From NCBI RefSeq assembly GCF_013407595.1, contig NZ_JABEKX010000001.1, positions 328,522-392,521 on the forward strand: a DNA stretch of 64,000 bases, given 5' to 3'. This DNA comes from Lacticaseibacillus absianus (lineage in GTDB: Bacteria > Bacillota > Bacilli > Lactobacillales > Lactobacillaceae). The notes under the pieces were generated by a model, which made no database searches, had not been told where the DNA came from, and saw nothing but the letters and a program-made list of their open reading frames with translations. The position numbers and the translations under genes are program-made. Below, one piece after another: positions 1-64,000 of the stretch. Each line of letters starts with the position of its first letter. Position 1 is the first letter of the stretch.

Positions 1-958
1 AGTAGCGGCCCAGCGCATCGACGTCGCGTTGGGCGATCAGGTCGCCCAGATGCTGGAGGTCGGGCTCGCGGTGGTCGAGGTCCAAGCGGTGGTACTGGGA
101 CAAGAAGTTGATGCTGTTGCGGTGCACCGCCAGGTCATCGCTCATCGCGGTCAGCTTGCGGGTGGTGTCCGGTAGGCGCTCAGCGGTGGCCATGGTCCCG
201 ACGAACAGGGCAAAGTGGGTCTGCTCCGGCTGCAGGATCATCTGCAGCTGCTGGCTGATCCGGTCGCGCTGCTGGAACAGGTCTTCGACCGGTCCGGTGT
301 GCTTGGCCGCCTGGAGCAGGATTAACAGGCGGTGGTTCTCATCCGGGCTGGAGAAGCAGACGTGGAAGGCGCCGTCGCCGAAGGTCTGGGGCTGAGCGGT
401 CAGGTGCTGCAAGAGGATCGTGGTGTCGTGGCTGAGCTCGGGCTGGACCAGGATGGGCAGGAAATAGTCGTCGGCGATGCGCGCCAGGAGGTCGGGGCTG
501 GCCTGGCCGTGGAGCACCTGGCGCCAGTCGTTGGCGATCAGCGCCACCGGGGCCTTGGCCTTGGCGGCGGCCGCCTGTTGCTGACGGCGGATCTTTTTGA
601 CCGCTTTTTGAAGCACAGCGGTGAAGCGCTCGGGGATGATCGGTTTGAGGTAGTAGTCGAAGCTGCCGAGCTCGATCGCCTTTTGGGCGTAGTTAAAATC
701 CGCGTAGTTGGTCAAAAAGATCATCTCGGTATCGCGCTGCTGCTGGTGGCGCAGCCAATCCAGGAGGTCCAGACCGCTGCCTTGGGGCATCTCGATGTCC
801 GACACGATCAGGTCGATGGTCTGCGCCGCCAGTAGCGTCTGCGCCTGGCGCATGTTCGCCGCGGCGAGGACCGTACTGAAGCCGAGCGCCGGCCAGTCGA
901 TCGTCTGCTTCAAGACGTTGATCACGAACCGATCATCGTCAACTAATAGGACTTTCAT
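1..958 (-). CDS. YesN-type response regulator, 3' end outside window (partial)
   Basis: The gene starts with ATG at 958 and stays open to the window edge, giving about 319 residues of a larger protein. The N-terminus MKVLLVDDDR is a receiver domain with the acidic pocket, phospho-acceptor Asp54 (SDIEMP) and the late Lys (YYLKP). After about residue 120 the sequence becomes a less conserved middle region, as in YesN-type regulators of about 500 residues. In that family an AraC-type DNA-binding domain follows; it would lie left of position 1 and is not seen. The start overlaps the 3' end of the histidine kinase gene by 20 bases, so the two are translationally coupled partners. The likely target is the divergent sugar operon starting at 2941. 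Confidence 0.85.
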   Translation of the reverse strand, partial: MKVLLVDDDRFVINVLKQTIDWPALGFSTVLAAANMRQAQTLLAAQTIDLIVSDIEMPQGSGLDLLDWLRHQQQRDTEMIFLTNYADFNYAQKAIELGSFDYYLKPIIPERFTAVLQKAVKKIRRQQQAAAAKAKAPVALIANDWRQVLHGQASPDLLARIADDYFLPILVQPELSHDTTILLQHLTAQPQTFGDGAFHVCFSSPDENHRLLILLQAAKHTGPVEDLFQQRDRISQQLQMILQPEQTHFALFVGTMATAERLPDTTRKLTAMSDDLAVHRNSINFLSQYHRLDLDHREPDLQHLGDLIAQRDVDALGRY

Positions 959-2666
959 CGTCGGAGCCCTTCCTTTCTGTCGCGCGCTGGACCGGGAGCG
1001 TCAGGTCGATGTAGGCCCCGCCGCTGTGGCGGTTGCCGAGGTCGAGGCGGTAGCTCTTATTGAACAGCAGGTCCAAGCGGTTGATGACGTTGTTGATGCC
1101 GATGTGGTGCTCGTTCAGCGCGATCAGGTGGTCGTTGCGCAAGGCGGCCAGGATCTCCTCCGGGAAGCCTGGGCCGTTGTCTTGGATGTGGATCGCCAGG
1201 ACGTCGCTGTTGTGCGCGCGGATCTCCCGTGCGTCGATCTTGATCTGGGTCTGGTGATCGAAGGAGACGGCGTATTTGACCGAATTCTCGACGAAGGTTT
1301 GCAGCATCAGCGGGGGCACGAGGCACTGGGCCACGTTCGGCGCGACTTGGATGTCCGCCTGGAGCATGTCGTCGCCGTAGCGGATCCGCTGGATCTTGAG
1401 GTACTCGTTGACATGGGCGACTTCCTGGTGCAGCGGTACGAGCTCGGCGCCGGCGTGCAGCAGGTAGCGCATGTACCGACTGGCGGCGAGCAGCAGCGCC
1501 CCCATGTCCTTGGTCTGGTCCATCTGCAACATGCTGTACAGCGTGGTCAGGATGTTGAGGTAAAAATGCGGCCGGACCTGTAGCTGCATGAACTGGATCT
1601 GGGTCTTCTTCTGCTGGATCTCGTTTTCGTACAGAGAGACCTTCAGGGTGCGGACCTGCTCCATTAGGGTGTGGAACTGCGCGTTGACGCTTTCGAGCTC
1701 CTGGATCCGTGAGTTCTGCAGGGGTGTCGCGCCGGGTGTTGCCTGCAGCAGGGTGACGGTCGAGGCGAACGCGCGTAGCGGCACCACGAAGTTGCGCCAC
1801 AGGTAGAAGACGCCGAACATTGCGACGAACGCGATCAGCATCATCAGCGCCATCAAGGCGAGCTGGATGAAGGTGAACTGTTCAGTGCGGCTGGATCGGT
1901 TGAGCACGACGTTCAGGGTGAACGGCAGAGTATCGGCCTCGTCGTGGCGCTGGATGAAGCGGGCCGGGGTGCGGGCCCGCCCCTTGTAGCGCGCATCCGT
2001 GCGGTCGAGCAGGTCCTGGCCGTTGAGGGTCAGGTACGTCAGGTCGTGGGGGGACAGATAGGCCTTCTGAAGCGGCGCGGTCAGCGCGTTGGCCTTGACC
2101 ACGCAGAACATGACGACGTTTTGGTATTTGACCTCGTGGGCGAGGTAGCGCTGGGCGTGGATCGTGATCGCCGTCCAGGGCTCTTCCAGGACTTTGGCCT
2201 TAGTGGCCCAGTTGGCGATCAGGCGGCCCTTCAGCTGGTCGTACTGGTCGTAGCTGATCTCCAGCGGTGACACGTTGGTGAAGTAATCGGTGTCCGGTGA
2301 ATAGTAGAAGAATTGGTAATCCTTGCCCGTCGAGTACTGAAAGTCAAAGACGCGCTGGCGAATGTCCGTCAGTGGCGCCAGCAAGTCGACGTTGTCGGCG
2401 ACCGGGTCGATCTGGGTCATCGCCACGAGGCTGGGTTCGTGCACCACGGAGTAATCCATGAAGTGGTCGATGGCCTTGAACTTGGTGGCGACGTCGTCGA
2501 GGTAGAGCCCGATCGTGTTCTCCAGCCGCTGCAGCTGTTCGGTGCGGGAGGTGCGGATCGTCGCGATAATTAATAAGATATTCAACACACAGACGACGAT
2601 CAGACTCGCGATCAAAACGCGCAGATAACGATTGATCGAATGCCCCTTGGCCTGGTCCGCTTGCAT
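939..2666 (-). CDS. YesM-type sensor histidine kinase
   Basis: The product has 575 residues. A transmembrane segment near the N-terminus, an extracellular sensor region of about 250 residues and a second transmembrane segment precede the cytoplasmic kinase. The kinase has the His_kinase box with the phospho-accepting His in RPHFYLNIL and the ATPase N box and G box (NSVKYA, DNGPGFP). This is the arrangement of LytS/YesM-type kinases that sense sugars next to LplABC-type transporters. I chose ATG 2666 because a GGGGGG-containing ribosome site lies just upstream; the frame is open for 107 more codons but those read through the intergenic palindrome. Its partner regulator overlaps its 3' end. The signal is probably the oligosaccharide imported by the divergent operon (inference). 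Confidence 0.9.
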   Translation of the reverse strand: MQADQAKGHSINRYLRVLIASLIVVCVLNILLIIATIRTSRTEQLQRLENTIGLYLDDVATKFKAIDHFMDYSVVHEPSLVAMTQIDPVADNVDLLAPLTDIRQRVFDFQYSTGKDYQFFYYSPDTDYFTNVSPLEISYDQYDQLKGRLIANWATKAKVLEEPWTAITIHAQRYLAHEVKYQNVVMFCVVKANALTAPLQKAYLSPHDLTYLTLNGQDLLDRTDARYKGRARTPARFIQRHDEADTLPFTLNVVLNRSSRTEQFTFIQLALMALMMLIAFVAMFGVFYLWRNFVVPLRAFASTVTLLQATPGATPLQNSRIQELESVNAQFHTLMEQVRTLKVSLYENEIQQKKTQIQFMQLQVRPHFYLNILTTLYSMLQMDQTKDMGALLLAASRYMRYLLHAGAELVPLHQEVAHVNEYLKIQRIRYGDDMLQADIQVAPNVAQCLVPPLMLQTFVENSVKYAVSFDHQTQIKIDAREIRAHNSDVLAIHIQDNGPGFPEEILAALRNDHLIALNEHHIGINNVINRLDLLFNKSYRLDLGNRHSGGAYIDLTLPVQRATERKGSDDESPIS

Positions 2667-2778
2667 CCCCGTTCCCCCCTCGGTGGGAGTGGCGCCCCGC
2701 GACCCTGCGGCGCGCGCCCCCCTGCTTATTCCAGTATACCCCCCTGAAGCCGGCCGGCCTGACGCAATCCGGAGATTC

Positions 2779-2870
2779 TTTGACACTTTACGGAGGCGAC
2801 CCCGATTTTCTGCTAGCCCGGCGGCGGGTCCGACCGGCGGGCCGCCGGTGCACCTCCGAAAAGTGTCAAA
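2779..2870. promoter_or_regulatory. Large inverted repeat between divergent kinase and transporter genes
   Basis: TTTGACACTTTACGGAGG at 2779-2796 is repeated in inverse orientation at 2853-2870 with one mismatch (17 of 18). The centre is GC-rich and itself partly self-complementary. It sits about 110 bases from the kinase start and 70 bases from the permease start. A paired operator for the YesN-type regulator is the simplest reading; an RNA hairpin is the alternative. Both arms contain TTGACA, but I see no good -10 hexamer at 17 bases from either. Confidence 0.6.
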
Positions 2871-2896
2871 ATGCGACTTTTCCGTTATAGAAATAA

Positions 2897-2917
2897 AGAA
2901 AGCGCAACCAATATACT
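2897..2917 (+). promoter_or_regulatory. cre-like site and -10 element of the alpha-glucoside operon
   Basis: AGAAAGCGCAACCA (2897-2910) matches the CcpA consensus TGWAARCGYTWNCW at 12 of 14 positions. It directly precedes TATACT (2912-2917), a plausible -10 hexamer. No convincing -35 is present, which fits a promoter needing an activator such as the adjacent response regulator. CcpA bound here would block polymerase, giving glucose repression (inference). Confidence 0.5.
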
Positions 2918-2940
2918 GGTTTAAGAAAGGAGGGGGAGGT

Positions 2941-3903
2941 ATGGACGTCCAAGCAGTGCCAATGACCGATCCGGCCGCTGTGGCCAAGGCAAGACGGAAG
3001 CGCCAGCGTCAACGGGACTTCAAGAAGAGTCTTCCATTATACGTGCTATTGTTACCGTCTGCGATCCTGTTGCTGATTTTTGCTTACGTGCCGCTGTATG
3101 GGCTGGTCATGGCGTTTCAGAACTACTCACCTGCGCTCGGGGTCTTCCACAGCCCGTGGGTCGGGCTCAAGAATTTCACCCAGTTCTTCAATTCGTATCA
3201 GTTCCCCATCACGCTCAAAAACACACTGGTGATCAGCGTGTACAGTCTGCTTGTGAACACGCCGCTGCCGGTGGGGTTGGCGATCTTGACCAACCAGATG
3301 CGCCGGCAGGGGTTCAAGAAGGTGTTCCAGGTCATCTCCTATCTGCCGCACTTCATCAGTATTATGGTCATGTGTGGGATGATCCTGATCTTCTTGTCCC
3401 CGCAGTCGGGGTTGTTCGCCAACCTGTTCCGGTTGTTCGGGGCCAAGCTGCCTGACATCATGTCGAGCGCGAATGCGTTCTCGCATGTCTATGTTTGGAC
3501 GGATGTCTGGCAGAACCTGGGGTGGAACAGCATCATCTACATCGCGGCGCTGTCGTCGATCGACCCGACTTACTACGAGGCGGCCACGATGGACGGCGCG
3601 ACGGCTTGGCAGAAGATCCGCAACATCGACATCCCGATGGTGATGCCGACCGTGATGATCATCTTGATCATGAGTGTCGGGAACCTGCTGAACGTGGGCT
3701 TTGAAAAAGTCTTGCTGCTACAAAATCCACTGAACATGCAAGGCAGCGAGATCATCTCGACGTATGTGTACAAGATCGGGCTGCAGAATTTTCAATACAG
3801 TCTGTCGACTGCGATCGGGCTGTTCAACACCGTGATCAATGTCATCTTGTTGCTCGGCGTCAACTGGATCTCCAAGAAGACAACGGACACGAGCCTGTTT
3901 TAG
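2941..3903 (+). CDS. Carbohydrate ABC transporter permease, LplB/YteP type
   Basis: A 320-residue inner-membrane permease with a short basic cytoplasmic N-terminus followed by about six transmembrane helices. The EAA loop EAATMDGATAWQKIRNIDIP is near residues 217-236 and would contact the ATPase subunit. The start at 2941 follows an exceptional GGAGGGGGAGG ribosome site; the frame is open upstream but without a better start. It is the first gene of the operon, 11 bases ahead of the partner permease. No ATP-binding subunit is encoded here, so the system probably borrows a shared MsmX-type ATPase, as known for this family. Confidence 0.9.
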   Translation: MDVQAVPMTDPAAVAKARRKRQRQRDFKKSLPLYVLLLPSAILLLIFAYVPLYGLVMAFQNYSPALGVFHSPWVGLKNFTQFFNSYQFPITLKNTLVISVYSLLVNTPLPVGLAILTNQMRRQGFKKVFQVISYLPHFISIMVMCGMILIFLSPQSGLFANLFRLFGAKLPDIMSSANAFSHVYVWTDVWQNLGWNSIIYIAALSSIDPTYYEAATMDGATAWQKIRNIDIPMVMPTVMIILIMSVGNLLNVGFEKVLLLQNPLNMQGSEIISTYVYKIGLQNFQYSLSTAIGLFNTVINVILLLGVNWISKKTTDTSLF

Positions 3904-3914
3904 GAGGGGAAGTC

Positions 3915-4835
3915 ATGTCAACACCTTTTTCAAGCAAGGCTAACGCGGCGAAGCGTGTGAAACTGACAGGCCGAGACCTCGCGTTTCAGCTCTTCATCTA
4001 CGCGTTCGCCGTGCTGATGATCCTCGTGATCATCTACCCACTGTGGTTCATCATCATCGCCTCGTTCAGCAATCCGGCGGATGTCGCCAACGGCCGCGTG
4101 TGGTTCTGGCCGCAGAACCTCGACTTCAAGGGGTACCAGGCCCTGTTCGATCAACCGATCATCTGGCGCAGCTACGGGAACACGATCCTGTACACGGTGC
4201 TGGGGACACTGTTCGGGCTGGCGGTCAACATCCCCGCCGGCTACGCGCTGTCCCGCAACGACTTGATGGGCCGCAAGTGGATCAACGTGTTGTACGTGAT
4301 CCCGATGTTCATCAGCGGCGGCCTGGTCCCGATCTACTTGACGGTCAAGGGTGTCGGCCTGCTGAACAGTTTCTGGGTCATGATCATCCCGTTCGCTGTT
4401 TCGCCGTATAATATCATCGTTGCGCGCACGTTCTTCCAGTCGAGCATTCCCGACAGTCTATGGGAGGCGGCGCAACTGGACGGCGCCGGCACGTTCCGGT
4501 ACTTCTTCCGGATCGTGCTGCCGCTGTCCAAGGCGGTGCTCGCGGTCCTCGGCCTGTGGACGGCGGTCGGGATCTGGAACCAGTGGTTCAACGCCTTGAT
4601 CTACTTACAAAACGAGAACCTGCAGCCGCTGCAGCTGATCCTGCGCCGGATCCTGATCTCGAACCAGCAGATCGCCGGCAACACGACCGGGCAGCTGGCC
4701 GCCGAACTGCAGCAGCTCTCAGACATGATGAAGTACGCCTCGATCGTGATCTCGACGTTACCGATCATGTGCGCTTATCCGTTCTTGCAGAAATACTTTA
4801 ACCAGGGTGTCATGTTAGGATCCGTCAAGGGATAG
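3915..4835 (+). CDS. Carbohydrate ABC transporter permease, LplC/YtcP type
   Basis: A 306-residue inner-membrane protein, the second permease subunit of the importer. It has about six hydrophobic segments and the EAA motif region EAAQLDGAGTFRYFF near residues 186-200. The C-terminus ends in QGVMLGSVKG, characteristic of the LplC/YtcP branch of carbohydrate permeases. The ribosome site is GGAGGGGAAG just before ATG 3915. It lies between the first permease and the lipoprotein gene, all on one strand with short gaps, so one transcription unit is expected. Confidence 0.9.
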   Translation: MSTPFSSKANAAKRVKLTGRDLAFQLFIYAFAVLMILVIIYPLWFIIIASFSNPADVANGRVWFWPQNLDFKGYQALFDQPIIWRSYGNTILYTVLGTLFGLAVNIPAGYALSRNDLMGRKWINVLYVIPMFISGGLVPIYLTVKGVGLLNSFWVMIIPFAVSPYNIIVARTFFQSSIPDSLWEAAQLDGAGTFRYFFRIVLPLSKAVLAVLGLWTAVGIWNQWFNALIYLQNENLQPLQLILRRILISNQQIAGNTTGQLAAELQQLSDMMKYASIVISTLPIMCAYPFLQKYFNQGVMLGSVKG

Positions 4836-4865
4836 TCAAAAACTTTTTTTGGGAGGGTTTTACAG

Positions 4866-6431
4866 ATGAAATTGAGTAAGCGAGTGCTGGCAAGTGGTCT
4901 GTTGCTAGCAGCCGGTGTCGGGGTACTGGCCGGTTGCAGCAGCAAAGCGGATGATAGTGGGACGGACAAGTCGGGGACCCCGTCTTACCGGATCGCGACC
5001 GTTCGATGGTCGGATTGGGGCAACGATTTTCTGAAGGGGTTCGTCGCCAAGTCCGAGAAGCAAGCGGGGATCAAGGTCAAGTGGGACACCTACTTGAACG
5101 CGGATTGGGGCGATAAGAAGTCCGTCGTGATGTCTGGTGGCGACTTGCCCGACGCGTTCTGGGGCGACATCTGCCTGAGCGACGCCGAGATCGCCAAGAA
5201 CCAAGACAGCTTCATCCCACTGGAAAAATACATCGAAAAAGACATGCCGAACCTGCAACGGGCCTTCGAGAAGGACCCGAAGCTCAAGGCGATGGTGACC
5301 TCCCCAGACGGGCACATCTACAGCCTGCCGAAGAAGTCGCCGATGCGCCCGACGATCACCAACCAGCTGTTCATCAACAAGACCTGGCTGGATAAGCTGA
5401 ACTTGGAGATGCCGACCACCTACACCGAATTCATCAATGTGCTGACGGCCTTCAAGAACAACGACCCGAACGGCAACGGCAAGGCAGACGAGATCCCGTA
5501 CGGGGCGGGGAACGATGATGCGATCTTGAACTTCATCCAGCCATTCGGCATCACCTCGCCGAACCCGGCAGCGCAGAACATGGTCATGCAGAACAACAAG
5601 CCGGTCTATCAGCCGACGACCACCAACTACAAGAAGGGGATCGCGTGGATGGCCGACGCCTACAAGAAGGGCCTGATCGATCCGCAGATCTTTACGGAAG
5701 ACGCTTCTCAAGGCCAGGCGAAGGTCCAGGCCAAGACCCCGATCGTCGGTGTTGCCGCCGGCTGGACCGCGGATGCGATCTTCGGCGCCAACGCCAAGCA
5801 GTACGTGGCGCTGCCACCGCTCAAAGGCCCTGACGGCAAGCGTTACGTGAACTCCGATCCGGACCACTGGAACTACTCCCGTAACGAGCTCATGGTCACC
5901 ACGCACGCGAAGAACGTGGATAAGCTGATGAAGTGGGCCGACAAGTACTACACCAACGATGCGACGATCCAGACCTACTACGGGTCCTTCGGTGTCGGGA
6001 CCAAGAAGCTCGATAACGGCGACGTTGAAGTCCTGACCCCACCAGAAGGTCAGTCCTCTGACATCTTCGCCTGGACGAACTCCTTCCGCGACTTCGGCCC
6101 GAAGTACTCGGATCCAAGCTTCGACGCCAAGGTCAAGCTGCCCGCGTCTAACGGGGACTACGAGAAGCTGCAACTGGACAAGCAGTACAAGCAGTACGCT
6201 CGGCCGGCCTTCCCGAATGTCACCTTCTCGCCAGAAGAGCTGCAGACCACGTCTCAGCAGTACACCGACATCAGCACCTTCGTGACGACCCAGTCCTCTC
6301 AGTGGGTCACCAAGGGTGGCGTCGACGCCGGCTGGGATAGCTACATCAGCAAGCTGAATCAGATGGGCCTCAAGGACTTCGTCAAGATCCAGAAGAAGGC
6401 CTACGACCGCTACGAGAAGAGCTTAGATTAA
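4866..6431 (+). CDS. Extracellular sugar-binding lipoprotein of the ABC importer
   Basis: The 521-residue product begins with a basic signal peptide ending in the lipobox LAGC (Cys near residue 25), so it is lipid-anchored outside the membrane. The rest is a long family-1 type solute-binding fold (LplA-like, longer than maltose-binding proteins). It contains DPNGNGKADEIPY near residues 200-212, a calcium-binding-like loop common in this group. It captures the oligosaccharide for the two upstream permeases. The ligand cannot be read from sequence, but the downstream GH65 phosphorylases and beta-phosphoglucomutase point to an alpha-linked glucose disaccharide or oligosaccharide. Proline is often encoded by CCA here, unlike the CCG-rich neighbours, which may reflect high expression. 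Confidence 0.88.
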   Translation: MKLSKRVLASGLLLAAGVGVLAGCSSKADDSGTDKSGTPSYRIATVRWSDWGNDFLKGFVAKSEKQAGIKVKWDTYLNADWGDKKSVVMSGGDLPDAFWGDICLSDAEIAKNQDSFIPLEKYIEKDMPNLQRAFEKDPKLKAMVTSPDGHIYSLPKKSPMRPTITNQLFINKTWLDKLNLEMPTTYTEFINVLTAFKNNDPNGNGKADEIPYGAGNDDAILNFIQPFGITSPNPAAQNMVMQNNKPVYQPTTTNYKKGIAWMADAYKKGLIDPQIFTEDASQGQAKVQAKTPIVGVAAGWTADAIFGANAKQYVALPPLKGPDGKRYVNSDPDHWNYSRNELMVTTHAKNVDKLMKWADKYYTNDATIQTYYGSFGVGTKKLDNGDVEVLTPPEGQSSDIFAWTNSFRDFGPKYSDPSFDAKVKLPASNGDYEKLQLDKQYKQYARPAFPNVTFSPEELQTTSQQYTDISTFVTTQSSQWVTKGGVDAGWDSYISKLNQMGLKDFVKIQKKAYDRYEKSLD

Positions 6432-6463
6432 CGTCTAGGGCGACCCGCCCTTGATGGACGCCA

Positions 6464-6507
6464 AAAAACGAGGCAGGGCGAGCGCGTGACTTGCCAGCCT
6501 CGTTTTT
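6464..6507 (+). terminator. Hairpin after the binding-protein gene, probably a partial terminator
   Basis: AAAAACGAGGC (6464-6474) pairs with GCCTCGTTTTT (6497-6507). It lies inside the operon, between the binding protein and the DUF624 gene. A leaky terminator here would keep binding protein in excess over downstream enzymes, a common arrangement. Confidence 0.7.
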
Positions 6508-6544
6508 GCCGTCTCAGACTACGAAGAAACCGGAGGAACACGCG

Positions 6545-7222
6545 ATGAAATCATCTGCTGGGGCCCGCATGAGAAGCATCTTGAGCTACGGAAGCCCATT
6601 CATGCAACTGCTCGAAAACATCACCAATCTGCTGCTGCTCAACGTCTTGATCCTAGTCGGGGCCTTGCCCCTCGTGACGATCGGCCCGGCGCTGATGGGC
6701 GGGCACACGGTGATGGCCAAGATCCTCGCCAATGAGGAGGCCCATGTGATCCGCGATTACTGGCGCGGTTACAAGGCGAACTTCAGGCAGGGGCTGGTGC
6801 TGGGCCTCAGTGGGCTGACGGTGGCCGGGCTCGTGTGGCTGGATTGGCACTACATGGACCGCCTCCCGGTCGTCGTGCACCTGGCGGTCGGCGTGATGCT
6901 CCTGTTCGTTGTGGTGGTGGCCGGCTTGATGCTGGCGCTGCTGCCGAGCTACCTGAGCCGTTACGCAGAGCGCATCCCGCACGCGATGCGCAACGTGATG
7001 ATTATCCTAGTGCACCACCTCGGTTGGGCGCTGCTGTTGGCCGCGATCGCGGCGGCCCCGCTACTGCTCGTCCAAGCCGGTGCGATCGGACTGTGGACGC
7101 TGCTCTACTGGTTCAGCTTCCTCGGCTTCGGCGTGGCGGTCTGGCTGCAAGGGCTGGTGTTCCGCCGGATCGTGACGTTGATCGAAGCAGGCCAGTCCCA
7201 CACCAGTCAGGAGGAAGGGTAA
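6545..7222 (+). CDS. DUF624 (YesL-like) membrane protein
   Basis: A 225-residue integral membrane protein with four to five strongly hydrophobic segments. The N-terminal region (MQLLENITNLLLLNVLILVG, then GPALMGGHTVMAKI) fits the YesL/DUF624 family, which is regularly found beside LplABC-type sugar transporters. Its role is unknown; an accessory or regulatory function for the importer has been suggested from context only. Start ATG 6545 has GGAGG eight bases upstream; the frame extends further 5' through the terminator hairpin and is less likely. The stop TAA shares a base with the ATG of the next gene, so translation is coupled. Confidence 0.8.
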   Translation: MKSSAGARMRSILSYGSPFMQLLENITNLLLLNVLILVGALPLVTIGPALMGGHTVMAKILANEEAHVIRDYWRGYKANFRQGLVLGLSGLTVAGLVWLDWHYMDRLPVVVHLAVGVMLLFVVVVAGLMLALLPSYLSRYAERIPHAMRNVMIILVHHLGWALLLAAIAAAPLLLVQAGAIGLWTLLYWFSFLGFGVAVWLQGLVFRRIVTLIEAGQSHTSQEEG

Positions 7223-9411
7223 TGAAGGACGCTGATTGGCAACTACGCGCCGAGGGCTATGACCCAGCGGCGGTGACCGAGACCGGCAACCGGTTCCTGC
7301 TGGGCAACGGTGCGATGGGCTACCGTGGCACGCTCGAGGAGTACACCCGCAGCGAACAGGTCGCCTTGAACCTCGGCGGGGTGTACGACCAGCACGGCGA
7401 CCAGTGGCGCGAGCCGGTCAACGCGCCGAATCCGCTGTTCACGCAGCTGACCGTTGCCGGCCAGCCGGTGTCGGCGCTCACGCAGACGCCGGCGGCCCAC
7501 ACGCTCACGCTGGCGATGCACCAAGCGACGCTGACGCGCCGGAGTGAATTCGTGGTCGATGGCGTGCGGGTGGTGATCCGCAGCGAGCGCTTCTTGAGCG
7601 CCGCGGATCAGGCGGTCGGAGCGATGCAGTATTCGGTCGAAGCCGATGCGGCCGTCGCCGCGACGTTGACCTGCGGGATCGACCAGGCGGTCTGGGATAT
7701 CAACGGGCCGCACCTGACCGGGATGCAGCTGACGCCGACGGCCCACGGCTTCACCCTGGCTGCTACGACAGGGGAGCTGCACCGGCACGTGACGGTCTGG
7801 CAGAAGCAGTTCTTGTCGGTCGCCGGCACGCCGACACTGGTCGACACGCCACAAGGGCCACAGGCCCGCTACGCCTTGCAGCTCGCACCGAACGTCCCGG
7901 TCACGCTGACGGTCCTGTTCGGGGTGGGGGTGGACGCGCAGATCCCGGCGGTCGCCGCGACGATGCAGACGGCCACCGCGGCAACGTATGCGCAGTGGCG
8001 CCAGGCGCATGTTGCGACCTGGGCCGACCACTGGCGGCACAGCGACATCGAGATCGCCGGCGCCCCGGCCGACCAGCTGCACCTGCGCTATAGCATCTAT
8101 CAGTTACTGGCGATCGCCCCGCACGGTGCCGCGGCGCAGTCGATCCCGGCGCGCGGGCTGTCCGGCCAGACGTACAAGGGCGCGATCTTCTGGGACACGG
8201 AGATGTTCATGCTGCCGTTCTTTCTGGCGACGGACGCGCAGACGGCGCGCAGCCTGGTCAACTACCGGATTCAGGGGTTGCAGGGGGCGCGGGCCAAGGC
8301 GCAGGCGTATGGGTTCCGCGGGGCGTTTTACGCCTGGGAGAGCCAAGAGAACGGCTTCGACGCGTGCTCCGATTATAACGTCACCGATGTCTTCACGAAG
8401 CGGCCGATGCGCACGTACTTCCGGGACAAGCAAGTGCACATCTCGGCGGCGATCGCCTTGGCGCTGTGGCAGACCTACGACTGGCTCGACGATTTGACGG
8501 TGCTGACCGACGGTGGCGCAGAGGTGATCCTCGAGTGCGCGCGGTTCTACCTGGACTACGCGAGGCGCGGCCTGCTGAGCGGCGTGGTCGAGGTCGCCGA
8601 CGTGATCGGCCCGGATGAGTACCACGAGCGGGTCACGAACAACGCCTACACGAACAAAATGGTGGCGACGACCTGGCAGCTCGCACTGGCGACCATCAAG
8701 ACCCTGCAGGCGCAGGCACCGCAAGTGGCCACGGCGCTGATCGATCAGCTCGACGCCCAAACGATGCTGGATGCGCTGCCGGGCGCGCTCGCCGCGCTGC
8801 GCGGTCCGCGCACCAACGCGGATGGCGTGATCGAGCAGTTCGACGGCTACTTCGCGCTTGAGGACTGCTCGGTCGCCACGGTCCGTAGCCGCCTGCTGGA
8901 TCCGCACGAGTACTGGGGTGGCGCCTATGGCGTCGCCGCCCAGACGCAGGTGTTGAAGCAGGCCGACGTCGTGATGATGCAGGCGCTGTTCCCCGCCGAC
9001 TACACCGCCGGCGCGCAGCGCGCAGCTTACGATTAATACGAGCCGCGCACGGAGCATGGCTCATCGCTGAGCTGGAGCATGTATGCGATCGTGGCTGCAC
9101 GGCTGGGGCGCACGGCGGCCGCCCATGACTTTTTCGCCAAGACGGCGACGGTCGATCTGACTGGGGCATCGAAGCAGTGGGCGGGCGCCATCTACATCGG
9201 CGGCACCCACCCGGCGGCGAACGCCGGGGCGTGGCTCGTCGCCCTCCGCGGGTTTGCGGGGATGCGGACTGACGGTTCGATGCTGACGTTCACCCCGCAC
9301 TTGCCAGCGGGCTGGCAGCGGATGCGCTTTGCGGTCAGCTACCGCGGGCGGGATTACCGCGTCGAGTTGACGCCGACGCAGACACAGATCAAAGAAATGG
9401 AGAAGGCATGA
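7222..9411 (+). pseudogene. GH65 disaccharide phosphorylase interrupted by an in-frame TAA
   Basis: Read through, this is a 729-codon GH65 inverting phosphorylase (kojibiose/nigerose/maltose phosphorylase relatives), which cleaves an alpha-glucoside with phosphate to beta-glucose-1-phosphate. The N-terminal beta-sandwich (GNGAMGYRG near residue 30) and the catalytic domain with general acid Glu in DVIGPDEYHE are present. Codon 605 (9034-9036) is TAA. The same frame continues without another stop to 9411 with conserved family sequence (YEPRTEHGSSLS), and the paralogue downstream has Tyr at the equivalent place, so a Tyr codon was probably lost. The truncated product would lack the last barrel helices and the C-terminal domain. 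The internal ATG at 9079 has a GGAG only one base away and is a poor restart. Sequencing error, recent mutation or readthrough are all possible. Confidence 0.85.
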
Positions 9412-11708
9412 TGGCAAAACAGGCAGATCAGTATTTTGACGTGGCCCCTTGGACGGTCACGGAAACGGGGTTCGACCCTGAGCACGGGCGGGTGGCGGAA
9501 TCGATCTTCTCCGTCGCCAACGAGTATTCCGGCGTGCGCGGTACCTTCGAGGAGGATTACAGCGGCGACACGCTTCAAGGCAGTTACTTCAACGGGGTCT
9601 ACGAATACGCACCGGCAGACCCGTCGATCCAGTACGCCGGCATCCAAAAGCGCGGCCACTTCATGGTCAACGCCGTCGACTGGCTCGCCTTGCGCCTCGA
9701 GATCGACGGGGAGCGGCTCGACTTGCACACCGTCGCGTTCAGCGACTTCACGCGGACGCTCGATTTGCGCACCGGGCTGTTGACCCGGTCGCTGGTCTGG
9801 ACCCTCGGGGATGGTCGCCAGCTGGCCCTGCGCTTCGAGCGCTTCGTCTCAATGGTGACCGCCAGCGCCGTCTACCAGCGGGTGACGCTGACGCCGGTGA
9901 ACTTCTCCGGCGAGGTGACCCTGACGACGACGCTCAACTTCGACACCCGCCATGGCAACAGCGCAGACTCATACTGGGAGGACCTGCGTGACTTCAACGA
10001 CCCGATGCGCTTTGGGCTGCTCGCCAAGACCAAGGGGACGCGCAAGCGCGTCTTCTCCGTGGCACGCCTGACGCTGACCGGCGCGGCGGCGGCCACCAAC
10101 GAGCCCGTCGCGGCGGTCCGCGTGGTCGGTCGGAAGCTGACGCTGCCGCTGAGTGAAGGTGAGGCGGTGACGCTGGAGAAGCGCGTGACGAACATTGTGG
10201 AAAAACGCCCGACCGTCCCGAACGACGAGCTGTGGGCGACGGGGCGCGCCGCCAGCGACGCTCAGCCGGCGTTCGCGGCGGCGCTGGCCGCCCAGACGGC
10301 CTATTGGACAGACTTCTGGGCCCACAACGACATCGAGATCACCGGTGACGATGAGAATCAGCAGGGGATCCGCTTTTGCATCTTCCAGATGGCCCAGACC
10401 TACCACGGCCAAGACGTGACCAACAACATCGGCGCCAAGGGGCTGACCGGCGAGGCGTACGGTGGGCTGGCGTTTTGGGACACTGAGACCATGTGCCTGC
10501 CGTTCTACCTGTTCAACGACATCCAGGCGGCCAAGAACCTGGTCGAGTTCCGGTACACCACGCTTGAAGCGGCCAAGCGCCGCGCGAAGATGGTGAACTG
10601 TGAGGGGGCGAGCTACCCGATCTCGACGATCAACGGGGACGAGTCGACGAGCCTATGGCAGCACGCCAACACGCAGCTGCAGCCGAGCACGGCGGTCGCC
10701 TACGCGATCTGGCATTACGTGCACCTGACTGATGACACCGCGTTTTTGAACGGGCACGGGAGCGAAATGCTGGTCGAGATCGCCCGCTTCCTGTATTCGC
10801 GCGGCGACTGGAACCGCAAGCACGAGTTCAGCTTCTACGGCGTGATGGGTCCAGATGAGTTCCAGGTGATGGTCAATCACGATGCCTACACCAACTACAT
10901 GGGGCTCAAGACGTTCGCCTACACGCTGCAGGTCGTCGCGGCGATGAAGGCCGGCGCGCCGGATGCCTATGCTGCCTTGGTCGCCGCGACCGGGGTGACT
11001 GACGCGGAGCTGGCGCACTGGCAAGACGCCAGCGATCACATGGTCTTTCTCGGCGACAACAACGGGATGATCGAGCAGCAGCAGGGCTTCTACGACCTGC
11101 CGCACGTTGACGTCGACCAGATCCCGATCAGCGACTTTCCGCTGTACGATCACTGGTCCTACGACCGGCTGTTCCGCAACGACATGATCAAGCAGCCGGA
11201 TGTGCTGATGTTTCAGTTCCTGTACAGCACAGACTTCTCGCTGCGTTCGAAGCGCCTGAACTATGAGTACTACACGCCGCGCACGATCCACGAGTCCTCG
11301 CTGTCGCCGTCGATCCACTCGATCATGGCCCAGGAGCTGCATAAGCCAGACGACGCCTACAAGTTCTTCCAGTTCGCGACTCGCATGGACCTGGATAACT
11401 ATAACCGCAATACCCGCGATGGGTTACACACGACCTCGATCGCGGCGGCGTGGCTGAACATCGTGTACGGCTTCGGCGGCCTGCGCAGCGACGGTCCACT
11501 GCTCACCCTGGCGCCGGGGTTGCCGGCGCAGTGGCAACGCTATGCGTTCCGGATCAACTACCGCGGTGCGAACATTGCGGTGACGGTCGACCGCACGCAG
11601 GTGACCCTGACCGCTACGGCGCCAGTCACGCTGAAGGTCTACGATCAAGTGCAGACCGTGACCACGACGCCGCTGACGTTGGCGCTGCCGGCGCAGTGGC
11701 AAGCATAA
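9408..11708 (+). CDS. GH65 family disaccharide phosphorylase
   Basis: A 766-residue intact cytoplasmic GH65 enzyme, the usual length for maltose, kojibiose and nigerose phosphorylases. It has an N-terminal beta-sandwich, a linker, an (alpha/alpha)6 barrel with GVMGPDEFQVMVNHDAYTNY carrying the catalytic Glu, and a small C-terminal beta domain. The phosphate-side motif region TPRTIHESSLSPSIHS is complete. It should phosphorolyse an alpha-glucoside to beta-glucose-1-phosphate plus a sugar; the exact linkage specificity is not readable. Two adjacent ATGs (9408 and 9411) overlap the end of the interrupted GH65 gene. The next gene, beta-phosphoglucomutase, consumes its product, which strongly supports the inverting phosphorylase assignment. 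Confidence 0.9.
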   Translation: MMAKQADQYFDVAPWTVTETGFDPEHGRVAESIFSVANEYSGVRGTFEEDYSGDTLQGSYFNGVYEYAPADPSIQYAGIQKRGHFMVNAVDWLALRLEIDGERLDLHTVAFSDFTRTLDLRTGLLTRSLVWTLGDGRQLALRFERFVSMVTASAVYQRVTLTPVNFSGEVTLTTTLNFDTRHGNSADSYWEDLRDFNDPMRFGLLAKTKGTRKRVFSVARLTLTGAAAATNEPVAAVRVVGRKLTLPLSEGEAVTLEKRVTNIVEKRPTVPNDELWATGRAASDAQPAFAAALAAQTAYWTDFWAHNDIEITGDDENQQGIRFCIFQMAQTYHGQDVTNNIGAKGLTGEAYGGLAFWDTETMCLPFYLFNDIQAAKNLVEFRYTTLEAAKRRAKMVNCEGASYPISTINGDESTSLWQHANTQLQPSTAVAYAIWHYVHLTDDTAFLNGHGSEMLVEIARFLYSRGDWNRKHEFSFYGVMGPDEFQVMVNHDAYTNYMGLKTFAYTLQVVAAMKAGAPDAYAALVAATGVTDAELAHWQDASDHMVFLGDNNGMIEQQQGFYDLPHVDVDQIPISDFPLYDHWSYDRLFRNDMIKQPDVLMFQFLYSTDFSLRSKRLNYEYYTPRTIHESSLSPSIHSIMAQELHKPDDAYKFFQFATRMDLDNYNRNTRDGLHTTSIAAAWLNIVYGFGGLRSDGPLLTLAPGLPAQWQRYAFRINYRGANIAVTVDRTQVTLTATAPVTLKVYDQVQTVTTTPLTLALPAQWQA

Positions 11709-11718
11709 GGAGGAAAAT

Positions 11719-12393
11719 ATGCGACTTAAAGGATTTGTTTTTGACCTCGACGGGGTGATCACCGATACCGCACGCTTCCACTACCAGGCGTGGGCCAAGA
11801 TCGCCGAAGATGAACTCGGTATCCGGATCACGCCGGCGGTCAATGAGGGGCTCAAAGGCGTCAGCCGCATGGACTCCCTGGAGGTGATCCTGAAGTACGG
11901 GCATCAAGAACACGACTACACCGAGGCGCAGAAGGTCCAGTTCGCCACGGCCAAGAACGATTATTACGGGCAGCTGATCGATCAGATCTCGCCGGAAGAC
12001 ATCCTGCCGGGGATGAAGGCCTTCCTCAACGCCTTGCGTCACGGCGGCTACGGGATCTCCCTGGCGTCGGCCTCTAAGAACGCGCCGCGCATCCTGACCG
12101 GGCTGGGGCTGACCGACTACTTCAATGCGATCGTCGACCCGGCGACGCTGCGCCACGGCAAGCCGGACCCGGAGATCTTCGCCCGTGGCGCGGAGCTGCT
12201 GGGGCTTGCCCCCGGCGAGGTCGTTGGACTCGAAGACGCTGTCGCCGGGGTCCAGTCGATCAAGGCGGCCGGCGAGTTCGCCGTCGGGATCGGGGACCGG
12301 CAGTTGCTGGCGCAGGCGGACCTCGTCTTCCCGTCGACGGCCGACGTGTCGCTGGCGGCGATCGAGACCGCCTTTGCCGAGGCGCAGGGGTGA
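11719..12393 (+). CDS. pgmB: Beta-phosphoglucomutase
   Basis: A 224-residue HAD-superfamily enzyme converting beta-glucose-1-phosphate to glucose-6-phosphate. The nucleophile Asp9 and acid/base Asp11 sit in FDLDGVITDTA; SASKN (motif II) and KPDPEIF with GLEDAVAGVQ (motifs III and IV) follow in order. The substrate-specificity cap GLKGVSRMDSLE is present. A GGAGG site lies just before ATG 11719. Placement right after two GH65 genes is the classic arrangement that channels phosphorylase product into glycolysis. It is the last gene of the operon, followed by a hairpin terminator at 12536. Confidence 0.95.
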   Translation: MRLKGFVFDLDGVITDTARFHYQAWAKIAEDELGIRITPAVNEGLKGVSRMDSLEVILKYGHQEHDYTEAQKVQFATAKNDYYGQLIDQISPEDILPGMKAFLNALRHGGYGISLASASKNAPRILTGLGLTDYFNAIVDPATLRHGKPDPEIFARGAELLGLAPGEVVGLEDAVAGVQSIKAAGEFAVGIGDRQLLAQADLVFPSTADVSLAAIETAFAEAQG

Positions 12394-12628
12394 CGAGCGG
12401 CACGGCTGATGCCCTCGGTTCGCGACCTGCGTGAGGCGATGATCACCGTTGGCGCGGCCACTGGGGTCGGGGCCGGGCCAGCCGGTCGGTCATCGGTCAC
12501 AGCCGACGCTGACTGGTCGGCGCATGCGATCGCGCAAAGCGCTCCCCGAGAAATCTCGAGGAGCGCTTTTGGCGTTCACTGAAGGCGGTCATGGACTGAA
12601 TCGAAGGCGCCGTTAGACCGGGCGCGAT
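12394..12628. other. Intergenic region between convergent pgmB and PTS genes
   Basis: About 140 GC-rich bases after pgmB hold no gene or motif that I recognise. The terminator at 12536-12570 follows, then about 60 bases to the stop codon of the PTS permease. Confidence 0.6.
12536..12570. terminator. Bidirectional intrinsic terminator
   Basis: AAAGCGCTCCCCGAG pairs with CTCGAGGAGCGCTTT (14 of 15) around an AAAT loop, with an A run on the left and a T run on the right. It lies between convergent pgmB and the PTS EIIC gene and can serve both. Confidence 0.85.
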
Positions 12629-13984
12629 TCAGTCGGTCGCGTCCGCGGGGGCCTGTTCCTCCGCCAACAGTTTTTGGTCGTACAGCCGGAAGAACGGGTA
12701 GTAGATGACGATGGATAACCCGAGGTTGATGAAGGCTAGGATCACCGCTGGCAAGTTACCGCCGGTCCCCAGCCAGGCGCCCACACCGACAGGGAGCACC
12801 CAAGCGATCGCCGTGTTGACGGCACCGACGATACCAATCTTGATCGCAAAATAGGCGAGGGAAGCCGAAATGATCGGGTTGATCAGGAACGGAATGATCA
12901 GGTAGGGGTTGTAGACGATCGGGGCCCCGAAGATGATCGGCTCATTGATGTTGAAGACGGCCGGAATGATCGCGGTGTGCCCAAGCACTTGGAGCTGCTT
13001 AGACTTCGCCCGGAAGTTCATCAGCAGGGCTAACCCCAGCGTGCCACCAGCTCCCCCTAAGAAGACCCACATATTGATGAAGTCGCCCGCGAAGACGTTG
13101 TGCGCACCGTTGATGTTTTCGGTCAGCGCAACGAGCAGGATCGGGTTGATGAACGAATTCTTGATGATCGCAGTGCCGTGTACCCCGACGATCCAGAGGA
13201 GGTGGATCAGCAGTAAGATGACGACCATCCCCAGCCAGGAACCGGTCAGGTACTTCACGAAGCCGAACGGTGCGGCCAGCAGCGCGTGGACGTCGGTGCC
13301 CAAGAAGCCGAGCACGGTGACCATGGCGATGACGACCAGCGCCACGAGGATCAGTGGGATCAAAGACGCGAAGGAGCGACTGACCCCGGCCGGGACCCCC
13401 TCAGGCATTTTGATCGTCAGATCACGGTTCACGCAGAACCGGTAGATCTGAACCGCTAAGATGCCCATGACGATGGAGATGAAGATCCCGATCCCCCCGA
13501 AGCGGGTCACCCAGCCGTTGGCCAAGGCCAACCCGTTGACAGAGCCAGTGTTGGCCACGACTTTGGTGGTGACCCCGACGGCATTCCCGTTCTGCCAGAC
13601 AATCGACGGAATGGTCATCAGGAAGGCGAACAGCGACAGGATCGCGCCGGTGAAGGAATTGAGCTTGTCCTCGCCGTCTTTGCGGTACTCCTCAACGTAG
13701 TAGTAGCCGACTGCGAGCGCGTAGTAGATGGCGATGGTGCCGAGGGCCATCGTGTTGCCCACGGAGTAGAAGGCCGAGAAGCGCAGGAGCGTGTTTTGGA
13801 AGAATGATGCCGCAAAGGGGAAGATGCTGGGTAAGTTGTTCAAGATCAAAAAGATCGAGGCGACGATCGTGAAGGGGACAGCGGCCAGGCTAGCGTTCAT
13901 AATGCCGCGGATGACCTTCGTGTTGGCGATCTTGTTGAGTGGTGGTAGGAGCTTGGTCTCCAAGAACTCAAAGAATTTATTCAT
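12629..13984 (-). CDS. PTS EIIC, cellobiose/lactose family
   Basis: A 451-residue membrane permease (EIIC) of the lactose/cellobiose/chitobiose PTS family, with about ten hydrophobic segments. The family signature NINEPIIFGAP near residue 338 contains the conserved Glu involved in sugar binding. No EIIA or EIIB domain is fused and none is encoded nearby, so those partners must be elsewhere. Its ATG overlaps the stop of the upstream phospho-beta-glucosidase gene (ATGA), so the two are co-translated. The substrate is probably a beta-glucoside delivered as the 6-phosphate to the GH1 enzyme. Expression should follow the cre-containing promoter at 15376. Confidence 0.88.
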   Translation of the reverse strand: MNKFFEFLETKLLPPLNKIANTKVIRGIMNASLAAVPFTIVASIFLILNNLPSIFPFAASFFQNTLLRFSAFYSVGNTMALGTIAIYYALAVGYYYVEEYRKDGEDKLNSFTGAILSLFAFLMTIPSIVWQNGNAVGVTTKVVANTGSVNGLALANGWVTRFGGIGIFISIVMGILAVQIYRFCVNRDLTIKMPEGVPAGVSRSFASLIPLILVALVVIAMVTVLGFLGTDVHALLAAPFGFVKYLTGSWLGMVVILLLIHLLWIVGVHGTAIIKNSFINPILLVALTENINGAHNVFAGDFINMWVFLGGAGGTLGLALLMNFRAKSKQLQVLGHTAIIPAVFNINEPIIFGAPIVYNPYLIIPFLINPIISASLAYFAIKIGIVGAVNTAIAWVLPVGVGAWLGTGGNLPAVILAFINLGLSIVIYYPFFRLYDQKLLAEEQAPADATD

Positions 13985-15360
13985 GACTGATGACTCCTTT
14001 CTTCGATGACATGCTTGAACCAGTAGTAGCTGTCTTTGGGGTAGCGTTGCATCGTCTTCACGTCGTCATCGGTGCGATCGACGAAGATGAAGCCGTAGCG
14101 TTTGCGAATCCCTTCGTGCACGCTGATCAGGTCGATCGACGACCAAGGCAGGTAGCCTTGAACGGGGACCCCGTTGGCGCGCGCTGCATCGATGGCAGCT
14201 AAGTGCTGCGTCAAGTAGTCGATGCGATAGTCGTCGTGGACCTGGTGATCGGCGGTCAACTCATCGTAAGCCCCGAGCCCGTTTTCGGTGACCAAGATCG
14301 GCAGGCCGTAGCGGTCATTGGTCTGCTCCAGTGACGTTTGCAGACCGAGCGGATCGACGGTCCAGTTAAAGGCGTTCTTCTTGAGGTAAGGATTGGTGAC
14401 ACCCTTGTAGAAGTTGGGTTCGTAGACATCCTCGGATTGCTGATCTGACACCCCTGCAGCCCGCGCCTCACCGGCTTGGGGGAAGCTGACAGTCGCCGTG
14501 GTGTAGTAGTTGAAGCCGATGAAGTCGGGCCGGTTGTCGGCCACTAAGGCGCGGTGTTCCGGTAAGATCGCGAGGTCGATGCCCAGCTGGGCCAGGTGAG
14601 CTTTGAAAACTGGGTTGATCTGGCATTTGACAGAGAAATCTAAGTACGCCCAGTTGCGGATCGCGTTGAAGTCGAGTGCCGCCCGAACGTCCTCGGGTCT
14701 GGCAGTCAGCGGGTAGACATATGAGATATTCGGTACGGGCCCGATCTGCCCGTCGGGGATGAGCGCGTGACATTGCTGGATCGCGTATTTTTCTGCGATC
14801 ATCATATTGTAGAAGGACCGGTAACGGCCCTCGTTGGTATCGTGGCTGCCGATGATCTTGGTGTCCGCCAGTAACATGATATTGGGTTCGTTGATCGTTA
14901 GCCAGTATTTCACGCGATCGCCGAAGTGCTCGAACAGCACGCGCGTATATTGACGGTACGCGTTAATTGTGGCAGGATTGTGCCACCCGCCGGCTTGCTG
15001 AAGTGCGTCTGGCAAGTCAAAATGGTAGGTGGTGACGATCGGCGTGATGTTGAGGGCCAACAGGGTGTTGATGACATCGTCGTAATGCGCGAGGCCCTTA
15101 GGGTTGATCGTACCATCGGCAGCCATGATCCGGGTCCAGGCAAATGAGAGACGCAAGGCGTTGACACCCATCTCGGCTAGCAACCGAAAGTCTTCCTTGA
15201 AGCGGTGGTAGTGATCGACGGCGACCGTAAAATCAGCGATGGTGTGATCGGTTCGCTGACGCGTGTCTTGAACAGAGGGTTGCTTGCCGTCAACGGCGAC
15301 GGCGCCTTCAGTTTGGTGAGCGGAAAGGGAAGCGCCCCAGAAAAATGGTGGTTGTGTCAT
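13981..15360 (-). CDS. 6-phospho-beta-glucosidase, GH1
   Basis: A 459-residue cytoplasmic GH1 enzyme that hydrolyses beta-glucoside 6-phosphates to glucose-6-phosphate and an aglycone or sugar. The acid/base Glu158 is in TINEPN and the nucleophile Glu359 is in VTENG. The N-terminal FFWGASLSAHQTEGA is the usual GH1 start. The length matches the family. It is the first gene of a two-gene operon with the PTS permease, divergent from a DeoR-type regulator at 15470. 6-phospho-beta-galactosidase activity is an alternative, but the EIIC subfamily favours beta-glucosides. Confidence 0.88.
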   Translation of the reverse strand: MTQPPFFWGASLSAHQTEGAVAVDGKQPSVQDTRQRTDHTIADFTVAVDHYHRFKEDFRLLAEMGVNALRLSFAWTRIMAADGTINPKGLAHYDDVINTLLALNITPIVTTYHFDLPDALQQAGGWHNPATINAYRQYTRVLFEHFGDRVKYWLTINEPNIMLLADTKIIGSHDTNEGRYRSFYNMMIAEKYAIQQCHALIPDGQIGPVPNISYVYPLTARPEDVRAALDFNAIRNWAYLDFSVKCQINPVFKAHLAQLGIDLAILPEHRALVADNRPDFIGFNYYTTATVSFPQAGEARAAGVSDQQSEDVYEPNFYKGVTNPYLKKNAFNWTVDPLGLQTSLEQTNDRYGLPILVTENGLGAYDELTADHQVHDDYRIDYLTQHLAAIDAARANGVPVQGYLPWSSIDLISVHEGIRKRYGFIFVDRTDDDVKTMQRYPKDSYYWFKHVIEERSHQS

Positions 15361-15375
15361 AATATCCTCCTGATT

Positions 15376-15394
15376 TGATTACGCTTTCAGTATA
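15376..15394 (-). promoter_or_regulatory. cre site and -10 element of the beta-glucoside operon
   Basis: On the minus strand TGAAAGCGTAATCA (15389-15376) matches the CcpA consensus at 13 of 14 positions. It directly follows TATACT (15394-15389), a good -10. CcpA bound at the start site would repress the operon when glucose is present. No strong -35 is visible, so the divergent regulator may activate. Confidence 0.65.
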
Positions 15395-15469
15395 CGGAAG
15401 GCGTGCCCGAATGCGACAGACCCGAACATATCCTGGGATATATGGTAAATTGAGGTGGAGGGAAACTGG

Positions 15470-16165
15470 ATGAGAACGACAGAAAGTGCAGTGATCGCAA
15501 GGCGCAACCGTGAGTTAGCTTTCCTGAAGCAGCAGGTCCACACGACGACCAGCGCGCTGGCAGCGCAGTTCGATGTCTCCTTGATGACGATCAACCGTGA
15601 TCTGCATATGTTCATCAAGAAGGGGCTCGTGCTACATGACTACGGCGAAGTGGTATGGGTCGGCGACCTCGGGGCCAGTAGTCAGATCAGCGACGCAAGG
15701 GCACAGGAACTGATCCCTCGACTGAGGACTGCGGCAGGTGACGCGCACCGCGTGTTGATGAGCACAAGCCCGCTGACAGCGGCGCTGGCGTACACACTTG
15801 CGGGGCAGGGCATTCACTTCATGACGAATCAGTTGGTCCAGCCCCCGAGTGGTGTAGATCCGTTCGACCAGTTGCCGGTCCTAACGGGCGGCCAACTCGA
15901 ACGGTTCGATGGTCAGCAGAGCTTTTCGGGCGACACCGCCATTCAGGCCATCAAGCACTTTGACGCCGATCTGGCCTTGATCTATGCCGTCGGGTACTCG
16001 GCGCGACTGTTGACGACGAGTACGCTGTATGAGTCTGTGGTGGCCCGAACGATGCTAGAAAGTGCGCATCAGGTCATTGTCTTCTTGGCGGACGGCGCGC
16101 GGGGGCACGAGGCGAACTTTATGATCGTCAAGTCGGAGCGGCTGGCGCGGGTCCAGGTGATCTAG
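15470..16165 (+). CDS. DeoR-family transcriptional regulator
   Basis: A 231-residue regulator. Residues 10-60 form a DeoR-type winged helix-turn-helix (ALAAQFDVSLMTINRDLHMF), and the rest is a sugar-phosphate isomerase-like effector domain of slightly reduced length. ATG 15470 is chosen because GGAGGG precedes it at good spacing; an in-frame GTG at 15455 would place the start inside that ribosome site. It is divergent from the GH1-PTS operon and is probably its regulator, with a phosphorylated sugar as effector (inference). A terminator follows at 16231. Confidence 0.8.
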   Translation: MRTTESAVIARRNRELAFLKQQVHTTTSALAAQFDVSLMTINRDLHMFIKKGLVLHDYGEVVWVGDLGASSQISDARAQELIPRLRTAAGDAHRVLMSTSPLTAALAYTLAGQGIHFMTNQLVQPPSGVDPFDQLPVLTGGQLERFDGQQSFSGDTAIQAIKHFDADLALIYAVGYSARLLTTSTLYESVVARTMLESAHQVIVFLADGARGHEANFMIVKSERLARVQVI

Positions 16166-16230
16166 CGCTGGCTCGTGCCGCCTAAAGGGCTGGAGACTGC
16201 GCACACCGTCTAGGCGCAACGACTGAACTG

Positions 16231-16258
16231 CCGACGCCGACCGTGCGTCGGTTTTTTT
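16231..16258 (+). terminator. Intrinsic terminator of the DeoR-type gene
   Basis: CCGACGC (16231-16237) pairs with GCGTCGG (16245-16251), followed by a run of seven T. Confidence 0.85.
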
Positions 16259-16343
16259 GGGCGGGTGAGGCTCGCGGTGTGAGCTAGCGGTCAGGCGTAT
16301 GCGCCCGGCCGTAAGTGGTGGCCCGAAGCGCGGTGCGAGCACC

Positions 16344-16389
16344 AAAAAATCCGGTAAGCTCCGCGGGGGTGACCCGTTCTTACCGGATT
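16344..16389 (-). terminator. Intrinsic terminator of the amino-acid transporter operon
   Basis: On the minus strand AATCCGGTAAG (16389-16379) pairs with CTTACCGGATT (16358-16348) and runs into six T. It lies just downstream of the ATPase gene. Confidence 0.85.
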
Positions 16390-16411
16390 GAGGCTAGATC
16401 TGTGGCGTGGC

Positions 16412-17155
16412 TCACGCCCGGTTCAAGTAGCGCTTCAGGAATTCCTGCGTCCGCAACTCTTGTGGGTGGTCGAACAGCTGCTCGGGCGTGCCGCTTTCGG
16501 CGATCACGCCTTGGTCCATGAAGACGACGCGGTCGGAGACGTCGCGCGCGAAGGCCATCTCATGCGTGACGACGATCATCGTCAGCCCGGTGGTCGCCAG
16601 CTGTTGCATCGCGTTCAACACGTCGTCGACCATCTCGGGGTCTAGCGCGCTGGTTGGCTCGTCGAACAGCAGGACTTCCGGGTCCATCGCCACGGCGCGC
16701 GCGATCGCGACGCGCTGCTTTTGGCCGCCGGAGAGCTGGGCGGGCTTGGCGTTGACATAGGGTGCCATGCCGACTTGCTGGAGCAGGTCGAGCGCGTGGG
16801 CCTTGGCCTGCGCGGCGTCACGGTGCAGCACGGTCTGCTGCGGCGTCATCACGTTCTGGAGCACGGTCAGGTTATTGAAGAGGTTGAAGCTCTGGAACAC
16901 CATGCCGACCTTAGCCCGGTACTGCGGCAGGTCGAAGTCGCGCGCCAAGATGCTCGCACCGTGAAACAGGATGTCGCCATCCGTCGGCGTTTCGAGCAGG
17001 TTGAGGTTGCGCAGTAGCGTCGACTTGCCGGAGCCGGAGCGGCCGATGATAGAGACGACTTCCCCGGCCGCAACGGCGAAGTTGATGTCGGACAGGACTT
17101 CGTGGGCCCCGAACGTCTTCTTGAGGTTCTGGATCTGAATGATCGGGTCTGTCAT
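16412..17155 (-). CDS. Amino-acid (lysine) ABC transporter ATP-binding protein, GlnQ type
   Basis: A 247-residue ABC ATPase with Walker A GRSGSGKS, signature LSGGQKQR and Walker [14 protein letters not shown], closest in pattern to GlnQ/HisP-type polar amino-acid transporters. It energises the fused binding-protein/permease encoded immediately upstream, one base away. The pair sits behind a lysine riboswitch, so the imported amino acid is most likely lysine rather than glutamine. This resembles the lysine-riboswitch-linked ABC systems (called LysXY) predicted in Lactobacillales. A terminator follows at 16344-16389. Confidence 0.9.
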
Positions 17156-17156
17156 G

Positions 17157-18728
17157 CTACTTCACCTCCGGCGTTTCGACTTGCATCTGGTTGGTCATCA
17201 CGTTGTAGTTCTTCGGCCCATCCAAGTGTTTTTCCACCAGCCGGAACAGGCGGCTGATCGAGAAGGTCAACAGCAGGTAGATCGCGCAGACGATCAGGTA
17301 GGTGTGGAAGAACTGGAAGTTCTGGCCGGCCACCGTCTGGGCGGAGAAGAATAGCTCGGACACGGAGATGATAGACAGGACTGAGGTGTCCTTGATGTTG
17401 ACGATGAATTCGTTAGTCACCGACGGCATGGCGTTACGCACGGCCTGCGGCAGGATCACCTTGACCATGGTCTGCAGGTGGGTGAACCCAAGCGCTTGGG
17501 CAGCTTCGAACTGGCCGGCGTCCACGGAGATGATGCCTCCGCGGATGATCTCAGAGATGTAAGCCCCGGTGTTGATCGACACGATCAAGAGCGCGGCCAG
17601 CGTGCGATCCATGTTGATCCCGAAGGCCTGCGCAGCGCCGTAGTAGAGCACGGCGGCCTGGACGATCATTGGCGTGCCCCGGAACACTTCGATGTAGACA
17701 GACAGCAGCCAGTTGACCAGGCCCTGCAAGCCGCGCTTGCCCAAGGTCTTGGGCTTCGGCATGGTGCGGACGATCCCGACCAGCAGGCCGATCAAGAAGC
17801 CGACCATTGTGCCGATCAGCGAGATCAAAAGCGTCATCCCGGTCCCGCGCAACAGCATTGGGCCGTACTGCTTCAGAATCGCCACCAGCCAGTTGCCGTC
17901 GCTGGTCGTGTCCGGTTGAACGGCGACGGCGGTCTCCATCATCTTCGCGCGTGTCTTGGCCGAGACCTTTGCCAGTGCGGCGTTGATCGCCGCCTTGTCC
18001 GGGTCGCCTTTGCGCAGCCCGATGGCGAGATCCACGTCTTCCGGGCTGGTCTTGAACCCGTTAGCCTTGGAGAAGGTGAGGTACGTCAGGTTCGGGTTCG
18101 CGTTTTGGGCGGTGATCCCTTCTGGCACTTCGGAGACATAGCCATCGATGGTGCCGGACTCCAGTGCAACGCGCATCGCTGGGAAGTTGTTCATCGCCGC
18201 TTCCTTGATCGCGCCTTTCATCTGATCGATCGCCTCGTAGTGGAAGGTCGAGAGCTGTGCGGTGATCTTCGCGTTCTTGAAGTCACGGATACTGGTCGCC
18301 TTGGCGAACTTGCTGTCGCGCCGCACGACGACTGTCAGCTTGGAGGCGTAGTAGGTGCGACTGAAGTCGATGGTCTCACGGCGCTCTGGGGTCGGGGACA
18401 TCCCGGCAATGATCGCATCGATCTTGCCGGAGGTCAGTGCGGGTGGTAGACCGTCCCATGAGGTCTTGACCACGACGACTTTTTTGCCCAACGCCTTGGC
18501 GATCTTCTTGGCCATCTGGACGTCGTACCCGTTGGCGTAGTCGCTGGAGCCTTGGATCTTGACGGCGCCGTTGGCCGCAGTCGGTTGCGTCCAGTTGAAC
18601 GGGGCGTAGCCGGCTTCCATGCCGACCTTCAGGGTGCCGGCGGCGTGCACCGGCTGGGGGGTAGCCGCCAGCGCGAGCGTCAGGGCGGCCCCGACGCCGA
18701 GCACCGCGGCCCAGATCTTCTTCATCAT
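17157..18728 (-). CDS. Fused substrate-binding protein and permease of lysine-type ABC transporter
   Basis: About 523 residues. A signal peptide ([20 protein letters not shown]) leads into a family-3 amino-acid binding domain (to about residue 280). A permease domain with about four to five membrane helices and an EAA loop ([12 protein letters not shown]) follows. Such SBP-permease fusions are typical of Lactobacillales. The likely starts are ATG 18728 or ATG 18737; GGGAG at 18741 is only two bases from the latter, so 18728 is preferred. The upstream leader contains a lysine riboswitch and terminator, which assigns lysine as the probable ligand and predicts repression when lysine is abundant. 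The ATPase gene follows immediately. Confidence 0.9.
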
Positions 18729-18794
18729 GATAGACATTGCTCCCTTCGTGTGTGGACGGTCGCCCGCCCGATTACCGTTGGGAAATAGAGAACG

Positions 18795-18830
18795 AAAAAA
18801 GGCCCTTGTTTGAGAATGCAAACAAAGGCC
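18795..18830 (-). terminator. Terminator of the lysine riboswitch expression platform
   Basis: On the minus strand GGCCTTTGTTTG pairs with CAAACAAGGGCC (11 of 12, the remaining pair a wobble) and is followed by six T. It lies between the aptamer and the transporter start, where lysine binding would favour its formation. Confidence 0.85.
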
Positions 18831-18848
18831 AACGTGGATTTCTGTAGT

Positions 18849-19025
18849 AACCAGAATCATAGCGCTCCGAAGCATGTGCTTCGACAGTCCAGCGGCTTTC
18901 GCCCACTGGCCCAACTCGCGCGCCCCTAATGACGCGTGGGTTTCGGCGGGGGTGCTTACGGCTGAGTCAACGTGGTTAGGCACTCATCAGCGTTCGTCAC
19001 CACCCGCGACCTCTATTTCTTGGTG
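18849..19025 (-). promoter_or_regulatory. Lysine riboswitch (L-box)
   Basis: The leader transcribed from the minus strand shows the L-box landmarks in order: AATAGAGG then GCG near the 5' side, CCGCCGAAAC, GTTGGGCCAG, GGCGAAAGCC, CTGGACTGTC and finally GGAGCGCTATG. Outer stem P1 forms between 19023-19013 and 18860-18851 (ACCAAGAA-ATAG with CTATGATTCTGGT, imperfect). Compared with the Bacillus subtilis lysC element the conserved core blocks are in the right order. A terminator hairpin and then the amino-acid transporter follow. Covariance-model confirmation was not possible here. Confidence 0.85.
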
Positions 19026-19048
19026 GTGTATTCAAATGTCTGTGCTTG

Positions 19049-19077
19049 AGTCTACCGGTTGTGCGGCGGGATGTCAA
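19049..19077 (-). promoter_or_regulatory. Sigma-A promoter of the lysine transporter
   Basis: On the minus strand TTGACA (19077-19072), exactly 17 bases, then TAGACT (19054-19049). It lies just upstream of the riboswitch, giving a leader of about 300 bases. Confidence 0.8.
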
Positions 19078-19085
19078 GGCGGCGC

Positions 19086-19823
19086 TCACCACTTGACGAC
19101 TCGCCGTTCGAGCCAGCCCAGCGCCGCGAACAGCGCGAAGGCGACGGCGGCCAAGACGATGATCCCGGCGTACATCGCCGGGTAGTCGAGTCGGTTCCAT
19201 TCGTCCATGATGAAGTAGCCCAGCCCGTAGTTCGTGCCGTAGACCTCGGTGAAGAACAGCGTCGCCAGCGCGGTGCCCAAGGCGATGCGCATCGCGCTGA
19301 TCACCGCGCTGAGGCTAGCCGGCCAGGTGACGTCGCGCAGCAGGGCCCAGCGGCTGGCGCCGAGGACCTCTAGGCTGCCGTACACCGCCGGCGGGATCTG
19401 CCGCACCGCGTCGCGGACGGAGATGATCACCTGGAAGACGGTGATCAGGGTGATCATTGCGATCTTCGAGCCGTCGCCCAGCCCGGCGATCAGCATCACG
19501 ACTGGCAGAAACGCGATCTTCGGGATCGGGTAGGTAAAATACACCAGCGGGTCCATCAGTCGACCGAACTTGGGGAGGCGGACGATCGCGATCCCGATCG
19601 GCACGCCGATCACGGCGGCAAGCATTAGGCTCCACCCCAGCCGGTACAGTGAGAAGTAGAGGTGCCACCCGATCTGTTGGGCCCCAAGCTGTGGCATGGC
19701 GGCGTAGACCACCCAGGGCTGCGGGAGGACCGCCCGCGCGAGCAGGGTCGCCGCGCCGCACCACAGGAGGTGCAAAACAATCAAGGCATAGCCAGTGTTG
19801 CGCCAGCGCGTCAGTCGGTCCAT
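19086..19823 (-). CDS. ABC transporter permease, SsuC/TauC/ThiX-like
   Basis: A 245-residue permease with about six membrane segments. The EAA-type loop is SLEVLGASRWALLRDVTWPA near residues 149-168. It belongs to the nitrate/sulfonate/taurine/thiamine-precursor branch. Its start overlaps the end of the ATPase gene by 13 bases. The three genes in order (lipoprotein, ATPase, permease) form one importer. No riboswitch or biosynthetic neighbour identifies the ligand; thiamine precursor, sulfonate or another small molecule are all possible. Confidence 0.85.
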   Translation of the reverse strand: MDRLTRWRNTGYALIVLHLLWCGAATLLARAVLPQPWVVYAAMPQLGAQQIGWHLYFSLYRLGWSLMLAAVIGVPIGIAIVRLPKFGRLMDPLVYFTYPIPKIAFLPVVMLIAGLGDGSKIAMITLITVFQVIISVRDAVRQIPPAVYGSLEVLGASRWALLRDVTWPASLSAVISAMRIALGTALATLFFTEVYGTNYGLGYFIMDEWNRLDYPAMYAGIIVLAAVAFALFAALGWLERRVVKW

Positions 19824-20548
19824 GCGTGCGTCACCTCCTCGCGTAAAGCGGCCAGGGTCGGGTAGTAGGCCGCCGTGGTCGACCGCGCCTGTCGCGGCAC
19901 GGCCGCCAGCGGGTTAGGCCACCCTCGGCCTAACCCGTTGTGCAGAATCAACAGGTGATCGGCGAGTTGCAGCGCCTCTTCTAGGTCGTGGGTGATCAGC
20001 AGGGTGCTGGTCGGGCGGGTCTGCCACTGGGTGAGAAACAGCGTGTAGGCGCGCTGCTTGACCACGGGGTCGAGGGCCGAGAAGGCTTCATCTAAGAGGA
20101 TCAAGTCCGGCTGAAGGGCAAACGCGCGGGCCAAGGCGGCGCGTTGCGCCTGGCCACCGGAAAGGGCCTGCGGGTAGGCATCCGCCACCGCAGCGATGCC
20201 GAGGGCGTCGAGCAGCGCCGTGACCGTCGCCCGCGTCGCGGCGGTCACGCGCCCCTGGCGGATGCGCGTGGCGATCAGGACGTTCTGCCGCACCGTGCGC
20301 CACGGGAGCAGGCCATAATCCTGCGGGACTAACGCCAGAGTGTGCTGTTGCACCGACAGGGGCTGATCGTTCAGGGTGACCGTGCCGGTGAACGGCAACG
20401 TCTGAGTCAGCGCGCGCAGCAGGGTCGTTTTGCCTGCGCCACTGGGGCCGACCACGGCGAGGATCGCGTCGGTGGGGACGGTGAAGCTGAGGTCATGTAG
20501 CACGGGCGTGGCGGTGTAGCCTACCGTCAGCCCCGTCACCGTCAGCAT
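19811..20548 (-). CDS. ABC transporter ATP-binding protein, SsuB/ThiY-operon type
   Basis: A 245-residue ATPase with Walker A GPSGAGKTT near residue 36, signature LSGGQAQR and Walker B LILLDEAFSALDP. The FSALDP form after Walker B is usual in the SsuB/TauB/NrtD branch. The ATG overlaps the stop of the lipoprotein gene (ATGA) and its 3' end overlaps the permease start, so the operon is tightly coupled. It provides energy for the importer at the membrane. Confidence 0.88.
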   Translation of the reverse strand: MLTVTGLTVGYTATPVLHDLSFTVPTDAILAVVGPSGAGKTTLLRALTQTLPFTGTVTLNDQPLSVQQHTLALVPQDYGLLPWRTVRQNVLIATRIRQGRVTAATRATVTALLDALGIAAVADAYPQALSGGQAQRAALARAFALQPDLILLDEAFSALDPVVKQRAYTLFLTQWQTRPTSTLLITHDLEEALQLADHLLILHNGLGRGWPNPLAAVPRQARSTTAAYYPTLAALREEVTHAWTD

Positions 20549-21510
20549 CAGTTCGCCTGCACTTGCAGGCTGTAGCGACTCGGGTCCACCGCCGTCTTGA
20601 GGACGCCTTCGCGGTGAGCGTACTCGAAGGCCGCCTTGAGCGTGGCGGTCGGGATCGCCTTCGCCTTGGTGTAAGGCAGGAGCTTGACGTCGGCGAGCAC
20701 CGCCGCCGGGTAGCCGATGTCATCGACCAGGATCGACTTGAAGTCGGCGGCGGTGCCGGCGTTGAGCTTGGCGACCGCCCGGTTGTATGCGGTGTAGAAG
20801 CGGCGACGGACGGCGGCGTCTTTGGCGACCTTAGGCGCGAAGGCCATAATCGTGGTCTGGTAGTGCGCCGGGTCGCTTTGCGCGATCACCCGGCAGCCTT
20901 TGGCCTTGGCCATCGCCATGAACGGATCGGGCACGATGATCGCGTCGACTTTGCGGTCCACGCACAGCTGCACGCGCGCCGGGACCTGTGCGACCTCAGT
21001 CACCTTGACGTCAGCCTGTGAGAGCCCGGCCTTGGCGAGCGCCTGGTAGAGGTAGAAGGTCGGCGTCTGCCGTGGCATCGTCGCCACGGTGCGCCCAGCC
21101 AGATCCTTGAGGGATTGGATGTCCGGCTGGTTGGTCAGGATGCCGAAGCTCCCCGTCAGCCCGCTACCGCTCTGCCACCCCAGATCACCGTTAACGTAGC
21201 TTGCCAGCGTGACGACATCGGAGACTGCACCGTCCAGCGCGCCAGCGGAGACCGCCGCGTCGCGTTCCTTGGGGGACTTGAACATCTTCAGGGTCACATC
21301 GAGGTCAGCCTGCTTGAAGTAGCCGGCCGCCTGCGCGACGTACAGGGGGATCGATTCGGGGGCGGACATGGTGCCGATCGTCAGTGCTGTTGCGGCGGTC
21401 GACTTGGCGCTGGAGGCGCTTGAGTTCAACTGGTCTTCCTTGGGCGCACAGGCGGTCAGCAGACAGGCGAGCGCGACACCAAGCCCCCATACCCAATGAT
21501 TCTTTTTCAT
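20548..21510 (-). CDS. NMT1/SsuA-type substrate-binding lipoprotein
   Basis: A 320-residue secreted lipoprotein. The signal peptide ends in the lipobox LTAC (Cys near residue 21), followed by a Ser/Ala-rich linker. The binding domain starts LTIGTMSAPESIPLYVAQ and contains AAGYFKQADLDV and GALDGAVSDV, typical of the NMT1/SsuA family. It is the first gene of the importer operon. The ligand is unknown. Start ATG 21510 has a GGAGGG site about ten bases upstream. Confidence 0.85.
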   Translation of the reverse strand: MKKNHWVWGLGVALACLLTACAPKEDQLNSSASSAKSTAATALTIGTMSAPESIPLYVAQAAGYFKQADLDVTLKMFKSPKERDAAVSAGALDGAVSDVVTLASYVNGDLGWQSGSGLTGSFGILTNQPDIQSLKDLAGRTVATMPRQTPTFYLYQALAKAGLSQADVKVTEVAQVPARVQLCVDRKVDAIIVPDPFMAMAKAKGCRVIAQSDPAHYQTTIMAFAPKVAKDAAVRRRFYTAYNRAVAKLNAGTAADFKSILVDDIGYPAAVLADVKLLPYTKAKAIPTATLKAAFEYAHREGVLKTAVDPSRYSLQVQAN

Positions 21511-21600
21511 GTGAAAAACCCTCCATTAACTTTTCGTTTTTTGACTCTGATCACGGACCACAAGCGGTCCAACCTGTACATTTTATCACGAGTGAATGAG
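21511..21600 (-). promoter_or_regulatory. Leader of the NMT1/SsuA-type operon with a small inverted repeat
   Basis: GGACC (21555-21559) and GGTCC (21566-21570) form a short inverted repeat between a possible -10 (TAAAAT on the minus strand near 21585) and the start codon. An operator or small hairpin is possible. I see no TPP riboswitch core here. Confidence 0.3.
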
Positions 21601-21773
21601 AATTAGGGGACCACGCGGTGAGCGCGACGGGTGGTTGAGCCACTTTGAGCAAAACCAATTTAGTAGTTTCGTCCAAATTTTCACTAAATAAAATGAGATA
21701 AAACCGTACGGTTACGCTTTTGACCGGACATTTGGTGTCTGGGTGAGCAAGAACGCGTACTTTTCTCAAAAAA

Positions 21774-21823
21774 TTGGTGCTGACAATTCCCAGTGGTATA
21801 GCCCTTTCATGAAAACGCTAAAT
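21774..21823 (+). promoter_or_regulatory. Upstream promoter and cre site of the mannose PTS operon
   Basis: TTGGTG (21774), a 17-base spacer and TATAGC (21797-21802) make a moderate promoter. TGAAAACGCTAAAT (21810-21823) directly downstream matches the cre consensus at 13 of 14 positions. CcpA is therefore expected to act on this operon. Confidence 0.6.
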
Positions 21824-21840
21824 TTAATTTAACAAAGTGA

Positions 21841-21869
21841 TTGCATTCGATGAAAATCATTGTCATACT
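21841..21869 (+). promoter_or_regulatory. Possible second promoter of the mannose PTS operon
   Basis: TTGCAT (21841-21846), 17 bases, CATACT (21864-21869); each hexamer matches the consensus at four of six positions. It would start transcription about 100 bases before the EIIAB gene, downstream of the cre site. Confidence 0.45.
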
Positions 21870-21972
21870 AGCTTCTGGGAGTTTCTAGCGACCGATTTGG
21901 CAGCGCGTTGGACTGCGAATTGATAGCGCTTTAGTGGAAATTCACCAAAATATTATTAGGAGGCGACAAACA

Positions 21973-22947
21973 ATGGTCGGAATCATTCTTGCCAGTCACG
22001 GGCAATTCGCCGCTGGCATTAAGCAATCTGGTCAGATGATCTTCGGTGAGCAAGAAAAAGTCGAAGTTGTGACGTTCATGCCGAACGAAGGTCCAGATGA
22101 TCTGAAAGCACACCTTGAAGAAGCCATTGCAAAGTTCGATCCGGAAGACGACGTATTGTTCCTCGTGGACCTTTGGGGCGGCTCACCATTCAACCAGGCT
22201 AACGGGTTGTTTGAAGCGCACAAAGACAAGTGGGCGATCGTTACCGGGTTGAACCTGCCAATGTTGATCGAGGCTTACGGGTCTCGCCTTTCCATGACTT
22301 CCGCGCAAGAGATCGCGGCACACCTGGTCGAAGCCGGGCGTGACGGGGTGAAGATCAAGCCAGAAGCACTGGAACCTAAGCCAGCTACCGCGCCCGCCGC
22401 TGCACCTGCAGCATCTAATGGGGGCAAGCCTGGGAAGCTGGAATACGTGCTTGCACGTATCGATTCTCGCCTGCTGCACGGCCAGGTCGCAACGGCTTGG
22501 TCCAAAGACGTGAAGCCAACGCGGATCATCGTCGTATCTGACGATGTGGCTCGGGACAAGCTGCGTAAGCAACTGATCACCGACGCGGCACCAGGTGGTG
22601 TCAAGGCGCACGTTATCCCAGTTGATCAGATGATCAAGATCGCCCAAGACGATCAGCACTTCGGCGGTGAACGGGCCCTGCTCTTATTCGAGACACCACA
22701 GGACGCGCTGCGTGCCGTTGACGGTGGCGTGCCATTGAAGACGATCAACGTCGGTTCGATGGCCCACTCTGCCGGTAAAGTTCAGCCGAACAAGGTACTC
22801 GCGTTCGACCAAGACGATATCGACACCTTCGGCAAGCTGAAGGCTAAGGGGATCGACTTCGATGTCCGCAAGGTCCCAACGGACTCCAAGGACAGCATGG
22901 AAGGCATCCTCAAGAAGGCGCAAGACGCCCTCAACGCTGCGAAATAA
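21973..22947 (+). CDS. manX: PTS mannose-type EIIAB
   Basis: A 324-residue cytoplasmic phosphocarrier. The EIIA domain (residues 1-130) has its phospho-His in [10 protein letters not shown]. An Ala/Pro-rich linker ([12 protein letters not shown] near residue 140) leads to the EIIB domain with phospho-His in [11 protein letters not shown]. It passes phosphate from HPr to mannose, glucose or related sugars during uptake. Start ATG 21973 follows AGGAGG; an in-frame ATG at 21934 adds 13 residues before that ribosome site and is unlikely. Codons such as CCA for Pro and GAA for Glu differ from neighbouring genes, which fits very high expression. The gene is also called manL. Confidence 0.93.
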
Positions 22948-22986
22948 TAATTTGATTTTTAACCGGGAAAAAAGGAGGACACTAAA

Positions 22987-23796
22987 ATGTCTTTGAACTT
23001 TATTCAAATCATCCTAGTCCTCATCGTGTCGTTTTTTGCTGGCATGGAAGGGATCCTCGATGAATTCGAGTTCCACCAGCCAGTGATCGCGTGCACGTTG
23101 ATCGGCTTAGTGACCGGCCAGCTTGTTCCTTGCCTGATCTTGGGCGGGAGCCTCCAGATGATCGCGCTTGGTTGGGCGAACATCGGCGCTGCGGTCGCAC
23201 CAGATGCTGCTCTGGCATCCGTTGCATCAGCTATTATTCTTGTACTTGGTGGCCAAGGCAAAGCGGGCGTTAACTCCGCGATCGCGCTGGCCGTTCCGCT
23301 GGCCGTTGCCGGTCTGCTGCTGACCACCCTGGTCCGCACCCTGGCGACTGCGGTCGTGCACATCATGGACCGGGCTGCTGAAGAAGGGTCGTTCTTCAAG
23401 ATCGAACTCTGGCAGGTCATCGCGATCTGCATGCAGGGTCTGCGTATCGCGATCCCAGCCGGCTTCATCCTGGCTGTGGGTTCCGGCCCTGTGAAGTCCC
23501 TGCTCGATGCGATGCCGACCTGGCTCGTTGATGGTCTGGGCATCGGTGGTGGCATGGTCGTCGCCGTTGGGTACGCGATGGTCATCAACATGATGGCGAC
23601 CGCTGAAGTATGGCCATTCTTCGCGATTGGTTTTGTTCTGGCGACGGTTTCCCAGATCACCCTGATCGGCCTTGGGGCGATCGGTGTCGGTCTGGCGCTG
23701 ATCTACCTGAACCTCTCCAAGATGGGCGGCTCCAGCAACGGTTCCAGCAGTAATGGCTCCGGCGATCCTGTCGGCGACATTATCGACAACTATTAA
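22987..23796 (+). CDS. manY: PTS mannose-type EIIC
   Basis: A 269-residue membrane component of the mannose-family PTS permease with several hydrophobic helices. The N-terminal segment includes FFAGMEGILDEFEFHQP, typical of EIIC of this family. It ends in a Ser/Asn/Gly-rich tail (residues about 248-262). It forms the sugar channel together with EIID encoded 17 bases downstream. GGAGG precedes ATG 22987. Also called manM. Mannose-family EIIC/EIID also serve as receptors for class II bacteriocins in lactic acid bacteria. Confidence 0.92.
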   Translation: MSLNFIQIILVLIVSFFAGMEGILDEFEFHQPVIACTLIGLVTGQLVPCLILGGSLQMIALGWANIGAAVAPDAALASVASAIILVLGGQGKAGVNSAIALAVPLAVAGLLLTTLVRTLATAVVHIMDRAAEEGSFFKIELWQVIAICMQGLRIAIPAGFILAVGSGPVKSLLDAMPTWLVDGLGIGGGMVVAVGYAMVINMMATAEVWPFFAIGFVLATVSQITLIGLGAIGVGLALIYLNLSKMGGSSNGSSSNGSGDPVGDIIDNY

Positions 23797-23813
23797 GAAG
23801 GAGGTTGGCGAAA

Positions 23814-24725
23814 ATGGCAGATAAGATTACGTTAACGACTAAAGACCGTTGGGCAGTATGCTGGCGTTCGACCTTCTTGCAAGGGTCTTGGAACTACGAG
23901 CGTATGCAAAACGGCGGCTGGACCTACTCTTTGATCCCAGCCCTGAAGAAACTCTACACGACCAAAGAAGACCGTGCAGCTGCTCTCAAGCGGCACATGG
24001 AATTCTTCAACACCCACCCGTACCTGGCTTCTCCAGTTATCGGCGTGACGCTGGCACTGGAAGAAGAGCGTGCGAATGGGGCCCCGATCGATGACGTCAC
24101 GATCCAAGGGGTCAAGGTCGGCATGATGGGCCCGCTGGCCGGTGTCGGCGACCCAGTGTTCTGGTTCACCGTTCGACCGATCTTGGGTGCCTTGGGTGCA
24201 TCCCTAGCGATGGCCGGGAACATCATGGGCCCGATCATCTTCTTCGTGGCTTGGAATGTGATCCGGATCGCGTTCATGTGGTACACACAGGAATTCGGCT
24301 ACAAGGCTGGGTCCAAGATCGCAGACGACATGTCTGGGACCTTGCTGCAAGACGTGACCAAAGGGGCCTCGATCCTCGGGATGTTCATCCTGGGTTCTCT
24401 GGTCAACCGCTGGGTCTCCGTCAAGTTCACCCCGACGGTGTCGACGGTCGATCTTTCCAAGGGCGCTTACATCGACTGGGACAAGCTGCCTTCTGGGGCC
24501 GAGGGGATCCACAAGGCACTGTCACAACAGGCACAAGGGTTGTCCCTTGAAAGCCAAAAGGTCACGACCTTGCAGGCGAACCTGGATCAGCTGATCCCGG
24601 GTCTGGCCGGTTTGCTCGTTACCCTGCTGTGCATGTGGCTCCTCAAGAAGAAGGTGTCACCGATCGTGATCATCTTGGGCCTCTTCGTGGTCGGGATCCT
24701 GGCTCACGTTGCGGGGATCATGTGA
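23814..24725 (+). CDS. manZ: PTS mannose-type EIID
   Basis: A 303-residue EIID membrane subunit. The N-terminal part has the family region RSTFLQGSWNYERMQNGGW, and GPLAGVGDPVFWFTVRPI near residue 105 is the signature of the family. Hydrophobic helices lie at the C-terminus (LLVTLLCMWLLKKKVSPIVI). The start is ATG 23814 after AAGGAGG; a TTG three codons upstream is disfavoured. It is the last gene before the terminator at 24744. Also called manN. Confidence 0.92.
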   Translation: MADKITLTTKDRWAVCWRSTFLQGSWNYERMQNGGWTYSLIPALKKLYTTKEDRAAALKRHMEFFNTHPYLASPVIGVTLALEEERANGAPIDDVTIQGVKVGMMGPLAGVGDPVFWFTVRPILGALGASLAMAGNIMGPIIFFVAWNVIRIAFMWYTQEFGYKAGSKIADDMSGTLLQDVTKGASILGMFILGSLVNRWVSVKFTPTVSTVDLSKGAYIDWDKLPSGAEGIHKALSQQAQGLSLESQKVTTLQANLDQLIPGLAGLLVTLLCMWLLKKKVSPIVIILGLFVVGILAHVAGIM

Positions 24726-24743
24726 TCTCTGATCCACTCATCA

Positions 24744-24772
24744 AGGAGGTTGGGGCGACCCGACCTCTTTTT
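24744..24772 (+). terminator. Intrinsic terminator of the mannose PTS operon
   Basis: AGGAGGTTGGGG pairs with CCCGACCTCTTT-side bases around a short CGA loop and is followed by five T. It separates the PTS genes from manO. Confidence 0.8.
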
Positions 24773-24801
24773 GAGTCTTAGCATGGCGCGGTGTTGGCGC
24801 G

Positions 24802-24807
24802 TATAAT
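24802..24807 (+). promoter_or_regulatory. -10 element of the manO promoter
   Basis: A perfect TATAAT lies 47 bases before the manO start and just after the PTS terminator. No good -35 is visible at 17 bases, so manO may be weakly and separately transcribed. Confidence 0.5.
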
Positions 24808-24853
24808 GAAGTGACGCAGGTTGCGCCAAGCCACAGAGAAATAGGGGGACACC

Positions 24854-25279
24854 ATGGTTGAATCACTGAATACCAAAGTTGACATGGTCACGGAGGCGAC
24901 GAGCTTCCTCGGGATGCCGGCATACGGCAAGATCATGATCGGCGACAAAGGGTTCGAATTCTACAACAACACGAAGGCCAAGGATTACATTCAGATCCCG
25001 TGGATCGAAGTGGACCACGTGGATGTGTCGGTGGTGTTCGGCGGCAAGTGGATCCCGCGCTACGCGGTGGCCACCCGGCGCAACGGCGTGTACACGTTCG
25101 CGTCCAAGGACCCTAAGGCCGTGTTGCGGGCGGTTCGGGAGCACATCCCGGCCGATCGCATCCTGAAGTCGCTGAGCTTCTTTCAAGTCCTGCGCATGGG
25201 CGGACAGAACCTCTTCAAAAAAGAGACCTGGACGGGGATCGGGCAGCGCCTGACCAGCCGTCGCCGGCCCCGCAAGTGA
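24854..25279 (+). CDS. manO: DUF956 family protein ManO
   Basis: A 141-residue small cytoplasmic protein of the DUF956 family, which is found almost exclusively behind mannose-type PTS operons in Lactobacillales. Recognisable parts are VDMVTEATSFLGMPAYGKIM at the N-terminus and HVDVSVVFGGKWIPRY near residue 60. The function is unproven; a regulatory role on the PTS has been proposed from genomic context. It has its own -10 element and terminator. A GGGGG site precedes ATG 24854. Confidence 0.85.
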   Translation: MVESLNTKVDMVTEATSFLGMPAYGKIMIGDKGFEFYNNTKAKDYIQIPWIEVDHVDVSVVFGGKWIPRYAVATRRNGVYTFASKDPKAVLRAVREHIPADRILKSLSFFQVLRMGGQNLFKKETWTGIGQRLTSRRRPRK

Positions 25280-25298
25280 CACCTGGCACCGAGCACAC

Positions 25299-25326
25299 GC
25301 ACCGCGTGTTGCGCGGTGCTTTTTTG
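25299..25326 (+). terminator. Intrinsic terminator of manO
   Basis: GCACCGCG (25299-25306) pairs with CGCGGTGC (25312-25319), followed by six or more T. The dispersed repeat element begins three bases later. Confidence 0.88.
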
Positions 25327-25348
25327 TCCCAGAGCGACGCAAGGCCGC

Positions 25349-25442
25349 ACTTAGCGGGCCGGGTAGCCTGTCTACCGCATGTCAGCCCGTAACGCGCCAG
25401 CGCGAACGGTCTGATCAAGCTAAGCGCGTTGCGCCCGCACTT
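25349..25442 (+). repeat. 94-bp direct repeat, unit 1
   Basis: The segment from ACTTAGCGGGCC to CCCGCACTT is repeated at 25524-25617 with a single mismatch, at an offset of 175 bases. It contains a small GGTAG/CTACC hairpin. Confidence 0.95.
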
Positions 25443-25523
25443 AGGCGCGATGTGCTTATCGTCGCTAGACGCGCCCGCGTTGGCCTTGTGTCGCTCGACG
25501 ATGCCAGAGCGACGGACGCGCGG

Positions 25524-25617
25524 ACTTAGCGGGCCGGGTAGCCTGTCTACCGCATGTCAGCCCGTAACGCGCCAGCGCGAACGGTCTGATCAAGCTAAGC
25601 GCGTTGCGTCCGCACTT
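25524..25617 (+). repeat. 94-bp direct repeat, unit 2
   Basis: Second copy of the segment at 25349-25442, with one C to T difference near its end. The near identity implies recent duplication or ongoing gene conversion. Confidence 0.95.
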
Positions 25618-25845
25618 GGTGAGGCCCGATATCGTCAGCCCCCGAAGCATCACGTTCCCGCGCCCCCTTGCCTCAGGCCACCTGAGCCCTCCAAGCGCCA
25701 CAAGTGACAATACTGTTATTAGGCCATCGGCCCGTCAGCGTGGTATGCTGGGGCGTGTTTTGGTGGCACAGTCTCTTTGGGGGGCTTGCCGGCGCAAGAC
25801 GGTGGGCGGTGCAAGCGCCCGAGCATAAACCGGGAGGGACGGACA

Positions 25846-26532
25846 ATGACGCAGACGATCTTATTGGTCGAAGACTCAGCCAGCCTCACCGCGTACCTGA
25901 CGCCTGAATTGCAGTTCGAAGGGTACCAGGTCTTGCTGGCAACGGACGGGCAGGCGGCGTGGGAGACGTGGCAGGCGCAGGCGGCCACGATCGATCTGGT
26001 GTTGCTGGATTGGATGATCCCGAAGATCGACGGGCTCGGCGTGATGCGCCGGATTCGGAAGCAGTCGGCCGTGCCGATCATGATGATGACCGCGCGCGAC
26101 TATGTGGGCGATAAGGTCGCGGGGCTTGATAATGGCGCAGATGATTACTTGACCAAACCGTTCGAGATCGAAGAGCTCCTGGCCAGGATCCGGGTGCTGA
26201 TCCGACGCAACCGGGTCCAGTCTGCGACCCAGTATGTGGTCGGGGACCTGACGCTCGACACCAAGGCGCGCCAGGTCCACCGCGGCGGCCAGCTCGCCCA
26301 GCTGACGCAGCGCGAATACGACCTGCTGCTGGTGCTGGTGCAACACGCCGGGCAGGCCCTGACCCGCGACGAGCTGCTAGACGCGGCGTGGGGCACCGAG
26401 TTCGACGGGCAGACGAATATCATCGACGTGTACATTCGCTACTTGCGCCAGAAGCTGGAACGCCCAGGGACCGCACCGCTGATCCACACGGTGCGCGGTG
26501 TCGGCTACATGCTGCAGGCGACGAATGAATAA
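25846..26532 (+). CDS. OmpR-family response regulator
   Basis: A 228-residue regulator. The receiver domain has an ED acidic pair, phospho-Asp55 (LLDWMIPK) and Lys in YLTKPF. The C-terminal winged helix (residues about 130-225) contains LTQREYDLLLVLVQHAGQ and VDVYIRYLRQKLE-like recognition sequence. Start ATG 25846 follows GGGAGG. The histidine kinase gene overlaps its end by eight bases. The dlt operon follows the kinase gene, so a cell-envelope or cationic-peptide response is a reasonable but unproven role. Confidence 0.9.
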   Translation: MTQTILLVEDSASLTAYLTPELQFEGYQVLLATDGQAAWETWQAQAATIDLVLLDWMIPKIDGLGVMRRIRKQSAVPIMMMTARDYVGDKVAGLDNGADDYLTKPFEIEELLARIRVLIRRNRVQSATQYVVGDLTLDTKARQVHRGGQLAQLTQREYDLLLVLVQHAGQALTRDELLDAAWGTEFDGQTNIIDVYIRYLRQKLERPGTAPLIHTVRGVGYMLQATNE

Positions 26533-27901
26533 GGCCGCGCGCAACTCCTACGCGGGGCGGATCACCCGGACCTATGTCTTGCTCCTGAGCGTGGTGGTCA
26601 CCGTGATCAGCCTGGCGATCGTCGGGATCGTCGGGTACCACTTGATCAAAAGCAAACAGGATGACTCTGCCCAGTTGATGACGGACCTGCAGGCGTCGTT
26701 CGAAGACGGTCAACCCGACTGGGACGCCTGGGAGTACTCCAGCTACCGGGCGCGACGGGCGTTCGTGCGCGTGAACGTGGTGGGCGCGACGACCGATAAG
26801 ACCTATTATTTTCGCAAGACCCAGCGCTTCTTGGGCAACTCGCTGATGACGATCCCGCTGGCGCCTCATGTGCAGTACCAGGAGAATCAGGGGGTCTATT
26901 ACTACCGCGAGGCGCAGGTCCACCGCAACGGGCTGACGTATGACTACGAGATCTGGATGAGTCTGAATAATATGATCGAGCTGTCGCGCCTTTTGATCAC
27001 GGTGATCCTCGGCATCACCCTGGTCGGGTTCATCGGTGGCGCGTGGGCGATCTCGTTTTTGGCGCGGCGCCTGAACCGGCCGCTGGCGGATCTGACCGCC
27101 GCGGCGCACGGGATCGTGGCCAAAGATGAGGTGACGTACCACGAGTCGTTGCCAGTGCCGCCGGGGCCGGCGGAAGTGCAGGAGTTGTCGGTCGAGTTCA
27201 ACCGGCTGCTTCACTCGCTGAACGCGCAGGTCCTGCGCGACAACCAATTCGTCTCCGACGCCTCACACGAGTTGCGGACGCCACTGACCGCGATCCGCGG
27301 ACATGTCGGGCTGATCCGCCGCCACCGCGACGCGCACCCGGAGATCGTACCGGAGTCGCTGGCGATCATCGAAGACGAGTCGCAGAAGATGCAGCAGCTG
27401 ATCGAAAGCCTGCTGGCCCTGTCGCGAATGGATCACGCGCAGATCACGCGGACGACGCTGGACCTCGCGCAGTTGATCCCGCGCATGGTTCACCGCTACC
27501 AAAGCGACCAGCCGATCGAGTTGGCCCTGCCGGCCCAACTGTTGGTGCAGGCCAACGCAGAGAGTATCGAGCATATTTTGATGTGCTTGCTGAACAATGC
27601 GCACAAGTATGCCCCTGACCAACCGGTGGTGATCAGTGCAACGGCCGGGGCGACGCATGTGCAGCTGACGGTGGCCGACCGTGGGCCGGGGATCCCGGAT
27701 GCAGACAAGGCGAAGGTCTTCGACCGCTTCTACCGGGTCGATCGCTCACGGGCCAAGCATATCCCGGGTAGCGGGCTGGGGCTGGCGATCGCCGCCCGGC
27801 TGGCCGAGCTGAACGGGGGTAAGATCCGCGTGGTCGATAACACGCCGACCGGGAGCCGGTTCATTGTCACACTGCCGGCGGGCCATTCTGAAAGTCTCTA
27901 A
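26525..27901 (+). CDS. HisKA-type sensor histidine kinase
   Basis: A 458-residue membrane kinase. Two transmembrane segments (residues about 18-40 and 155-180) flank an extracellular region of about 115 residues. A HAMP-like linker, the HisKA box FVSDASHELRTPLTAIRGH and an HATPase domain with NNAHKYAP, DRGPGIPD and GSGLGLAIA follow. The start ATG 26525 overlaps the regulator stop, showing translational coupling. A terminator at 27936 separates it from the dlt operon. The ligand is unknown. Confidence 0.9.
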   Translation: MNKAARNSYAGRITRTYVLLLSVVVTVISLAIVGIVGYHLIKSKQDDSAQLMTDLQASFEDGQPDWDAWEYSSYRARRAFVRVNVVGATTDKTYYFRKTQRFLGNSLMTIPLAPHVQYQENQGVYYYREAQVHRNGLTYDYEIWMSLNNMIELSRLLITVILGITLVGFIGGAWAISFLARRLNRPLADLTAAAHGIVAKDEVTYHESLPVPPGPAEVQELSVEFNRLLHSLNAQVLRDNQFVSDASHELRTPLTAIRGHVGLIRRHRDAHPEIVPESLAIIEDESQKMQQLIESLLALSRMDHAQITRTTLDLAQLIPRMVHRYQSDQPIELALPAQLLVQANAESIEHILMCLLNNAHKYAPDQPVVISATAGATHVQLTVADRGPGIPDADKAKVFDRFYRVDRSRAKHIPGSGLGLAIAARLAELNGGKIRVVDNTPTGSRFIVTLPAGHSESL

Positions 27902-27935
27902 TCTTGTGCTTATAAACCATTGAATGCAACGCCGA

Positions 27936-27970
27936 CCAACGCCAGCTAGACTGAAGACGTTGGTTTTTTT
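27936..27970 (+). terminator. Intrinsic terminator of the two-component operon
   Basis: CCAACG (27936-27941) pairs with CGTTGG (27958-27963), followed by seven T. Confidence 0.8.
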
Positions 27971-28019
27971 GATCCAAACCGCGCAGCGCAACGGCCAGCA
28001 TAGGCTCGAGTCGTCTGCG

Positions 28020-28048
28020 TTGGGGAATCACGCGGATGGTGGGATAAT
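28020..28048 (+). promoter_or_regulatory. Promoter of the dlt operon
   Basis: TTGGGG (28020-28025), 17 bases, then GATAAT (28043-28048) preceded by TGG as an extended -10. The start of dltX is 35 bases downstream of the -10. Confidence 0.55.
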
Positions 28049-28082
28049 GCGCGTGAAACATTGAACAACAAGGAGGCACACG

Positions 28083-28229
28083 ATGCAGACGCTCAAACGC
28101 TGGTGGGCACACCCGACCACGCAATTCGTCGCCAAGACCCTGGGTTACGCCGCCATCATCCTGGTGCTGGTGTATCTCTACAGTTACCGGGGCGTCGGCG
28201 GCGGGCACTTTATCTACAACGAGTTCTAG
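28083..28229 (+). CDS. dltX: DltX, small membrane protein of teichoic acid D-alanylation
   Basis: A 48-residue protein. A basic N-terminus (MQTLKRWWAHP) leads into one transmembrane helix (about residues 18-38), and the conserved DltX ending FIYNEF is intact. DltX is required for D-alanylation of lipoteichoic acid in several Firmicutes; its C-terminal motif interacts with the DltB/DltD machinery. GGAGG lies just before ATG 28083, and dltA starts ten bases after the stop. Confidence 0.92.
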   Translation: MQTLKRWWAHPTTQFVAKTLGYAAIILVLVYLYSYRGVGGGHFIYNEF

Positions 28230-28238
28230 GAGGCAATC

Positions 28239-29744
28239 ATGAAATCCATTATCGAAATGATCGACGACATCGCGCGGTCGCACCCGGACTGGCCGGCCGT
28301 CGACGTCCTCGGCGCGGTCCACACGTACGGCGAACTGCACCAGGCGGCCACGGCGATCGCCGCAGACCTTGCCGCGCGGCCGCTTGCGGCTGGCGCGCCG
28401 ATCATGGTCTACTGTGATCAGAGCTTCGAAGCGATCGCCACGTTCCTGGGGTGCGTGAAGGCCGGGCACGCTTACATCCCGGTCGATACGCATTCACCCA
28501 GCGACCGGCTGGTGATGATCACGCAGATCGCCCACCCGGCACTGACGATCGCCACGGTCCCGCTGCCGATCGCTGTCGCCACGCCGGTGATGACGCCAGC
28601 GGCGCTCGCTCAGGCGATGGCGGCACCGGCCGCAGTCGCGCCAGCGGTCACGATGCGCTGGTCGGATAACTTTTATATCATTTTCACCTCCGGGACCACC
28701 GGGCAGCCCAAGGGGGTCCAGATCAGCCACGCGAACCTGAGCAGCTTCGTCGCGTGGATGACGCGCTTCGACCTGCCGAGTCGGGCGCGGGTGCTGACCC
28801 AGGCGCCGTTCTCCTTTGATCTATCGGTGATGTCGCTGTACCCGACGCTGACGACCGGTGGCTGCCTGCAAGTGTTGCCGAAGGAGACGACGGCCGACCT
28901 CAAGGCGCTGTTCAAGACGTTGCGCGACTTGCCGCTCGAGGTGTGGGTCTCCACGCCGAGTTTCATCGAGCTGTGCCTCTTAGCCCCGGACTTCGACGGC
29001 GCGCATCACCCGGAGCTGCGCCAGCTGTACTTCTGCGGTGAGGAGCTGACGCACGCGACAGCGGCCAAGCTGCTCGAGCGGTTCCCGCGGGCCCAGGTCT
29101 TCAACACGTACGGGCCGACCGAGGCGACCGTGGCGGTCACCGCCATCGAGATCACGCCGGCGGTGCTGGCGGAGCACGACCGGCTGCCGATCGGCTACGC
29201 CAAGCCGGACACGACGCTGAGTTTGGTGCCAGACACCGTGCGCCAGGAGGACGGCCAGGCGGTTGGGGAGCTCTACATCAGCGGCCCCAGCGTCTCCAAG
29301 GGCTACTTGAATCGGCCGGACAAGACGGCCGCGGCCTTCGTCTCGGATCACGGGGAGCAGGCGTACCGGACCGGGGACCTTGGGTTCATCGCCTCGGACG
29401 GGCTGATCTTCTACCGCGGCCGGACCGATTTTCAGATCAAACTCAATGGCTACCGGATCGAGCTGGAAGAGGTCAATCACTACCTCAACACCGCCCCGAT
29501 GATCCGCCAGGCGGTCGCGGTGCCGCGCTACAACGCGCAGCACAAGGTCGCACAGATGCTGGCCTTCGTCGTGCCGGCAAGCGACGGGGACGCGCGCGAG
29601 CTGACCCGGGCGATCCATGATTACCTGCAGACGGTGATGATGCCGTACATGATCCCTCAACGCTTCGTGTACCGCGACAGTTTGCCCGTGACGGCGAACG
29701 GTAAGGTCGCCATCAAGCAGCTGATCGCGGAGGTCAACGCCTGA
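28239..29744 (+). CDS. dltA: D-alanine--D-alanyl carrier protein ligase
   Basis: A 501-residue cytoplasmic adenylation enzyme that activates D-alanine with ATP and loads it onto DltC. The order of motifs is FTSGTTGQPKG (phosphate loop, near residue 150), NTYGPTEATVAV, YRTGD and the C-terminal NGKVAIKQ with the catalytic Lys. Length matches DltA proteins. Its TGA shares a base with the dltB ATG. Confidence 0.95.
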   Translation: MKSIIEMIDDIARSHPDWPAVDVLGAVHTYGELHQAATAIAADLAARPLAAGAPIMVYCDQSFEAIATFLGCVKAGHAYIPVDTHSPSDRLVMITQIAHPALTIATVPLPIAVATPVMTPAALAQAMAAPAAVAPAVTMRWSDNFYIIFTSGTTGQPKGVQISHANLSSFVAWMTRFDLPSRARVLTQAPFSFDLSVMSLYPTLTTGGCLQVLPKETTADLKALFKTLRDLPLEVWVSTPSFIELCLLAPDFDGAHHPELRQLYFCGEELTHATAAKLLERFPRAQVFNTYGPTEATVAVTAIEITPAVLAEHDRLPIGYAKPDTTLSLVPDTVRQEDGQAVGELYISGPSVSKGYLNRPDKTAAAFVSDHGEQAYRTGDLGFIASDGLIFYRGRTDFQIKLNGYRIELEEVNHYLNTAPMIRQAVAVPRYNAQHKVAQMLAFVVPASDGDARELTRAIHDYLQTVMMPYMIPQRFVYRDSLPVTANGKVAIKQLIAEVNA

Positions 29745-30958
29745 TGCCGAATTTGCAACCCTACGCGGATCCGCAGTACTTCCTGATCCTACTGGTCGCG
29801 CTGGTCCCCCTGATGGTGGGGCTGTACCACGGCCACCGACTACGGCTGTGGGAGACTGTGGTGTCGCTCGCCTTCATCGTGCTGATGTTCACCGGACACA
29901 AATGGGGCGAGGGGCTGGCGCTTCTGGCCTATGTGGCCTGGCAGTTCCTGCTGGTCCTGGGTTACGCCCGTTACCGGCGCGCCCATAACGGGACGGCGAC
30001 CTTCGTCGCGGCCGTCTGTGCGAGCATCGCGCCGCTGGCGGTGGTGAAGGTGACGCCGGCGGTCGCAGGGCACCCGTCGTTGCTGGGCTTTCTCGGGATC
30101 TCCTATCTGACCTTCAAGTCGGTGCAGGTGCTCATGGAGCTGCGCGACGGCGCGCTGAAGCAAGTGAGCGCGGTAGACTTTGGCCGCTTCCTGCTGTTCC
30201 TGCCGACCCTATCCTCCGGACCGATCGACCGCTACCGGCGCTTCGTCGCGGACATCGCCGGTGCGCCGGCTCAGGCGGATTACGTCGCCATGCTCGGCCG
30301 GGCCGTGCACTACCTGTTCTTGGGGTTCCTGTACAAGTTCATCCTCGGGTACGCGTTCGGCACACTGATGCTGCCCAAGGTCGCGCAGGCCGCATTGGTC
30401 CACGCCGGGCCGCTTGGGCTATCGTGGGGGCTGGTCGGGTACATGTATGTCTACTCGATGTACTTGTTCTTTGACTTTGCTGGCTACAGCCTGTTCGCCG
30501 TCGCGATCAGCCTCGTGATGGGGGTCGACACGCCGATGAACTTCAAGCGCCCCTTCGCTGCCGGGAACATCAAGGAGTTCTGGAATCGCTGGCACATGAC
30601 GTTGAGCTTCTGGTTCCGGGATTTTGTCTTCATGCGCACGACCTTCTTCATCATGAAGCACAAGTTGATCCGTAACCGGGTGCGGGTCTCGCAAGTCGCC
30701 TATCTGATCAACTTTCTGGTGATGGGCTTCTGGCACGGCGTGACCTGGTATTACATCGTGTACGGGCTCTTCCACGCCGTCGCGATCATCATCAATGACT
30801 ACTGGCTGCGCTTCAAGAAAAAGCACCGCCAGCAGCTCCCACATAACCGGTGGACGCAGGCCTTGGCGATCTTCATCACGTTCAACGTCGTCTGTTTCTC
30901 GTTTTTGATCTTCTCAGGGTTTCTCGACAAGCTCTGGTTCTGCCCACCACACCGCTGA
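29744..30958 (+). CDS. dltB: D-alanyl transfer membrane O-acyltransferase
   Basis: A 404-residue MBOAT-family membrane protein with about a dozen hydrophobic segments that moves D-alanyl groups from DltC across the membrane. The conserved catalytic His lies in [15 protein letters not shown] near residue 328, and the [20 protein letters not shown] region near residue 268 is the other family landmark. The C-terminus ends CPPHR. It is translationally coupled to dltA. Confidence 0.95.
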
Positions 30959-30989
30959 CACTGACACTGACCATAAAGGAGCGTTCATC

Positions 30990-31223
30990 ATGGATATTCA
31001 ATCGACTGTTAACAACATTCTGCTAGACCTGACCGGCGAAGACTTCAGCACCCGCGGTGACGAGAACCTGTTCGACACCGGCCTGCTGGACTCCATGGAC
31101 ACGGTGCAGCTGCTGCTGGAGCTGCAAGACCAGCTCGGCATCAGCGTCCCGGTCTCCGAATTCGACCGCAGTGAGTGGGAGACCGCCAACAAGATCGTGG
31201 CCAAGGCGGCCAGCCTCGCATGA
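30990..31223 (+). CDS. dltC: D-alanyl carrier protein
   Basis: A 77-residue four-helix carrier protein. The phosphopantetheine Ser is in LLDSMDTVQ near residue 36. It carries activated D-alanine from DltA to DltB. AAAGGAG precedes ATG 30990. Its stop overlaps the dltD start (ATGA). Confidence 0.95.
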
Positions 31224-32467
31224 AGCAGCGGTTGTGGCAGATCTTCGGGCCGGTGCTGTGCGCCGTGCTCCTAGTCGCCGGCCTGTTGCTCGCGCCGCTG
31301 CCGCTGGGCCGGTTGTCTCACGGCGCGCTGCGCTCGGCGGCCGTCTCGATGTCACCGAACGTGCTGGCCGGGGAGCGGGCAAAGCAACAGGCGCTGGCGC
31401 TGGATTACGTACCGTTCTTCGGCTCCTCGGAGCTGTCGCGGCTCGATCCGTTCCACCCGTCAGCGCTGGCGGCCAAGTACCACCGCAACTACCGGCCGTT
31501 TTTGGTCGGTGCGGCTGGGACTCAGTCGCTGACGCATTTTCTCAGCGATCAGTCGATGCTGACGCAGCTGGCCCACAAGAAGGCGGTCTTCATCGTCTCC
31601 ATGCAGTGGTTCACCAAGCGAGGCCAAAATCCGCAGGCGTTCACCTTCTTCTATTCGCCGCTGCAGACCATCACGTGGCTCCTGCAGGCGCGTAACACGG
31701 TCGCGGATCGCTACGCGGCGCGCCGCCTGCTGACCATGCCCGCCTGCCGGGACCAGCAGATCAAGTCGGCGCTGCTCACCGTCGCTGGCGGTCAGCCGCT
31801 GTCTCACTTGAGTCGCCAGTTGCTGACTGCGCGGCTTCAGATGCTGCGCAACGAAGACGGGCTGTTCTCGCGCTTCGCGGTCACGCCGAACGAACGCCGC
31901 CTGGCGCGGGCTGAGAAGCTGCTGCCCGCGACCGCGACGCCGGCCCAGCTCGAGGCGCTGGCGACGGCGGTCGGCCGGGCCAACACGCGGACCAACACGC
32001 TGGGCATCGATGACCAATTCTACCGCGCCCGGTTGGCCGGCGGTCGGCTGGCGAAGCTCAAAGGGAGCCAGCGCCACTACGATTACCGCTTCGGGCCAGA
32101 GTACAGCGACTTTCAACTGCTGTTGACCCAGTTCGCCCGCCACGACATCGACGTGCAGTTCGTGATCCCGCCGATCAACGCGAAGTGGGCGGCGTACACG
32201 GGGCTGTCGATGCCGAAGTACCGACAGGCAGTCACTAAGCTGCGCACCCAGCTGCGGACGCAAGGCTTCACCCGGGTCTTGGACCTCAGCGAGGACGGGG
32301 ATCAACCGTATTTCATGCAAGACACGATCCACATCGGCTGGCGCGGTTGGCTGCGGATGGATCGCACGGTCGCACCGTTCCTCGCCGGTCCGCGGCAGCC
32401 GGTGCACTACCGGCTCGACGACCGCTACTTCACGAAGAGCTGGCGGCAAGCCACGGTGGGAGGGTGA
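31220..32467 (+). CDS. dltD: DltD, D-alanyl transfer protein
   Basis: A 415-residue protein anchored by one N-terminal helix (residues 8-28) with an extracellular SGNH-like hydrolase domain. The catalytic Ser is in FFGSSELSR near residue 69, and the Asp/His pair is in [10 protein letters not shown] near residue 375. It transfers D-alanine to lipoteichoic acid on the outside. ATG 31220 lies within the end of dltC. Confidence 0.93.
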
Positions 32468-32470
32468 GCG

Positions 32471-33619
32471 ATGAGACGAGCGAAGCATCGCCGGCCGCGT
32501 TGGCTGGCAGATCTAGTCGTGGTGGCACTCGCGGTTGGGCTGTTTGCCGGTGGCTGGTGGCTGGGGCGCATGACGGCCCCGCAGCCCGCCCCGATCCGAC
32601 CGGTCCGCCCGGATAGCACCACTAGCAGCCAGGCGACAGCCCCGTCGGCGCAGGCGGCCACGACGTTCGATGCGACGGCGCAGCGCGACCTGGGCGCCCA
32701 GTTAGCCGCGCTGAAGGTGTCCGGCACGGCGCTGATCATTCGTCACGGGCGGGTGATCGCCCAGTACGTTCACGGACTGGCGAACGCGGCGACCGGCCGC
32801 CCGAACACCGTGACCACCATGTACGAGATCGATTCGATGCAAAAAAGCCTGACCGCCGGCTTATTCATGCGGCAGGTCAACGCCGGTCAAGTCGCCTTGA
32901 CGACCCCGCTGGCGCAGTTTTTCCCGCGCTTCAAGACCAGCCCGCAGATCACGATGGCGCACTTGTTGCACATGACCTCCGGCTTGCGGACCAAGGGCGT
33001 GCTGACGCCGCGGTACACCACGGATGCGGCACTGGTCCAGGCGAACGTCGCTAAGCTGATCAACGAGCCAGCGGTGCGCGGCCACTACCAGTACACCCCG
33101 ATCAACTACCTGCTGCTGGCGGGGATCGGCGAGCAGCTCACGGGCCAGACATACGCGCAGTCGTTCCAGACGGTCTATGTCGAGGGCCTGAAGCTGGCGC
33201 ACACGCGCTTCGCCTATGCGCTGCGCGCAGACGACCCGGCGGCGGTCGGCTACACCACGACGGCGTACACCGATCCGCAGCGCGTCAGTGACAGCCGGCT
33301 CCACGCAGAGCTTGGGACCGGGCAGGTCTTCATGTCCGCATTGGACTTCTATCACGCTGCGCGGGCCCTCCTGTCCGGTCAGCTGCTCGGACGCGGGCGC
33401 GACGCGCTGTACGACGCGAAGGCGAATTACAGCGGCGGCTTCTTCATGCGCAAGGGGTTCGTGCAGACGAACGGGACCGGTTACGGCTTCTTCAGTACCG
33501 CACGCTTCACCCCCGACGGGCAAAACGCGATCGTCCTGCTGAGCAACGTTCAGGCAAAGAACCGGGCGACGGTGAACAATACCGTCGGCCGCCTCTTCAC
33601 CCAGTACGCCCTGAAGTGA
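32471..33619 (+). CDS. Serine hydrolase of the beta-lactamase/PBP-like family, DltE-like by context
   Basis: A 382-residue protein with a basic cytoplasmic start, one membrane helix (about residues 13-33), a Ser/Thr/Ala/Pro-rich linker and an extracellular serine hydrolase domain. The SxxK motif is SMQK near residue 119. At the usual YxN position the sequence reads YTPINY, so the Asn of the motif is Pro. It starts three bases after dltD and is probably cotranscribed. In Lactiplantibacillus plantarum a serine hydrolase of the dlt operon (DltE) is a D-alanine esterase on lipoteichoic acid; a similar role is inferred here. A carboxypeptidase or esterase with another target is also possible. Confidence 0.8.
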   Translation: MRRAKHRRPRWLADLVVVALAVGLFAGGWWLGRMTAPQPAPIRPVRPDSTTSSQATAPSAQAATTFDATAQRDLGAQLAALKVSGTALIIRHGRVIAQYVHGLANAATGRPNTVTTMYEIDSMQKSLTAGLFMRQVNAGQVALTTPLAQFFPRFKTSPQITMAHLLHMTSGLRTKGVLTPRYTTDAALVQANVAKLINEPAVRGHYQYTPINYLLLAGIGEQLTGQTYAQSFQTVYVEGLKLAHTRFAYALRADDPAAVGYTTTAYTDPQRVSDSRLHAELGTGQVFMSALDFYHAARALLSGQLLGRGRDALYDAKANYSGGFFMRKGFVQTNGTGYGFFSTARFTPDGQNAIVLLSNVQAKNRATVNNTVGRLFTQYALK

Positions 33620-33689
33620 CAGGCGCCGGAAGGCAAAAGTATCGGGTTGTGACATAACCCCTGGTGGCACGACTATTCCAGAACGTTAC

Positions 33690-33799
33690 GTGCCATAACG
33701 CAACGCCCTAGCCGTATAAGAGAGACCCCCTGAAAAACCTAAGTTCGGGTTTTTCAGGGGGTCTCTCTTATACTCTGGGCTAAAACCGCGTTATGGCAC
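33690..33799. repeat. Nested inverted repeat with perfect 26-bp hairpin between convergent genes
   Basis: The outer arms GTGCCATAACGC (33690-33701) and GCGTTATGGCAC (33788-33799) are perfect 12-bp inverted repeats. Inside lie a shared TAGCC/GGCTA and a perfect 26-bp stem (33714-33739 with 33748-33773) around an eight-base loop. The structure separates the serine hydrolase gene from convergent argH. It is much longer than a usual terminator and resembles a MITE-like element; no target duplication is evident. Confidence 0.85.
33714..33773. terminator. Probable bidirectional terminator hairpin
   Basis: A perfect 26-bp stem in which the A5 and T5 tracts lie near the loop, rather than a T tract after the stem. 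Its position between convergent stop codons fits a terminator or RNA-stabilising 3' structure for both transcripts. Confidence 0.6.
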
Positions 33800-33815
33800 A
33801 GCCCCGTCCCGCAGA

Positions 33816-35198
33816 TCAGCGTGCGGCGAGGAGCGCTCGCGCCTGGCTGACCTCCTGGCGCACATTGGCGACTGCTGTGCCGCCGAGGCTGGTGCGACGG
33901 TTGACCGCGGCTTCAGACGAGAGCTCCGCGTAGACGTCTTGGTCGATCTCTGGTGCGGCGGCTTGCAGGTCAGCCAACGGCATGTCCTGCAGGCTCTGGC
34001 CGGTCTGAAGACCGTGGAGCACCAGTTCGCCGACGATCGCGTGCGCCTTGCGGAACGGCACACCCTTGGTGGCGAGGTAATCCGCCAGCTCCGTCGCATT
34101 GCTGAAGTCGCGGATCGTGGCGTCGTGCATGCGTTCCTCATGCACAGTCAGCGAGTCCAGCATGCCGGTGAAGATGTGGACCGAACCCAGGATCGTCGTG
34201 TAGGCGTCGAACACAGGCTCTTTATCCTCCTGCATGTCCTTGTTGTAAGCGAGTGGCAGGCTCTTCATCGTGGTCAGCAGGCCCATCAGCGCGCCGTACA
34301 CACGCCCGGTCTTGCCGCGCGTCAGCTCGGCGAAGTCCGCGTTTTTCTTCTGCGGCATGATCGAGGAGCCGGTCGAGAAGGCGTCGGACATCTCGATGTA
34401 GTTGAACTCGTAGGTGCACCAGAGGATCAGCTCCTCGGCGAGGCGCGAGAGGTGCTGCATCAAGATCGCAGCGTTGCTCAGGAACTCGAGGGCAAAATCG
34501 CGGTCGGACACGGCGTCCAGCGAATTGTGGTACACCGCGCTGAAGCCTAGCTGCGCGGCGACGAACTCACGGTCGATCGGGAAGGTGGTGCCGGCCAAGG
34601 CGGCGGCGCCCAACGGCAAGATGTCCGTGTGCTGCTGATTGAAGGCGAAGCGCTCGTAGTCGCGCTGGAACATCTCGAAGTAGGCGAGCAGGTAGTGGCC
34701 GTAGGTGATCGGCTGCGCGTGCTGCAGGTGGGTGTAGCCTGGCATGATGGTGTCGGCGTGCTGATCGGCCTGGGCCACCAGCACGCTTTGGAGGTCAGAC
34801 AGCGCCTGCATCAGCTCCGGCAGGCGGTGCCGCAGCCAGAGGTGAAAATCCGTGGCGACCTGGTCGTTGCGCGAGCGGGCGGTGTGGAGCTTGCCGGCGA
34901 CGGGCCCGATCAGATCGGTCAAGAGGCGTTCCATGTTCAGGTGGATGTCCTCATTGGCGACGGTGAAGGTCAGCTCACCGGCTGCGAGCTGCTGTTGCAG
35001 CTGGTGCAGGCCGGCCGTGATCGTGTCGGCGTCGGCTTGCGGGATGATGCCCTGCTGGCCCAGCATCGCGACATGGGCGAGGGAGCCTTCGAGGTCCTCT
35101 TGGGCCATCTGTTGGTCGAAGCCGATCGAGGCGCCGAACTGATCGACCCACTTCGCGGCTTTGGCGGTGAAGCGACCGCCCCAGAGTTTGTCCGTCAT
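33816..35198 (-). CDS. argH: Argininosuccinate lyase
   Basis: A 460-residue cytoplasmic enzyme that splits argininosuccinate to arginine and fumarate, the last step of arginine synthesis. The fumarase/aspartase superfamily signature [12 protein letters not shown] near residue 280 carries the catalytic Ser; [13 protein letters not shown] near residue 106 and [10 protein letters not shown] are also typical. The N-terminus [10 protein letters not shown] is the family start. Its start codon shares the base at 35198 with the argG stop. Confidence 0.96.
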
Positions 35199-36418
35199 TA
35201 GTTGTCCTCCGGTGCCTGAGAGTGCACGTGGTTGACCTGTTCGTACACCGTCGCCGGCAGGGTCCAGAGCTTGATGAAGCCGGCGGCCGCTTCCTGGTCG
35301 AAGGAGTCGGCGCTGGTGTAGGTCGCGAGATTCTCGTCGTACAGCGAGTTGGTGTCGGACTTACGGGCCACCGCGGTCGCATTGCCCTTGTAGAGCTTCA
35401 TCTTGACCACGCCGTTGACCACCTTTTGGGTCTCATCGATGAAGGCCATCAGCGCGTCGAACAGCGGGGTAATCCACTTCGCTTCGTAGATCATGTTGGT
35501 GAGTTGCTGCTCGATCAGTGGCTTGTAGTGCGCGACGTCGCGCTCCAGGGTCAGGTTCTCCAGCTCGTGGTGGGCGGCCATGATCACCGCGGCCCCCGGC
35601 GCCTCGTAGACTTCACGGGACTTGATGCCGACCATGCGGTTCTCGATCTTGTCGATGCGGCCGATGCCGTTGGCGCCGGCGATCTGGTTGAGGGCTTTGA
35701 TCAGGTCCGCCAGGCCCATCGGCTCACCGTCGATGGCCACCGGCAGGCCCTGCTCGAAGGTCAGGTCGAGGAAGGTCGGCTGGTCTGGGGCCGCCTCAGG
35801 GGAGACGCTCATGCCCCAAGCATCGTCTGGCGCCTGGTTCCATGGGTTCTCGAGGATCCCGGCTTCGTTGGCGCGGCCCCAGAGGTTGGCGTCGATCGAA
35901 TACGGCGACTTCTTGCCGATCGGCACTGGCACGTTGTGTTCCTTGGCGTAATCGATCTCTTCTTCGCGGGACCAGTGAAAATCGCGGATCGGGGCTTCGA
36001 TCTTCAGGTTCGGATCGAGGGCGTGGATCGCGGCTTCGAAGCGGACCTGGTCGTTGCCCTTGCCGGTGGAGCCGTGGGCGATGGCGGTCGCGCCGTGGTC
36101 GTGGGCGATCTTCACCAGGTGGTCGATGATCAGCGGCCGAGACAGGGCGGAGACCAGCGGGTAGTCGCCTTCGTACAGGGCGTTCGCCTTGATCACCGGG
36201 GCCACGTACTGGTCGGCGAATTCCTGCTGGGCGTCGATCGCGTAGCTCTCGATCGCGCCGACCTGCAGCGCCTTTTGCTGGATGAAGTCCATGTCTGCGC
36301 CGGGCTGGCCGACGTTCAAGCAGACGGCGATGATGTCATAGCCCTTGTCTTGCAACCACGGGATCGCCACGGAAGTGTCCAAGCCGCCAGAGTATGCCAA
36401 TACGATTTTTTCAGTCAT
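35198..36418 (-). CDS. argG: Argininosuccinate synthase
   Basis: A 406-residue cytoplasmic enzyme joining citrulline and aspartate with ATP. The N-terminal ATP loop [10 protein letters not shown] is at residues 8-17; [12 protein letters not shown] near residue 118 and [17 protein letters not shown] near residue 180 are family landmarks. ATG 36418 follows GGAGG at good spacing; a start five codons upstream lies within that site. It is between the fused transporter and argH on the same strand. No other arginine genes are in the window. Confidence 0.96.
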
Positions 36419-36453
36419 GCGTGATTCCTCCAAATGATAATAGGGTGTGGGGT

Positions 36454-36493
36454 GTCATCTCTCGGGCTGTGCCCGGCTTTGAGGTGAGATGAC
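36454..36493 (-). other. Hairpin between transporter stop and argG
   Basis: On the minus strand GTCATCTC (36493-36486) pairs with GAGATGAC (36461-36454), with an inner CGGGC-ACA-GCCCG stem. It overlaps the transporter stop codon and lacks a T tract. It may attenuate readthrough or protect mRNA ends. Confidence 0.5.
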
Positions 36494-37938
36494 TAGTTGA
36501 AGCGGCGTTCGACCAGGCCCAAGGCGCGGGTCAGGATGAAGGTCATCGCGAAGTAGATCAAGGCGACGATCATCATCGGGAAGAACGGCTGGAACGAGGC
36601 GCCTTGGACGGTCGAGCCTTCGAACATCAGCTCGGAGGCACCGATCACGGACAGCACGGACGATTCCTTGATGTCGGTCACGAACTCGTTGCCCAAGGCC
36701 GGCCAGATGTTCTTGACCGCCTGTGGCAGCACCACATACTGCAGGGTCAACTTGTTCGAAAGCCCCAAGCTGCGCGCCGCTTCAGTCTGGCCGACCGGCA
36801 CGGAGTTCAGGCCGGAGCGGATGATCTCGGCGACATAGGCGCCGGAGTTGATGCCCATCGCGATCGCGCCGGCGGTGAAGGCGCTGAGGCTGATGCCCAG
36901 GACCTGGGTGCCGAAGAAGACGATGAAGGCCTGAACCATCAGTGGGGTGCCGCGAATGAATTCGACGTAGACCACGGCGATCGCCTTGAGGAGCCACAGC
37001 TTAGACGTCCGCATCAAGGCGAGCAGCGTGCCGAGGACCGTCCCGGCGATGACCGTCAGGATGGCGAAGAGCAGCGTGTTGAGCGCGCCCTTGACGAAGA
37101 AGCTCCCGTACTTGGTCCAGAACCCGTCACTCTTGTTCTGCAGCGTGTAGGCGTCATCGAGGTACTTGGCCCAGAGCTTCTTGGCCTTCATGTCCTTGAT
37201 GGTCGAGTTGATCTGCGCGGTCAGGGCGGTGTCGCCCTTCGGCAGCGCGACAACGGTCGGGGACGCTTCGGTGGCAAAATGCGGGTCGATCATGGTCAGG
37301 CTCTTGTTCTTCTGCACGTAAGCGCCGGCGATGATGCTCGACATGACGCCGGCATCCAGCTTGTTATAGGAGACCTGGGCGACCACGTCGTTGGCCTTCT
37401 GGAGGCTGGTGATCTTGGCGCCAGGCAGCTGGGCCTTGGCGATCGCCTCTTGGGTCGTCTGCTTCTGTGCCCCGACTGTGGCACCGGAGAAGTCGGCGAC
37501 GTTCTTGTATTTGCCCTTGTCGGACTTGCGGATCACGACGATCTGCTTCTCGTACATGTAAGGCTCGGAGAAATTGACCTGCTTGGCACGCTCCGGGGTC
37601 TTGGACATCCCGGAGATGACCATGTCGACCTTGCCCGTCTTCAGCGCGCCGATCAGGGCGTCGAAGCCCATTTCCTTGATCTGCAGCTTGACGCCAGCGT
37701 CTTCAGCGATCTTCTTGGCCAGATCCACATCCGCCCCGACGATCGTGTCGGCACCGTCGACAGTCGCGTGGAATTCCAGCGGGGCGTAGTCAGCGCTCAG
37801 GCCCACGACGATGTAGCCGCGCTTCTTGATGCTGTCCATTCGGCTGCCGGTGGCCGCCTGTACTTGGTTCGATTGACTACTAAAGCCGATCGCGATCAGC
37901 GCGATCAGGGCGAACAGCCACTTGACTAACTTCTTCAT
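36493..37938 (-). CDS. Fused amino-acid binding protein and permease, linked to argGH
   Basis: A 481-residue fusion. The signal peptide (MKKLVKWLFALIALIAIGFS) leads into a family-3 binding domain up to about residue 255. A permease domain with about four to five helices and EAARSLGLSNKLT as its EAA loop follows. The architecture matches the lysine-type transporter at 17157, but the binding domains differ clearly. No ATPase gene is adjacent, so it must share one encoded elsewhere. It is upstream of argG and argH with ARG-box-like sites at its promoter, so a basic or arginine-related amino acid (arginine, citrulline or ornithine) is a reasonable guess; glutamine or another polar amino acid is possible. 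Confidence 0.87.
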   Translation of the reverse strand: MKKLVKWLFALIALIAIGFSSQSNQVQAATGSRMDSIKKRGYIVVGLSADYAPLEFHATVDGADTIVGADVDLAKKIAEDAGVKLQIKEMGFDALIGALKTGKVDMVISGMSKTPERAKQVNFSEPYMYEKQIVVIRKSDKGKYKNVADFSGATVGAQKQTTQEAIAKAQLPGAKITSLQKANDVVAQVSYNKLDAGVMSSIIAGAYVQKNKSLTMIDPHFATEASPTVVALPKGDTALTAQINSTIKDMKAKKLWAKYLDDAYTLQNKSDGFWTKYGSFFVKGALNTLLFAILTVIAGTVLGTLLALMRTSKLWLLKAIAVVYVEFIRGTPLMVQAFIVFFGTQVLGISLSAFTAGAIAMGINSGAYVAEIIRSGLNSVPVGQTEAARSLGLSNKLTLQYVVLPQAVKNIWPALGNEFVTDIKESSVLSVIGASELMFEGSTVQGASFQPFFPMMIVALIYFAMTFILTRALGLVERRFN

Positions 37939-37958
37939 CCCGTGCAACTCCCTGTAAT

Positions 37959-38031
37959 TGAATTTTAAATGAATATAAACCCAATCCAAAGAATATGCAA
38001 ATGTTTTGTGGAAAAATGCAATAAATATTCA
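37959..38031 (-). promoter_or_regulatory. Promoter with two ARG-box-like sites
   Basis: On the minus strand TTGCAT (38000-37995), 17 bases, TATATT (37977-37972) is a good promoter. TGAATATTTATTGC (38031-38018) lies upstream of it and TGAATTTTAAATGA (plus strand 37959-37972) overlaps the -10 end. Each matches the ARG-box pattern TGAATWWWWATTCA at 12 of 14. ArgR control of the transporter-argG-argH unit is inferred. Confidence 0.5.
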
Positions 38032-38161
38032 CGCTGAAGGCAGGATCGATCACCGGTACGGCCGTGCCGCCACAACGCTCGTCTGCCACGCAGCCCCTGA
38101 TCTAGGCTGGGCCGCGCGCCAGGCGCCAAGGGTGCATCACCGTGGTGGGGCGAGTGCGCCG

Positions 38162-38830
38162 TCAGACCGCCAGCGGCCGCAGGAAGGGCCAGATCAGGCG
38201 GAAGAAGAAGGCGCCGTCTTTGACATAGCTCGAATGCGTCGCACCGGGGACGATGATCCCGCGGGCGCGGGGGATGTGACGGATGATCCGGCGGGTCTCG
38301 CCCGGTCGGATCACGTCGTGCTGACCGGCGAGGACCAGCGTCGGCACGTGAATATTATTCAGCTGACGAAGCGTGATGTGCGGGTGGCGGAGCATCAGGC
38401 GCAGCAGCGGATCGCGCGTCTTGGCGTAGGCGATCCAGGTGGCGGCCCAGGCCAGCGGCCGCACCCCGGTCGGCGTCAAGTTGGCCCCGGCGACGATCAG
38501 GCGGCGCACATCGCGCGGCCAGGTCGCGGCCAGCAGCAGCGCGGTGATCCCGCCGTCGGAGAAGCCGGCGACCACCGTTGGGCCGAGGTGGAGGGCCTGA
38601 ATGAAGCCGTGCACATCCGCCGCCATCAGTCGGTAGTTGCGGGGCACGGCCCCGCCGCTGGCGCCGTGCCCACGGGTGTCCAGCGCGTAGACGCTGAAGT
38701 GCGGGGCCAAGCGGGTGATCGCGCCGGTGAACAGCGTGTGGTCCTCGCCGTTGCCGTGGAGCAGGAGCAGCGGCTGGCCTTGGCCGGTCTGGGTGTAGTG
38801 GAGCGTGATGTCATTGATGTTGATCTGCAT
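38162..38830 (-). CDS. Alpha/beta hydrolase
   Basis: A 222-residue cytoplasmic alpha/beta-hydrolase fold protein. The oxyanion region LLLHGNGEDHTLF is near residue 23. The nucleophile elbow GFSDGGI near residue 88 carries the Ser, and the final His is in GATHSSYVKD near residue 205; DVIRPGETR supplies a likely acid. The substrate is unknown; relatives include esterases and peptidases. GAGGTG precedes ATG 38830; a start seven codons upstream lacks a site. It stands alone between the arg genes and the wal operon. Confidence 0.82.
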   Translation of the reverse strand: MQININDITLHYTQTGQGQPLLLLHGNGEDHTLFTGAITRLAPHFSVYALDTRGHGASGGAVPRNYRLMAADVHGFIQALHLGPTVVAGFSDGGITALLLAATWPRDVRRLIVAGANLTPTGVRPLAWAATWIAYAKTRDPLLRLMLRHPHITLRQLNNIHVPTLVLAGQHDVIRPGETRRIIRHIPRARGIIVPGATHSSYVKDGAFFFRLIWPFLRPLAV

Positions 38831-38926
38831 AGCGGTCACCTCTGCCTTCATTGTACCCGTTTAGGGCCAGCATGGCGTCGTTGACCAGCGTCAAAAAATG
38901 CGACTGGCCGGCGGTTTGGCCCCTTT

Positions 38927-38955
38927 TTGCTCCGCTGCCCCAAAACCGCTATAAT
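38927..38955 (+). promoter_or_regulatory. Promoter of the wal operon
   Basis: TTGCTC (38927-38932), 17 bases and a perfect TATAAT (38950-38955). The walR start is 33 bases downstream of the -10. Confidence 0.65.
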
Positions 38956-38987
38956 ATATAGTAACTACGGACTAATGGAGGCCAAGC

Positions 38988-39701
38988 ATGGCAAAAAAGA
39001 TCCTTGTGGTAGACGATGAGAAACCGATCTCTGACATCGTCAAGTTCAACCTGGCAAAGGAAGGCTACGATGTCGTCACCGCCTATGATGGCGAAGAAGC
39101 ACTGGCCAAGGTGAGCGAAGAAGAACCAGATCTGATCCTGCTTGATCTGATGCTCCCGAAGATCGACGGACTGGAGGTCGCGCGCCAGGTGCGCAAAGAC
39201 CGCGACACCCCGATCATCATGCTGACGGCCAAGGACTCCGAGATCGACAAGGTCCTTGGGCTGGAACTCGGCGCGGATGACTATGTCACCAAGCCGTTCT
39301 CGAACCGTGAGCTGGTCGCGCGCGTGAAGGCGAACCTGCGGCGCTCCGGTGCGGCGGCCGCGGCGGCGCCGGAGGTCGACGACGAGAATAAGGAGCTGTC
39401 GGTCGGCGACTTGACGATCCACCCGGACGCCTACACGGTGACGAAGCGCGGCGAGAAGATCGAGCTGACGCACCGCGAGTTCGAGCTCCTGCACTACCTG
39501 GCCCGCCACTTGGGTCAGGTGATGACGCGGGAGCACTTGCTGCAGACGGTGTGGGGCTACGACTACTTCGGCGACGTGCGCACGGTCGATGTGACGGTGC
39601 GGCGCCTGCGGGAGAAGATCGAAGACAACCCGTCGCACCCCGAATGGCTCGTGACGCGCCGTGGCGTGGGCTACTACCTGAAGAACCCGGACCAGGAGTA
39701 G
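38988..39701 (+). CDS. walR: Essential response regulator WalR (YycF)
   Basis: A 237-residue OmpR-family regulator controlling cell-wall metabolism genes. The receiver has DDE near residue 9, phospho-Asp53 (LLDLMLPK) and Lys in VTKPFSNRE. The winged helix includes [20 protein letters not shown], the WalR recognition region. GGAGG precedes ATG 38988. The downstream genes walK, walH, walI, walJ and htrA are the conserved cluster, which confirms identity. Confidence 0.96.
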
Positions 39702-39731
39702 CGCGCCGCACCCTTTCTTTGGAGTTACGTG

Positions 39732-41648
39732 ATGAACAAGAAGATCCGCTTCTTTCAATCGATCCACTTCAAGATCGCGCTGGTGTTTATCCTGTTACTG
39801 CTGGTAACCGTGGAGATCATTGGCGCTTATTTTGTTCGGTCGCTTGAACAGCAGAACATTGAGACGTTCAAGACCAGCATCAACATCGACCCGTACTTGC
39901 AGGAAAAACTCGCGTCGGACCTCCTGAGCGAGGACGCCGACACGGCCAACGCGAGCATGAAAACGACGATCAGCCAGGCGGATGTGGCCAACACCGCAAC
40001 GGTGACGGTGGTCGACGCGAAGGGCACCGTGCGGGCGAACAGCAACCTGAACAACCAGAATGACGTCGGCCAAAAATCGGCGTCAAGCAACGTCAAGTCG
40101 GTGCTGTACAACGGCCAGCTCTTCGAAGGCTATGAGTACGGGGCCAGCACGGGCTCGCAGTACACCAAGATCATCCCGATCAAGAACCCGAACGCGACCG
40201 GTGACGGGAACGCGGTGATCGGGGTGGTGGCGATCACCGCGTCGATGGAATCGGTGTACGCGAACATCAACAAGATCGTCAAGATCTTCTTGATCGCGTC
40301 GCTGGTCGCCGGGCTGCTCGGGACGCTGATCTCGATCGTGATCTCCCGGGCGATCACCCGGCCGATCGACGAGATGAAGAAGCAGGCGATCCGCATGGCC
40401 CGCGGGGACTACTCCGGGCAGGTGCGGATCTACGGGCAAGACGAGCTGGGGCAACTGGCGGTCGCCGTCAATAACCTCAGCGTTCGGGTCGAAGAGGCCC
40501 AAGAGGCCAGCGAGGCGGAGCGCCGGCGGCTGGACTCGGTCCTCGCCCACATGACCGACGGGGTGATCGCGACCGATCGCCGCGGTAATGTCATCATCAT
40601 CAACGAGACCGCGCTGGACTTCCTGAACACGCGCAATGAGGACGTGATCGGGGTCTCCATCTTGAAACTGCTGACGATCGACAAGGACTACACGTTGCGC
40701 GACTTGTTGGAGACGCAAAAAGAGCTGCTGCTCGATTTTTCCGAGCAACTGGACCACGAGCTGATCCTGCGCGTCGACTTCAGCCTGATCCAGCGCGAGA
40801 CCGGGTTCATCTCCGGGCTGGTCGCGGTGCTGCACGACGTCACGGAGCAGCAGAAGAACGAGCGGGAGCGCCGCGAGTTCGTCTCGAATGTCTCCCATGA
40901 ACTCCGGACCCCACTGACGTCGATGCGCTCGTACATCGAAGCGCTGTCCGACGGCGCGTGGCAGGACCCGGCGATCGCACCACAGTTCCTCAAGGTGACG
41001 CAGGAGGAGACGGACCGCATGATCCGTATGATCAACGACCTGCTCAGCTTGTCGCGGATGGACTCCGGGACCAGCACGATCGAGCTGGAGACGATCAACC
41101 TCAACGAATTCTTCAACTACATCCTCGACCGCTTCGACATGATGCTCAAGACCGACAACGAGCACGCGTCCAGTGACAACAACACGCGCCACACGCCGGG
41201 GCTCTTGCCCGGCTCGGAGAAGAAGCACTACACGATCCGGCGCGAGATCACCAAGCGCGACTTGTGGGTCGAGATCGACCAGGATAAGTTCATGCAGGTG
41301 GTCGACAACATCATGAACAACGCGATCAAGTACAGCCCAGACGGTGGGGTGATCACCGCCCGCCTCCTGGAGACGCATAACCATGTGATCCTCTCGATCA
41401 CCGACCAGGGGCTGGGGATCCCGCGCCAGGACATCAACAAGGTGTTCGACCGCTTCTACCGGGTCGACAAGGCGCGCTCCCGCCAGCAAGGGGGGACCGG
41501 GCTGGGCTTGGCGATCTCCAAGGAAGTCGTCGAAGCGCTCGGCGGGCGCATCTGGGTCGATTCGCAGGAAGGCAAGGGCAGCACCTTCTATATCTCGCTG
41601 CCGTACTCGCCGATCACGGATGCGGGAGGTGACTGGGATGAAGCTTAG
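39732..41648 (+). CDS. walK: Essential sensor histidine kinase WalK (YycG)
   Basis: A 638-residue membrane kinase. Two transmembrane helices (about residues 15-37 and 185-205) enclose an extracellular sensing domain of about 145 residues. A HAMP domain, a PAS domain (about 270-370), HisKA with FVSNVSHELRTPLTSM and an HATPase domain with NNAIKYSPDG, DQGLGIP and GTGLGLAIS follow. This is the full WalK layout of Lactobacillales with a large extracellular region. ATG 39732 is preferred over GTG 39729 by ribosome-site spacing. Its end overlaps walH by 11 bases. Confidence 0.96.
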   Translation: MNKKIRFFQSIHFKIALVFILLLLVTVEIIGAYFVRSLEQQNIETFKTSINIDPYLQEKLASDLLSEDADTANASMKTTISQADVANTATVTVVDAKGTVRANSNLNNQNDVGQKSASSNVKSVLYNGQLFEGYEYGASTGSQYTKIIPIKNPNATGDGNAVIGVVAITASMESVYANINKIVKIFLIASLVAGLLGTLISIVISRAITRPIDEMKKQAIRMARGDYSGQVRIYGQDELGQLAVAVNNLSVRVEEAQEASEAERRRLDSVLAHMTDGVIATDRRGNVIIINETALDFLNTRNEDVIGVSILKLLTIDKDYTLRDLLETQKELLLDFSEQLDHELILRVDFSLIQRETGFISGLVAVLHDVTEQQKNERERREFVSNVSHELRTPLTSMRSYIEALSDGAWQDPAIAPQFLKVTQEETDRMIRMINDLLSLSRMDSGTSTIELETINLNEFFNYILDRFDMMLKTDNEHASSDNNTRHTPGLLPGSEKKHYTIRREITKRDLWVEIDQDKFMQVVDNIMNNAIKYSPDGGVITARLLETHNHVILSITDQGLGIPRQDINKVFDRFYRVDKARSRQQGGTGLGLAISKEVVEALGGRIWVDSQEGKGSTFYISLPYSPITDAGGDWDEA

Positions 41649-43008
41649 CGGATGGATCTTACGCATCAGCCTGATCGCGATGGTCACGCTGAGCCTCGTC
41701 TTCTCGTTTTTGATCTGGCAAAACCCGTCGCGCCTCGGCCGCCAAGAGACCAACGTGACCGTCAAGACCACGAAGGACCCGAACGTGGCCCAGCAGGCCA
41801 GCCACGTCTTCTCGCCGACCACGGCGTATTACCAGCAAGACGACCGGAAGACCATGCTGTTCACCGCGGATGGGGCGATCACCGACAAGCTGCGCACCGC
41901 GATGACCGACTGGCAGCTGACGAAGATGGGGCCGGCCAAGAAGCTCTCGGCCAGCGATTACACGACGCTGTTGGCGACTCACGAGTCGCTGCAGTTGCTG
42001 TACGCGGGGCCGGTCGCCTTTGACCGGTTCAACCGGACGTTTTTCGCCCAGCGACTGACCACCGGTGACCTCGACTTCCAGTTCACACGCATCCTGGTCG
42101 ACCTGACCGGGGCGGGGGAGCAGCTCCAGTTCATCAACGACCGGACGCGCACCGTGCACACCGCGCCGGTGACCGGGGCCAAGGTCGCGCCGGTGCGCGA
42201 CCTGGTTCGGCGCGCGGCGACCACCGGCTTTGACATCACGGAGATGCGCCTGTCCGGGCGGGAGGTCGCGACATTCAACACCGCGATCAAGGTCACCCCG
42301 TACACGTTCCTCCTGGACCAGCAGAGCGCCAACCACTTCGTCTCGCTGTTGATGCCATCGAACTCCGCCAGTGCGGTGGATACCCGTGAGATCGGGGCCG
42401 AGACGGTCTACACGCGCGGGGCGAGCCAGCGCTTGACGCTGGACACCGACACTGGTGGCATCCAGTTCGAAGACGCCACGGTGACCACCCGCGATCAGAC
42501 GCTAGCGACCGCGCTGCGGCAAGGCTATACCAGCCTGGGTAAGCTCGGCCTGCAGGGGCTGAACACGATGCGCTACTTCGGCTACGACACCGCGACGCGC
42601 ACGGTGACGTTCCGGGCCTGCGCCTTGGGCCTGCCGATCTTCAATGCGAACGACAACGGCGTGGTCACGACCGCCAACACGCAGTCGGGGCGGCAGCTCA
42701 ACTTCTCGATGTACAACCTGACCGTGGCGATCCCGACCACGCAGGCGGCGGTCAGCCTACCGAGCACCGCCACGGTGTTCGCACAGCTGCAAGGCGCCGG
42801 CTACGACGTGAGCGCGCTGCAAGATATGGTGCTCGGGTACTACTGGAAGGCGGATTCCGAGTCGAGTCAAGTCGTCTCGCTGACGCCGACGTATTTCGTC
42901 AAGATCAACGGGCTGTACAAACGCTACACCCAGTGGGTCGATCCGACCGATGAAGCTGCCACCGCCAGTGAGGTGAAGGGGGCCAGCACCGGCCAAGCGT
43001 TGCAATAG
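41638..43008 (+). CDS. walH: WalH (YycH), accessory regulator of WalK
   Basis: A 456-residue protein with a single N-terminal membrane helix (about residues 8-28) and a large extracellular region. It belongs to the YycH family that modulates WalK through the membrane helices. Sequence conservation is low as usual for the family; identity rests on topology, length and position between walK and walI. The ATG lies inside the end of walK. No catalytic motif is expected or seen. Confidence 0.9.
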   Translation: MKLSGWILRISLIAMVTLSLVFSFLIWQNPSRLGRQETNVTVKTTKDPNVAQQASHVFSPTTAYYQQDDRKTMLFTADGAITDKLRTAMTDWQLTKMGPAKKLSASDYTTLLATHESLQLLYAGPVAFDRFNRTFFAQRLTTGDLDFQFTRILVDLTGAGEQLQFINDRTRTVHTAPVTGAKVAPVRDLVRRAATTGFDITEMRLSGREVATFNTAIKVTPYTFLLDQQSANHFVSLLMPSNSASAVDTREIGAETVYTRGASQRLTLDTDTGGIQFEDATVTTRDQTLATALRQGYTSLGKLGLQGLNTMRYFGYDTATRTVTFRACALGLPIFNANDNGVVTTANTQSGRQLNFSMYNLTVAIPTTQAAVSLPSTATVFAQLQGAGYDVSALQDMVLGYYWKADSESSQVVSLTPTYFVKINGLYKRYTQWVDPTDEAATASEVKGASTGQALQ

Positions 43009-43021
43009 GAGGTGAGGACAC

Positions 43022-43819
43022 ATGGACTTTCGCCGGATCGAAATGATCTTCTTGATCGTCTTTGTCGGCTTGAATATTTTTCTGGGGATGAGCTTCTTTC
43101 AGAGCCAGCAGGTGGACCTCGCGACCTCGAGCGGCGGGACGACGGAGATCATCGCGGATATCCGCCGCGATCAGATCAAGCTGCCGAAGCTGAGCACGAA
43201 GACGCCGACCGGGGGGTATCTGGCCAGCACCAGTAGCGGTGAGCTGGCCAGCGAAGTGCGCAAGCTCGACCACCAGTACCCGCGCTTCACCGCGACCGAT
43301 TACACCGTGATGACCAGCACGCTGGACACCACCGTGACCGTCAAGCGGGCAACCGCCGTTGAGACGCTGACCAAGTGGCTCACGAGCGAGAAGAACGTCC
43401 TGCACGGCAGTGAGTATGTCTACGCGGCGGGCTTGTCAGGCACGAATAGCTACGTGTTCGTCCAAAAAGTCGGCGGGCGGCTGATCTACGACCCGCGGGC
43501 CCAGATCACCTTCACCGTGGCGAACGGGCGCCTGACGAGCTACACCCAGACGTACCTCGCCCAGGTGGACGTGCTGCGCGCCGACGTGACCCTGTGCAGC
43601 GCCCAAGACGCCGTCGTCACGCTGTACCGGGAAAACGAGCTCCCGAACAACGCGACCGTGCGCTGGACCCAGCTCGCGTACACCTACCTGCTGGACGCCA
43701 AGGGGGCGACGGTCTACATTCCCGCCTGGTTCGTCGGCGTCGAGAGCCAAGGCTCGAAGAACGTGACGATCAAGAAGGTCAACGCGATCAACAAGACCGT
43801 GCTCAAGACGCGCGACTGA
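43022..43819 (+). CDS. walI: WalI (YycI), accessory regulator of WalK
   Basis: A 265-residue protein with one N-terminal membrane helix (about residues 8-28, FLIVFVGLNIFLGMSFF) and an extracellular domain of YycI type. The start MDFRRIEMIFLIVF is very typical for the family. It is known to act with WalH on WalK. AGGAGGTGAGG precedes ATG 43022, 13 bases after the walH stop. Confidence 0.93.
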   Translation: MDFRRIEMIFLIVFVGLNIFLGMSFFQSQQVDLATSSGGTTEIIADIRRDQIKLPKLSTKTPTGGYLASTSSGELASEVRKLDHQYPRFTATDYTVMTSTLDTTVTVKRATAVETLTKWLTSEKNVLHGSEYVYAAGLSGTNSYVFVQKVGGRLIYDPRAQITFTVANGRLTSYTQTYLAQVDVLRADVTLCSAQDAVVTLYRENELPNNATVRWTQLAYTYLLDAKGATVYIPAWFVGVESQGSKNVTIKKVNAINKTVLKTRD

Positions 43820-43855
43820 GGCGCGGGGATCAATCGACATCAAAGGAAGAGTGCA

Positions 43856-44671
43856 ATGACTGAAGATTTTGGCATGCGTGTCTCGGTACTGGCATCCAGC
43901 AGTTCCGGGAACGCGACGTACATCGAAACGCCGGGGCACAAGGTGCTCGTCGACGCCGGGTTCTCGGGCAAAAAAATGACCGAGCTGATGGCGAGTATCG
44001 GTCGGGACCTGAAGGATGTGGACAGCCTGTTCATCACCCACGAGCACACCGACCACTGTAAAGGCGTCGGCGTGCTGGCGCGGCGGTACCCCAACCTGAC
44101 CGTCTACGCGGATCAGGGGACCTTTGACGCGCTGCCGAGCGGCCTGGGCCAGTTGCCACAAGACCGCTTGCAGGTCTTCGACACCGGGACCACGATGAGC
44201 CTCGGGGACCTCGATGTCGAGAGCTTCGGCGTCTCGCACGACGCTGCGGCACCGCAGTTCTACCAGTTTCACCACGCCGGCAAGCGCTTCGCGATCCTGA
44301 CCGACACGGGCTACGTGTCCGATCGCGTCGAAGGGACCATCCGCGACGCGGACGCCTACGTGATGGAGTGCAACCACGACCTGGAGATGCTGCGCATGGG
44401 CCCGTACCCGTGGCCGCTGAAGCAGCGGATCCTGGGCGACTTCGGCCACTTGAGCAACGAAGACGGGGCCAACGCGATCATGGACATCATCGGGCTCCAC
44501 ACCAAGCGGGTGTACCTTGGCCACCTGTCGCCGCACAACAACGTCAAGGCACTGGCGCACATCACCGTCGCCAACATGCTCAAGGCGCAAGGGTTGGGCG
44601 TCGGCCATGACTTCGAGATCTTCGACACGGATCCGGCCATCGCCGACCCGCTGTTCACCGTCGGCGCGTGA
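43856..44671 (+). CDS. walJ: WalJ (YycJ), metallo-beta-lactamase-fold hydrolase
   Basis: A 271-residue cytoplasmic MBL-fold protein. SSSSGNATYI at the N-terminus, the metal motif THEHTDHCKG near residue 62 and later ligands in TDTGYVSD and LGHLSPHNN are all present. Relatives act as nucleases, and YycJ is linked with DNA maintenance and wall homeostasis. It is the fifth gene of the wal operon. AAGGAAGAG precedes ATG 43856. A strong terminator follows. Confidence 0.92.
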   Translation: MTEDFGMRVSVLASSSSGNATYIETPGHKVLVDAGFSGKKMTELMASIGRDLKDVDSLFITHEHTDHCKGVGVLARRYPNLTVYADQGTFDALPSGLGQLPQDRLQVFDTGTTMSLGDLDVESFGVSHDAAAPQFYQFHHAGKRFAILTDTGYVSDRVEGTIRDADAYVMECNHDLEMLRMGPYPWPLKQRILGDFGHLSNEDGANAIMDIIGLHTKRVYLGHLSPHNNVKALAHITVANMLKAQGLGVGHDFEIFDTDPAIADPLFTVGA

Positions 44672-44679
44672 GCCATCAG

Positions 44680-44723
44680 AACGGAACGGGGACAACCGTC
44701 AGAGTTGTCCCCGTTCCGTTTTT
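44680..44723 (+). terminator. Intrinsic terminator after walJ
   Basis: A 17-bp stem (AACGGAACGGGGACAAC with GTTGTCCCCGTTCCGTT) with a six-base loop and a terminal T run. The dispersed repeat begins five bases later. Confidence 0.92.
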
Positions 44724-44727
44724 GGTT

Positions 44728-44943
44728 CCAGAGCGCAGGACTCGCGGGTTTAGCGGGACGGGTAGCATCGCTCAGTGCGTTGAGTCCGCACTTAGGCGCA
44801 ACGTGCTGAGCGTAGCTAGACGCGCCCGCGTTGTGGGGCCGTAGCTCGACGAGCCAGAGCGCAGGGCCCACGGGCTTAGCGGGACGGCTCGGTCAGACCG
44901 GGCCACCCCGGCGGGACGGTCCGACCGTGCAGGCTCGATATCG
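44728..44943. repeat. Composite dispersed intergenic repeat, copy 2
   Basis: Two CCAGAGCG boxes (44728, 44854) are each followed exactly 22 bases later by TTAGCGGG (44750, 44876). CGCACTTAGGCGC (44787) is followed 28 bases later by the 19-base box at 44815-44833 that is identical in copy 1. The element closes with CGATATCG (44936). As in copy 1 it begins right after a terminator on the same strand. The 94-bp duplication of copy 1 is absent; the intervening sequences differ. The rest of the gap up to htrA (44944-45122) carries only the htrA leader, without a clear promoter. Confidence 0.85.
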
Positions 44944-45122
44944 GGTCAGGGTGGCTGCTTAGCCCCCAAACATGACAGCACGCGGCGGCGCGTGGTAAGG
45001 TGAACCCAACCGATGGGAGACGTCACGTTAAAATCAGGTGGCCTTCATAGTTTCGTCAAATCCCCTTAGTATGATTAATAATGTAAGCAAGGGCATCTCT
45101 TGATCGAAAGGAATGGTCTAAG

Positions 45123-46508
45123 ATGGATAACAATCAAACCAATAATTTTGAAGAAACGCCGCAGACCCCAACCACGCCAACGCGCCAGCCGCGGCGCGGG
45201 ATGCGGCAGACGGCGATCGTCGTCGCCGTCGCCGCGATCGTCGGCGGCGGGGTCGGTGGCGGCGTGGGCTACTGGGCCGCGGGTCGCAATACGACGACGA
45301 ACCTCGGCGTGACGACCACGACGCAGAAGGCCGGCACCACGCAGGTCTCGAATGTCTCGGTCAACCAGAACTCCGCCTCCCAAGAAGCCTTCGCGAAGGT
45401 CGAAAAAGCGGTCGTGTCCGTGGTCAACCTGCAAAACGCACAGAGCACGAGCAGTGGCCTGGATTCGTTCGGCGGCCTGTTCGGCTACGACTCGGATTCG
45501 AATTCGAATAACGACGCCAACTCGGGGGCCAGCCAGTCCTCCGGGTCGAGCAACTCGGATTCCTCGAACCTTGAAGAATACAGTGAAGGCTCTGGGGTGA
45601 TCTACCAGAAGAAGGACGGCAAGGCCTACATCGTGACGAACAATCACGTGGTCGAAGGCTCCGATGCGCTTGAGGTCATCATGAGCGATGGCACTAAGGT
45701 GACCGCCAAGCTCGTTGGGACCGACTCGGAGACGGATCTGGCGGTGCTGTCGATCGACGGGAGCAAGGTCTCGACGGTCGCAAGCTTCGGTGACTCCAGC
45801 AAGATCGCCGCAGGGCAGACCGTCCTGGCGATCGGGTCGCCACTGGGCTCGCAGTACGCGACCAGTGTGACCCAGGGAATCGTGTCGGCGAAGAGCCGGA
45901 CGGTCGACGTGACAGATGAGACCACCGGTCAGACGACCGGGCAGGCGACCGTCATCCAGACCGACGCGGCGATCAACTCCGGGAACTCCGGTGGCCCGCT
46001 GATCAACCTGTCTGGGCAAGTGATCGGGATCAACTCGATGAAGCTCTCCGGGAGCAGTAACTCCGAAGCGACGATCGAAGGGATGGGCTTTGCCATCCCG
46101 AGTGATGAAGTCGTCTCGATCATCAACCAGCTGGTTTCCAACGGTAAGGTCGTGCGGCCGGCGCTCGGGGTGACCGTGCGTGATCTGTCCACCGTGTCGA
46201 GCACCCAGCAGGAATCCGTCTTGAAGCTGCCGAGCAGCGTCACCGGCGGGGTCGTCGTGGCCGGCTTCACCGATACCAGCATCGCCAAGAAGGCGGGGCT
46301 CAGTCAGTATGACGTGATCGTCGCCATCGACGACACCGAAGTCAACAGTGTCGCGGAGCTGCACACCGCGCTGTACAAGCACGCGGTCGGGGATACGGTC
46401 AAGGTCACCTATTACCACGAAAGCACGAAGAAGACCGCCAACATCAAGCTGACGCAGACGACTGAAGAGCTGACCAGCGCCGATGATTCGAACACGTCCA
46501 GTAACTGA
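45123..46508 (+). CDS. htrA: HtrA/DegP-type membrane-anchored serine protease
   Basis: A 461-residue surface quality-control protease. A cytoplasmic N-terminus rich in Thr/Pro leads to one membrane helix (about residues 32-58). The trypsin-like domain has the triad His in NNHVVEG, Asp in ETDLAVLSID and Ser in NSGNSGGPL; a C-terminal PDZ domain spans about residues 340-440. A low-complexity acidic Ser/Asn/Asp stretch (about residues 113-155) precedes the protease domain. Position after the wal genes is conserved in lactobacilli. ATG 45123 follows GAAAGG. Confidence 0.95.
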   Translation: MDNNQTNNFEETPQTPTTPTRQPRRGMRQTAIVVAVAAIVGGGVGGGVGYWAAGRNTTTNLGVTTTTQKAGTTQVSNVSVNQNSASQEAFAKVEKAVVSVVNLQNAQSTSSGLDSFGGLFGYDSDSNSNNDANSGASQSSGSSNSDSSNLEEYSEGSGVIYQKKDGKAYIVTNNHVVEGSDALEVIMSDGTKVTAKLVGTDSETDLAVLSIDGSKVSTVASFGDSSKIAAGQTVLAIGSPLGSQYATSVTQGIVSAKSRTVDVTDETTGQTTGQATVIQTDAAINSGNSGGPLINLSGQVIGINSMKLSGSSNSEATIEGMGFAIPSDEVVSIINQLVSNGKVVRPALGVTVRDLSTVSSTQQESVLKLPSSVTGGVVVAGFTDTSIAKKAGLSQYDVIVAIDDTEVNSVAELHTALYKHAVGDTVKVTYYHESTKKTANIKLTQTTEELTSADDSNTSSN

Positions 46509-46532
46509 TCTACACGCGCCTGCGTGACACGT

Positions 46533-46571
46533 AAGCACTGCCCCCTGATACGGGGGGGCAGTGCTTTTTTT
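46533..46571 (+). terminator. Intrinsic terminator of htrA
   Basis: GCACTGCCCCC (46535-46545) pairs with GGGGGCAGTGC (46554-46564), flanked by AA and a T7 run. Confidence 0.9.
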
Positions 46572-46622
46572 GCTGGATATTGGCGGCGCTGTTGGCCGGA
46601 ATGTTCAGGTCGCGGCCCGGGG

Positions 46623-46961
46623 TGTGGATAGCGAATGGGGACAAAATCGGCGATAGCCTGTGGATAACTCTGTGGATAGTGTTCATAACTAGGCTGAAGC
46701 GGTGTGGATGAGGTTATCCACAAGCGGGGAAAACGCTGGGGATAAAACTTTTTGTTTGCTCACCGAACGCGTGTACGGGCTGATACATCAGGCTTTAGAC
46801 GCTTGTTGTTCGTGAAATCGCCGCGGCGTCAGGTGTGGATATCTGGCACCCGCCGAGAAAAACCTTGATTTTTGCGCGCACCGAATCTGGTGTCAAACTG
46901 ATAGCTGACCACCAGCGATTGGGGGTCGCGCGCACGCCTTGGGGATAACTTTTGGGGATAG
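46623..46961. promoter_or_regulatory. Cluster of DnaA-box-like 9-mers
   Basis: Two perfect boxes face each other: TGTGGATAA at 46659 and TTATCCACA at 46714. One-mismatch relatives occur at 46623, 46671, 46703, 46737, 46834 and 46940, and a two-mismatch one at 46953. The first six lie within 123 bases. The surrounding 575 bases (46509-47083) contain no gene I can support. No dnaA or dnaN is in the window, so this may be a DnaA-titrating or origin-related site. Confidence 0.75.
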
Positions 46962-47083
46962 GCTGTGCTTGCTGTGGGCGAGCCGGTCAGCGACTGGGGA
47001 ACAGTAAGTGGAATTTGACAGTGTGGGCCAAAAGGCATACGATGTGGGCATAAAGGTTGTACACAACCGAAGGAGGCCATCAC

Positions 47084-47488
47084 ATGGAGATCACGATCAA
47101 ACCAGAAGCGCAGGCGTACTTGGCGAAGAAGGTCCCAACGGCGGCGAAGGTGTTCCTGGCGTTAGATGACGGGAGCAGTAAGTACTCGAAGCTCGGCGGG
47201 TCCTGTGCGATCGGCAACAAGTTTCAGCTGGTGCTCTCGCCGGTGGCCGACGCCGATTACGCGGAGCCGATCGACAACGCAGCGGGACTGACGCTCACGA
47301 CCGGGGTGCCAGAGACGATGTACCTCGGCCACGGCCTGATCCTCGACTACCGGCTGGGGATGCTGGCACTGCGCGACGACAGCGGAGTACTCGATGGCGC
47401 CGTGACGGTCAGTGAAGCCGCCCCGTTGAGCGCAGACGAACAGGCGCGGCGGCGGGAGATGAAGGCACTGGGCGGCCAGATCTGCTGA
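47084..47488 (+). CDS. HesB-like iron-sulfur cluster biosynthesis family protein
   Basis: A 134-residue small cytoplasmic protein of the HesB-like family common in lactobacilli. Recognisable blocks are ITIKPEAQAYLAKKV at the start, DDGSSKYSKLGGSCAIGNKF near residue 27 and DDSGVLDGAVTV near residue 100. It has few Cys (one in GGSCAIG and one in the terminal QIC), so the canonical three-Cys A-type carrier site is absent and a scaffold role is doubtful. ATG 47084 follows AGGAGG; the frame is open nine codons further upstream. Confidence 0.8.
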   Translation: MEITIKPEAQAYLAKKVPTAAKVFLALDDGSSKYSKLGGSCAIGNKFQLVLSPVADADYAEPIDNAAGLTLTTGVPETMYLGHGLILDYRLGMLALRDDSGVLDGAVTVSEAAPLSADEQARRREMKALGGQIC

Positions 47489-47520
47489 CGGCGGCCCCAA
47501 GTGTGGCTGACTGAGTTGAC

Positions 47521-47566
47521 CGCGAAGGACCCTGCAACCGGCATCTGGGTTGCAGGGTCCTTCGCG
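47521..47566. terminator. Perfect 19-bp hairpin without T tract
   Basis: A perfect 19-bp stem (47521-47539 with 47548-47566) around an eight-base loop, 33 bases after the HesB-like gene. No T run follows, so it may act as a 3' stabiliser or a non-canonical terminator. Confidence 0.65.
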
Positions 47567-47687
47567 TCGGCGGCCTGCTTCCGTGAGCCGCCCGGTTGGG
47601 GGGCGCCGCGTCAAAAAAACGACGCGCCGCAGCCCATGGCTGACGCGGATTGCAGGCGCTCGGCCACGCTTAGACTGGCGAAAAAGG

Positions 47688-47717
47688 TTTGACAATCAAA
47701 TTTAATCTCGCTATGAT
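47688..47717 (+). promoter_or_regulatory. fabZ1 promoter with overlapping FabT operator
   Basis: TTGACA (47689-47694), 17 bases, TATGAT (47712-47717) is a strong promoter. The palindrome TTTGACAATCAAA (47688-47700) overlaps the -35 and fits the FabT half-site pattern TTTGA/TCAAA. FabT bound to long-chain acyl-ACP would repress here. Confidence 0.85.
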
Positions 47718-47769
47718 GTGAACCATCCAATCCCAGTCGGTTGGAATTTTGGTTCATGGAGGCGATGTG

Positions 47770-48204
47770 ATGACGGTCATGGAGACGGCGGAGATCCAAG
47801 CACTGATCCCGAACCGCTATCCGATTTTTTATATCGACCGGGTGACCCAACTCGATCCCGATCACGCGATCACGGCGGAAAAATACGTCAGTGTCGCAGA
47901 AGACCACTTGTGCAGTTACTTGCCGGCGGCGCTGGTGATGCCCCCGACGTTGATCATCGAGACGCTGGCGCAAGCCGCGTCGGTCCTGATCCTGAAGTCA
48001 CCGCGCTTCGCGGGGCGCACCGCCTACCTGGCGAGCGTCGATGACTGCCAGTTCCTGGCGGCGGTCCCAACGGGCAGCGTGCTGACGTTGGCGGTCGAGA
48101 TGGGCAAGGTCCGCGACACGATGGGCGTCGTCACGACCCAGGCGCGGATCGGGACGCAGGTAGTTGCGACCGCAGAGCTCCACTTTATCGTGTCAGCGGC
48201 TTGA
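47770..48204 (+). CDS. FabZ-like hotdog protein lacking the catalytic His
   Basis: A 144-residue hotdog-fold protein at the position of fabZ1/fabN, first gene of the fatty acid operon. It aligns without gaps to FabZ through LIPNRYPIFYIDRV and VMPPTLIIETLAQAAS, keeping the Glu of the second motif. The GHFP motif carrying the catalytic His reads SYLP here, and the early HRYP reads NRYP. A normal hydroxyacyl-ACP dehydratase reaction is therefore doubtful. It could be a modified isomerase or dehydratase, a structural partner or an ACP-binding regulator. The second FabZ at 54269 is canonical and would cover normal dehydration. ATG 47770 has GGAGG seven bases upstream. Confidence 0.8.
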   Translation: MTVMETAEIQALIPNRYPIFYIDRVTQLDPDHAITAEKYVSVAEDHLCSYLPAALVMPPTLIIETLAQAASVLILKSPRFAGRTAYLASVDDCQFLAAVPTGSVLTLAVEMGKVRDTMGVVTTQARIGTQVVATAELHFIVSAA

Positions 48205-48241
48205 CAAGGGTTTTGGCATGACCGATACTTTGAATATCAAA
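48201..48241 (+). promoter_or_regulatory. fabT promoter with FabT operator
   Basis: TTGACA (48201-48206), 17 bases, GATACT (48224-48229), followed by the palindrome TTTGAATATCAAA (48229-48241). The site would let FabT control its own gene and the downstream fab genes. The -35 overlaps the fabZ1 stop. Confidence 0.8.
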
Positions 48242-48264
48242 CATTCTATGCGGAGGCATCGATC

Positions 48265-48711
48265 ATGACGGCAAGCCCGACGATGAAGCGGATCAACCAC
48301 AAACTTGAGAAGGTCTACAAGGACATCTTGCGGATCGAAGAAACAGAACTAAAAAAGAGTCAATTCAGGGACCTCAGCATCAAGGAGATGCACACGATCG
48401 ATGCGATCGGCCTGCACCAGAAGCCATCCTCCAGCGAAGTGGCGACCCGCCTGTCGGTGACCCAAGGGACGCTGACGGTGGCGATCAACAACCTCGTGCG
48501 CAAGGGCTATGCGGTCCGCGAGCACGGGGCGCCGGACCGGCGGGTGGTCAACCTCGCCCTGACACGCAAGGGCCGGTTGATGTTCCGAGCGCACCAGGCG
48601 TTCCACCAGCAGATGGTTCAATCCTTCGTCCAAGGGTTCGATGAACAGGAGGTGCGGCTGATCGAGGCCGCGCTGGACAACCTGATGGGGTTCCTGACGG
48701 CGCAGAAATGA
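48265..48711 (+). CDS. fabT: MarR-family regulator FabT
   Basis: A 148-residue MarR-type winged helix regulator. DLSIKEMHTIDAIG near residue 36 and SSEVATRLSVTQGTLTVAINNL (recognition region, about residues 56-77) are characteristic of FabT. The wing has DRRVVNLALTRKG. It represses fatty acid synthesis in lactic acid bacteria together with acyl-ACP. It lies in the usual place before fabH, with palindromic sites at both promoters supporting the name. Confidence 0.93.
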   Translation: MTASPTMKRINHKLEKVYKDILRIEETELKKSQFRDLSIKEMHTIDAIGLHQKPSSSEVATRLSVTQGTLTVAINNLVRKGYAVREHGAPDRRVVNLALTRKGRLMFRAHQAFHQQMVQSFVQGFDEQEVRLIEAALDNLMGFLTAQK

Positions 48712-48721
48712 GGCAGGGCTT

Positions 48722-49672
48722 TTGCGGATCATTCAAACAGCGGCGGCGGTGCCGCCCCAACGCGTCACCAATTCGGACTTAGCGGCCCTGATGCCGACGA
48801 CCGACGCCTGGATCACCAGCCGGACCGGGATCCGGACGCGCCACGTCGCGACCACCCAGACCAACTACGATCTGGCGCTGGCCGTTGCGACGCAGTTGCT
48901 GGCGACCAGCGACTACACGGCGGCGGACCTAGATTTTATCCTAGTGGCGACGATGAGTCCCGATTACCAGACCCCGGGCGTCGCCAACCGGGTCCAAGGG
49001 GCGCTGGGCGCGGTGAACGCGCTGGCGTGTGACCTGAACGCGGCGTGCGCCGGGTTCGTCTACGGCCTGGAAGTCGCGGCGGGGCAGTTGGCCCGCGGGG
49101 CCCAAGCCGGGCTGGTGATCGGCAGTGAAGTCCTGTCGAGCCTGCTCGATTGGACTGACCGCAGCACCGCCGTTCTGTTCGGCGATGGCGCCGCCGGGGT
49201 CCTGGTGACCGCGGCCGGGCCTGCACCGCTCAGCCGGTTGCGTAGCTTCGGCCAAGACGCGATGCAGCTGACCGCCGGCGGCCGGACTAACCACAGCCCG
49301 TTCGCCCAGACGCCAGCCTTAGCGCCAGCCTTCGCGATGAACGGCCGGGCGGTCTACCACTTTGCGACGACCACGGTCGCCGACGAAGTGCTGGCACTGC
49401 TGGCGACGGCGGGCCTCGCCCCGACCGCGGTGGATGGCTACTATGTCCACCAGGCCAACGTGCGGATCATCCAGTCGCTGGCCAAGCGCCTGGGGGTGGC
49501 CCCCGAGCGGCTGCCCCATAACTTAGCGGAATACGGCAACACCAGCGCGGCCAGTGTGCCGCTGCTACTTCACGACGCACGCATGAGCGGGCGTCTGACT
49601 GACGGACAACAGATCATCTTATGCGGTTTTGGCGGCGGCTTGAACGTCGCCGCCATGCTGCTCACGACATGA
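48722..49672 (+). CDS. fabH: Beta-ketoacyl-ACP synthase III
   Basis: A 316-residue initiating condensing enzyme joining acetyl-CoA with malonyl-ACP. The triad is Cys109 (NAACAG), His in YYVHQAN near residue 241 and Asn in YGNTSAAS near residue 271. The start is the rare codon TTG at 48722 after an AGGCAGGG site, ten bases after the fabT stop; no ATG gives the conserved MRIIQTA start. The length is slightly short but complete. Confidence 0.93.
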
Positions 49673-49688
49673 AAAGAGGACAAACCAA

Positions 49689-49919
49689 ATGACAAACACC
49701 GAAATTTTTGGCAAAGTACAAGCGATCATCGCCGACCAACTCGACAAGGCGCCGGAACTGGTCACCCTGACCACCAATTTCAAGGACGACTTGGAAGCCG
49801 ACAGCCTCGATGTCTTCGAAATCATCAACGAGATCGAGGACCAATTCGATATCAGCATCGACACGGACGAGCAGATCAACACCGTGCAAGACCTCGTGGC
49901 CTTCATCGCGAAGGCGTAA
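49689..49919 (+). CDS. acpP: Acyl carrier protein
   Basis: A 76-residue acidic carrier of fatty acid intermediates. The phosphopantetheine Ser is in [10 protein letters not shown] near residue 38. Codons are less GC-rich than neighbours at the 5' end, usual for a highly expressed gene. It lies between fabH and fabK. Confidence 0.96.
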
Positions 49920-49929
49920 GGAGGCGGCT

Positions 49930-50895
49930 ATGAGTCCACTGTTCGAACGTCTAGGCGTGCGCTACCCGCTCTTTCAAGGCGGGATGGCGTGGGTCGCAGA
50001 GGCCCACTTGGTGGCCGCAGTGTCTGAGGCTGGTGGGCTGGGCATCATCGGGGCGGGCCACGCCCCAGCCAGCTACGTGCAAGCGCAGATCCAAGCGGTC
50101 AAGGCGCGCACTGACCGGCCCTTCGGCGTCAACGTGATGCTGCTGTCGCCGTTCGTCGAGGAAGTGATCGACGTGGTCGTCGCCGAGCACGTCGCGGTGG
50201 TCACCACCGGTGCCGGCGACCCAGCGCGTTACCTGAGTCGTCTGCAGCAGGCCGGGGCGATCGTGCTCCCGGTCGTGCCGTCCGTGGCCTTGGCCAAGCG
50301 CATGGCGCGCGCTGGGGTCGACGGGGTGATCGCTGAAGGGATGGAATCCGGCGGTCACATCGGCAGCATGACCACGATGGCCTTGGTGCCGCAGGTGGTC
50401 GATGCCGTTGACCTGCCGGTGATCGCCGCCGGCGGGATCGCCGACGGCCGTGGGTTGGCCGCCGCGCTGATGCTGGGCGCAAGCGGCGTGCAGATGGGCA
50501 CGCGCTTCCTCAGCGCGAGCGAGACGCAGATCCACGCGCACTACAAGCAGGCGGTGGTCAAGGCCAAGGACGTCGACACCCTGGTGACCGGCAAGTACGT
50601 CGGCCACGCGGCCCGCGTGCTGAAGAACCCGATGAGCCGCAACTACTTGAAGTTAGAAAAATCCCTGGCGCTGTCCGGAGCGACGGATCTCTCGGCGGTC
50701 GAAGCGCTGGGGAACGGCAGCTTGCGCAAGGCCGTTCAAGACGGCGACGAGCAGACCGGCTCCTTCATGGCCGGGCAGATCTCTGGATTAGTCCACCAGG
50801 TCGAACCCGCCGCGGCGATCATTGCGGATGTGATGACCGGGGCCCAAGCGCTACTGCAAGGCAGCCCGATGGCCGAACAGGTGACGCCACGATGA
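49930..50895 (+). CDS. fabK: Enoyl-ACP reductase II (FMN-dependent)
   Basis: A 321-residue TIM-barrel flavoprotein that reduces enoyl-ACP with NAD(P)H. YPLFQGGMAWVAEAHLVAAV at the start, EGMESGGHIG near residue 138 with the catalytic His and AAGGIADGRGLAAALMLGA near residue 168 (FMN phosphate site) are FabK signatures. This enzyme type is not inhibited by triclosan, unlike FabI. No fabI is visible in the operon. The 3' end overlaps fabD by four bases. Confidence 0.95.
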   Translation: MSPLFERLGVRYPLFQGGMAWVAEAHLVAAVSEAGGLGIIGAGHAPASYVQAQIQAVKARTDRPFGVNVMLLSPFVEEVIDVVVAEHVAVVTTGAGDPARYLSRLQQAGAIVLPVVPSVALAKRMARAGVDGVIAEGMESGGHIGSMTTMALVPQVVDAVDLPVIAAGGIADGRGLAAALMLGASGVQMGTRFLSASETQIHAHYKQAVVKAKDVDTLVTGKYVGHAARVLKNPMSRNYLKLEKSLALSGATDLSAVEALGNGSLRKAVQDGDEQTGSFMAGQISGLVHQVEPAAAIIADVMTGAQALLQGSPMAEQVTPR

Positions 50896-51767
50896 CGACC
50901 GCCTATTTATTCCCCGGCCAGGGGAGCGAGACGCCGGGCATGGGGTGTGACCGTTTCGATGAAAGTTTGATATTCAAAGAAAATATTCTCGCGTGTGACG
51001 CGGTGTTGCCGTTCGATCTGCCGGCATTCCTGTTCGGGTCTGCCCCGCTGACCGACCACCCAGACTGGCTCCAGCCTGCGCTGGTCGCGTACGCCGTGGC
51101 TGCCTACCGCGACGCGGTGGCGCACGGCCCGCAGCCGGCGTGGCTGGTGGGGCTCAGCCTCGGCGAGTACGCCGCGCTGATCGCTAGCGGTGCGCTGTCG
51201 CTCGCCGACGGGATGCACCTGGTCAGCGTGCGCGGCACGGCGATGGCCGCGGCCAGTCGGCAGACCCCTGGGGGGATGCTCGCGGTGCGCGACGCCACCC
51301 CGGCGATGCTTGCGGCACTGACCGCCTGGCCCGATGTCTGGGTGGCGAACCGCAACAGCCCGCGGCAGACGGTGCTCGGGGGCACGCTCGACGGGCTGAC
51401 CCGCGTCCAGGCGCAGCTCAAGGCGATGGGGGCGCGCGGCCTGCGACTGCCGACCACCGGGGCGTTTCATACCCCGCTGATGGCGCCGGCCGCCCCGGCA
51501 CTCGCCGCGGCGCTGGCGGCCACCGCGCTCGATGCGCCGCACCCGCCGGTGATGAGCACGACTGCCCTGGCCCCGTTCACCGCAGGGACGATGGCGACGA
51601 CGCTGGTCGATCAGATCAGCCACCCGACGGACCTTGCCGGCGCGGTGACCCGACTGGTGCAGGCTGGGGTCACGACGGTCGTCGAGCTGAGCGAGCGGCC
51701 GCTGTTGAGCCGCCTGGCACAGGCGACCGAACCGGCGCTGACGGTCCAGAACTGGAAGGAGACATGA
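50892..51767 (+). CDS. fabD: Malonyl-CoA:ACP transacylase
   Basis: A 291-residue transferase loading malonyl onto ACP. GLSLGEYAAL near residue 93 carries the nucleophile Ser, YLFPGQGSE is the N-terminal motif and GAFHTPLM near residue 194 has the catalytic His. The segment of codons 21-35 is AT-rich compared with the rest of the gene and contains a FabT-like palindrome (50966-50978). The region between the N-terminal motif and GLSLGEY is shorter than in typical FabD. Confidence 0.92.
   Translation: MTTAYLFPGQGSETPGMGCDRFDESLIFKENILACDAVLPFDLPAFLFGSAPLTDHPDWLQPALVAYAVAAYRDAVAHGPQPAWLVGLSLGEYAALIASGALSLADGMHLVSVRGTAMAAASRQTPGGMLAVRDATPAMLAALTAWPDVWVANRNSPRQTVLGGTLDGLTRVQAQLKAMGARGLRLPTTGAFHTPLMAPAAPALAAALAATALDAPHPPVMSTTALAPFTAGTMATTLVDQISHPTDLAGAVTRLVQAGVTTVVELSERPLLSRLAQATEPALTVQNWKET
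50966..50978. promoter_or_regulatory. FabT-like palindrome inside fabD
   Basis: TTTGATATTCAAA is a perfect TTTGA-N3-TCAAA palindrome, the same pattern as the two promoter operators. It lies in an AT-rich codon patch that uses the rare ATA codon. It may be an internal operator or roadblock for FabT. Confidence 0.5.
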
Positions 51768-51768
51768 G

Positions 51769-52503
51769 ATGAAACTGACAGGTAAAGTGGCGCTGGTCAC
51801 CGGCAGTAGCCGGGGGATCGGGGCGGCGATCGCGCGGCGGCTGGCGGCGGCTGGGGCAACGGTGATCCTGAATGCCAGTCGCACGGTGCCGACGGCGTTG
51901 GTCGCCGAGCTGGCAGCGTACGGCCATCCGGTCACCGCGCTACCTGCGGCGATCGATGACCCACAGGCCGCCCAGGCGATGATCGAGGCCGCCTTGGCCG
52001 AATACGGCCGACTCGACCTGCTCGTGAACAACGCCGGGATCACCGATGACGGGCTGGCACTGCGCATGACACCGGCGCAGTTCGCCCAGGTGGTGAACGT
52101 TAACTTGAACGGGACGTTCAATGTCACGCAGCCGGCGTTTCGCGCCATGATGAAGCAGCGTAGCGGCGTGATCGTCAACATCGCCAGTGTGGTCGGACTG
52201 ACCGGCAATGTCGGTCAAGCCAACTACGCGGCCAGCAAGGCGGGCCTGATCGGACTGACCAAGACGCTGGCGCGCGAAGGTGCGCTGCGCGGCGTGCGGG
52301 TCAACGCGGTGGCGCCAGGGATGATCGACACGGCGATGACACAGGGCCTGGCCGACAAGGTCAAGGCGGCGTTGCTGGCTGACATCCCGTTACACCGCCT
52401 CGGGCGACCGGAAGAGATCGCCACCGCCGTCGCGTTTCTCGTCGACAACGACTACGTGACAGGTCAGACACTGACGGTCGATGGCGGGTTGACAATGCAA
52501 TGA
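51769..52503 (+). CDS. fabG: 3-oxoacyl-ACP reductase
   Basis: A 244-residue short-chain dehydrogenase reducing ketoacyl-ACP with NADPH. The cofactor motif GSSRGIGAAIA is at residues 12-22, NNAGI near residue 85, and the active site Ser, Tyr and Lys lie in NIASVVG and YAASKAG near residues 138-155. Length matches FabG. It is followed by a 125-base gap, the only large gap inside the operon. Confidence 0.95.
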   Translation: MKLTGKVALVTGSSRGIGAAIARRLAAAGATVILNASRTVPTALVAELAAYGHPVTALPAAIDDPQAAQAMIEAALAEYGRLDLLVNNAGITDDGLALRMTPAQFAQVVNVNLNGTFNVTQPAFRAMMKQRSGVIVNIASVVGLTGNVGQANYAASKAGLIGLTKTLAREGALRGVRVNAVAPGMIDTAMTQGLADKVKAALLADIPLHRLGRPEEIATAVAFLVDNDYVTGQTLTVDGGLTMQ

Positions 52504-52628
52504 AGCGCGTGGCGCTGGGCCCCAGATCGACGCGGGGCCACGATCGCGCAGCACGATCGCACCGCTAATGGCCATGCAGGCGCGCTTGCGGCGCCGGGTT
52601 AAGCGGGCACTTGAAAGGAGAGACGTCC
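52504..52628 (+). other. 125-base gap inside the fab operon
   Basis: The gap can fold: GGCCCC (about 52516) and GGGGCC (about 52536) form a hairpin. No promoter or gene is evident. It may be an RNA processing or attenuation point before fabF. Confidence 0.35.
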
Positions 52629-53852
52629 ATGAGACGAGTCGTCGTCACAGGGATGGGCACGGTCAACGCCTTAGGCAATGACGTGCCCACAACGATGCAG
52701 GCGGTGGCGGATGGCCGGATCGGGCTGGGCCCGATCACCAAGTTCGCCGCCGACGCCACAGGGATCCACGTGGCGGGAGAGGTCAAGGGCTTCGACCCGA
52801 CACGGCGGATCGCGGCCAAGCTGGTCAAGCGCTTGGATCTGTTCACGCAATACGCCCTATACAGCGCCATCGAAGCGGCAGCGCAGGCGGCCCTGACGGC
52901 TGAGGCCGTCGACCCGGCGCGCCTTGCCGTGATCTACGGTTCCGGGATCGGCGGGCTGGGGACCATCCAGACGCAAGTCACGAAGATGAACGCCAAAGGG
53001 CCGAAGCGCGTCTCGCCGATGTTCGTACCGATGGCGATCATCAACATGGCGCCGGGCGTGATCGCCCAGCACTTCGGCGCGCACGGCGCCAGCTATGCCG
53101 TGGTCACGGCCTGCGCGTCGGGGACCAGCGCGATCGGTCAGGCGATGCAGCAGATCCGCAGCGGGGCCGCCGATATTGTGATCACCGGCGGTGCAGAGGC
53201 CTCGGTCAACCAGATCGGGATCGCGGGTTTCGCTGCCCTGACGGCGTTGTCACCGGCGGCGGACCCGACCCAGGCGAGCCTGCCGTTCGGGGTGCACCGC
53301 AGCGGGTTCGTGATGGGGGAAGGCGCCGGGACCCTGATCCTGGAGGACTACGACCACGCCATCAAGCGCGGGGCGCCGATCCTCGGCGAGGTCGCCGGCT
53401 ACGGAACGACCAGCGACGCGTACCACATGACCGCGCCTGATCCGACCGGGACGCAGGCCGCCGCAGCGATGCGCTTGGCGCTGGCCGACGGTGGCTTAAC
53501 GCCGGAAGCGGTCGGCTACATCAACGCCCATGGGACGGCGACACACGCCAACGACGAGATGGAGGCGCGCGCGATCGAGGCCGTATTCGGCGACCGACCG
53601 GTGCTGGTCAGCTCCACCAAGGCGCAGATCGGGCACTTGCTCGGGGCCGCCGGGGCGGTCGAGGCGATCGTGACCCTGCAGGCCATGGCTGCCGGTGTGC
53701 TGCCGCTCAACGCGGCCGCCGACACGCCGGACCCGGCGTGCGCCGTGCACTTGGTCACCGCAGCCAACCGGGCACAGACCTGCACCGCGGCGCTGAGCAA
53801 TTCCTTCGGGTTCGGCGGCCATAACGCCGTCTTGGCGCTGAAGCGGGGGTGA
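52629..53852 (+). CDS. fabF: Beta-ketoacyl-ACP synthase II
   Basis: A 407-residue elongating condensing enzyme. The catalytic Cys is in VTACASG near residue 163, His in INAHGTATHAND near residue 300 and the second His in IGHLLGAAGAVE near residue 337. Family length is normal. GAAAGGAGAG precedes ATG 52629. It starts the second half of the operon. Confidence 0.95.
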   Translation: MRRVVVTGMGTVNALGNDVPTTMQAVADGRIGLGPITKFAADATGIHVAGEVKGFDPTRRIAAKLVKRLDLFTQYALYSAIEAAAQAALTAEAVDPARLAVIYGSGIGGLGTIQTQVTKMNAKGPKRVSPMFVPMAIINMAPGVIAQHFGAHGASYAVVTACASGTSAIGQAMQQIRSGAADIVITGGAEASVNQIGIAGFAALTALSPAADPTQASLPFGVHRSGFVMGEGAGTLILEDYDHAIKRGAPILGEVAGYGTTSDAYHMTAPDPTGTQAAAAMRLALADGGLTPEAVGYINAHGTATHANDEMEARAIEAVFGDRPVLVSSTKAQIGHLLGAAGAVEAIVTLQAMAAGVLPLNAAADTPDPACAVHLVTAANRAQTCTAALSNSFGFGGHNAVLALKRG

Positions 53853-53856
53853 GGGC

Positions 53857-54276
53857 ATGGATGCAGAATTGATCAAGGCCCTGATGACCCAGCTGGAGGC
53901 GAGCTCGCTGTGCGAGCTCGAGCTCAGCCAAGGGGACGACCACCTGCGGCTCAAAAAAGCCGGCCCAACGGCACCGCCGGCCGCGGTCACGCCAGCCGCG
54001 CCGACACCGGCGCAGGCGGTGGACGCCGAAGCGACGATCACCGCGCCGCTGGTCGGGATCGTCTACCTGAGCGCCGAGCCCGGTGCGCCGGTGTTCAAGC
54101 AGGTCGGCGACCACGTGGCAGTCGGCGAAGTCGTGTGCATCATCGAGTCGATGAAAATGATGAACGAGATCCACAGTCACGTGAGCGGCACGATCAAGGC
54201 CGTCAACGTCGACAATGAGAGCCTGGTGGAGTACCACCAGCCGCTTTTCACCGTAGAGGAGGAACCTAATGCTTGA
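53857..54276 (+). CDS. accB: Biotin carboxyl carrier protein of acetyl-CoA carboxylase
   Basis: A 139-residue protein. A helical N-terminal region, an Ala/Pro-rich linker (PTAPPAAVTPAAPTPAQAV) and a biotinyl domain follow one another. The biotinylated Lys100 is in ESMKMMNE. It carries CO2 between AccC and the AccAD transferase. Its end overlaps fabZ by eight bases. Confidence 0.95.
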   Translation: MDAELIKALMTQLEASSLCELELSQGDDHLRLKKAGPTAPPAAVTPAAPTPAQAVDAEATITAPLVGIVYLSAEPGAPVFKQVGDHVAVGEVVCIIESMKMMNEIHSHVSGTIKAVNVDNESLVEYHQPLFTVEEEPNA

Positions 54277-54691
54277 AGCAGATGAGATCATGCGGATCTT
54301 GCCGCATCGCTACCCGATGCTGATGGTCGACCGCGTGTTGACCCTGACCCCAGGGGAACAAGTGGTCGCGATCAAGAACGTCTCGGTCAACGAGGCGATC
54401 TTCCAGGGGCATTTTCCCGGCAACCCGACCTTTCCGGGGGTCTTGCAGCTGGAGGCGATGGCCCAAAGCGGGGCCATCGCCCTGCTGACGCTCCCGGCAT
54501 TCAAGGGCAAGACCGCCTACTTAGGCGGGATCAAGAAGGCCAAGTTTCGCAAGATGGTGCGGCCCGGCGACACGCTGCGGCTGGAAGTGACGCTCGATAA
54601 GCTGATCGCCAACGCCGGCATCGGCCACGGCAAGGCGTATGTCGGCGACACGTTGGCCGCCAGTGCCGAGCTGACCTTCGCCATACAATAG
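54269..54691 (+). CDS. fabZ: 3-hydroxyacyl-ACP dehydratase
   Basis: A 140-residue hotdog dehydratase. It has the canonical LPHRYPMLMVDRV, catalytic His in FQGHFPGNPTFPGV near residue 48 and the Glu in LQLEAMAQSG near residue 62. It contrasts with the His-lacking paralogue at 47770 and can supply the normal dehydration step. It overlaps accB and precedes accC by 11 bases. Confidence 0.95.
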   Translation: MLEADEIMRILPHRYPMLMVDRVLTLTPGEQVVAIKNVSVNEAIFQGHFPGNPTFPGVLQLEAMAQSGAIALLTLPAFKGKTAYLGGIKKAKFRKMVRPGDTLRLEVTLDKLIANAGIGHGKAYVGDTLAASAELTFAIQ

Positions 54692-54702
54692 GAAGTGATG
54701 GC

Positions 54703-56079
54703 ATGTTTCAAAAAGTTCTAGTGGCCAACCGCGGTGAGATCGCCGTGCGCTTGATCCAGACGCTCAAGGAGCGCGGCATCACCAGCGTGGCGGTCTACTC
54801 TCAGGCTGACCGCGACGCCTTGCACGTCAAGCTGGCCGATGCCGCCGTCTGCATCGGCCCGGCCAAGGCGAGCGCCTCGTACCTGAATATGCAAAACATC
54901 GTCTCTGCCGCGGTCTTGACCGGGGCGGATGCGATCCACCCGGGCTTCGGCTTCCTCGCGGAGAACGCCGACTTCGCAGACCTCTGCGCCCGTGCGCATG
55001 TGGCCTTCATCGGGCCGCGGCCGGAGACGATCCGGCAGCTCGGCGATAAGGCGGTCGCGCGCCGCACCGTCGCCGCGCTCGGCGTCCCGGTGATCCCGGG
55101 GTCCGCCGAGCTGACCAGCTTGGGCGACGCCCAGGCTGCCGCGGCGACACTGGGTTACCCGGTAATGCTCAAGGCCGCGGCCGGCGGTGGGGGCAAGGGC
55201 ATCCGGCTGATCGACTCGGAAGCGACGTTGATCAGCACGTTCGGGGCGGCGCAGGCCGAGGCGCAGGCGTCGTTCGGCGACCCCGCGATGTACCTGGAGA
55301 AAATCATCCGCCCGGCCAAGCACATCGAGGTGCAGGTGCTGGCGGATCGCCACGGGCACGTCTGGACGTTCCCGGAGCGCGACTGCTCGCTGCAGCGCCA
55401 CAGTCAAAAAGTGCTGGAGGTCTCGCCGAGTCTGACGATGACCCCGCCGCAGCGCACGCAGGTCCAGCAGTTGGCGGCGACCATCGCCACCGGTGTGGGG
55501 TATGAGAACGCCGGCACCATCGAGTTTTTGCAAGACCGCGCCGGCGCGGTGTACTTCATGGAGATGAACACCCGCATCCAAGTCGAACACCCGGTCTCCG
55601 AGATGGTGACCGGGGTCGCGCTGCTGGCGCGGCAGATCGACGTGGCGGCCGGGGCAGACCTTGGCGTCAGCCAGGCCCTGGCACCGACCGGGGTCGCCAT
55701 CGAGTGCCGGATCAACGCGGAGGATCCGGCCAACGGGTTCGCCCCGGCGGCCGGCACGCTGACGGCCGTGCGCTGGCCGCTGGGGGGCGCCGGCGTGCGC
55801 GTCGACCGCGGTGTGGACGCCGGCGATCTGATCAGCCCGTTCTACGATTCGATGATCGCCAAGCTGATCGCCCACGCTGAGACGGCCCCAGCCGCCTGGG
55901 CCAAGATGGCCCGCATGCTGGCGGAGCTGCAGATCCACGGCGTACGGACCACGCAGCGCATGCACCAGGCGCTGGTGCAGGACGCTCGCGTGCAGGCTGG
56001 CACCGCGACGACCGACTATCTGACCGAGACATGGCTTGCGCAGTGGCAGGCCGAAGGAGGGACCGACGATGAGCAATGA
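54703..56079 (+). CDS. accC: Biotin carboxylase subunit of acetyl-CoA carboxylase
   Basis: A 458-residue ATP-grasp enzyme carboxylating biotin on AccB. VLVANRGEIAVR at the N-terminus, the Gly-rich ATP loop AAAGGGGKGI near residue 160, EMNTRIQVEHPVSEMV near residue 287 with catalytic Glu and Arg, and ECRINAEDP near residue 340 are all present. Length is normal. Its end overlaps accD by 11 bases. Confidence 0.96.
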   Translation: MFQKVLVANRGEIAVRLIQTLKERGITSVAVYSQADRDALHVKLADAAVCIGPAKASASYLNMQNIVSAAVLTGADAIHPGFGFLAENADFADLCARAHVAFIGPRPETIRQLGDKAVARRTVAALGVPVIPGSAELTSLGDAQAAAATLGYPVMLKAAAGGGGKGIRLIDSEATLISTFGAAQAEAQASFGDPAMYLEKIIRPAKHIEVQVLADRHGHVWTFPERDCSLQRHSQKVLEVSPSLTMTPPQRTQVQQLAATIATGVGYENAGTIEFLQDRAGAVYFMEMNTRIQVEHPVSEMVTGVALLARQIDVAAGADLGVSQALAPTGVAIECRINAEDPANGFAPAAGTLTAVRWPLGGAGVRVDRGVDAGDLISPFYDSMIAKLIAHAETAPAAWAKMARMLAELQIHGVRTTQRMHQALVQDARVQAGTATTDYLTETWLAQWQAEGGTDDEQ

Positions 56080-56896
56080 GAGCCAGTGGGCGGCCGACGC
56101 CTTGTCGCGCGAGGCCGCGCTGCCCAACGACTTGTGGCAGGCGTGCCCATACTGCCACAAGACGCAGTACAAGAAGCGCTTCGGCGCGCTGCGCGTATGC
56201 CCAGACTGCGGCTACGGCTTGCGGCTGGGCGTGACCGCGCGCATCGCGCAGCTGACCAGTCGCTTCGATCCGTGGGATCAAGACCTAGACCTGCCGAGCG
56301 CGCCGACCTTTCCCGGCTACGCCGAGAAGCGGGCGGCGGCGCAGGCCAGCAGTGGCCAGGTCGATAGCGTGGTCACCGGCCGGGCGCACATTGGCGGCCA
56401 GCGGTGCGCGCTGGGGGTCATGGCACCTGACTTCATGCTCGGTTCGCTCGGCCAAGTCGCTGGGACCAAGCTGACCCGCCTGTTCGACCGGGCGCGGGAA
56501 GCCCGCCTGCCGGTGGTGGTCCTGACCGCAAGCGGCGGCGCCCGGATGCAAGAGGGGATCCGCAGCTTGATGCAGATGGCCAAGGTCTCAAGCGCGGTGG
56601 CGGCACACAGCGCCGCTGGGCTACTGTATGTGACGGTCCTCACCGACCCGACGATGGGTGGGGTGACCGCGAGCTTTGCGATGCAAGGCGACGTGATCCT
56701 CGCCGAACCGCACACGATGGTCGGCTTTGCCGGGCGCCGCGTGATCGAAGCGACGATCAACCAGCAGCTGCCGGCAGAGTTCCAGCGGGCCGAAACGGTG
56801 CTGGCACAGGGCTTCATCGATGCGATCGTCCCACGAGCCGCGCTGCCGCAGACGATCGGCCACCTGCTGGCCTTGCATCAGGAGGTGGGCGCATGA
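56069..56896 (+). CDS. accD: Acetyl-CoA carboxylase carboxyltransferase beta subunit
   Basis: A 275-residue crotonase-superfamily subunit. An N-terminal zinc ribbon (CPYCHK and CPDCG, near residues 25-47) is followed by the transferase domain with SGGARMQEGI near residue 152. It forms a complex with AccA encoded next. ATG 56069 lies inside the end of accC; AAGGAGG is ten bases upstream. The frame is open further upstream within accC but without a site. Confidence 0.95.
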   Translation: MSNESQWAADALSREAALPNDLWQACPYCHKTQYKKRFGALRVCPDCGYGLRLGVTARIAQLTSRFDPWDQDLDLPSAPTFPGYAEKRAAAQASSGQVDSVVTGRAHIGGQRCALGVMAPDFMLGSLGQVAGTKLTRLFDRAREARLPVVVLTASGGARMQEGIRSLMQMAKVSSAVAAHSAAGLLYVTVLTDPTMGGVTASFAMQGDVILAEPHTMVGFAGRRVIEATINQQLPAEFQRAETVLAQGFIDAIVPRAALPQTIGHLLALHQEVGA

Positions 56897-57654
56897 GCGA
56901 TGCGTTTGCAGTCGTTCAAGCGGCGCGTGCGCCGCGTCCGTACACCGTGCGCGGTCTGATCGACGGGCTCGTCGACGGGTTCGTCGAGCTGCACGGGGAC
57001 CGCGGGTACGGCGACGACGCCGCGATCCTCGGGGGAATCGGGCAGCTCGCTGAGATGCCGGTGACCGTGATCGCAACAGTCAAGGGGGACACCCTGCAGG
57101 AGCGGCTCGCGACCCACTTCGGGGGCCCCGAGCCTTGGGGTTACCGCAAGGCCGAGCGCCTGATGCGCCAGGCGGCAAAGTTTCGCCGGCCGATCCTGAC
57201 GCTGGTCAACACACCGGGGGCTTACCCCGGCCAGGAGGCGGAGGAGCTGGGCCAAGGGTCGGCGATCGCCTCACTGCTGACCACAGCCGCCACGCTCCCT
57301 GTCCCGATGATCGCCGTGATCATCGGCGAAGGTGGCTCCGGCGGGGCCTTGGCGCTGGCCGCTGGGGACCAGGTCTGGATGACGGATCAGGCGATGTACG
57401 CCGTGCTCTCGCCGGAGGGCTTCGCCTCGATCCTGTGGAAAGACGTCACCCGCGCACATGAGGCCGCAGACGTGATGGGCCTGACCCCGGACGCGCTGAA
57501 GGCCGCCGGCGTCGTTGAGCGCATCGTCCCGGACACCGGGCTGGCGCTGGCCGCTGACTTGAAGCAGGCGTTGATCCCGGCGTTCACGGCGCTGCGCCAG
57601 ATGGCCCCGGCGGACTTGCTCGCCGCGCGGCGGGCGCGCTTTGCGCAGTTCTGA
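56893..57654 (+). CDS. accA: Acetyl-CoA carboxylase carboxyltransferase alpha subunit
   Basis: A 253-residue subunit completing malonyl-CoA synthesis. GYGDDAAILGGIG near residue 37, NTPGAYPGQEAEELGQG near residue 106 and GEGGSGGALALAAGDQV near residue 139 are AccA signatures. It is a short form, lacking the N-terminal extension of Proteobacteria, as usual in Lactobacillales. It overlaps accD by four bases and is the last gene of the fab operon. Confidence 0.95.
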   Translation: MSDAFAVVQAARAPRPYTVRGLIDGLVDGFVELHGDRGYGDDAAILGGIGQLAEMPVTVIATVKGDTLQERLATHFGGPEPWGYRKAERLMRQAAKFRRPILTLVNTPGAYPGQEAEELGQGSAIASLLTTAATLPVPMIAVIIGEGGSGGALALAAGDQVWMTDQAMYAVLSPEGFASILWKDVTRAHEAADVMGLTPDALKAAGVVERIVPDTGLALAADLKQALIPAFTALRQMAPADLLAARRARFAQF

Positions 57655-57655
57655 C

Positions 57656-57702
57656 CTACACCAAACAGGGCGCATCCAGGAGATGCGCCCTGTTTGGTGT
57701 AG
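57656..57702. terminator. Perfect 20-bp bidirectional hairpin
   Basis: A perfect 20-bp stem (57656-57675 with 57683-57702) around a seven-base loop starts two bases after the accA stop and ends four bases before the convergent GH3 stop. It has no T tract. Confidence 0.75.
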
Positions 57703-57705
57703 GTC

Positions 57706-60099
57706 TCAGTCCGACGACAGCGTGGTCAGCGCCGGCTTCTTGCCGTGGTTGGCCATGCGGACGAGGAAGTCGACCATGGAGAGCTTGAGGCTGCCGCCGC
57801 TTTGCTGGGCGAGGCGGATGATCGGCGTGTCCCAGACGATCGTGGCGAGGAACTGGCCTTCAGGCGACTGAGGGTCGGCCCCCGCTTTTTTCTGCATGTT
57901 GGCGATGACAACCTCGGCCACCTTGCGCGCGATGAACGAGTAGCGCGCAAGGTCGCGCGGCACGCTCAGGCGGGAAAAATCGCCGGGGCGCGGCGCGGTC
58001 GCTGGCTTGGGCTGGATCCCGCTGAGCGCGGTGAAGGCAGTCAGCGGTGGCTGGCCGCTCGGGGCCTGGTACCACGCCGGCGCGTCGACGCGAAAGGCCG
58101 GGGCGTCGACGGTCAGCGGCAGGGTGGCGACGAGGTCGCGGCTGCTGGTCCCGATGGCGACCTGCCACGCCCCACCGGCCAGCGTGAACTGCTGGTTGGC
58201 CTCATCCCAGCGCGAGAAGGCGCGGGCGGGCAGTGTCAGGGTGACGGCCTGCTGCTCACCTGGCTCGAGCCAGACCTTCTGGAAGGCGGCAAGTTGCCTG
58301 AGCGGCGTCAACTGGGCTTGATCCTCGGGCCCGACGTAGACCTGCACGACTTCTGCGCCGCGCACCGAGCCGGTGTTATGAACCGTCAGGGTGACTGTGA
58401 CAGCGCGGTCGCGGACGGTGAGGCGCGCCTGCTCGAGCTGGGTATCGGCGAGCGTGAAGTGGGTGTAGCTGAGGCCGTGGCCGAAGGGGAACGCGACGGG
58501 CTGGTTCGCCTTGTCGTAGTACCGGTAGCCAACATAGAGGCTCTCGGCGTACGGAACGGTCACCGGGTCCTCACCGAACAGCGCGCTGGACGGCACGTCG
58601 GCGTAGCGCAGCGGGTAGGTCTCCGCCAGCTTACCGGACGGGTTGGCCTGACCGAACAGCAGGCGCGCAGCGGCGTCGCCGACAGACTCGCCGCCGAGAA
58701 ACAGGTTCAAGATCGCCTGGGCGTCCGCCGCCCAATCGGTGGTGACGACCGAGCCTGAATTCAGCAGGACCACGACGTTCGGGTTTGCGCTGGCGACGGC
58801 GTGGAGGAGCGCGACTTGGTCGGCCGGCAGGGCCATGCTCGTGCGGTCCAACCCCTCGGCCTCTGCGGTGTCGGGCAGGCCGAGGACGACGATCACGTCA
58901 TCCGCGGCGCGGGCGACTTGGACCGCCTTGGCGACCAGGGCCGGGTCGGCTTCACCGGACAAGGCGTAGCCCGGCGCGTACAGGGCGTCGTGCCCCGCGG
59001 CTTTCAGGCCGGCGCGGATCGAGGTACTCTGCGGGGTGGTGATGTGCGAGGAGCCGGCGCCTTGAATGCGCGTCTGGTCTGCCAGCGTCCCGATCAGGGC
59101 CAGCGGGCGCCCGGGGTGCAGGGGCAAGCGGCCGGTGTTCTTCATCAGCACCGCGGACTGCTCCTCGATGGTCTGCGCCAAGGCGGCGTGTGCGACGAGC
59201 AGGTCGCCCATGGCCGCAGGCGCGGCGGGGCGCTCCCGGTCGGCGATCGCCGCGATCGCGCTCACGGCCCGGGTGAGCCGGGCCCGGTCGAGCGTGCCGG
59301 CGCGCAAGGCGGCCAACGCCGGGCGGTCGAACAGGTGACCGGAGCTCGGCATCTCCAAGTCGTTGCCGGCGTTCAGGCTGGCGGCCTTATCGTTCAAGGC
59401 GCCCCAGTCGCTCACGACCGCGCCCTTGAAGCCCCACTGGCCGCGCAGCACCGTGTTGAGCAGGTACTCGTGGTCGGTCATGTAGGTGCCGTTGACCAAG
59501 TTGTAGGCGGTCATCACCGTCTCCGGCTGGCTGGCCGTGACCGCCAGGCGAAAGGCTTCCAGGTAGAGCTCGTGCAGTGCGGTCGCATCGATCAGCGAGT
59601 CCGAGCGCAGGCGCGCGGTCTCCTGGCTGTTGCCGGCAAAATGCTTGAGCGAGGCGCCGACCCCGTGCGATTGCAAGCCGTTGATCCACGCGGCGCCGAG
59701 CGTTCCCGCCAGCACGGGGTCCTCCGAGAAATACTCGAAGTTGCGGCCGCCCAGCGGGTTGCGCTTGATGTTGACCCCGGGTCCGAGGACCACGTCGACC
59801 CCCATGGCACGCGCCTCATCCGCGATCGCTTCTCCCATCTGCGTGAGCAGCGCCGGGTCCCAGCTGCTGGCCGAGGCGCTGGCGGTCGGGAAGGCCGTCG
59901 CCATTGCGGCGTCGTTGATCCCCAGGTGGTCGGCGGCCTGCGCCTGGTAGCGCAGCCCGTGCGGCCCGTCACTCATCTGAATGGCCGGGATCCCGCCTAA
60001 GGCTTCGGTCCGCCAGAAGTCGCGGCCGGAAGTCAGCTTGATGGCGTCCTCATCGGACAGCTCGCGGCGATGGGCGCCGCTTCCAATGATAATGGTCAT
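57706..60099 (-). CDS. GH3 family beta-glycosidase
   Basis: A 797-residue GH3 enzyme, probably cytoplasmic since no signal peptide is seen. The TIM-barrel domain contains KHFAGNSQE near residue 162 and the nucleophile Asp in VVSDWGAL near residue 232. The alpha/beta sandwich domain and a fibronectin-like C-terminal domain follow, with an extra C-terminal stretch of about 120 residues. Beta-glucosidase is the commonest activity; beta-xylosidase or others are possible. GGAGG precedes ATG 60099. It lies 64 bases after the class II aldolase gene on the same strand, so it may belong to the fucose-type cluster. Confidence 0.88.
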   Translation of the reverse strand: MTIIIGSGAHRRELSDEDAIKLTSGRDFWRTEALGGIPAIQMSDGPHGLRYQAQAADHLGINDAAMATAFPTASASASSWDPALLTQMGEAIADEARAMGVDVVLGPGVNIKRNPLGGRNFEYFSEDPVLAGTLGAAWINGLQSHGVGASLKHFAGNSQETARLRSDSLIDATALHELYLEAFRLAVTASQPETVMTAYNLVNGTYMTDHEYLLNTVLRGQWGFKGAVVSDWGALNDKAASLNAGNDLEMPSSGHLFDRPALAALRAGTLDRARLTRAVSAIAAIADRERPAAPAAMGDLLVAHAALAQTIEEQSAVLMKNTGRLPLHPGRPLALIGTLADQTRIQGAGSSHITTPQSTSIRAGLKAAGHDALYAPGYALSGEADPALVAKAVQVARAADDVIVVLGLPDTAEAEGLDRTSMALPADQVALLHAVASANPNVVVLLNSGSVVTTDWAADAQAILNLFLGGESVGDAAARLLFGQANPSGKLAETYPLRYADVPSSALFGEDPVTVPYAESLYVGYRYYDKANQPVAFPFGHGLSYTHFTLADTQLEQARLTVRDRAVTVTLTVHNTGSVRGAEVVQVYVGPEDQAQLTPLRQLAAFQKVWLEPGEQQAVTLTLPARAFSRWDEANQQFTLAGGAWQVAIGTSSRDLVATLPLTVDAPAFRVDAPAWYQAPSGQPPLTAFTALSGIQPKPATAPRPGDFSRLSVPRDLARYSFIARKVAEVVIANMQKKAGADPQSPEGQFLATIVWDTPIIRLAQQSGGSLKLSMVDFLVRMANHGKKPALTTLSSD

Positions 60100-60163
60100 G
60101 ATCGATTTCCTCCAGTTCGCCAAGCGCTGGTCGGCGTTGGGGCGAACACATCTGATGGGTGGG

Positions 60164-60940
60164 TCAGTGGTTGAACTTCATATCGTCGAGCTTGATGTCG
60201 ACCGGTGTCGGGAACGGCTCGGGCCGCGCGGTGACCGGGATCCCTGGGATCGCGATCGGTGGCACGCTGGCCAGGTCGGCCTGGTAGTCCTCGCCGCAGG
60301 AGCGGTAATCCGCCAGCAGGCCGAGCTTGATGAACAGGGTCTGCTGGTAGGCGATGCGTGCGTTCCACTCGACGGTCTCCATGATCCGGACCGCGATGTG
60401 CAGATCGGTCGCGGTGATCAAGATCCCGTGGCTGTCGAGCAGGAAAATGTTCTCCATTGCGCGGTCTTTGATCGCGATCAAGGCGTCATGGACCGTCGTG
60501 GCAAGCGCCTGGCTCGTCGCTGGTGCGAACGGCAGGACGCGGATGCGCCCGAGCTCGCGGGTCGCTTCGGTGACGTTAGGCATCTCGAGCCCGCTGGTGG
60601 CCCAGAACATCGACTCCGGGGCGTGGGAGTGGTAGACACACCGGATCCCGGGGTGCGCGGCGTACGCGCCTTCGTGCATGTTGATCTCGCGGGTGACTTC
60701 GCCGACCCCGTCGACTTTCTCACCGGTGAGAAAGTCGACCACGATGATCTGCGCCGGGTGCAGTTCGGAGTAGAACGTCTCCGCCATGAACGTCGGGGTG
60801 ATCAGGATATAGGGGTGACCCTCTTGGTCAAAGACCTTCACCGACATGTTACCCCCGGCGGTATTGGTGTCTTTGCGGTCGAACATTACACGGACGGTAT
60901 GGGCGAGATCTTCTCGTTCGCTTTGAAACATCATCTTCAT
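60164..60940 (-). CDS. fucA: Class II aldolase, probable L-fuculose-1-phosphate aldolase
   Basis: A 258-residue zinc-dependent class II aldolase family protein. The zinc ligands lie in CVYHSHAPES near residue 93 and a later His in SHGILITATD near residue 165; NTAGGNMSVKV near residue 24 binds phosphate in the family. FucA cleaves L-fuculose-1-phosphate to dihydroxyacetone phosphate and L-lactaldehyde. The protein is longer than E. coli FucA (about 215), so the substrate is inferred mainly from the neighbouring fucI and kinase genes. Rhamnulose-1-phosphate is an alternative. ATG 60940 has GGAGG upstream. Confidence 0.75.
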   Translation of the reverse strand: MKMMFQSEREDLAHTVRVMFDRKDTNTAGGNMSVKVFDQEGHPYILITPTFMAETFYSELHPAQIIVVDFLTGEKVDGVGEVTREINMHEGAYAAHPGIRCVYHSHAPESMFWATSGLEMPNVTEATRELGRIRVLPFAPATSQALATTVHDALIAIKDRAMENIFLLDSHGILITATDLHIAVRIMETVEWNARIAYQQTLFIKLGLLADYRSCGEDYQADLASVPPIAIPGIPVTARPEPFPTPVDIKLDDMKFNH

Positions 60941-61118
60941 GCTATTTTCCTCCATCCTCTTTTAGCGTTATTATAACTGAGAGGGGGATTTGTTAGCGTT
61001 CTTACGCTCGTCTTGGGACTTCGTCAGATAAGATCGCTAAACTTCTTCTTAATCATTCAAGATTCATCATCTCAGCAGCCCGCGCACCACGACCGAAGTG
61101 AACGAGGGGGAATGACCA

Positions 61119-61874
61119 GTGTTTAAAAACGACCGTTACAACAAGATCCTCGAGATCCTTGAGAAGAAGAAAGTCGTCTCACCCGCCTACCTGCAAGGGG
61201 AGCTCTACGCCAGCGGGTCGACGCTGCGACGCGACCTGATCGCCCTGGAGAAAATGGGCCGGATCACGCGCAAGTTTGGCGAAGTGGCACTCATCAAGCC
61301 GAATAACGTCGAGCTGTCCTACCTGTTTCGCGAGCAGGAACACGAGCAGGAGAAAAAAGACATTGCCAGGATCGCCAGCACCTTCCTCGGTGACAACCAG
61401 GCGATCTTCATCGATTCGAGCACCACGGCGTCGTTCCTGGCGCCGCACCTCAGCGTGCTGCGCAACACCATCGTCGTGACCAACGGGTTGCGCATCGCCG
61501 TCTCACTGGACGGCCTGCGCCAGGTCAAGACCTTCCTGGCCGGGGGCCGCTTGCGCGCCGGTTCGGGGTCGATCCTGGGCGACGACGCGCTGGACTTCAT
61601 CGGGAACTTCCGCGCGGACCTCGCGTTCTTATCGTGCTCCGGCATCACTGAGGACGGCGTCTTCATGGCCAGCCAGGAGCAGGCGACGATCAAGCGCAAG
61701 ATGATGCACCTGTCCGACCAGGTCGTGCTGCTGTGCGACCACTCTAAGTTCAATACGAAGGGCTACTTCAAACTCTCCGATCCGTCGCGGATCACCGCGC
61801 TGATCACGGATGAGGCCGCGGATAAGCGGCTGATCTCTAGCTGGGAACAGCAGGGTGTTGAGGTGCTCAACTGA
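61119..61874 (+). CDS. DeoR-family regulator of the fucose-type cluster
   Basis: A 251-residue regulator with an N-terminal helix-turn-helix (VSPAYLQGELYASGSTLRRD, residues 20-39) and a DeoR sugar-sensing domain containing DSSTTASFLAPHL near residue 106. The start is GTG 61119, eight bases after AGGGGG; no in-frame ATG fits the DeoR start. It lies between the divergent aldolase and the isomerase gene, so it is probably the local FucR. A terminator follows at 61912. Confidence 0.85.
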   Translation: MFKNDRYNKILEILEKKKVVSPAYLQGELYASGSTLRRDLIALEKMGRITRKFGEVALIKPNNVELSYLFREQEHEQEKKDIARIASTFLGDNQAIFIDSSTTASFLAPHLSVLRNTIVVTNGLRIAVSLDGLRQVKTFLAGGRLRAGSGSILGDDALDFIGNFRADLAFLSCSGITEDGVFMASQEQATIKRKMMHLSDQVVLLCDHSKFNTKGYFKLSDPSRITALITDEAADKRLISSWEQQGVEVLN

Positions 61875-61911
61875 TCGCATCAGCGGCTCTTGCGTCGAGC
61901 CGGGGGGCGAC

Positions 61912-61950
61912 ACACGCCACGACCGGCATCGACCGACCGTGGCGTGTTTG
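61912..61950 (+). terminator. Intrinsic terminator of the DeoR-family gene
   Basis: ACACGCCACG (61912-61921) pairs with CGTGGCGTGT (61938-61947), followed by a short T run. Confidence 0.7.
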
Positions 61951-61981
61951 CGTTCAGGCAACCGCTACCAAAAGAATATTT

Positions 61982-62094
61982 TTGGCGGACCATGCGTGAA
62001 TTTTTTGAATAAATTGAATATTCGCCAACAATAATCATATTTGTTCAGTTTAAGTCTAAAAGCTGGTAACATCAAGAAACAGAAAGCGTTTTCC
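61982..62094 (+). promoter_or_regulatory. fucI promoter region with inverted TTGGCG/CGCCAA and cre site
   Basis: This AT-rich stretch has TTGGCG (61982) and its inverse CGCCAA (62023-62028), both next to AATATT, as possible operator halves. TTGAAT (62014) and CATATT (62036) at 16 bases make a modest promoter. AGAAAGCGTTTTCC (62081-62094) matches cre at 12 of 14, downstream of the promoter, suggesting glucose repression. Confidence 0.45.
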
Positions 62095-62113
62095 CTTAAA
62101 GGAGGAAATCAGA

Positions 62114-63901
62114 ATGTTGGACATGACTTTTCCGAAGATCGGCATTCGGCCGACGATCGATGGCCGCCGGCACGGTATCCGCGAGTCACTAGAGGACCAG
62201 ACGATGCAGATGGCGCAAGCCGTGGCCAAGCTGCTCGAGCGCACGCTGCGCTACCCGGACGGGACGCCGGTGCAGACCGTGATCGCCGACTCGACCATCG
62301 GCGGCGTCGCAGAGGCGGCGCGTGCTAAGGCCAAGTTCGACCGCGCCGGGATCTGTGGCACGATCACCGTCACGCCGTGCTGGTGTTACGGCAGCGAGAC
62401 GATGGACATGAGCCCCGACCTGCCGCACGCGATCTGGGGTTTCAACGGAACGGAGCGCCCGGGCGCCGTCTACCTGGCGGCAGTGCTAGCCGCGCATGCG
62501 CAAAAAGGCATCCCGGCCTTCGGGATCTACGGCCACGACGTGCAAGACGCTGACGCCACCGCGATCCCGGCGGATGTGGCGACCAAGCTGATCCGCTTCG
62601 CCAAGGGGGCGCTGGCCACCGGGTTGATGCACAATAAGTCATACTTATCCATCGGCGGCGTCGCGATGGGGATCGCCGGGTCGACTGTCGATCCAGACTT
62701 TTTCCAGGATTACCTGGGGATGCGCACCGAGTACGTGGACATGTCCGAACTCACGCGGCGCATCGACGAGCACATCTACGACGAGGCGGAATTCCAGCAG
62801 GCGCTGGCCTGGGCGCACGAGAAGACGCCGATCGGCCCAGATCTCTACAACGCGGACAATCCGTTGCAGTTCGATGACGCGGCCAAAGAGGAACAATTGC
62901 AGGCCAGCATCAAGATGCTGATGATCACGCGGGACCTGATGCTCGGCAACCCGCGCCTCGCCGAGCTGGGCTTTGCCGAAGAGGCGGAGGGCCACTTCGC
63001 GCTCGCCGGTGGGTTCCAGGGGCAGCGCCAGTGGACCGACCACTTCCCGAACGGCGACTACATGGAGGCGCTGATCAACTCGCAGTTCGACTGGACCGGC
63101 AAGCACGCGCCGCAGATCCTGGCGACCGAGAACGACAGCCTGAACGGCGCGACGATGCTCTTCAGCTACCTGCTGACGAACACGCCGCAGATCTTCGTCG
63201 ACGTGCGCACCTTCTGGAGCCCCGCGGCCGTCGAACGGGTGACCGGTGAGCGGCTGACAGGCCTGGGCCAAGACGGCTTCTTGCACCTCAGCAACTCCGG
63301 GGCCCAGACGCTCGACGCGACCGGCCAGGAGACCGAAGACGGGCACCCGGCGATCAAGCCGTTCTGGGCGCTCAGCGACGCTGAAGTCGAGGCGAACCTG
63401 GCGCACACGCGCTGGATCCCGGCCAACACCGGCTACTTCCGCGGCGGCGGCTTTTCCAGCAACTACGTCACGACCGGTGGCGACCAGGGCATGCCGGTGA
63501 CGATGAGCCGCCTGAACCTGGTCAAGGGCCTCGGCCCGGTGTTGCAGATCGCCGAAGGGTACGCCATCGACCTGCCGGACCACGTGTTCGACACGATCAA
63601 CCAGCGGACCGATCCGGGCTGGCCGTCCACCTTCTTCGTGCCGCGTCTGACCGGTAGTGGCGCCTTCAAGTCAGTGTACGACGTGATGGATAACTGGGGC
63701 GCTAACCACGGCGGCGTCTCATATGGGCACATCGGGGCAGACCTGATCACCCTGGCGGCGATGCTCCGCATTCCGGTGAACATGCACAACGTCCCCGAAG
63801 ACCAACTGTTCCGGCCGCGGGCCTGGCAGTTGCACGGCACGGCGAACGCTGAGGCTGCAGACTTCGCGGCGTGCAAGACATTCGGCCCGCTGTACCGGTG
63901 A
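62114..63901 (+). CDS. fucI: L-fucose isomerase
   Basis: A 595-residue Mn-dependent ketol isomerase converting L-fucose to L-fuculose. Active-site Glu339 (TENDSLNG) and Asp363 (VDVRTFWSP) match the catalytic pair of FucI. The N-terminus [20 protein letters not shown] is the family start, and [16 protein letters not shown] near residue 85 is conserved. AAAGGAGG precedes ATG 62114. D-arabinose can also be a substrate of this family. A kinase gene follows after 46 bases. Confidence 0.95.
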
Positions 63902-63947
63902 GCGGGCAGCGATCAGCGCCAGACGCAGTTAAGGGAGGGCAACAGCG

Positions 63948-64000
63948 ATGACACCGAAACATCTGATTGCGATCGACCTCGGGGCCAGCTCGGGACGCCT
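63948..64000 (+). CDS. FGGY-family sugar kinase, N-terminal fragment at window edge
   Basis: Only the first 17 residues are present. They read AIDLGASSGRL after a short start, the phosphate-1 motif of FGGY kinases in the rhamnulokinase/fuculokinase branch. AGGGAGGG precedes ATG 63948. Next to fucI it most likely phosphorylates L-fuculose. Confidence 0.75.
   Translation, partial: MTPKHLIAIDLGASSGR

Follow-up and report, generated by a model that had tools for sequence, protein, structure and literature searches.

A repeat whose copies can form, on one particular strand, a single hairpin of about 118–129 nt was found in Lacticaseibacillus absianus and in other Lactobacillales. Each unit amounts to one long imperfect hairpin, in which several helix blocks alternate with conserved internal loops, and this structure is kept by compensatory change. 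The 5′ end of the repeat shows a preference for the stop codon of the upstream gene on the same strand, and in other cases it is located just past the T run of a terminator. Related species differ in the presence and the tandem number of the element at one and the same site, as was observed between infA and rpmJ, between walI and walJ, and behind a terminator. Its function and its mover we infer: it is probably a dispersed, non-autonomous structured repeat of the REP/ERIC kind, which, where transcribed, would place a hairpin against the terminating ribosome.

Copies in the window and anatomy of the unit

An earlier note on the window, i.e., the whole stretch of 64,000 nt that was analyzed, had described two copies of an intergenic repeat with boxes at fixed spacing. 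The letters were re-checked. The box pair CCAGAGCG-N14-TTAGCGGG is present at 25329, 25504, 44728, and 44854, with a start-to-start distance of 22 each time, and CGCACTTAGGCGC at 25436 and 44787 is both times followed, 28 bases on, by an identical 19-mer. A search of the 2.84-Mb genome for further copies yielded 43 places with at most two mismatches versus four for the reversed control pattern, which confirms the observation and excludes a chance origin. The motif CGATATCG, noted near the ends of both copies, is indeed located there (25627 and 44936), and it occurs a third time in the window at 22815. As an end box of the family it was rejected, because it is found within 250 nt downstream of only 2 of the 30 arrays of the own genome, namely the two noted ones.

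The repeat is real, but each of the two copies turned out to consist of a full unit and a truncated tandem unit. The first array is preceded by an intrinsic terminator on the plus strand (25300–25325; stem CACCGCG/CGCGGTG and T6), behind a gene that ends at 25279 and that we take to be DUF956-like. Full unit 1 (25329–25501, plus strand, 173 nt; covariance model R2, 52.6 bits, E 1.3e-11) has kept the outer helices and the loops and contains about 47 additional bases within the long apical helix. The truncated second unit (25504–25617, plus strand) matches the initial 114 nt of unit 1 with 95% identity. The second array follows an intrinsic terminator that was read from the sequence (44681–44723, plus strand) behind a presumably WalJ-like gene (43856–44671). 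Full unit 2 (44728–44852, plus strand, 125 nt; R2 107.8 bits, E 2.6e-26) represents the standard form of the window, whereas only the start of the degenerate second tandem unit is recognizable (44854–44887, plus strand, 34 nt, 88%). The distances from the T tracts to the arrays were measured to be 3 and 4 bases, in agreement with the 2–5 bases noted before. A divergent third copy of 118 nt on the minus strand had been overlooked (33685–33802; R2 54.0 bits, E 5.6e-12). It begins 13 nt past the stop codon of the minus-strand gene 33816–35198. Folded singly, this unit reached −81.7 kcal/mol (z −13.8 versus shuffles), and the unit at 44728 reached −62.0 kcal/mol (z −3.2; 1 of 200 shuffles was as low).

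In the own genome, a unit extends over 124–126 nt from CCAGAGCG to GCTCGACGA, and units are often arranged head to tail with about 1–3 nt between them. Longer variants of 134–182 nt carry additional sequence inside. In unit 2, the 5′ side of a conserved internal loop region is GTAGCATCGC (44762–44771, plus strand; common form TAGCCTAGC), which faces GCGTAGCTA on the 3′ side. The identical 19-base box (44815–44833, plus strand) contains, in addition to the 3′ strand of the third helix block, the bases that follow this block. The apical loop is often ACTT. The tail is GACGA or GTTTA and not a long T run, and therefore, by inspection, a role of the unit itself as a terminator is not favored.

Conservation of the hairpin by compensatory changes

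For a first alignment, 28 units were cut out of the own genome, and 20 of these, with lengths of 123–127 nt, were aligned with MAFFT. RNAalifold predicted a single long hairpin with 41 pairs. Of the cells at these pairs, 96.6% can pair, and double changes were present in 25 of the 41 pairs. None of five measures was reached by any of 500 shuffles, and shifting the partner by 1–3 columns abolished the covariation signal. Covariance model R1, built from own-genome units, located the family in other genomes. Opposite-strand matches of this model merely echo the palindrome, and two alignments that contained echo rows (A4 and A5) were replaced by alignment A6, which is made up of 28 units that come from 21 loci in 20 genomes and is the basis of model R2. 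The MAFFT rows of a further alignment (A3) were set aside. In A6, 94.9% of the cells were paired, double changes occurred in 40 of 41 pairs, and the score was 0.866 versus 0.225 after shuffling; in a third alignment of 129 distinct rows, the respective values were 93.1%, 41 of 41, and 0.892 versus 0.206. In both cases, 0 of 500 shuffles scored as high, and both alignments, unlike the first, were fitted to the model and are thus biased in its favor. As to terminal inverted repeats like those of MITEs, pairing at the ends of the unit in A6 begins after 3 unpaired bases and extends over 4 bp.

The earlier interpretation, in which the repeat was not the remnant of a gene but a structured RNA or a binding element, is partly supported by these results. 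The structure is strongly supported, but the reasoning behind it has to be reversed in one point. What had been regarded as variable filler between fixed boxes is in fact base-paired, covarying helices, whereas the boxes of fixed sequence correspond to the ends and the internal loops of the hairpin.

The strand was analyzed by comparing the numbers of G-U/U-G and A-C/C-A cells at pairs whose commonest form is Watson-Crick. The ratios of G-U to A-C were 28 to 5 (own units), 59 to 8 (A6), and 225 to 43 (third alignment). For a duplex or a symmetric cruciform, similar numbers would be predicted, and therefore, it is apparently this strand that is constrained, either as RNA or as single-stranded DNA, both of which are compatible with the G-U excess.

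Position relative to stop codons and terminators

Genes were called with a purpose-written codon-based caller, and none of the 77 listed element sites overlaps a called gene by more than 30 nt. The placement was quantified for 154 arrays, i.e., 30 of the own genome, 43 in 14 stretches of genome G068, and 81 in 73 loci of other genomes. Ten of 102 matches (nine partial, one echo) and one echo of 134 were excluded, and the G068 loci among the 134 matches were replaced by other stretches of that genome. A same-strand ORF of at least 100 codons ended between −12 and +10 nt from the first base of the element in 68 of the 154 arrays (7 own, 21 G068, 40 other), counts that are not independent events because the copies are related, and that stem from loci that mostly are the best-scoring ones of each search. 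One stop-abutting array was counted twice due to the overlap of two loci (L121, L141), and without the two repeats the value is 67 of 152. As a control, an opposite-strand stop codon was equally near to the 3′ end of the element in 3 of 154 arrays (1, 1, and 1). With the wider limits of −12 to +15 nt, the number of arrays with a same-strand stop rose to 70 of 154. Among the arrays of other genomes, a distance of −2 was the most frequent (15 of 47), where the T of the stop codon comes from the gene and AG or AA from the element. Simulated uniform placement in the same gaps predicted 2.1 stop-abutting arrays for G068, versus 21 of 28 seen, and 2.5 for the own genome, versus 8 of 25 seen, the eighth being infA, which is below the limit of 100 codons.

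The claim that the repeat is always located behind a terminator does not hold across the own genome and the relatives. A T5 run within 15 nt upstream precedes 8 of the 30 own arrays, 7 abut a stop codon, and 15 do neither by these simple rules. The T5 context, to which both plus-strand arrays of the window belong, was also found for 3 of 43 arrays in G068 and 6 of 81 in other genomes, and outside of the own genome it is the reading-frame end itself that was most often recognized as the context. For 69 of the 154 arrays (15 of 30 own, 19 of 43 in G068, and 35 of 81 other), neither of the two contexts was recognized by the simple rules used; by eye, some of these lie before the ribosome site of a divergent gene, behind a repeat remnant, or behind weaker terminators. 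In a separate set of loci around walJ homologs, 7 of 41 arrays abut a stop codon and 5 follow a T5 run. The orientation was clearly that of the upstream gene in the own genome (25 of 31, p 0.0009) and weakly so in G068 (28 of 43, p 0.066). The strand was shared with the downstream gene in 22 of 32 and 23 of 44 cases, respectively. A terminator scan that is too crude to build on gave a terminator within 250 nt downstream of 20 of 68 stop-abutting and 13 of 86 other arrays, and within 60 nt upstream of 0 of 68 and 13 of 86, respectively.

Ten proteins encoded before stop-abutting elements were compared with profiles. The end of the profile was reached for IF-1 (64/64), QueA (322/322), the C-terminal domain of GyrB (63/63), a biotin carrier (73/73), and a hydrolase (255/255), and it was nearly reached for YbaB (90/91), AckA (391/392), and RmlD (284/287). 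The match of a peptide deformylase extended to position 146 of 156, and an MgtC domain was too distant from the end to be informative. The upstream genes are of many kinds, and they include the core genes infA, gyrB, queA, and ybaB, where elements are located within a few bases of the stop codon.

Occurrence and turnover in related genomes

The scans gave lower bounds, namely 26 of 301 genomes and 7 of 40 genera for the family (model R1), 38 of 395 genomes and 14 of 80 genera for the order (R2; seven genomes belong to two other families), 3 of 398 genomes for the class (R2; two in one further family), and 1 of 398 genomes, that of the window, for the phylum (R2). They are lower bounds because the R2 scan of the own genome (37 matches) lacks the copy at 33685, which was found by direct search, and because one genome (G894) with a single match in the scan has four units in its locus L116. 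In 12 bearing genomes that were searched individually, the number of model matches ranged from 1 to 92. With WalJ as the query, the nearest named relative was Lacticaseibacillus daqingensis (93%). The WalJ-query loci contained 64 R2 matches, including one weak opposite-strand echo, in 16 of 44 loci, of which 14 belong to Lacticaseibacillus and one each to Liquorilactobacillus mali and Limosilactobacillus balticus. One query unit (from G243) had relatives with 92.7–94.2% identity on six plasmids of Ligilactobacillus salivarius, i.e., in another genus; the other three of the four units used in the plasmid search had no match, nor did the one unit used in a phage search.

The impression of the earlier note that the family is not a recognized one was borne out by Rfam. 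For the window, Rfam 15 at the gathering threshold gave a sole match, a lysine riboswitch elsewhere (RF00168, 18852–19023, minus strand, 70.6 bits), and permissive scans of six and eight element loci gave only matches below gathering scores. In the titles and abstract openings of open-licence papers, no description of this repeat family was found.

The infA-rpmJ gap could be compared in 29 of 30 genomes of the genus. It has 23–27 nt in 14 genomes and 48–87 nt in 13. In the own genome and in G263, which are the only two of the 29 loci with an R2 match, it has 140 and 144 nt and contains a full element between the stop codon and the ribosome site. Several of the gaps of 48–87 nt harbor, as judged by eye, short hairpins with the end letters of the element; at four loci (L272, L273, L279, L281) these lack the inner part and are possibly collapsed remnants. 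The names walI and walJ are putative, and the genes were read by position. In 10 of 18 listed loci, the walI-walJ gap has 12–115 nt. In two sister species it has 309 and 357 nt and contains a facing pair of elements, one of which starts at the stop codon, and three loci with gaps of 188–287 nt are without an R2 match. At three loci (L175, L176, L179) the script had picked another ORF. In L. zeae, an element is located directly past a terminator, whereas L. chiayiensis is without it at this site (junction by eye); the walJ-htrA gap of L. chiayiensis contains additional sequence that is 75–77% like the element and below the R2 limit. Tandem numbers also vary between sister species (5 versus 2, 4 versus 1, and 2 versus 1). 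At the sites compared, no target duplication, as would be typical of a MITE, was seen by eye.

Similarity to known repeats

ERICs are imperfect palindromes of about 127 bp with internal insertions that occupy intergenic regions of enterobacteria, and we know of no mover for them. By description, they resemble the present repeat in size, imperfect palindromy, internal insertions, and intergenic location, although they belong to another phylum. The polarity toward stop codons was seen in the present repeat. The EFAR/Efa elements of Enterococcus faecalis are modular mobile repeats of about 170 bp that insert in stem-loops. By description, they form an L-shaped fold of two hairpins, in contrast to the single hairpin found here. 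ERIC, NEMIS, and Efa are mentioned as transcribed hairpins in PMC1590033, where preliminary data are given according to which Efa RNA elements may enhance stability. The repeats bcr1-bcr18 of Bacillus cereus are intergenic, some have a conserved RNA structure, and 84 of 165 and 62 of 155 copies in two strains were found in mRNA (PMC3446304). A paper cited there calls bcr1 specific for the B. cereus group in its title. The likeness to these families, some of them structured, is one of description.

REPs and BIMEs are likewise intergenic, palindromic, and often close to stop codons. In E. coli, 260 of 496 REPs were within 15 nt of a stop codon in an earlier study cited in PMC12306157, and 446 of 4,072 in PMC12306157 itself, where ribosome stalling and effects on mRNA are cited for stop-proximal REP hairpins. 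The 70 of 154 arrays at −12 to +15 nt resemble the former of these values, though not the latter. Many REPs bear a GTAG or CGTC tag (PMC3733652), and there are REPs with a RAYT partner (PMC2817692). REPs have 20–40 bp, whereas the present unit has about 118–129 nt, several internal loops, another 5′ end, and 41 pairs in the model, and it does not conform to the short, tagged REP palindrome. The repeat is not a REP, because size and tag differ, and by analogy it may nevertheless work like REP or ERIC. A RAYT partner was considered and is not supported by the search with PF01797, which has matches in 5 of 11 bearing genomes and none in the other 6. No mover was found.

Possible origin and function

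In the reading that we favor, a mover acting in trans on the single-stranded or cruciform form would set the element beside the ends of reading frames or transcripts. An element ahead of a terminator or within an operon would be transcribed. Inside operons such as infA-rpmJ, it would be expected in the message, with its first helix a few bases past the stop codon, as a strong hairpin that the terminating ribosome and 3′ exonucleases would encounter. Therefore, we propose, by analogy to REP, that translation of the preceding gene would be lowered or tuned and that the stability of the message would be changed. Both plus-strand arrays of the window are preceded by a terminator, so that they would depend on read-through for transcription, and there the element may be no more than tolerated cargo.

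A purely selfish DNA element without an RNA role is possible, though we regard it as rather unlikely. The hairpin would be the substrate of an IS200/IS605-like single-strand or cruciform transposase, and the positions would reflect target choice and tolerance only. A constraint on a single strand would be equally expected, and the absence of target duplications by eye at the compared sites, the transfer on plasmids of another genus, and the variable presence and tandem number would fit as well. However, the Y1 transposase (PF01797) has no match in the 6 of 11 searched genomes mentioned above, including G068 with its 92 hits, G418, and G464. In the five genomes with matches, RAYT was not told from IS200, and in the own genome the match covers positions 13–68 of 121 only. 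Moreover, no sequence target common to all genera was evident by eye; TAG or TAA ahead of the element is frequent in G068. Such transposases are not known to show polarity toward stop codons of translated genes, which also argues against this explanation.

The polarity and the junction inside the stop codon could also be explained by a mobile structured RNA that copies itself into the ends of translated frames, a bacterial SINE-like retro-element with a mover in trans, which we consider improbable. It would choose its target on the mRNA at the terminating ribosome, or alternatively free RNA 3′ ends such as terminator T tracts would be targeted, and a return to DNA would follow. A double-stranded site for a chromosomal protein (gyrase or HU-like), as has been proposed for BIMEs, with uptake of supercoiling at gene ends, would agree with the location at the ends of genes and transcripts and with the head-to-tail arrays, but compensatory change with a one-strand G-U excess would be unexpected and a fixed short distance to the stop codon unnecessary, making it very unlikely. 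That the units are genes of small RNAs, or switches acting in cis, each with a specific ligand or target, as the conserved internal loops and the frequent ACTT apical loop might suggest, is hardly credible, as the upstream genes are of many kinds and a cis-regulatory switch would not be expected to occur in tandem copies or to differ in position between sister species.

On the favored reading of a transcribed REP/ERIC-like hairpin, a family of repeats in lactic acid bacteria that covaries along the entire hairpin, has no Rfam match, and reaches tens of copies in some genomes makes it possible to test how bacterial palindromic repeats reach gene ends, and whether translation is tuned by stop-proximal hairpins in bacteria other than enterobacteria.

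Additional observations

At two loci from two genomes of genus g38 (L076, L077; flanks of 1501–1623), the unit lies within a longer shared stretch, and by eye the flanks look mutually complementary. In G068 (L242-L255), many units have a common 3′ extension like CAC-AAA-TTAGTCAGG, in which, by eye, a small hairpin is possible and which lies outside of the model. A second non-coding repeat of about 450 nt was noticed at L230:2560-3011 (G000:C4:132359-132810) and at eight more places of the own genome. Its nine copies have 79–100% identity to the query; the repeat contains a terminator-like hairpin and, as judged by eye, a possible promoter. It was found in 1 of 30 genomes of the genus, the own one, and it had no Rfam match at gathering scores or in a permissive scan. 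The z value of its fold is −4.0, and it could be a new large RNA or a mobile element. Hairpin units are located directly 3′ of eight of its copies.
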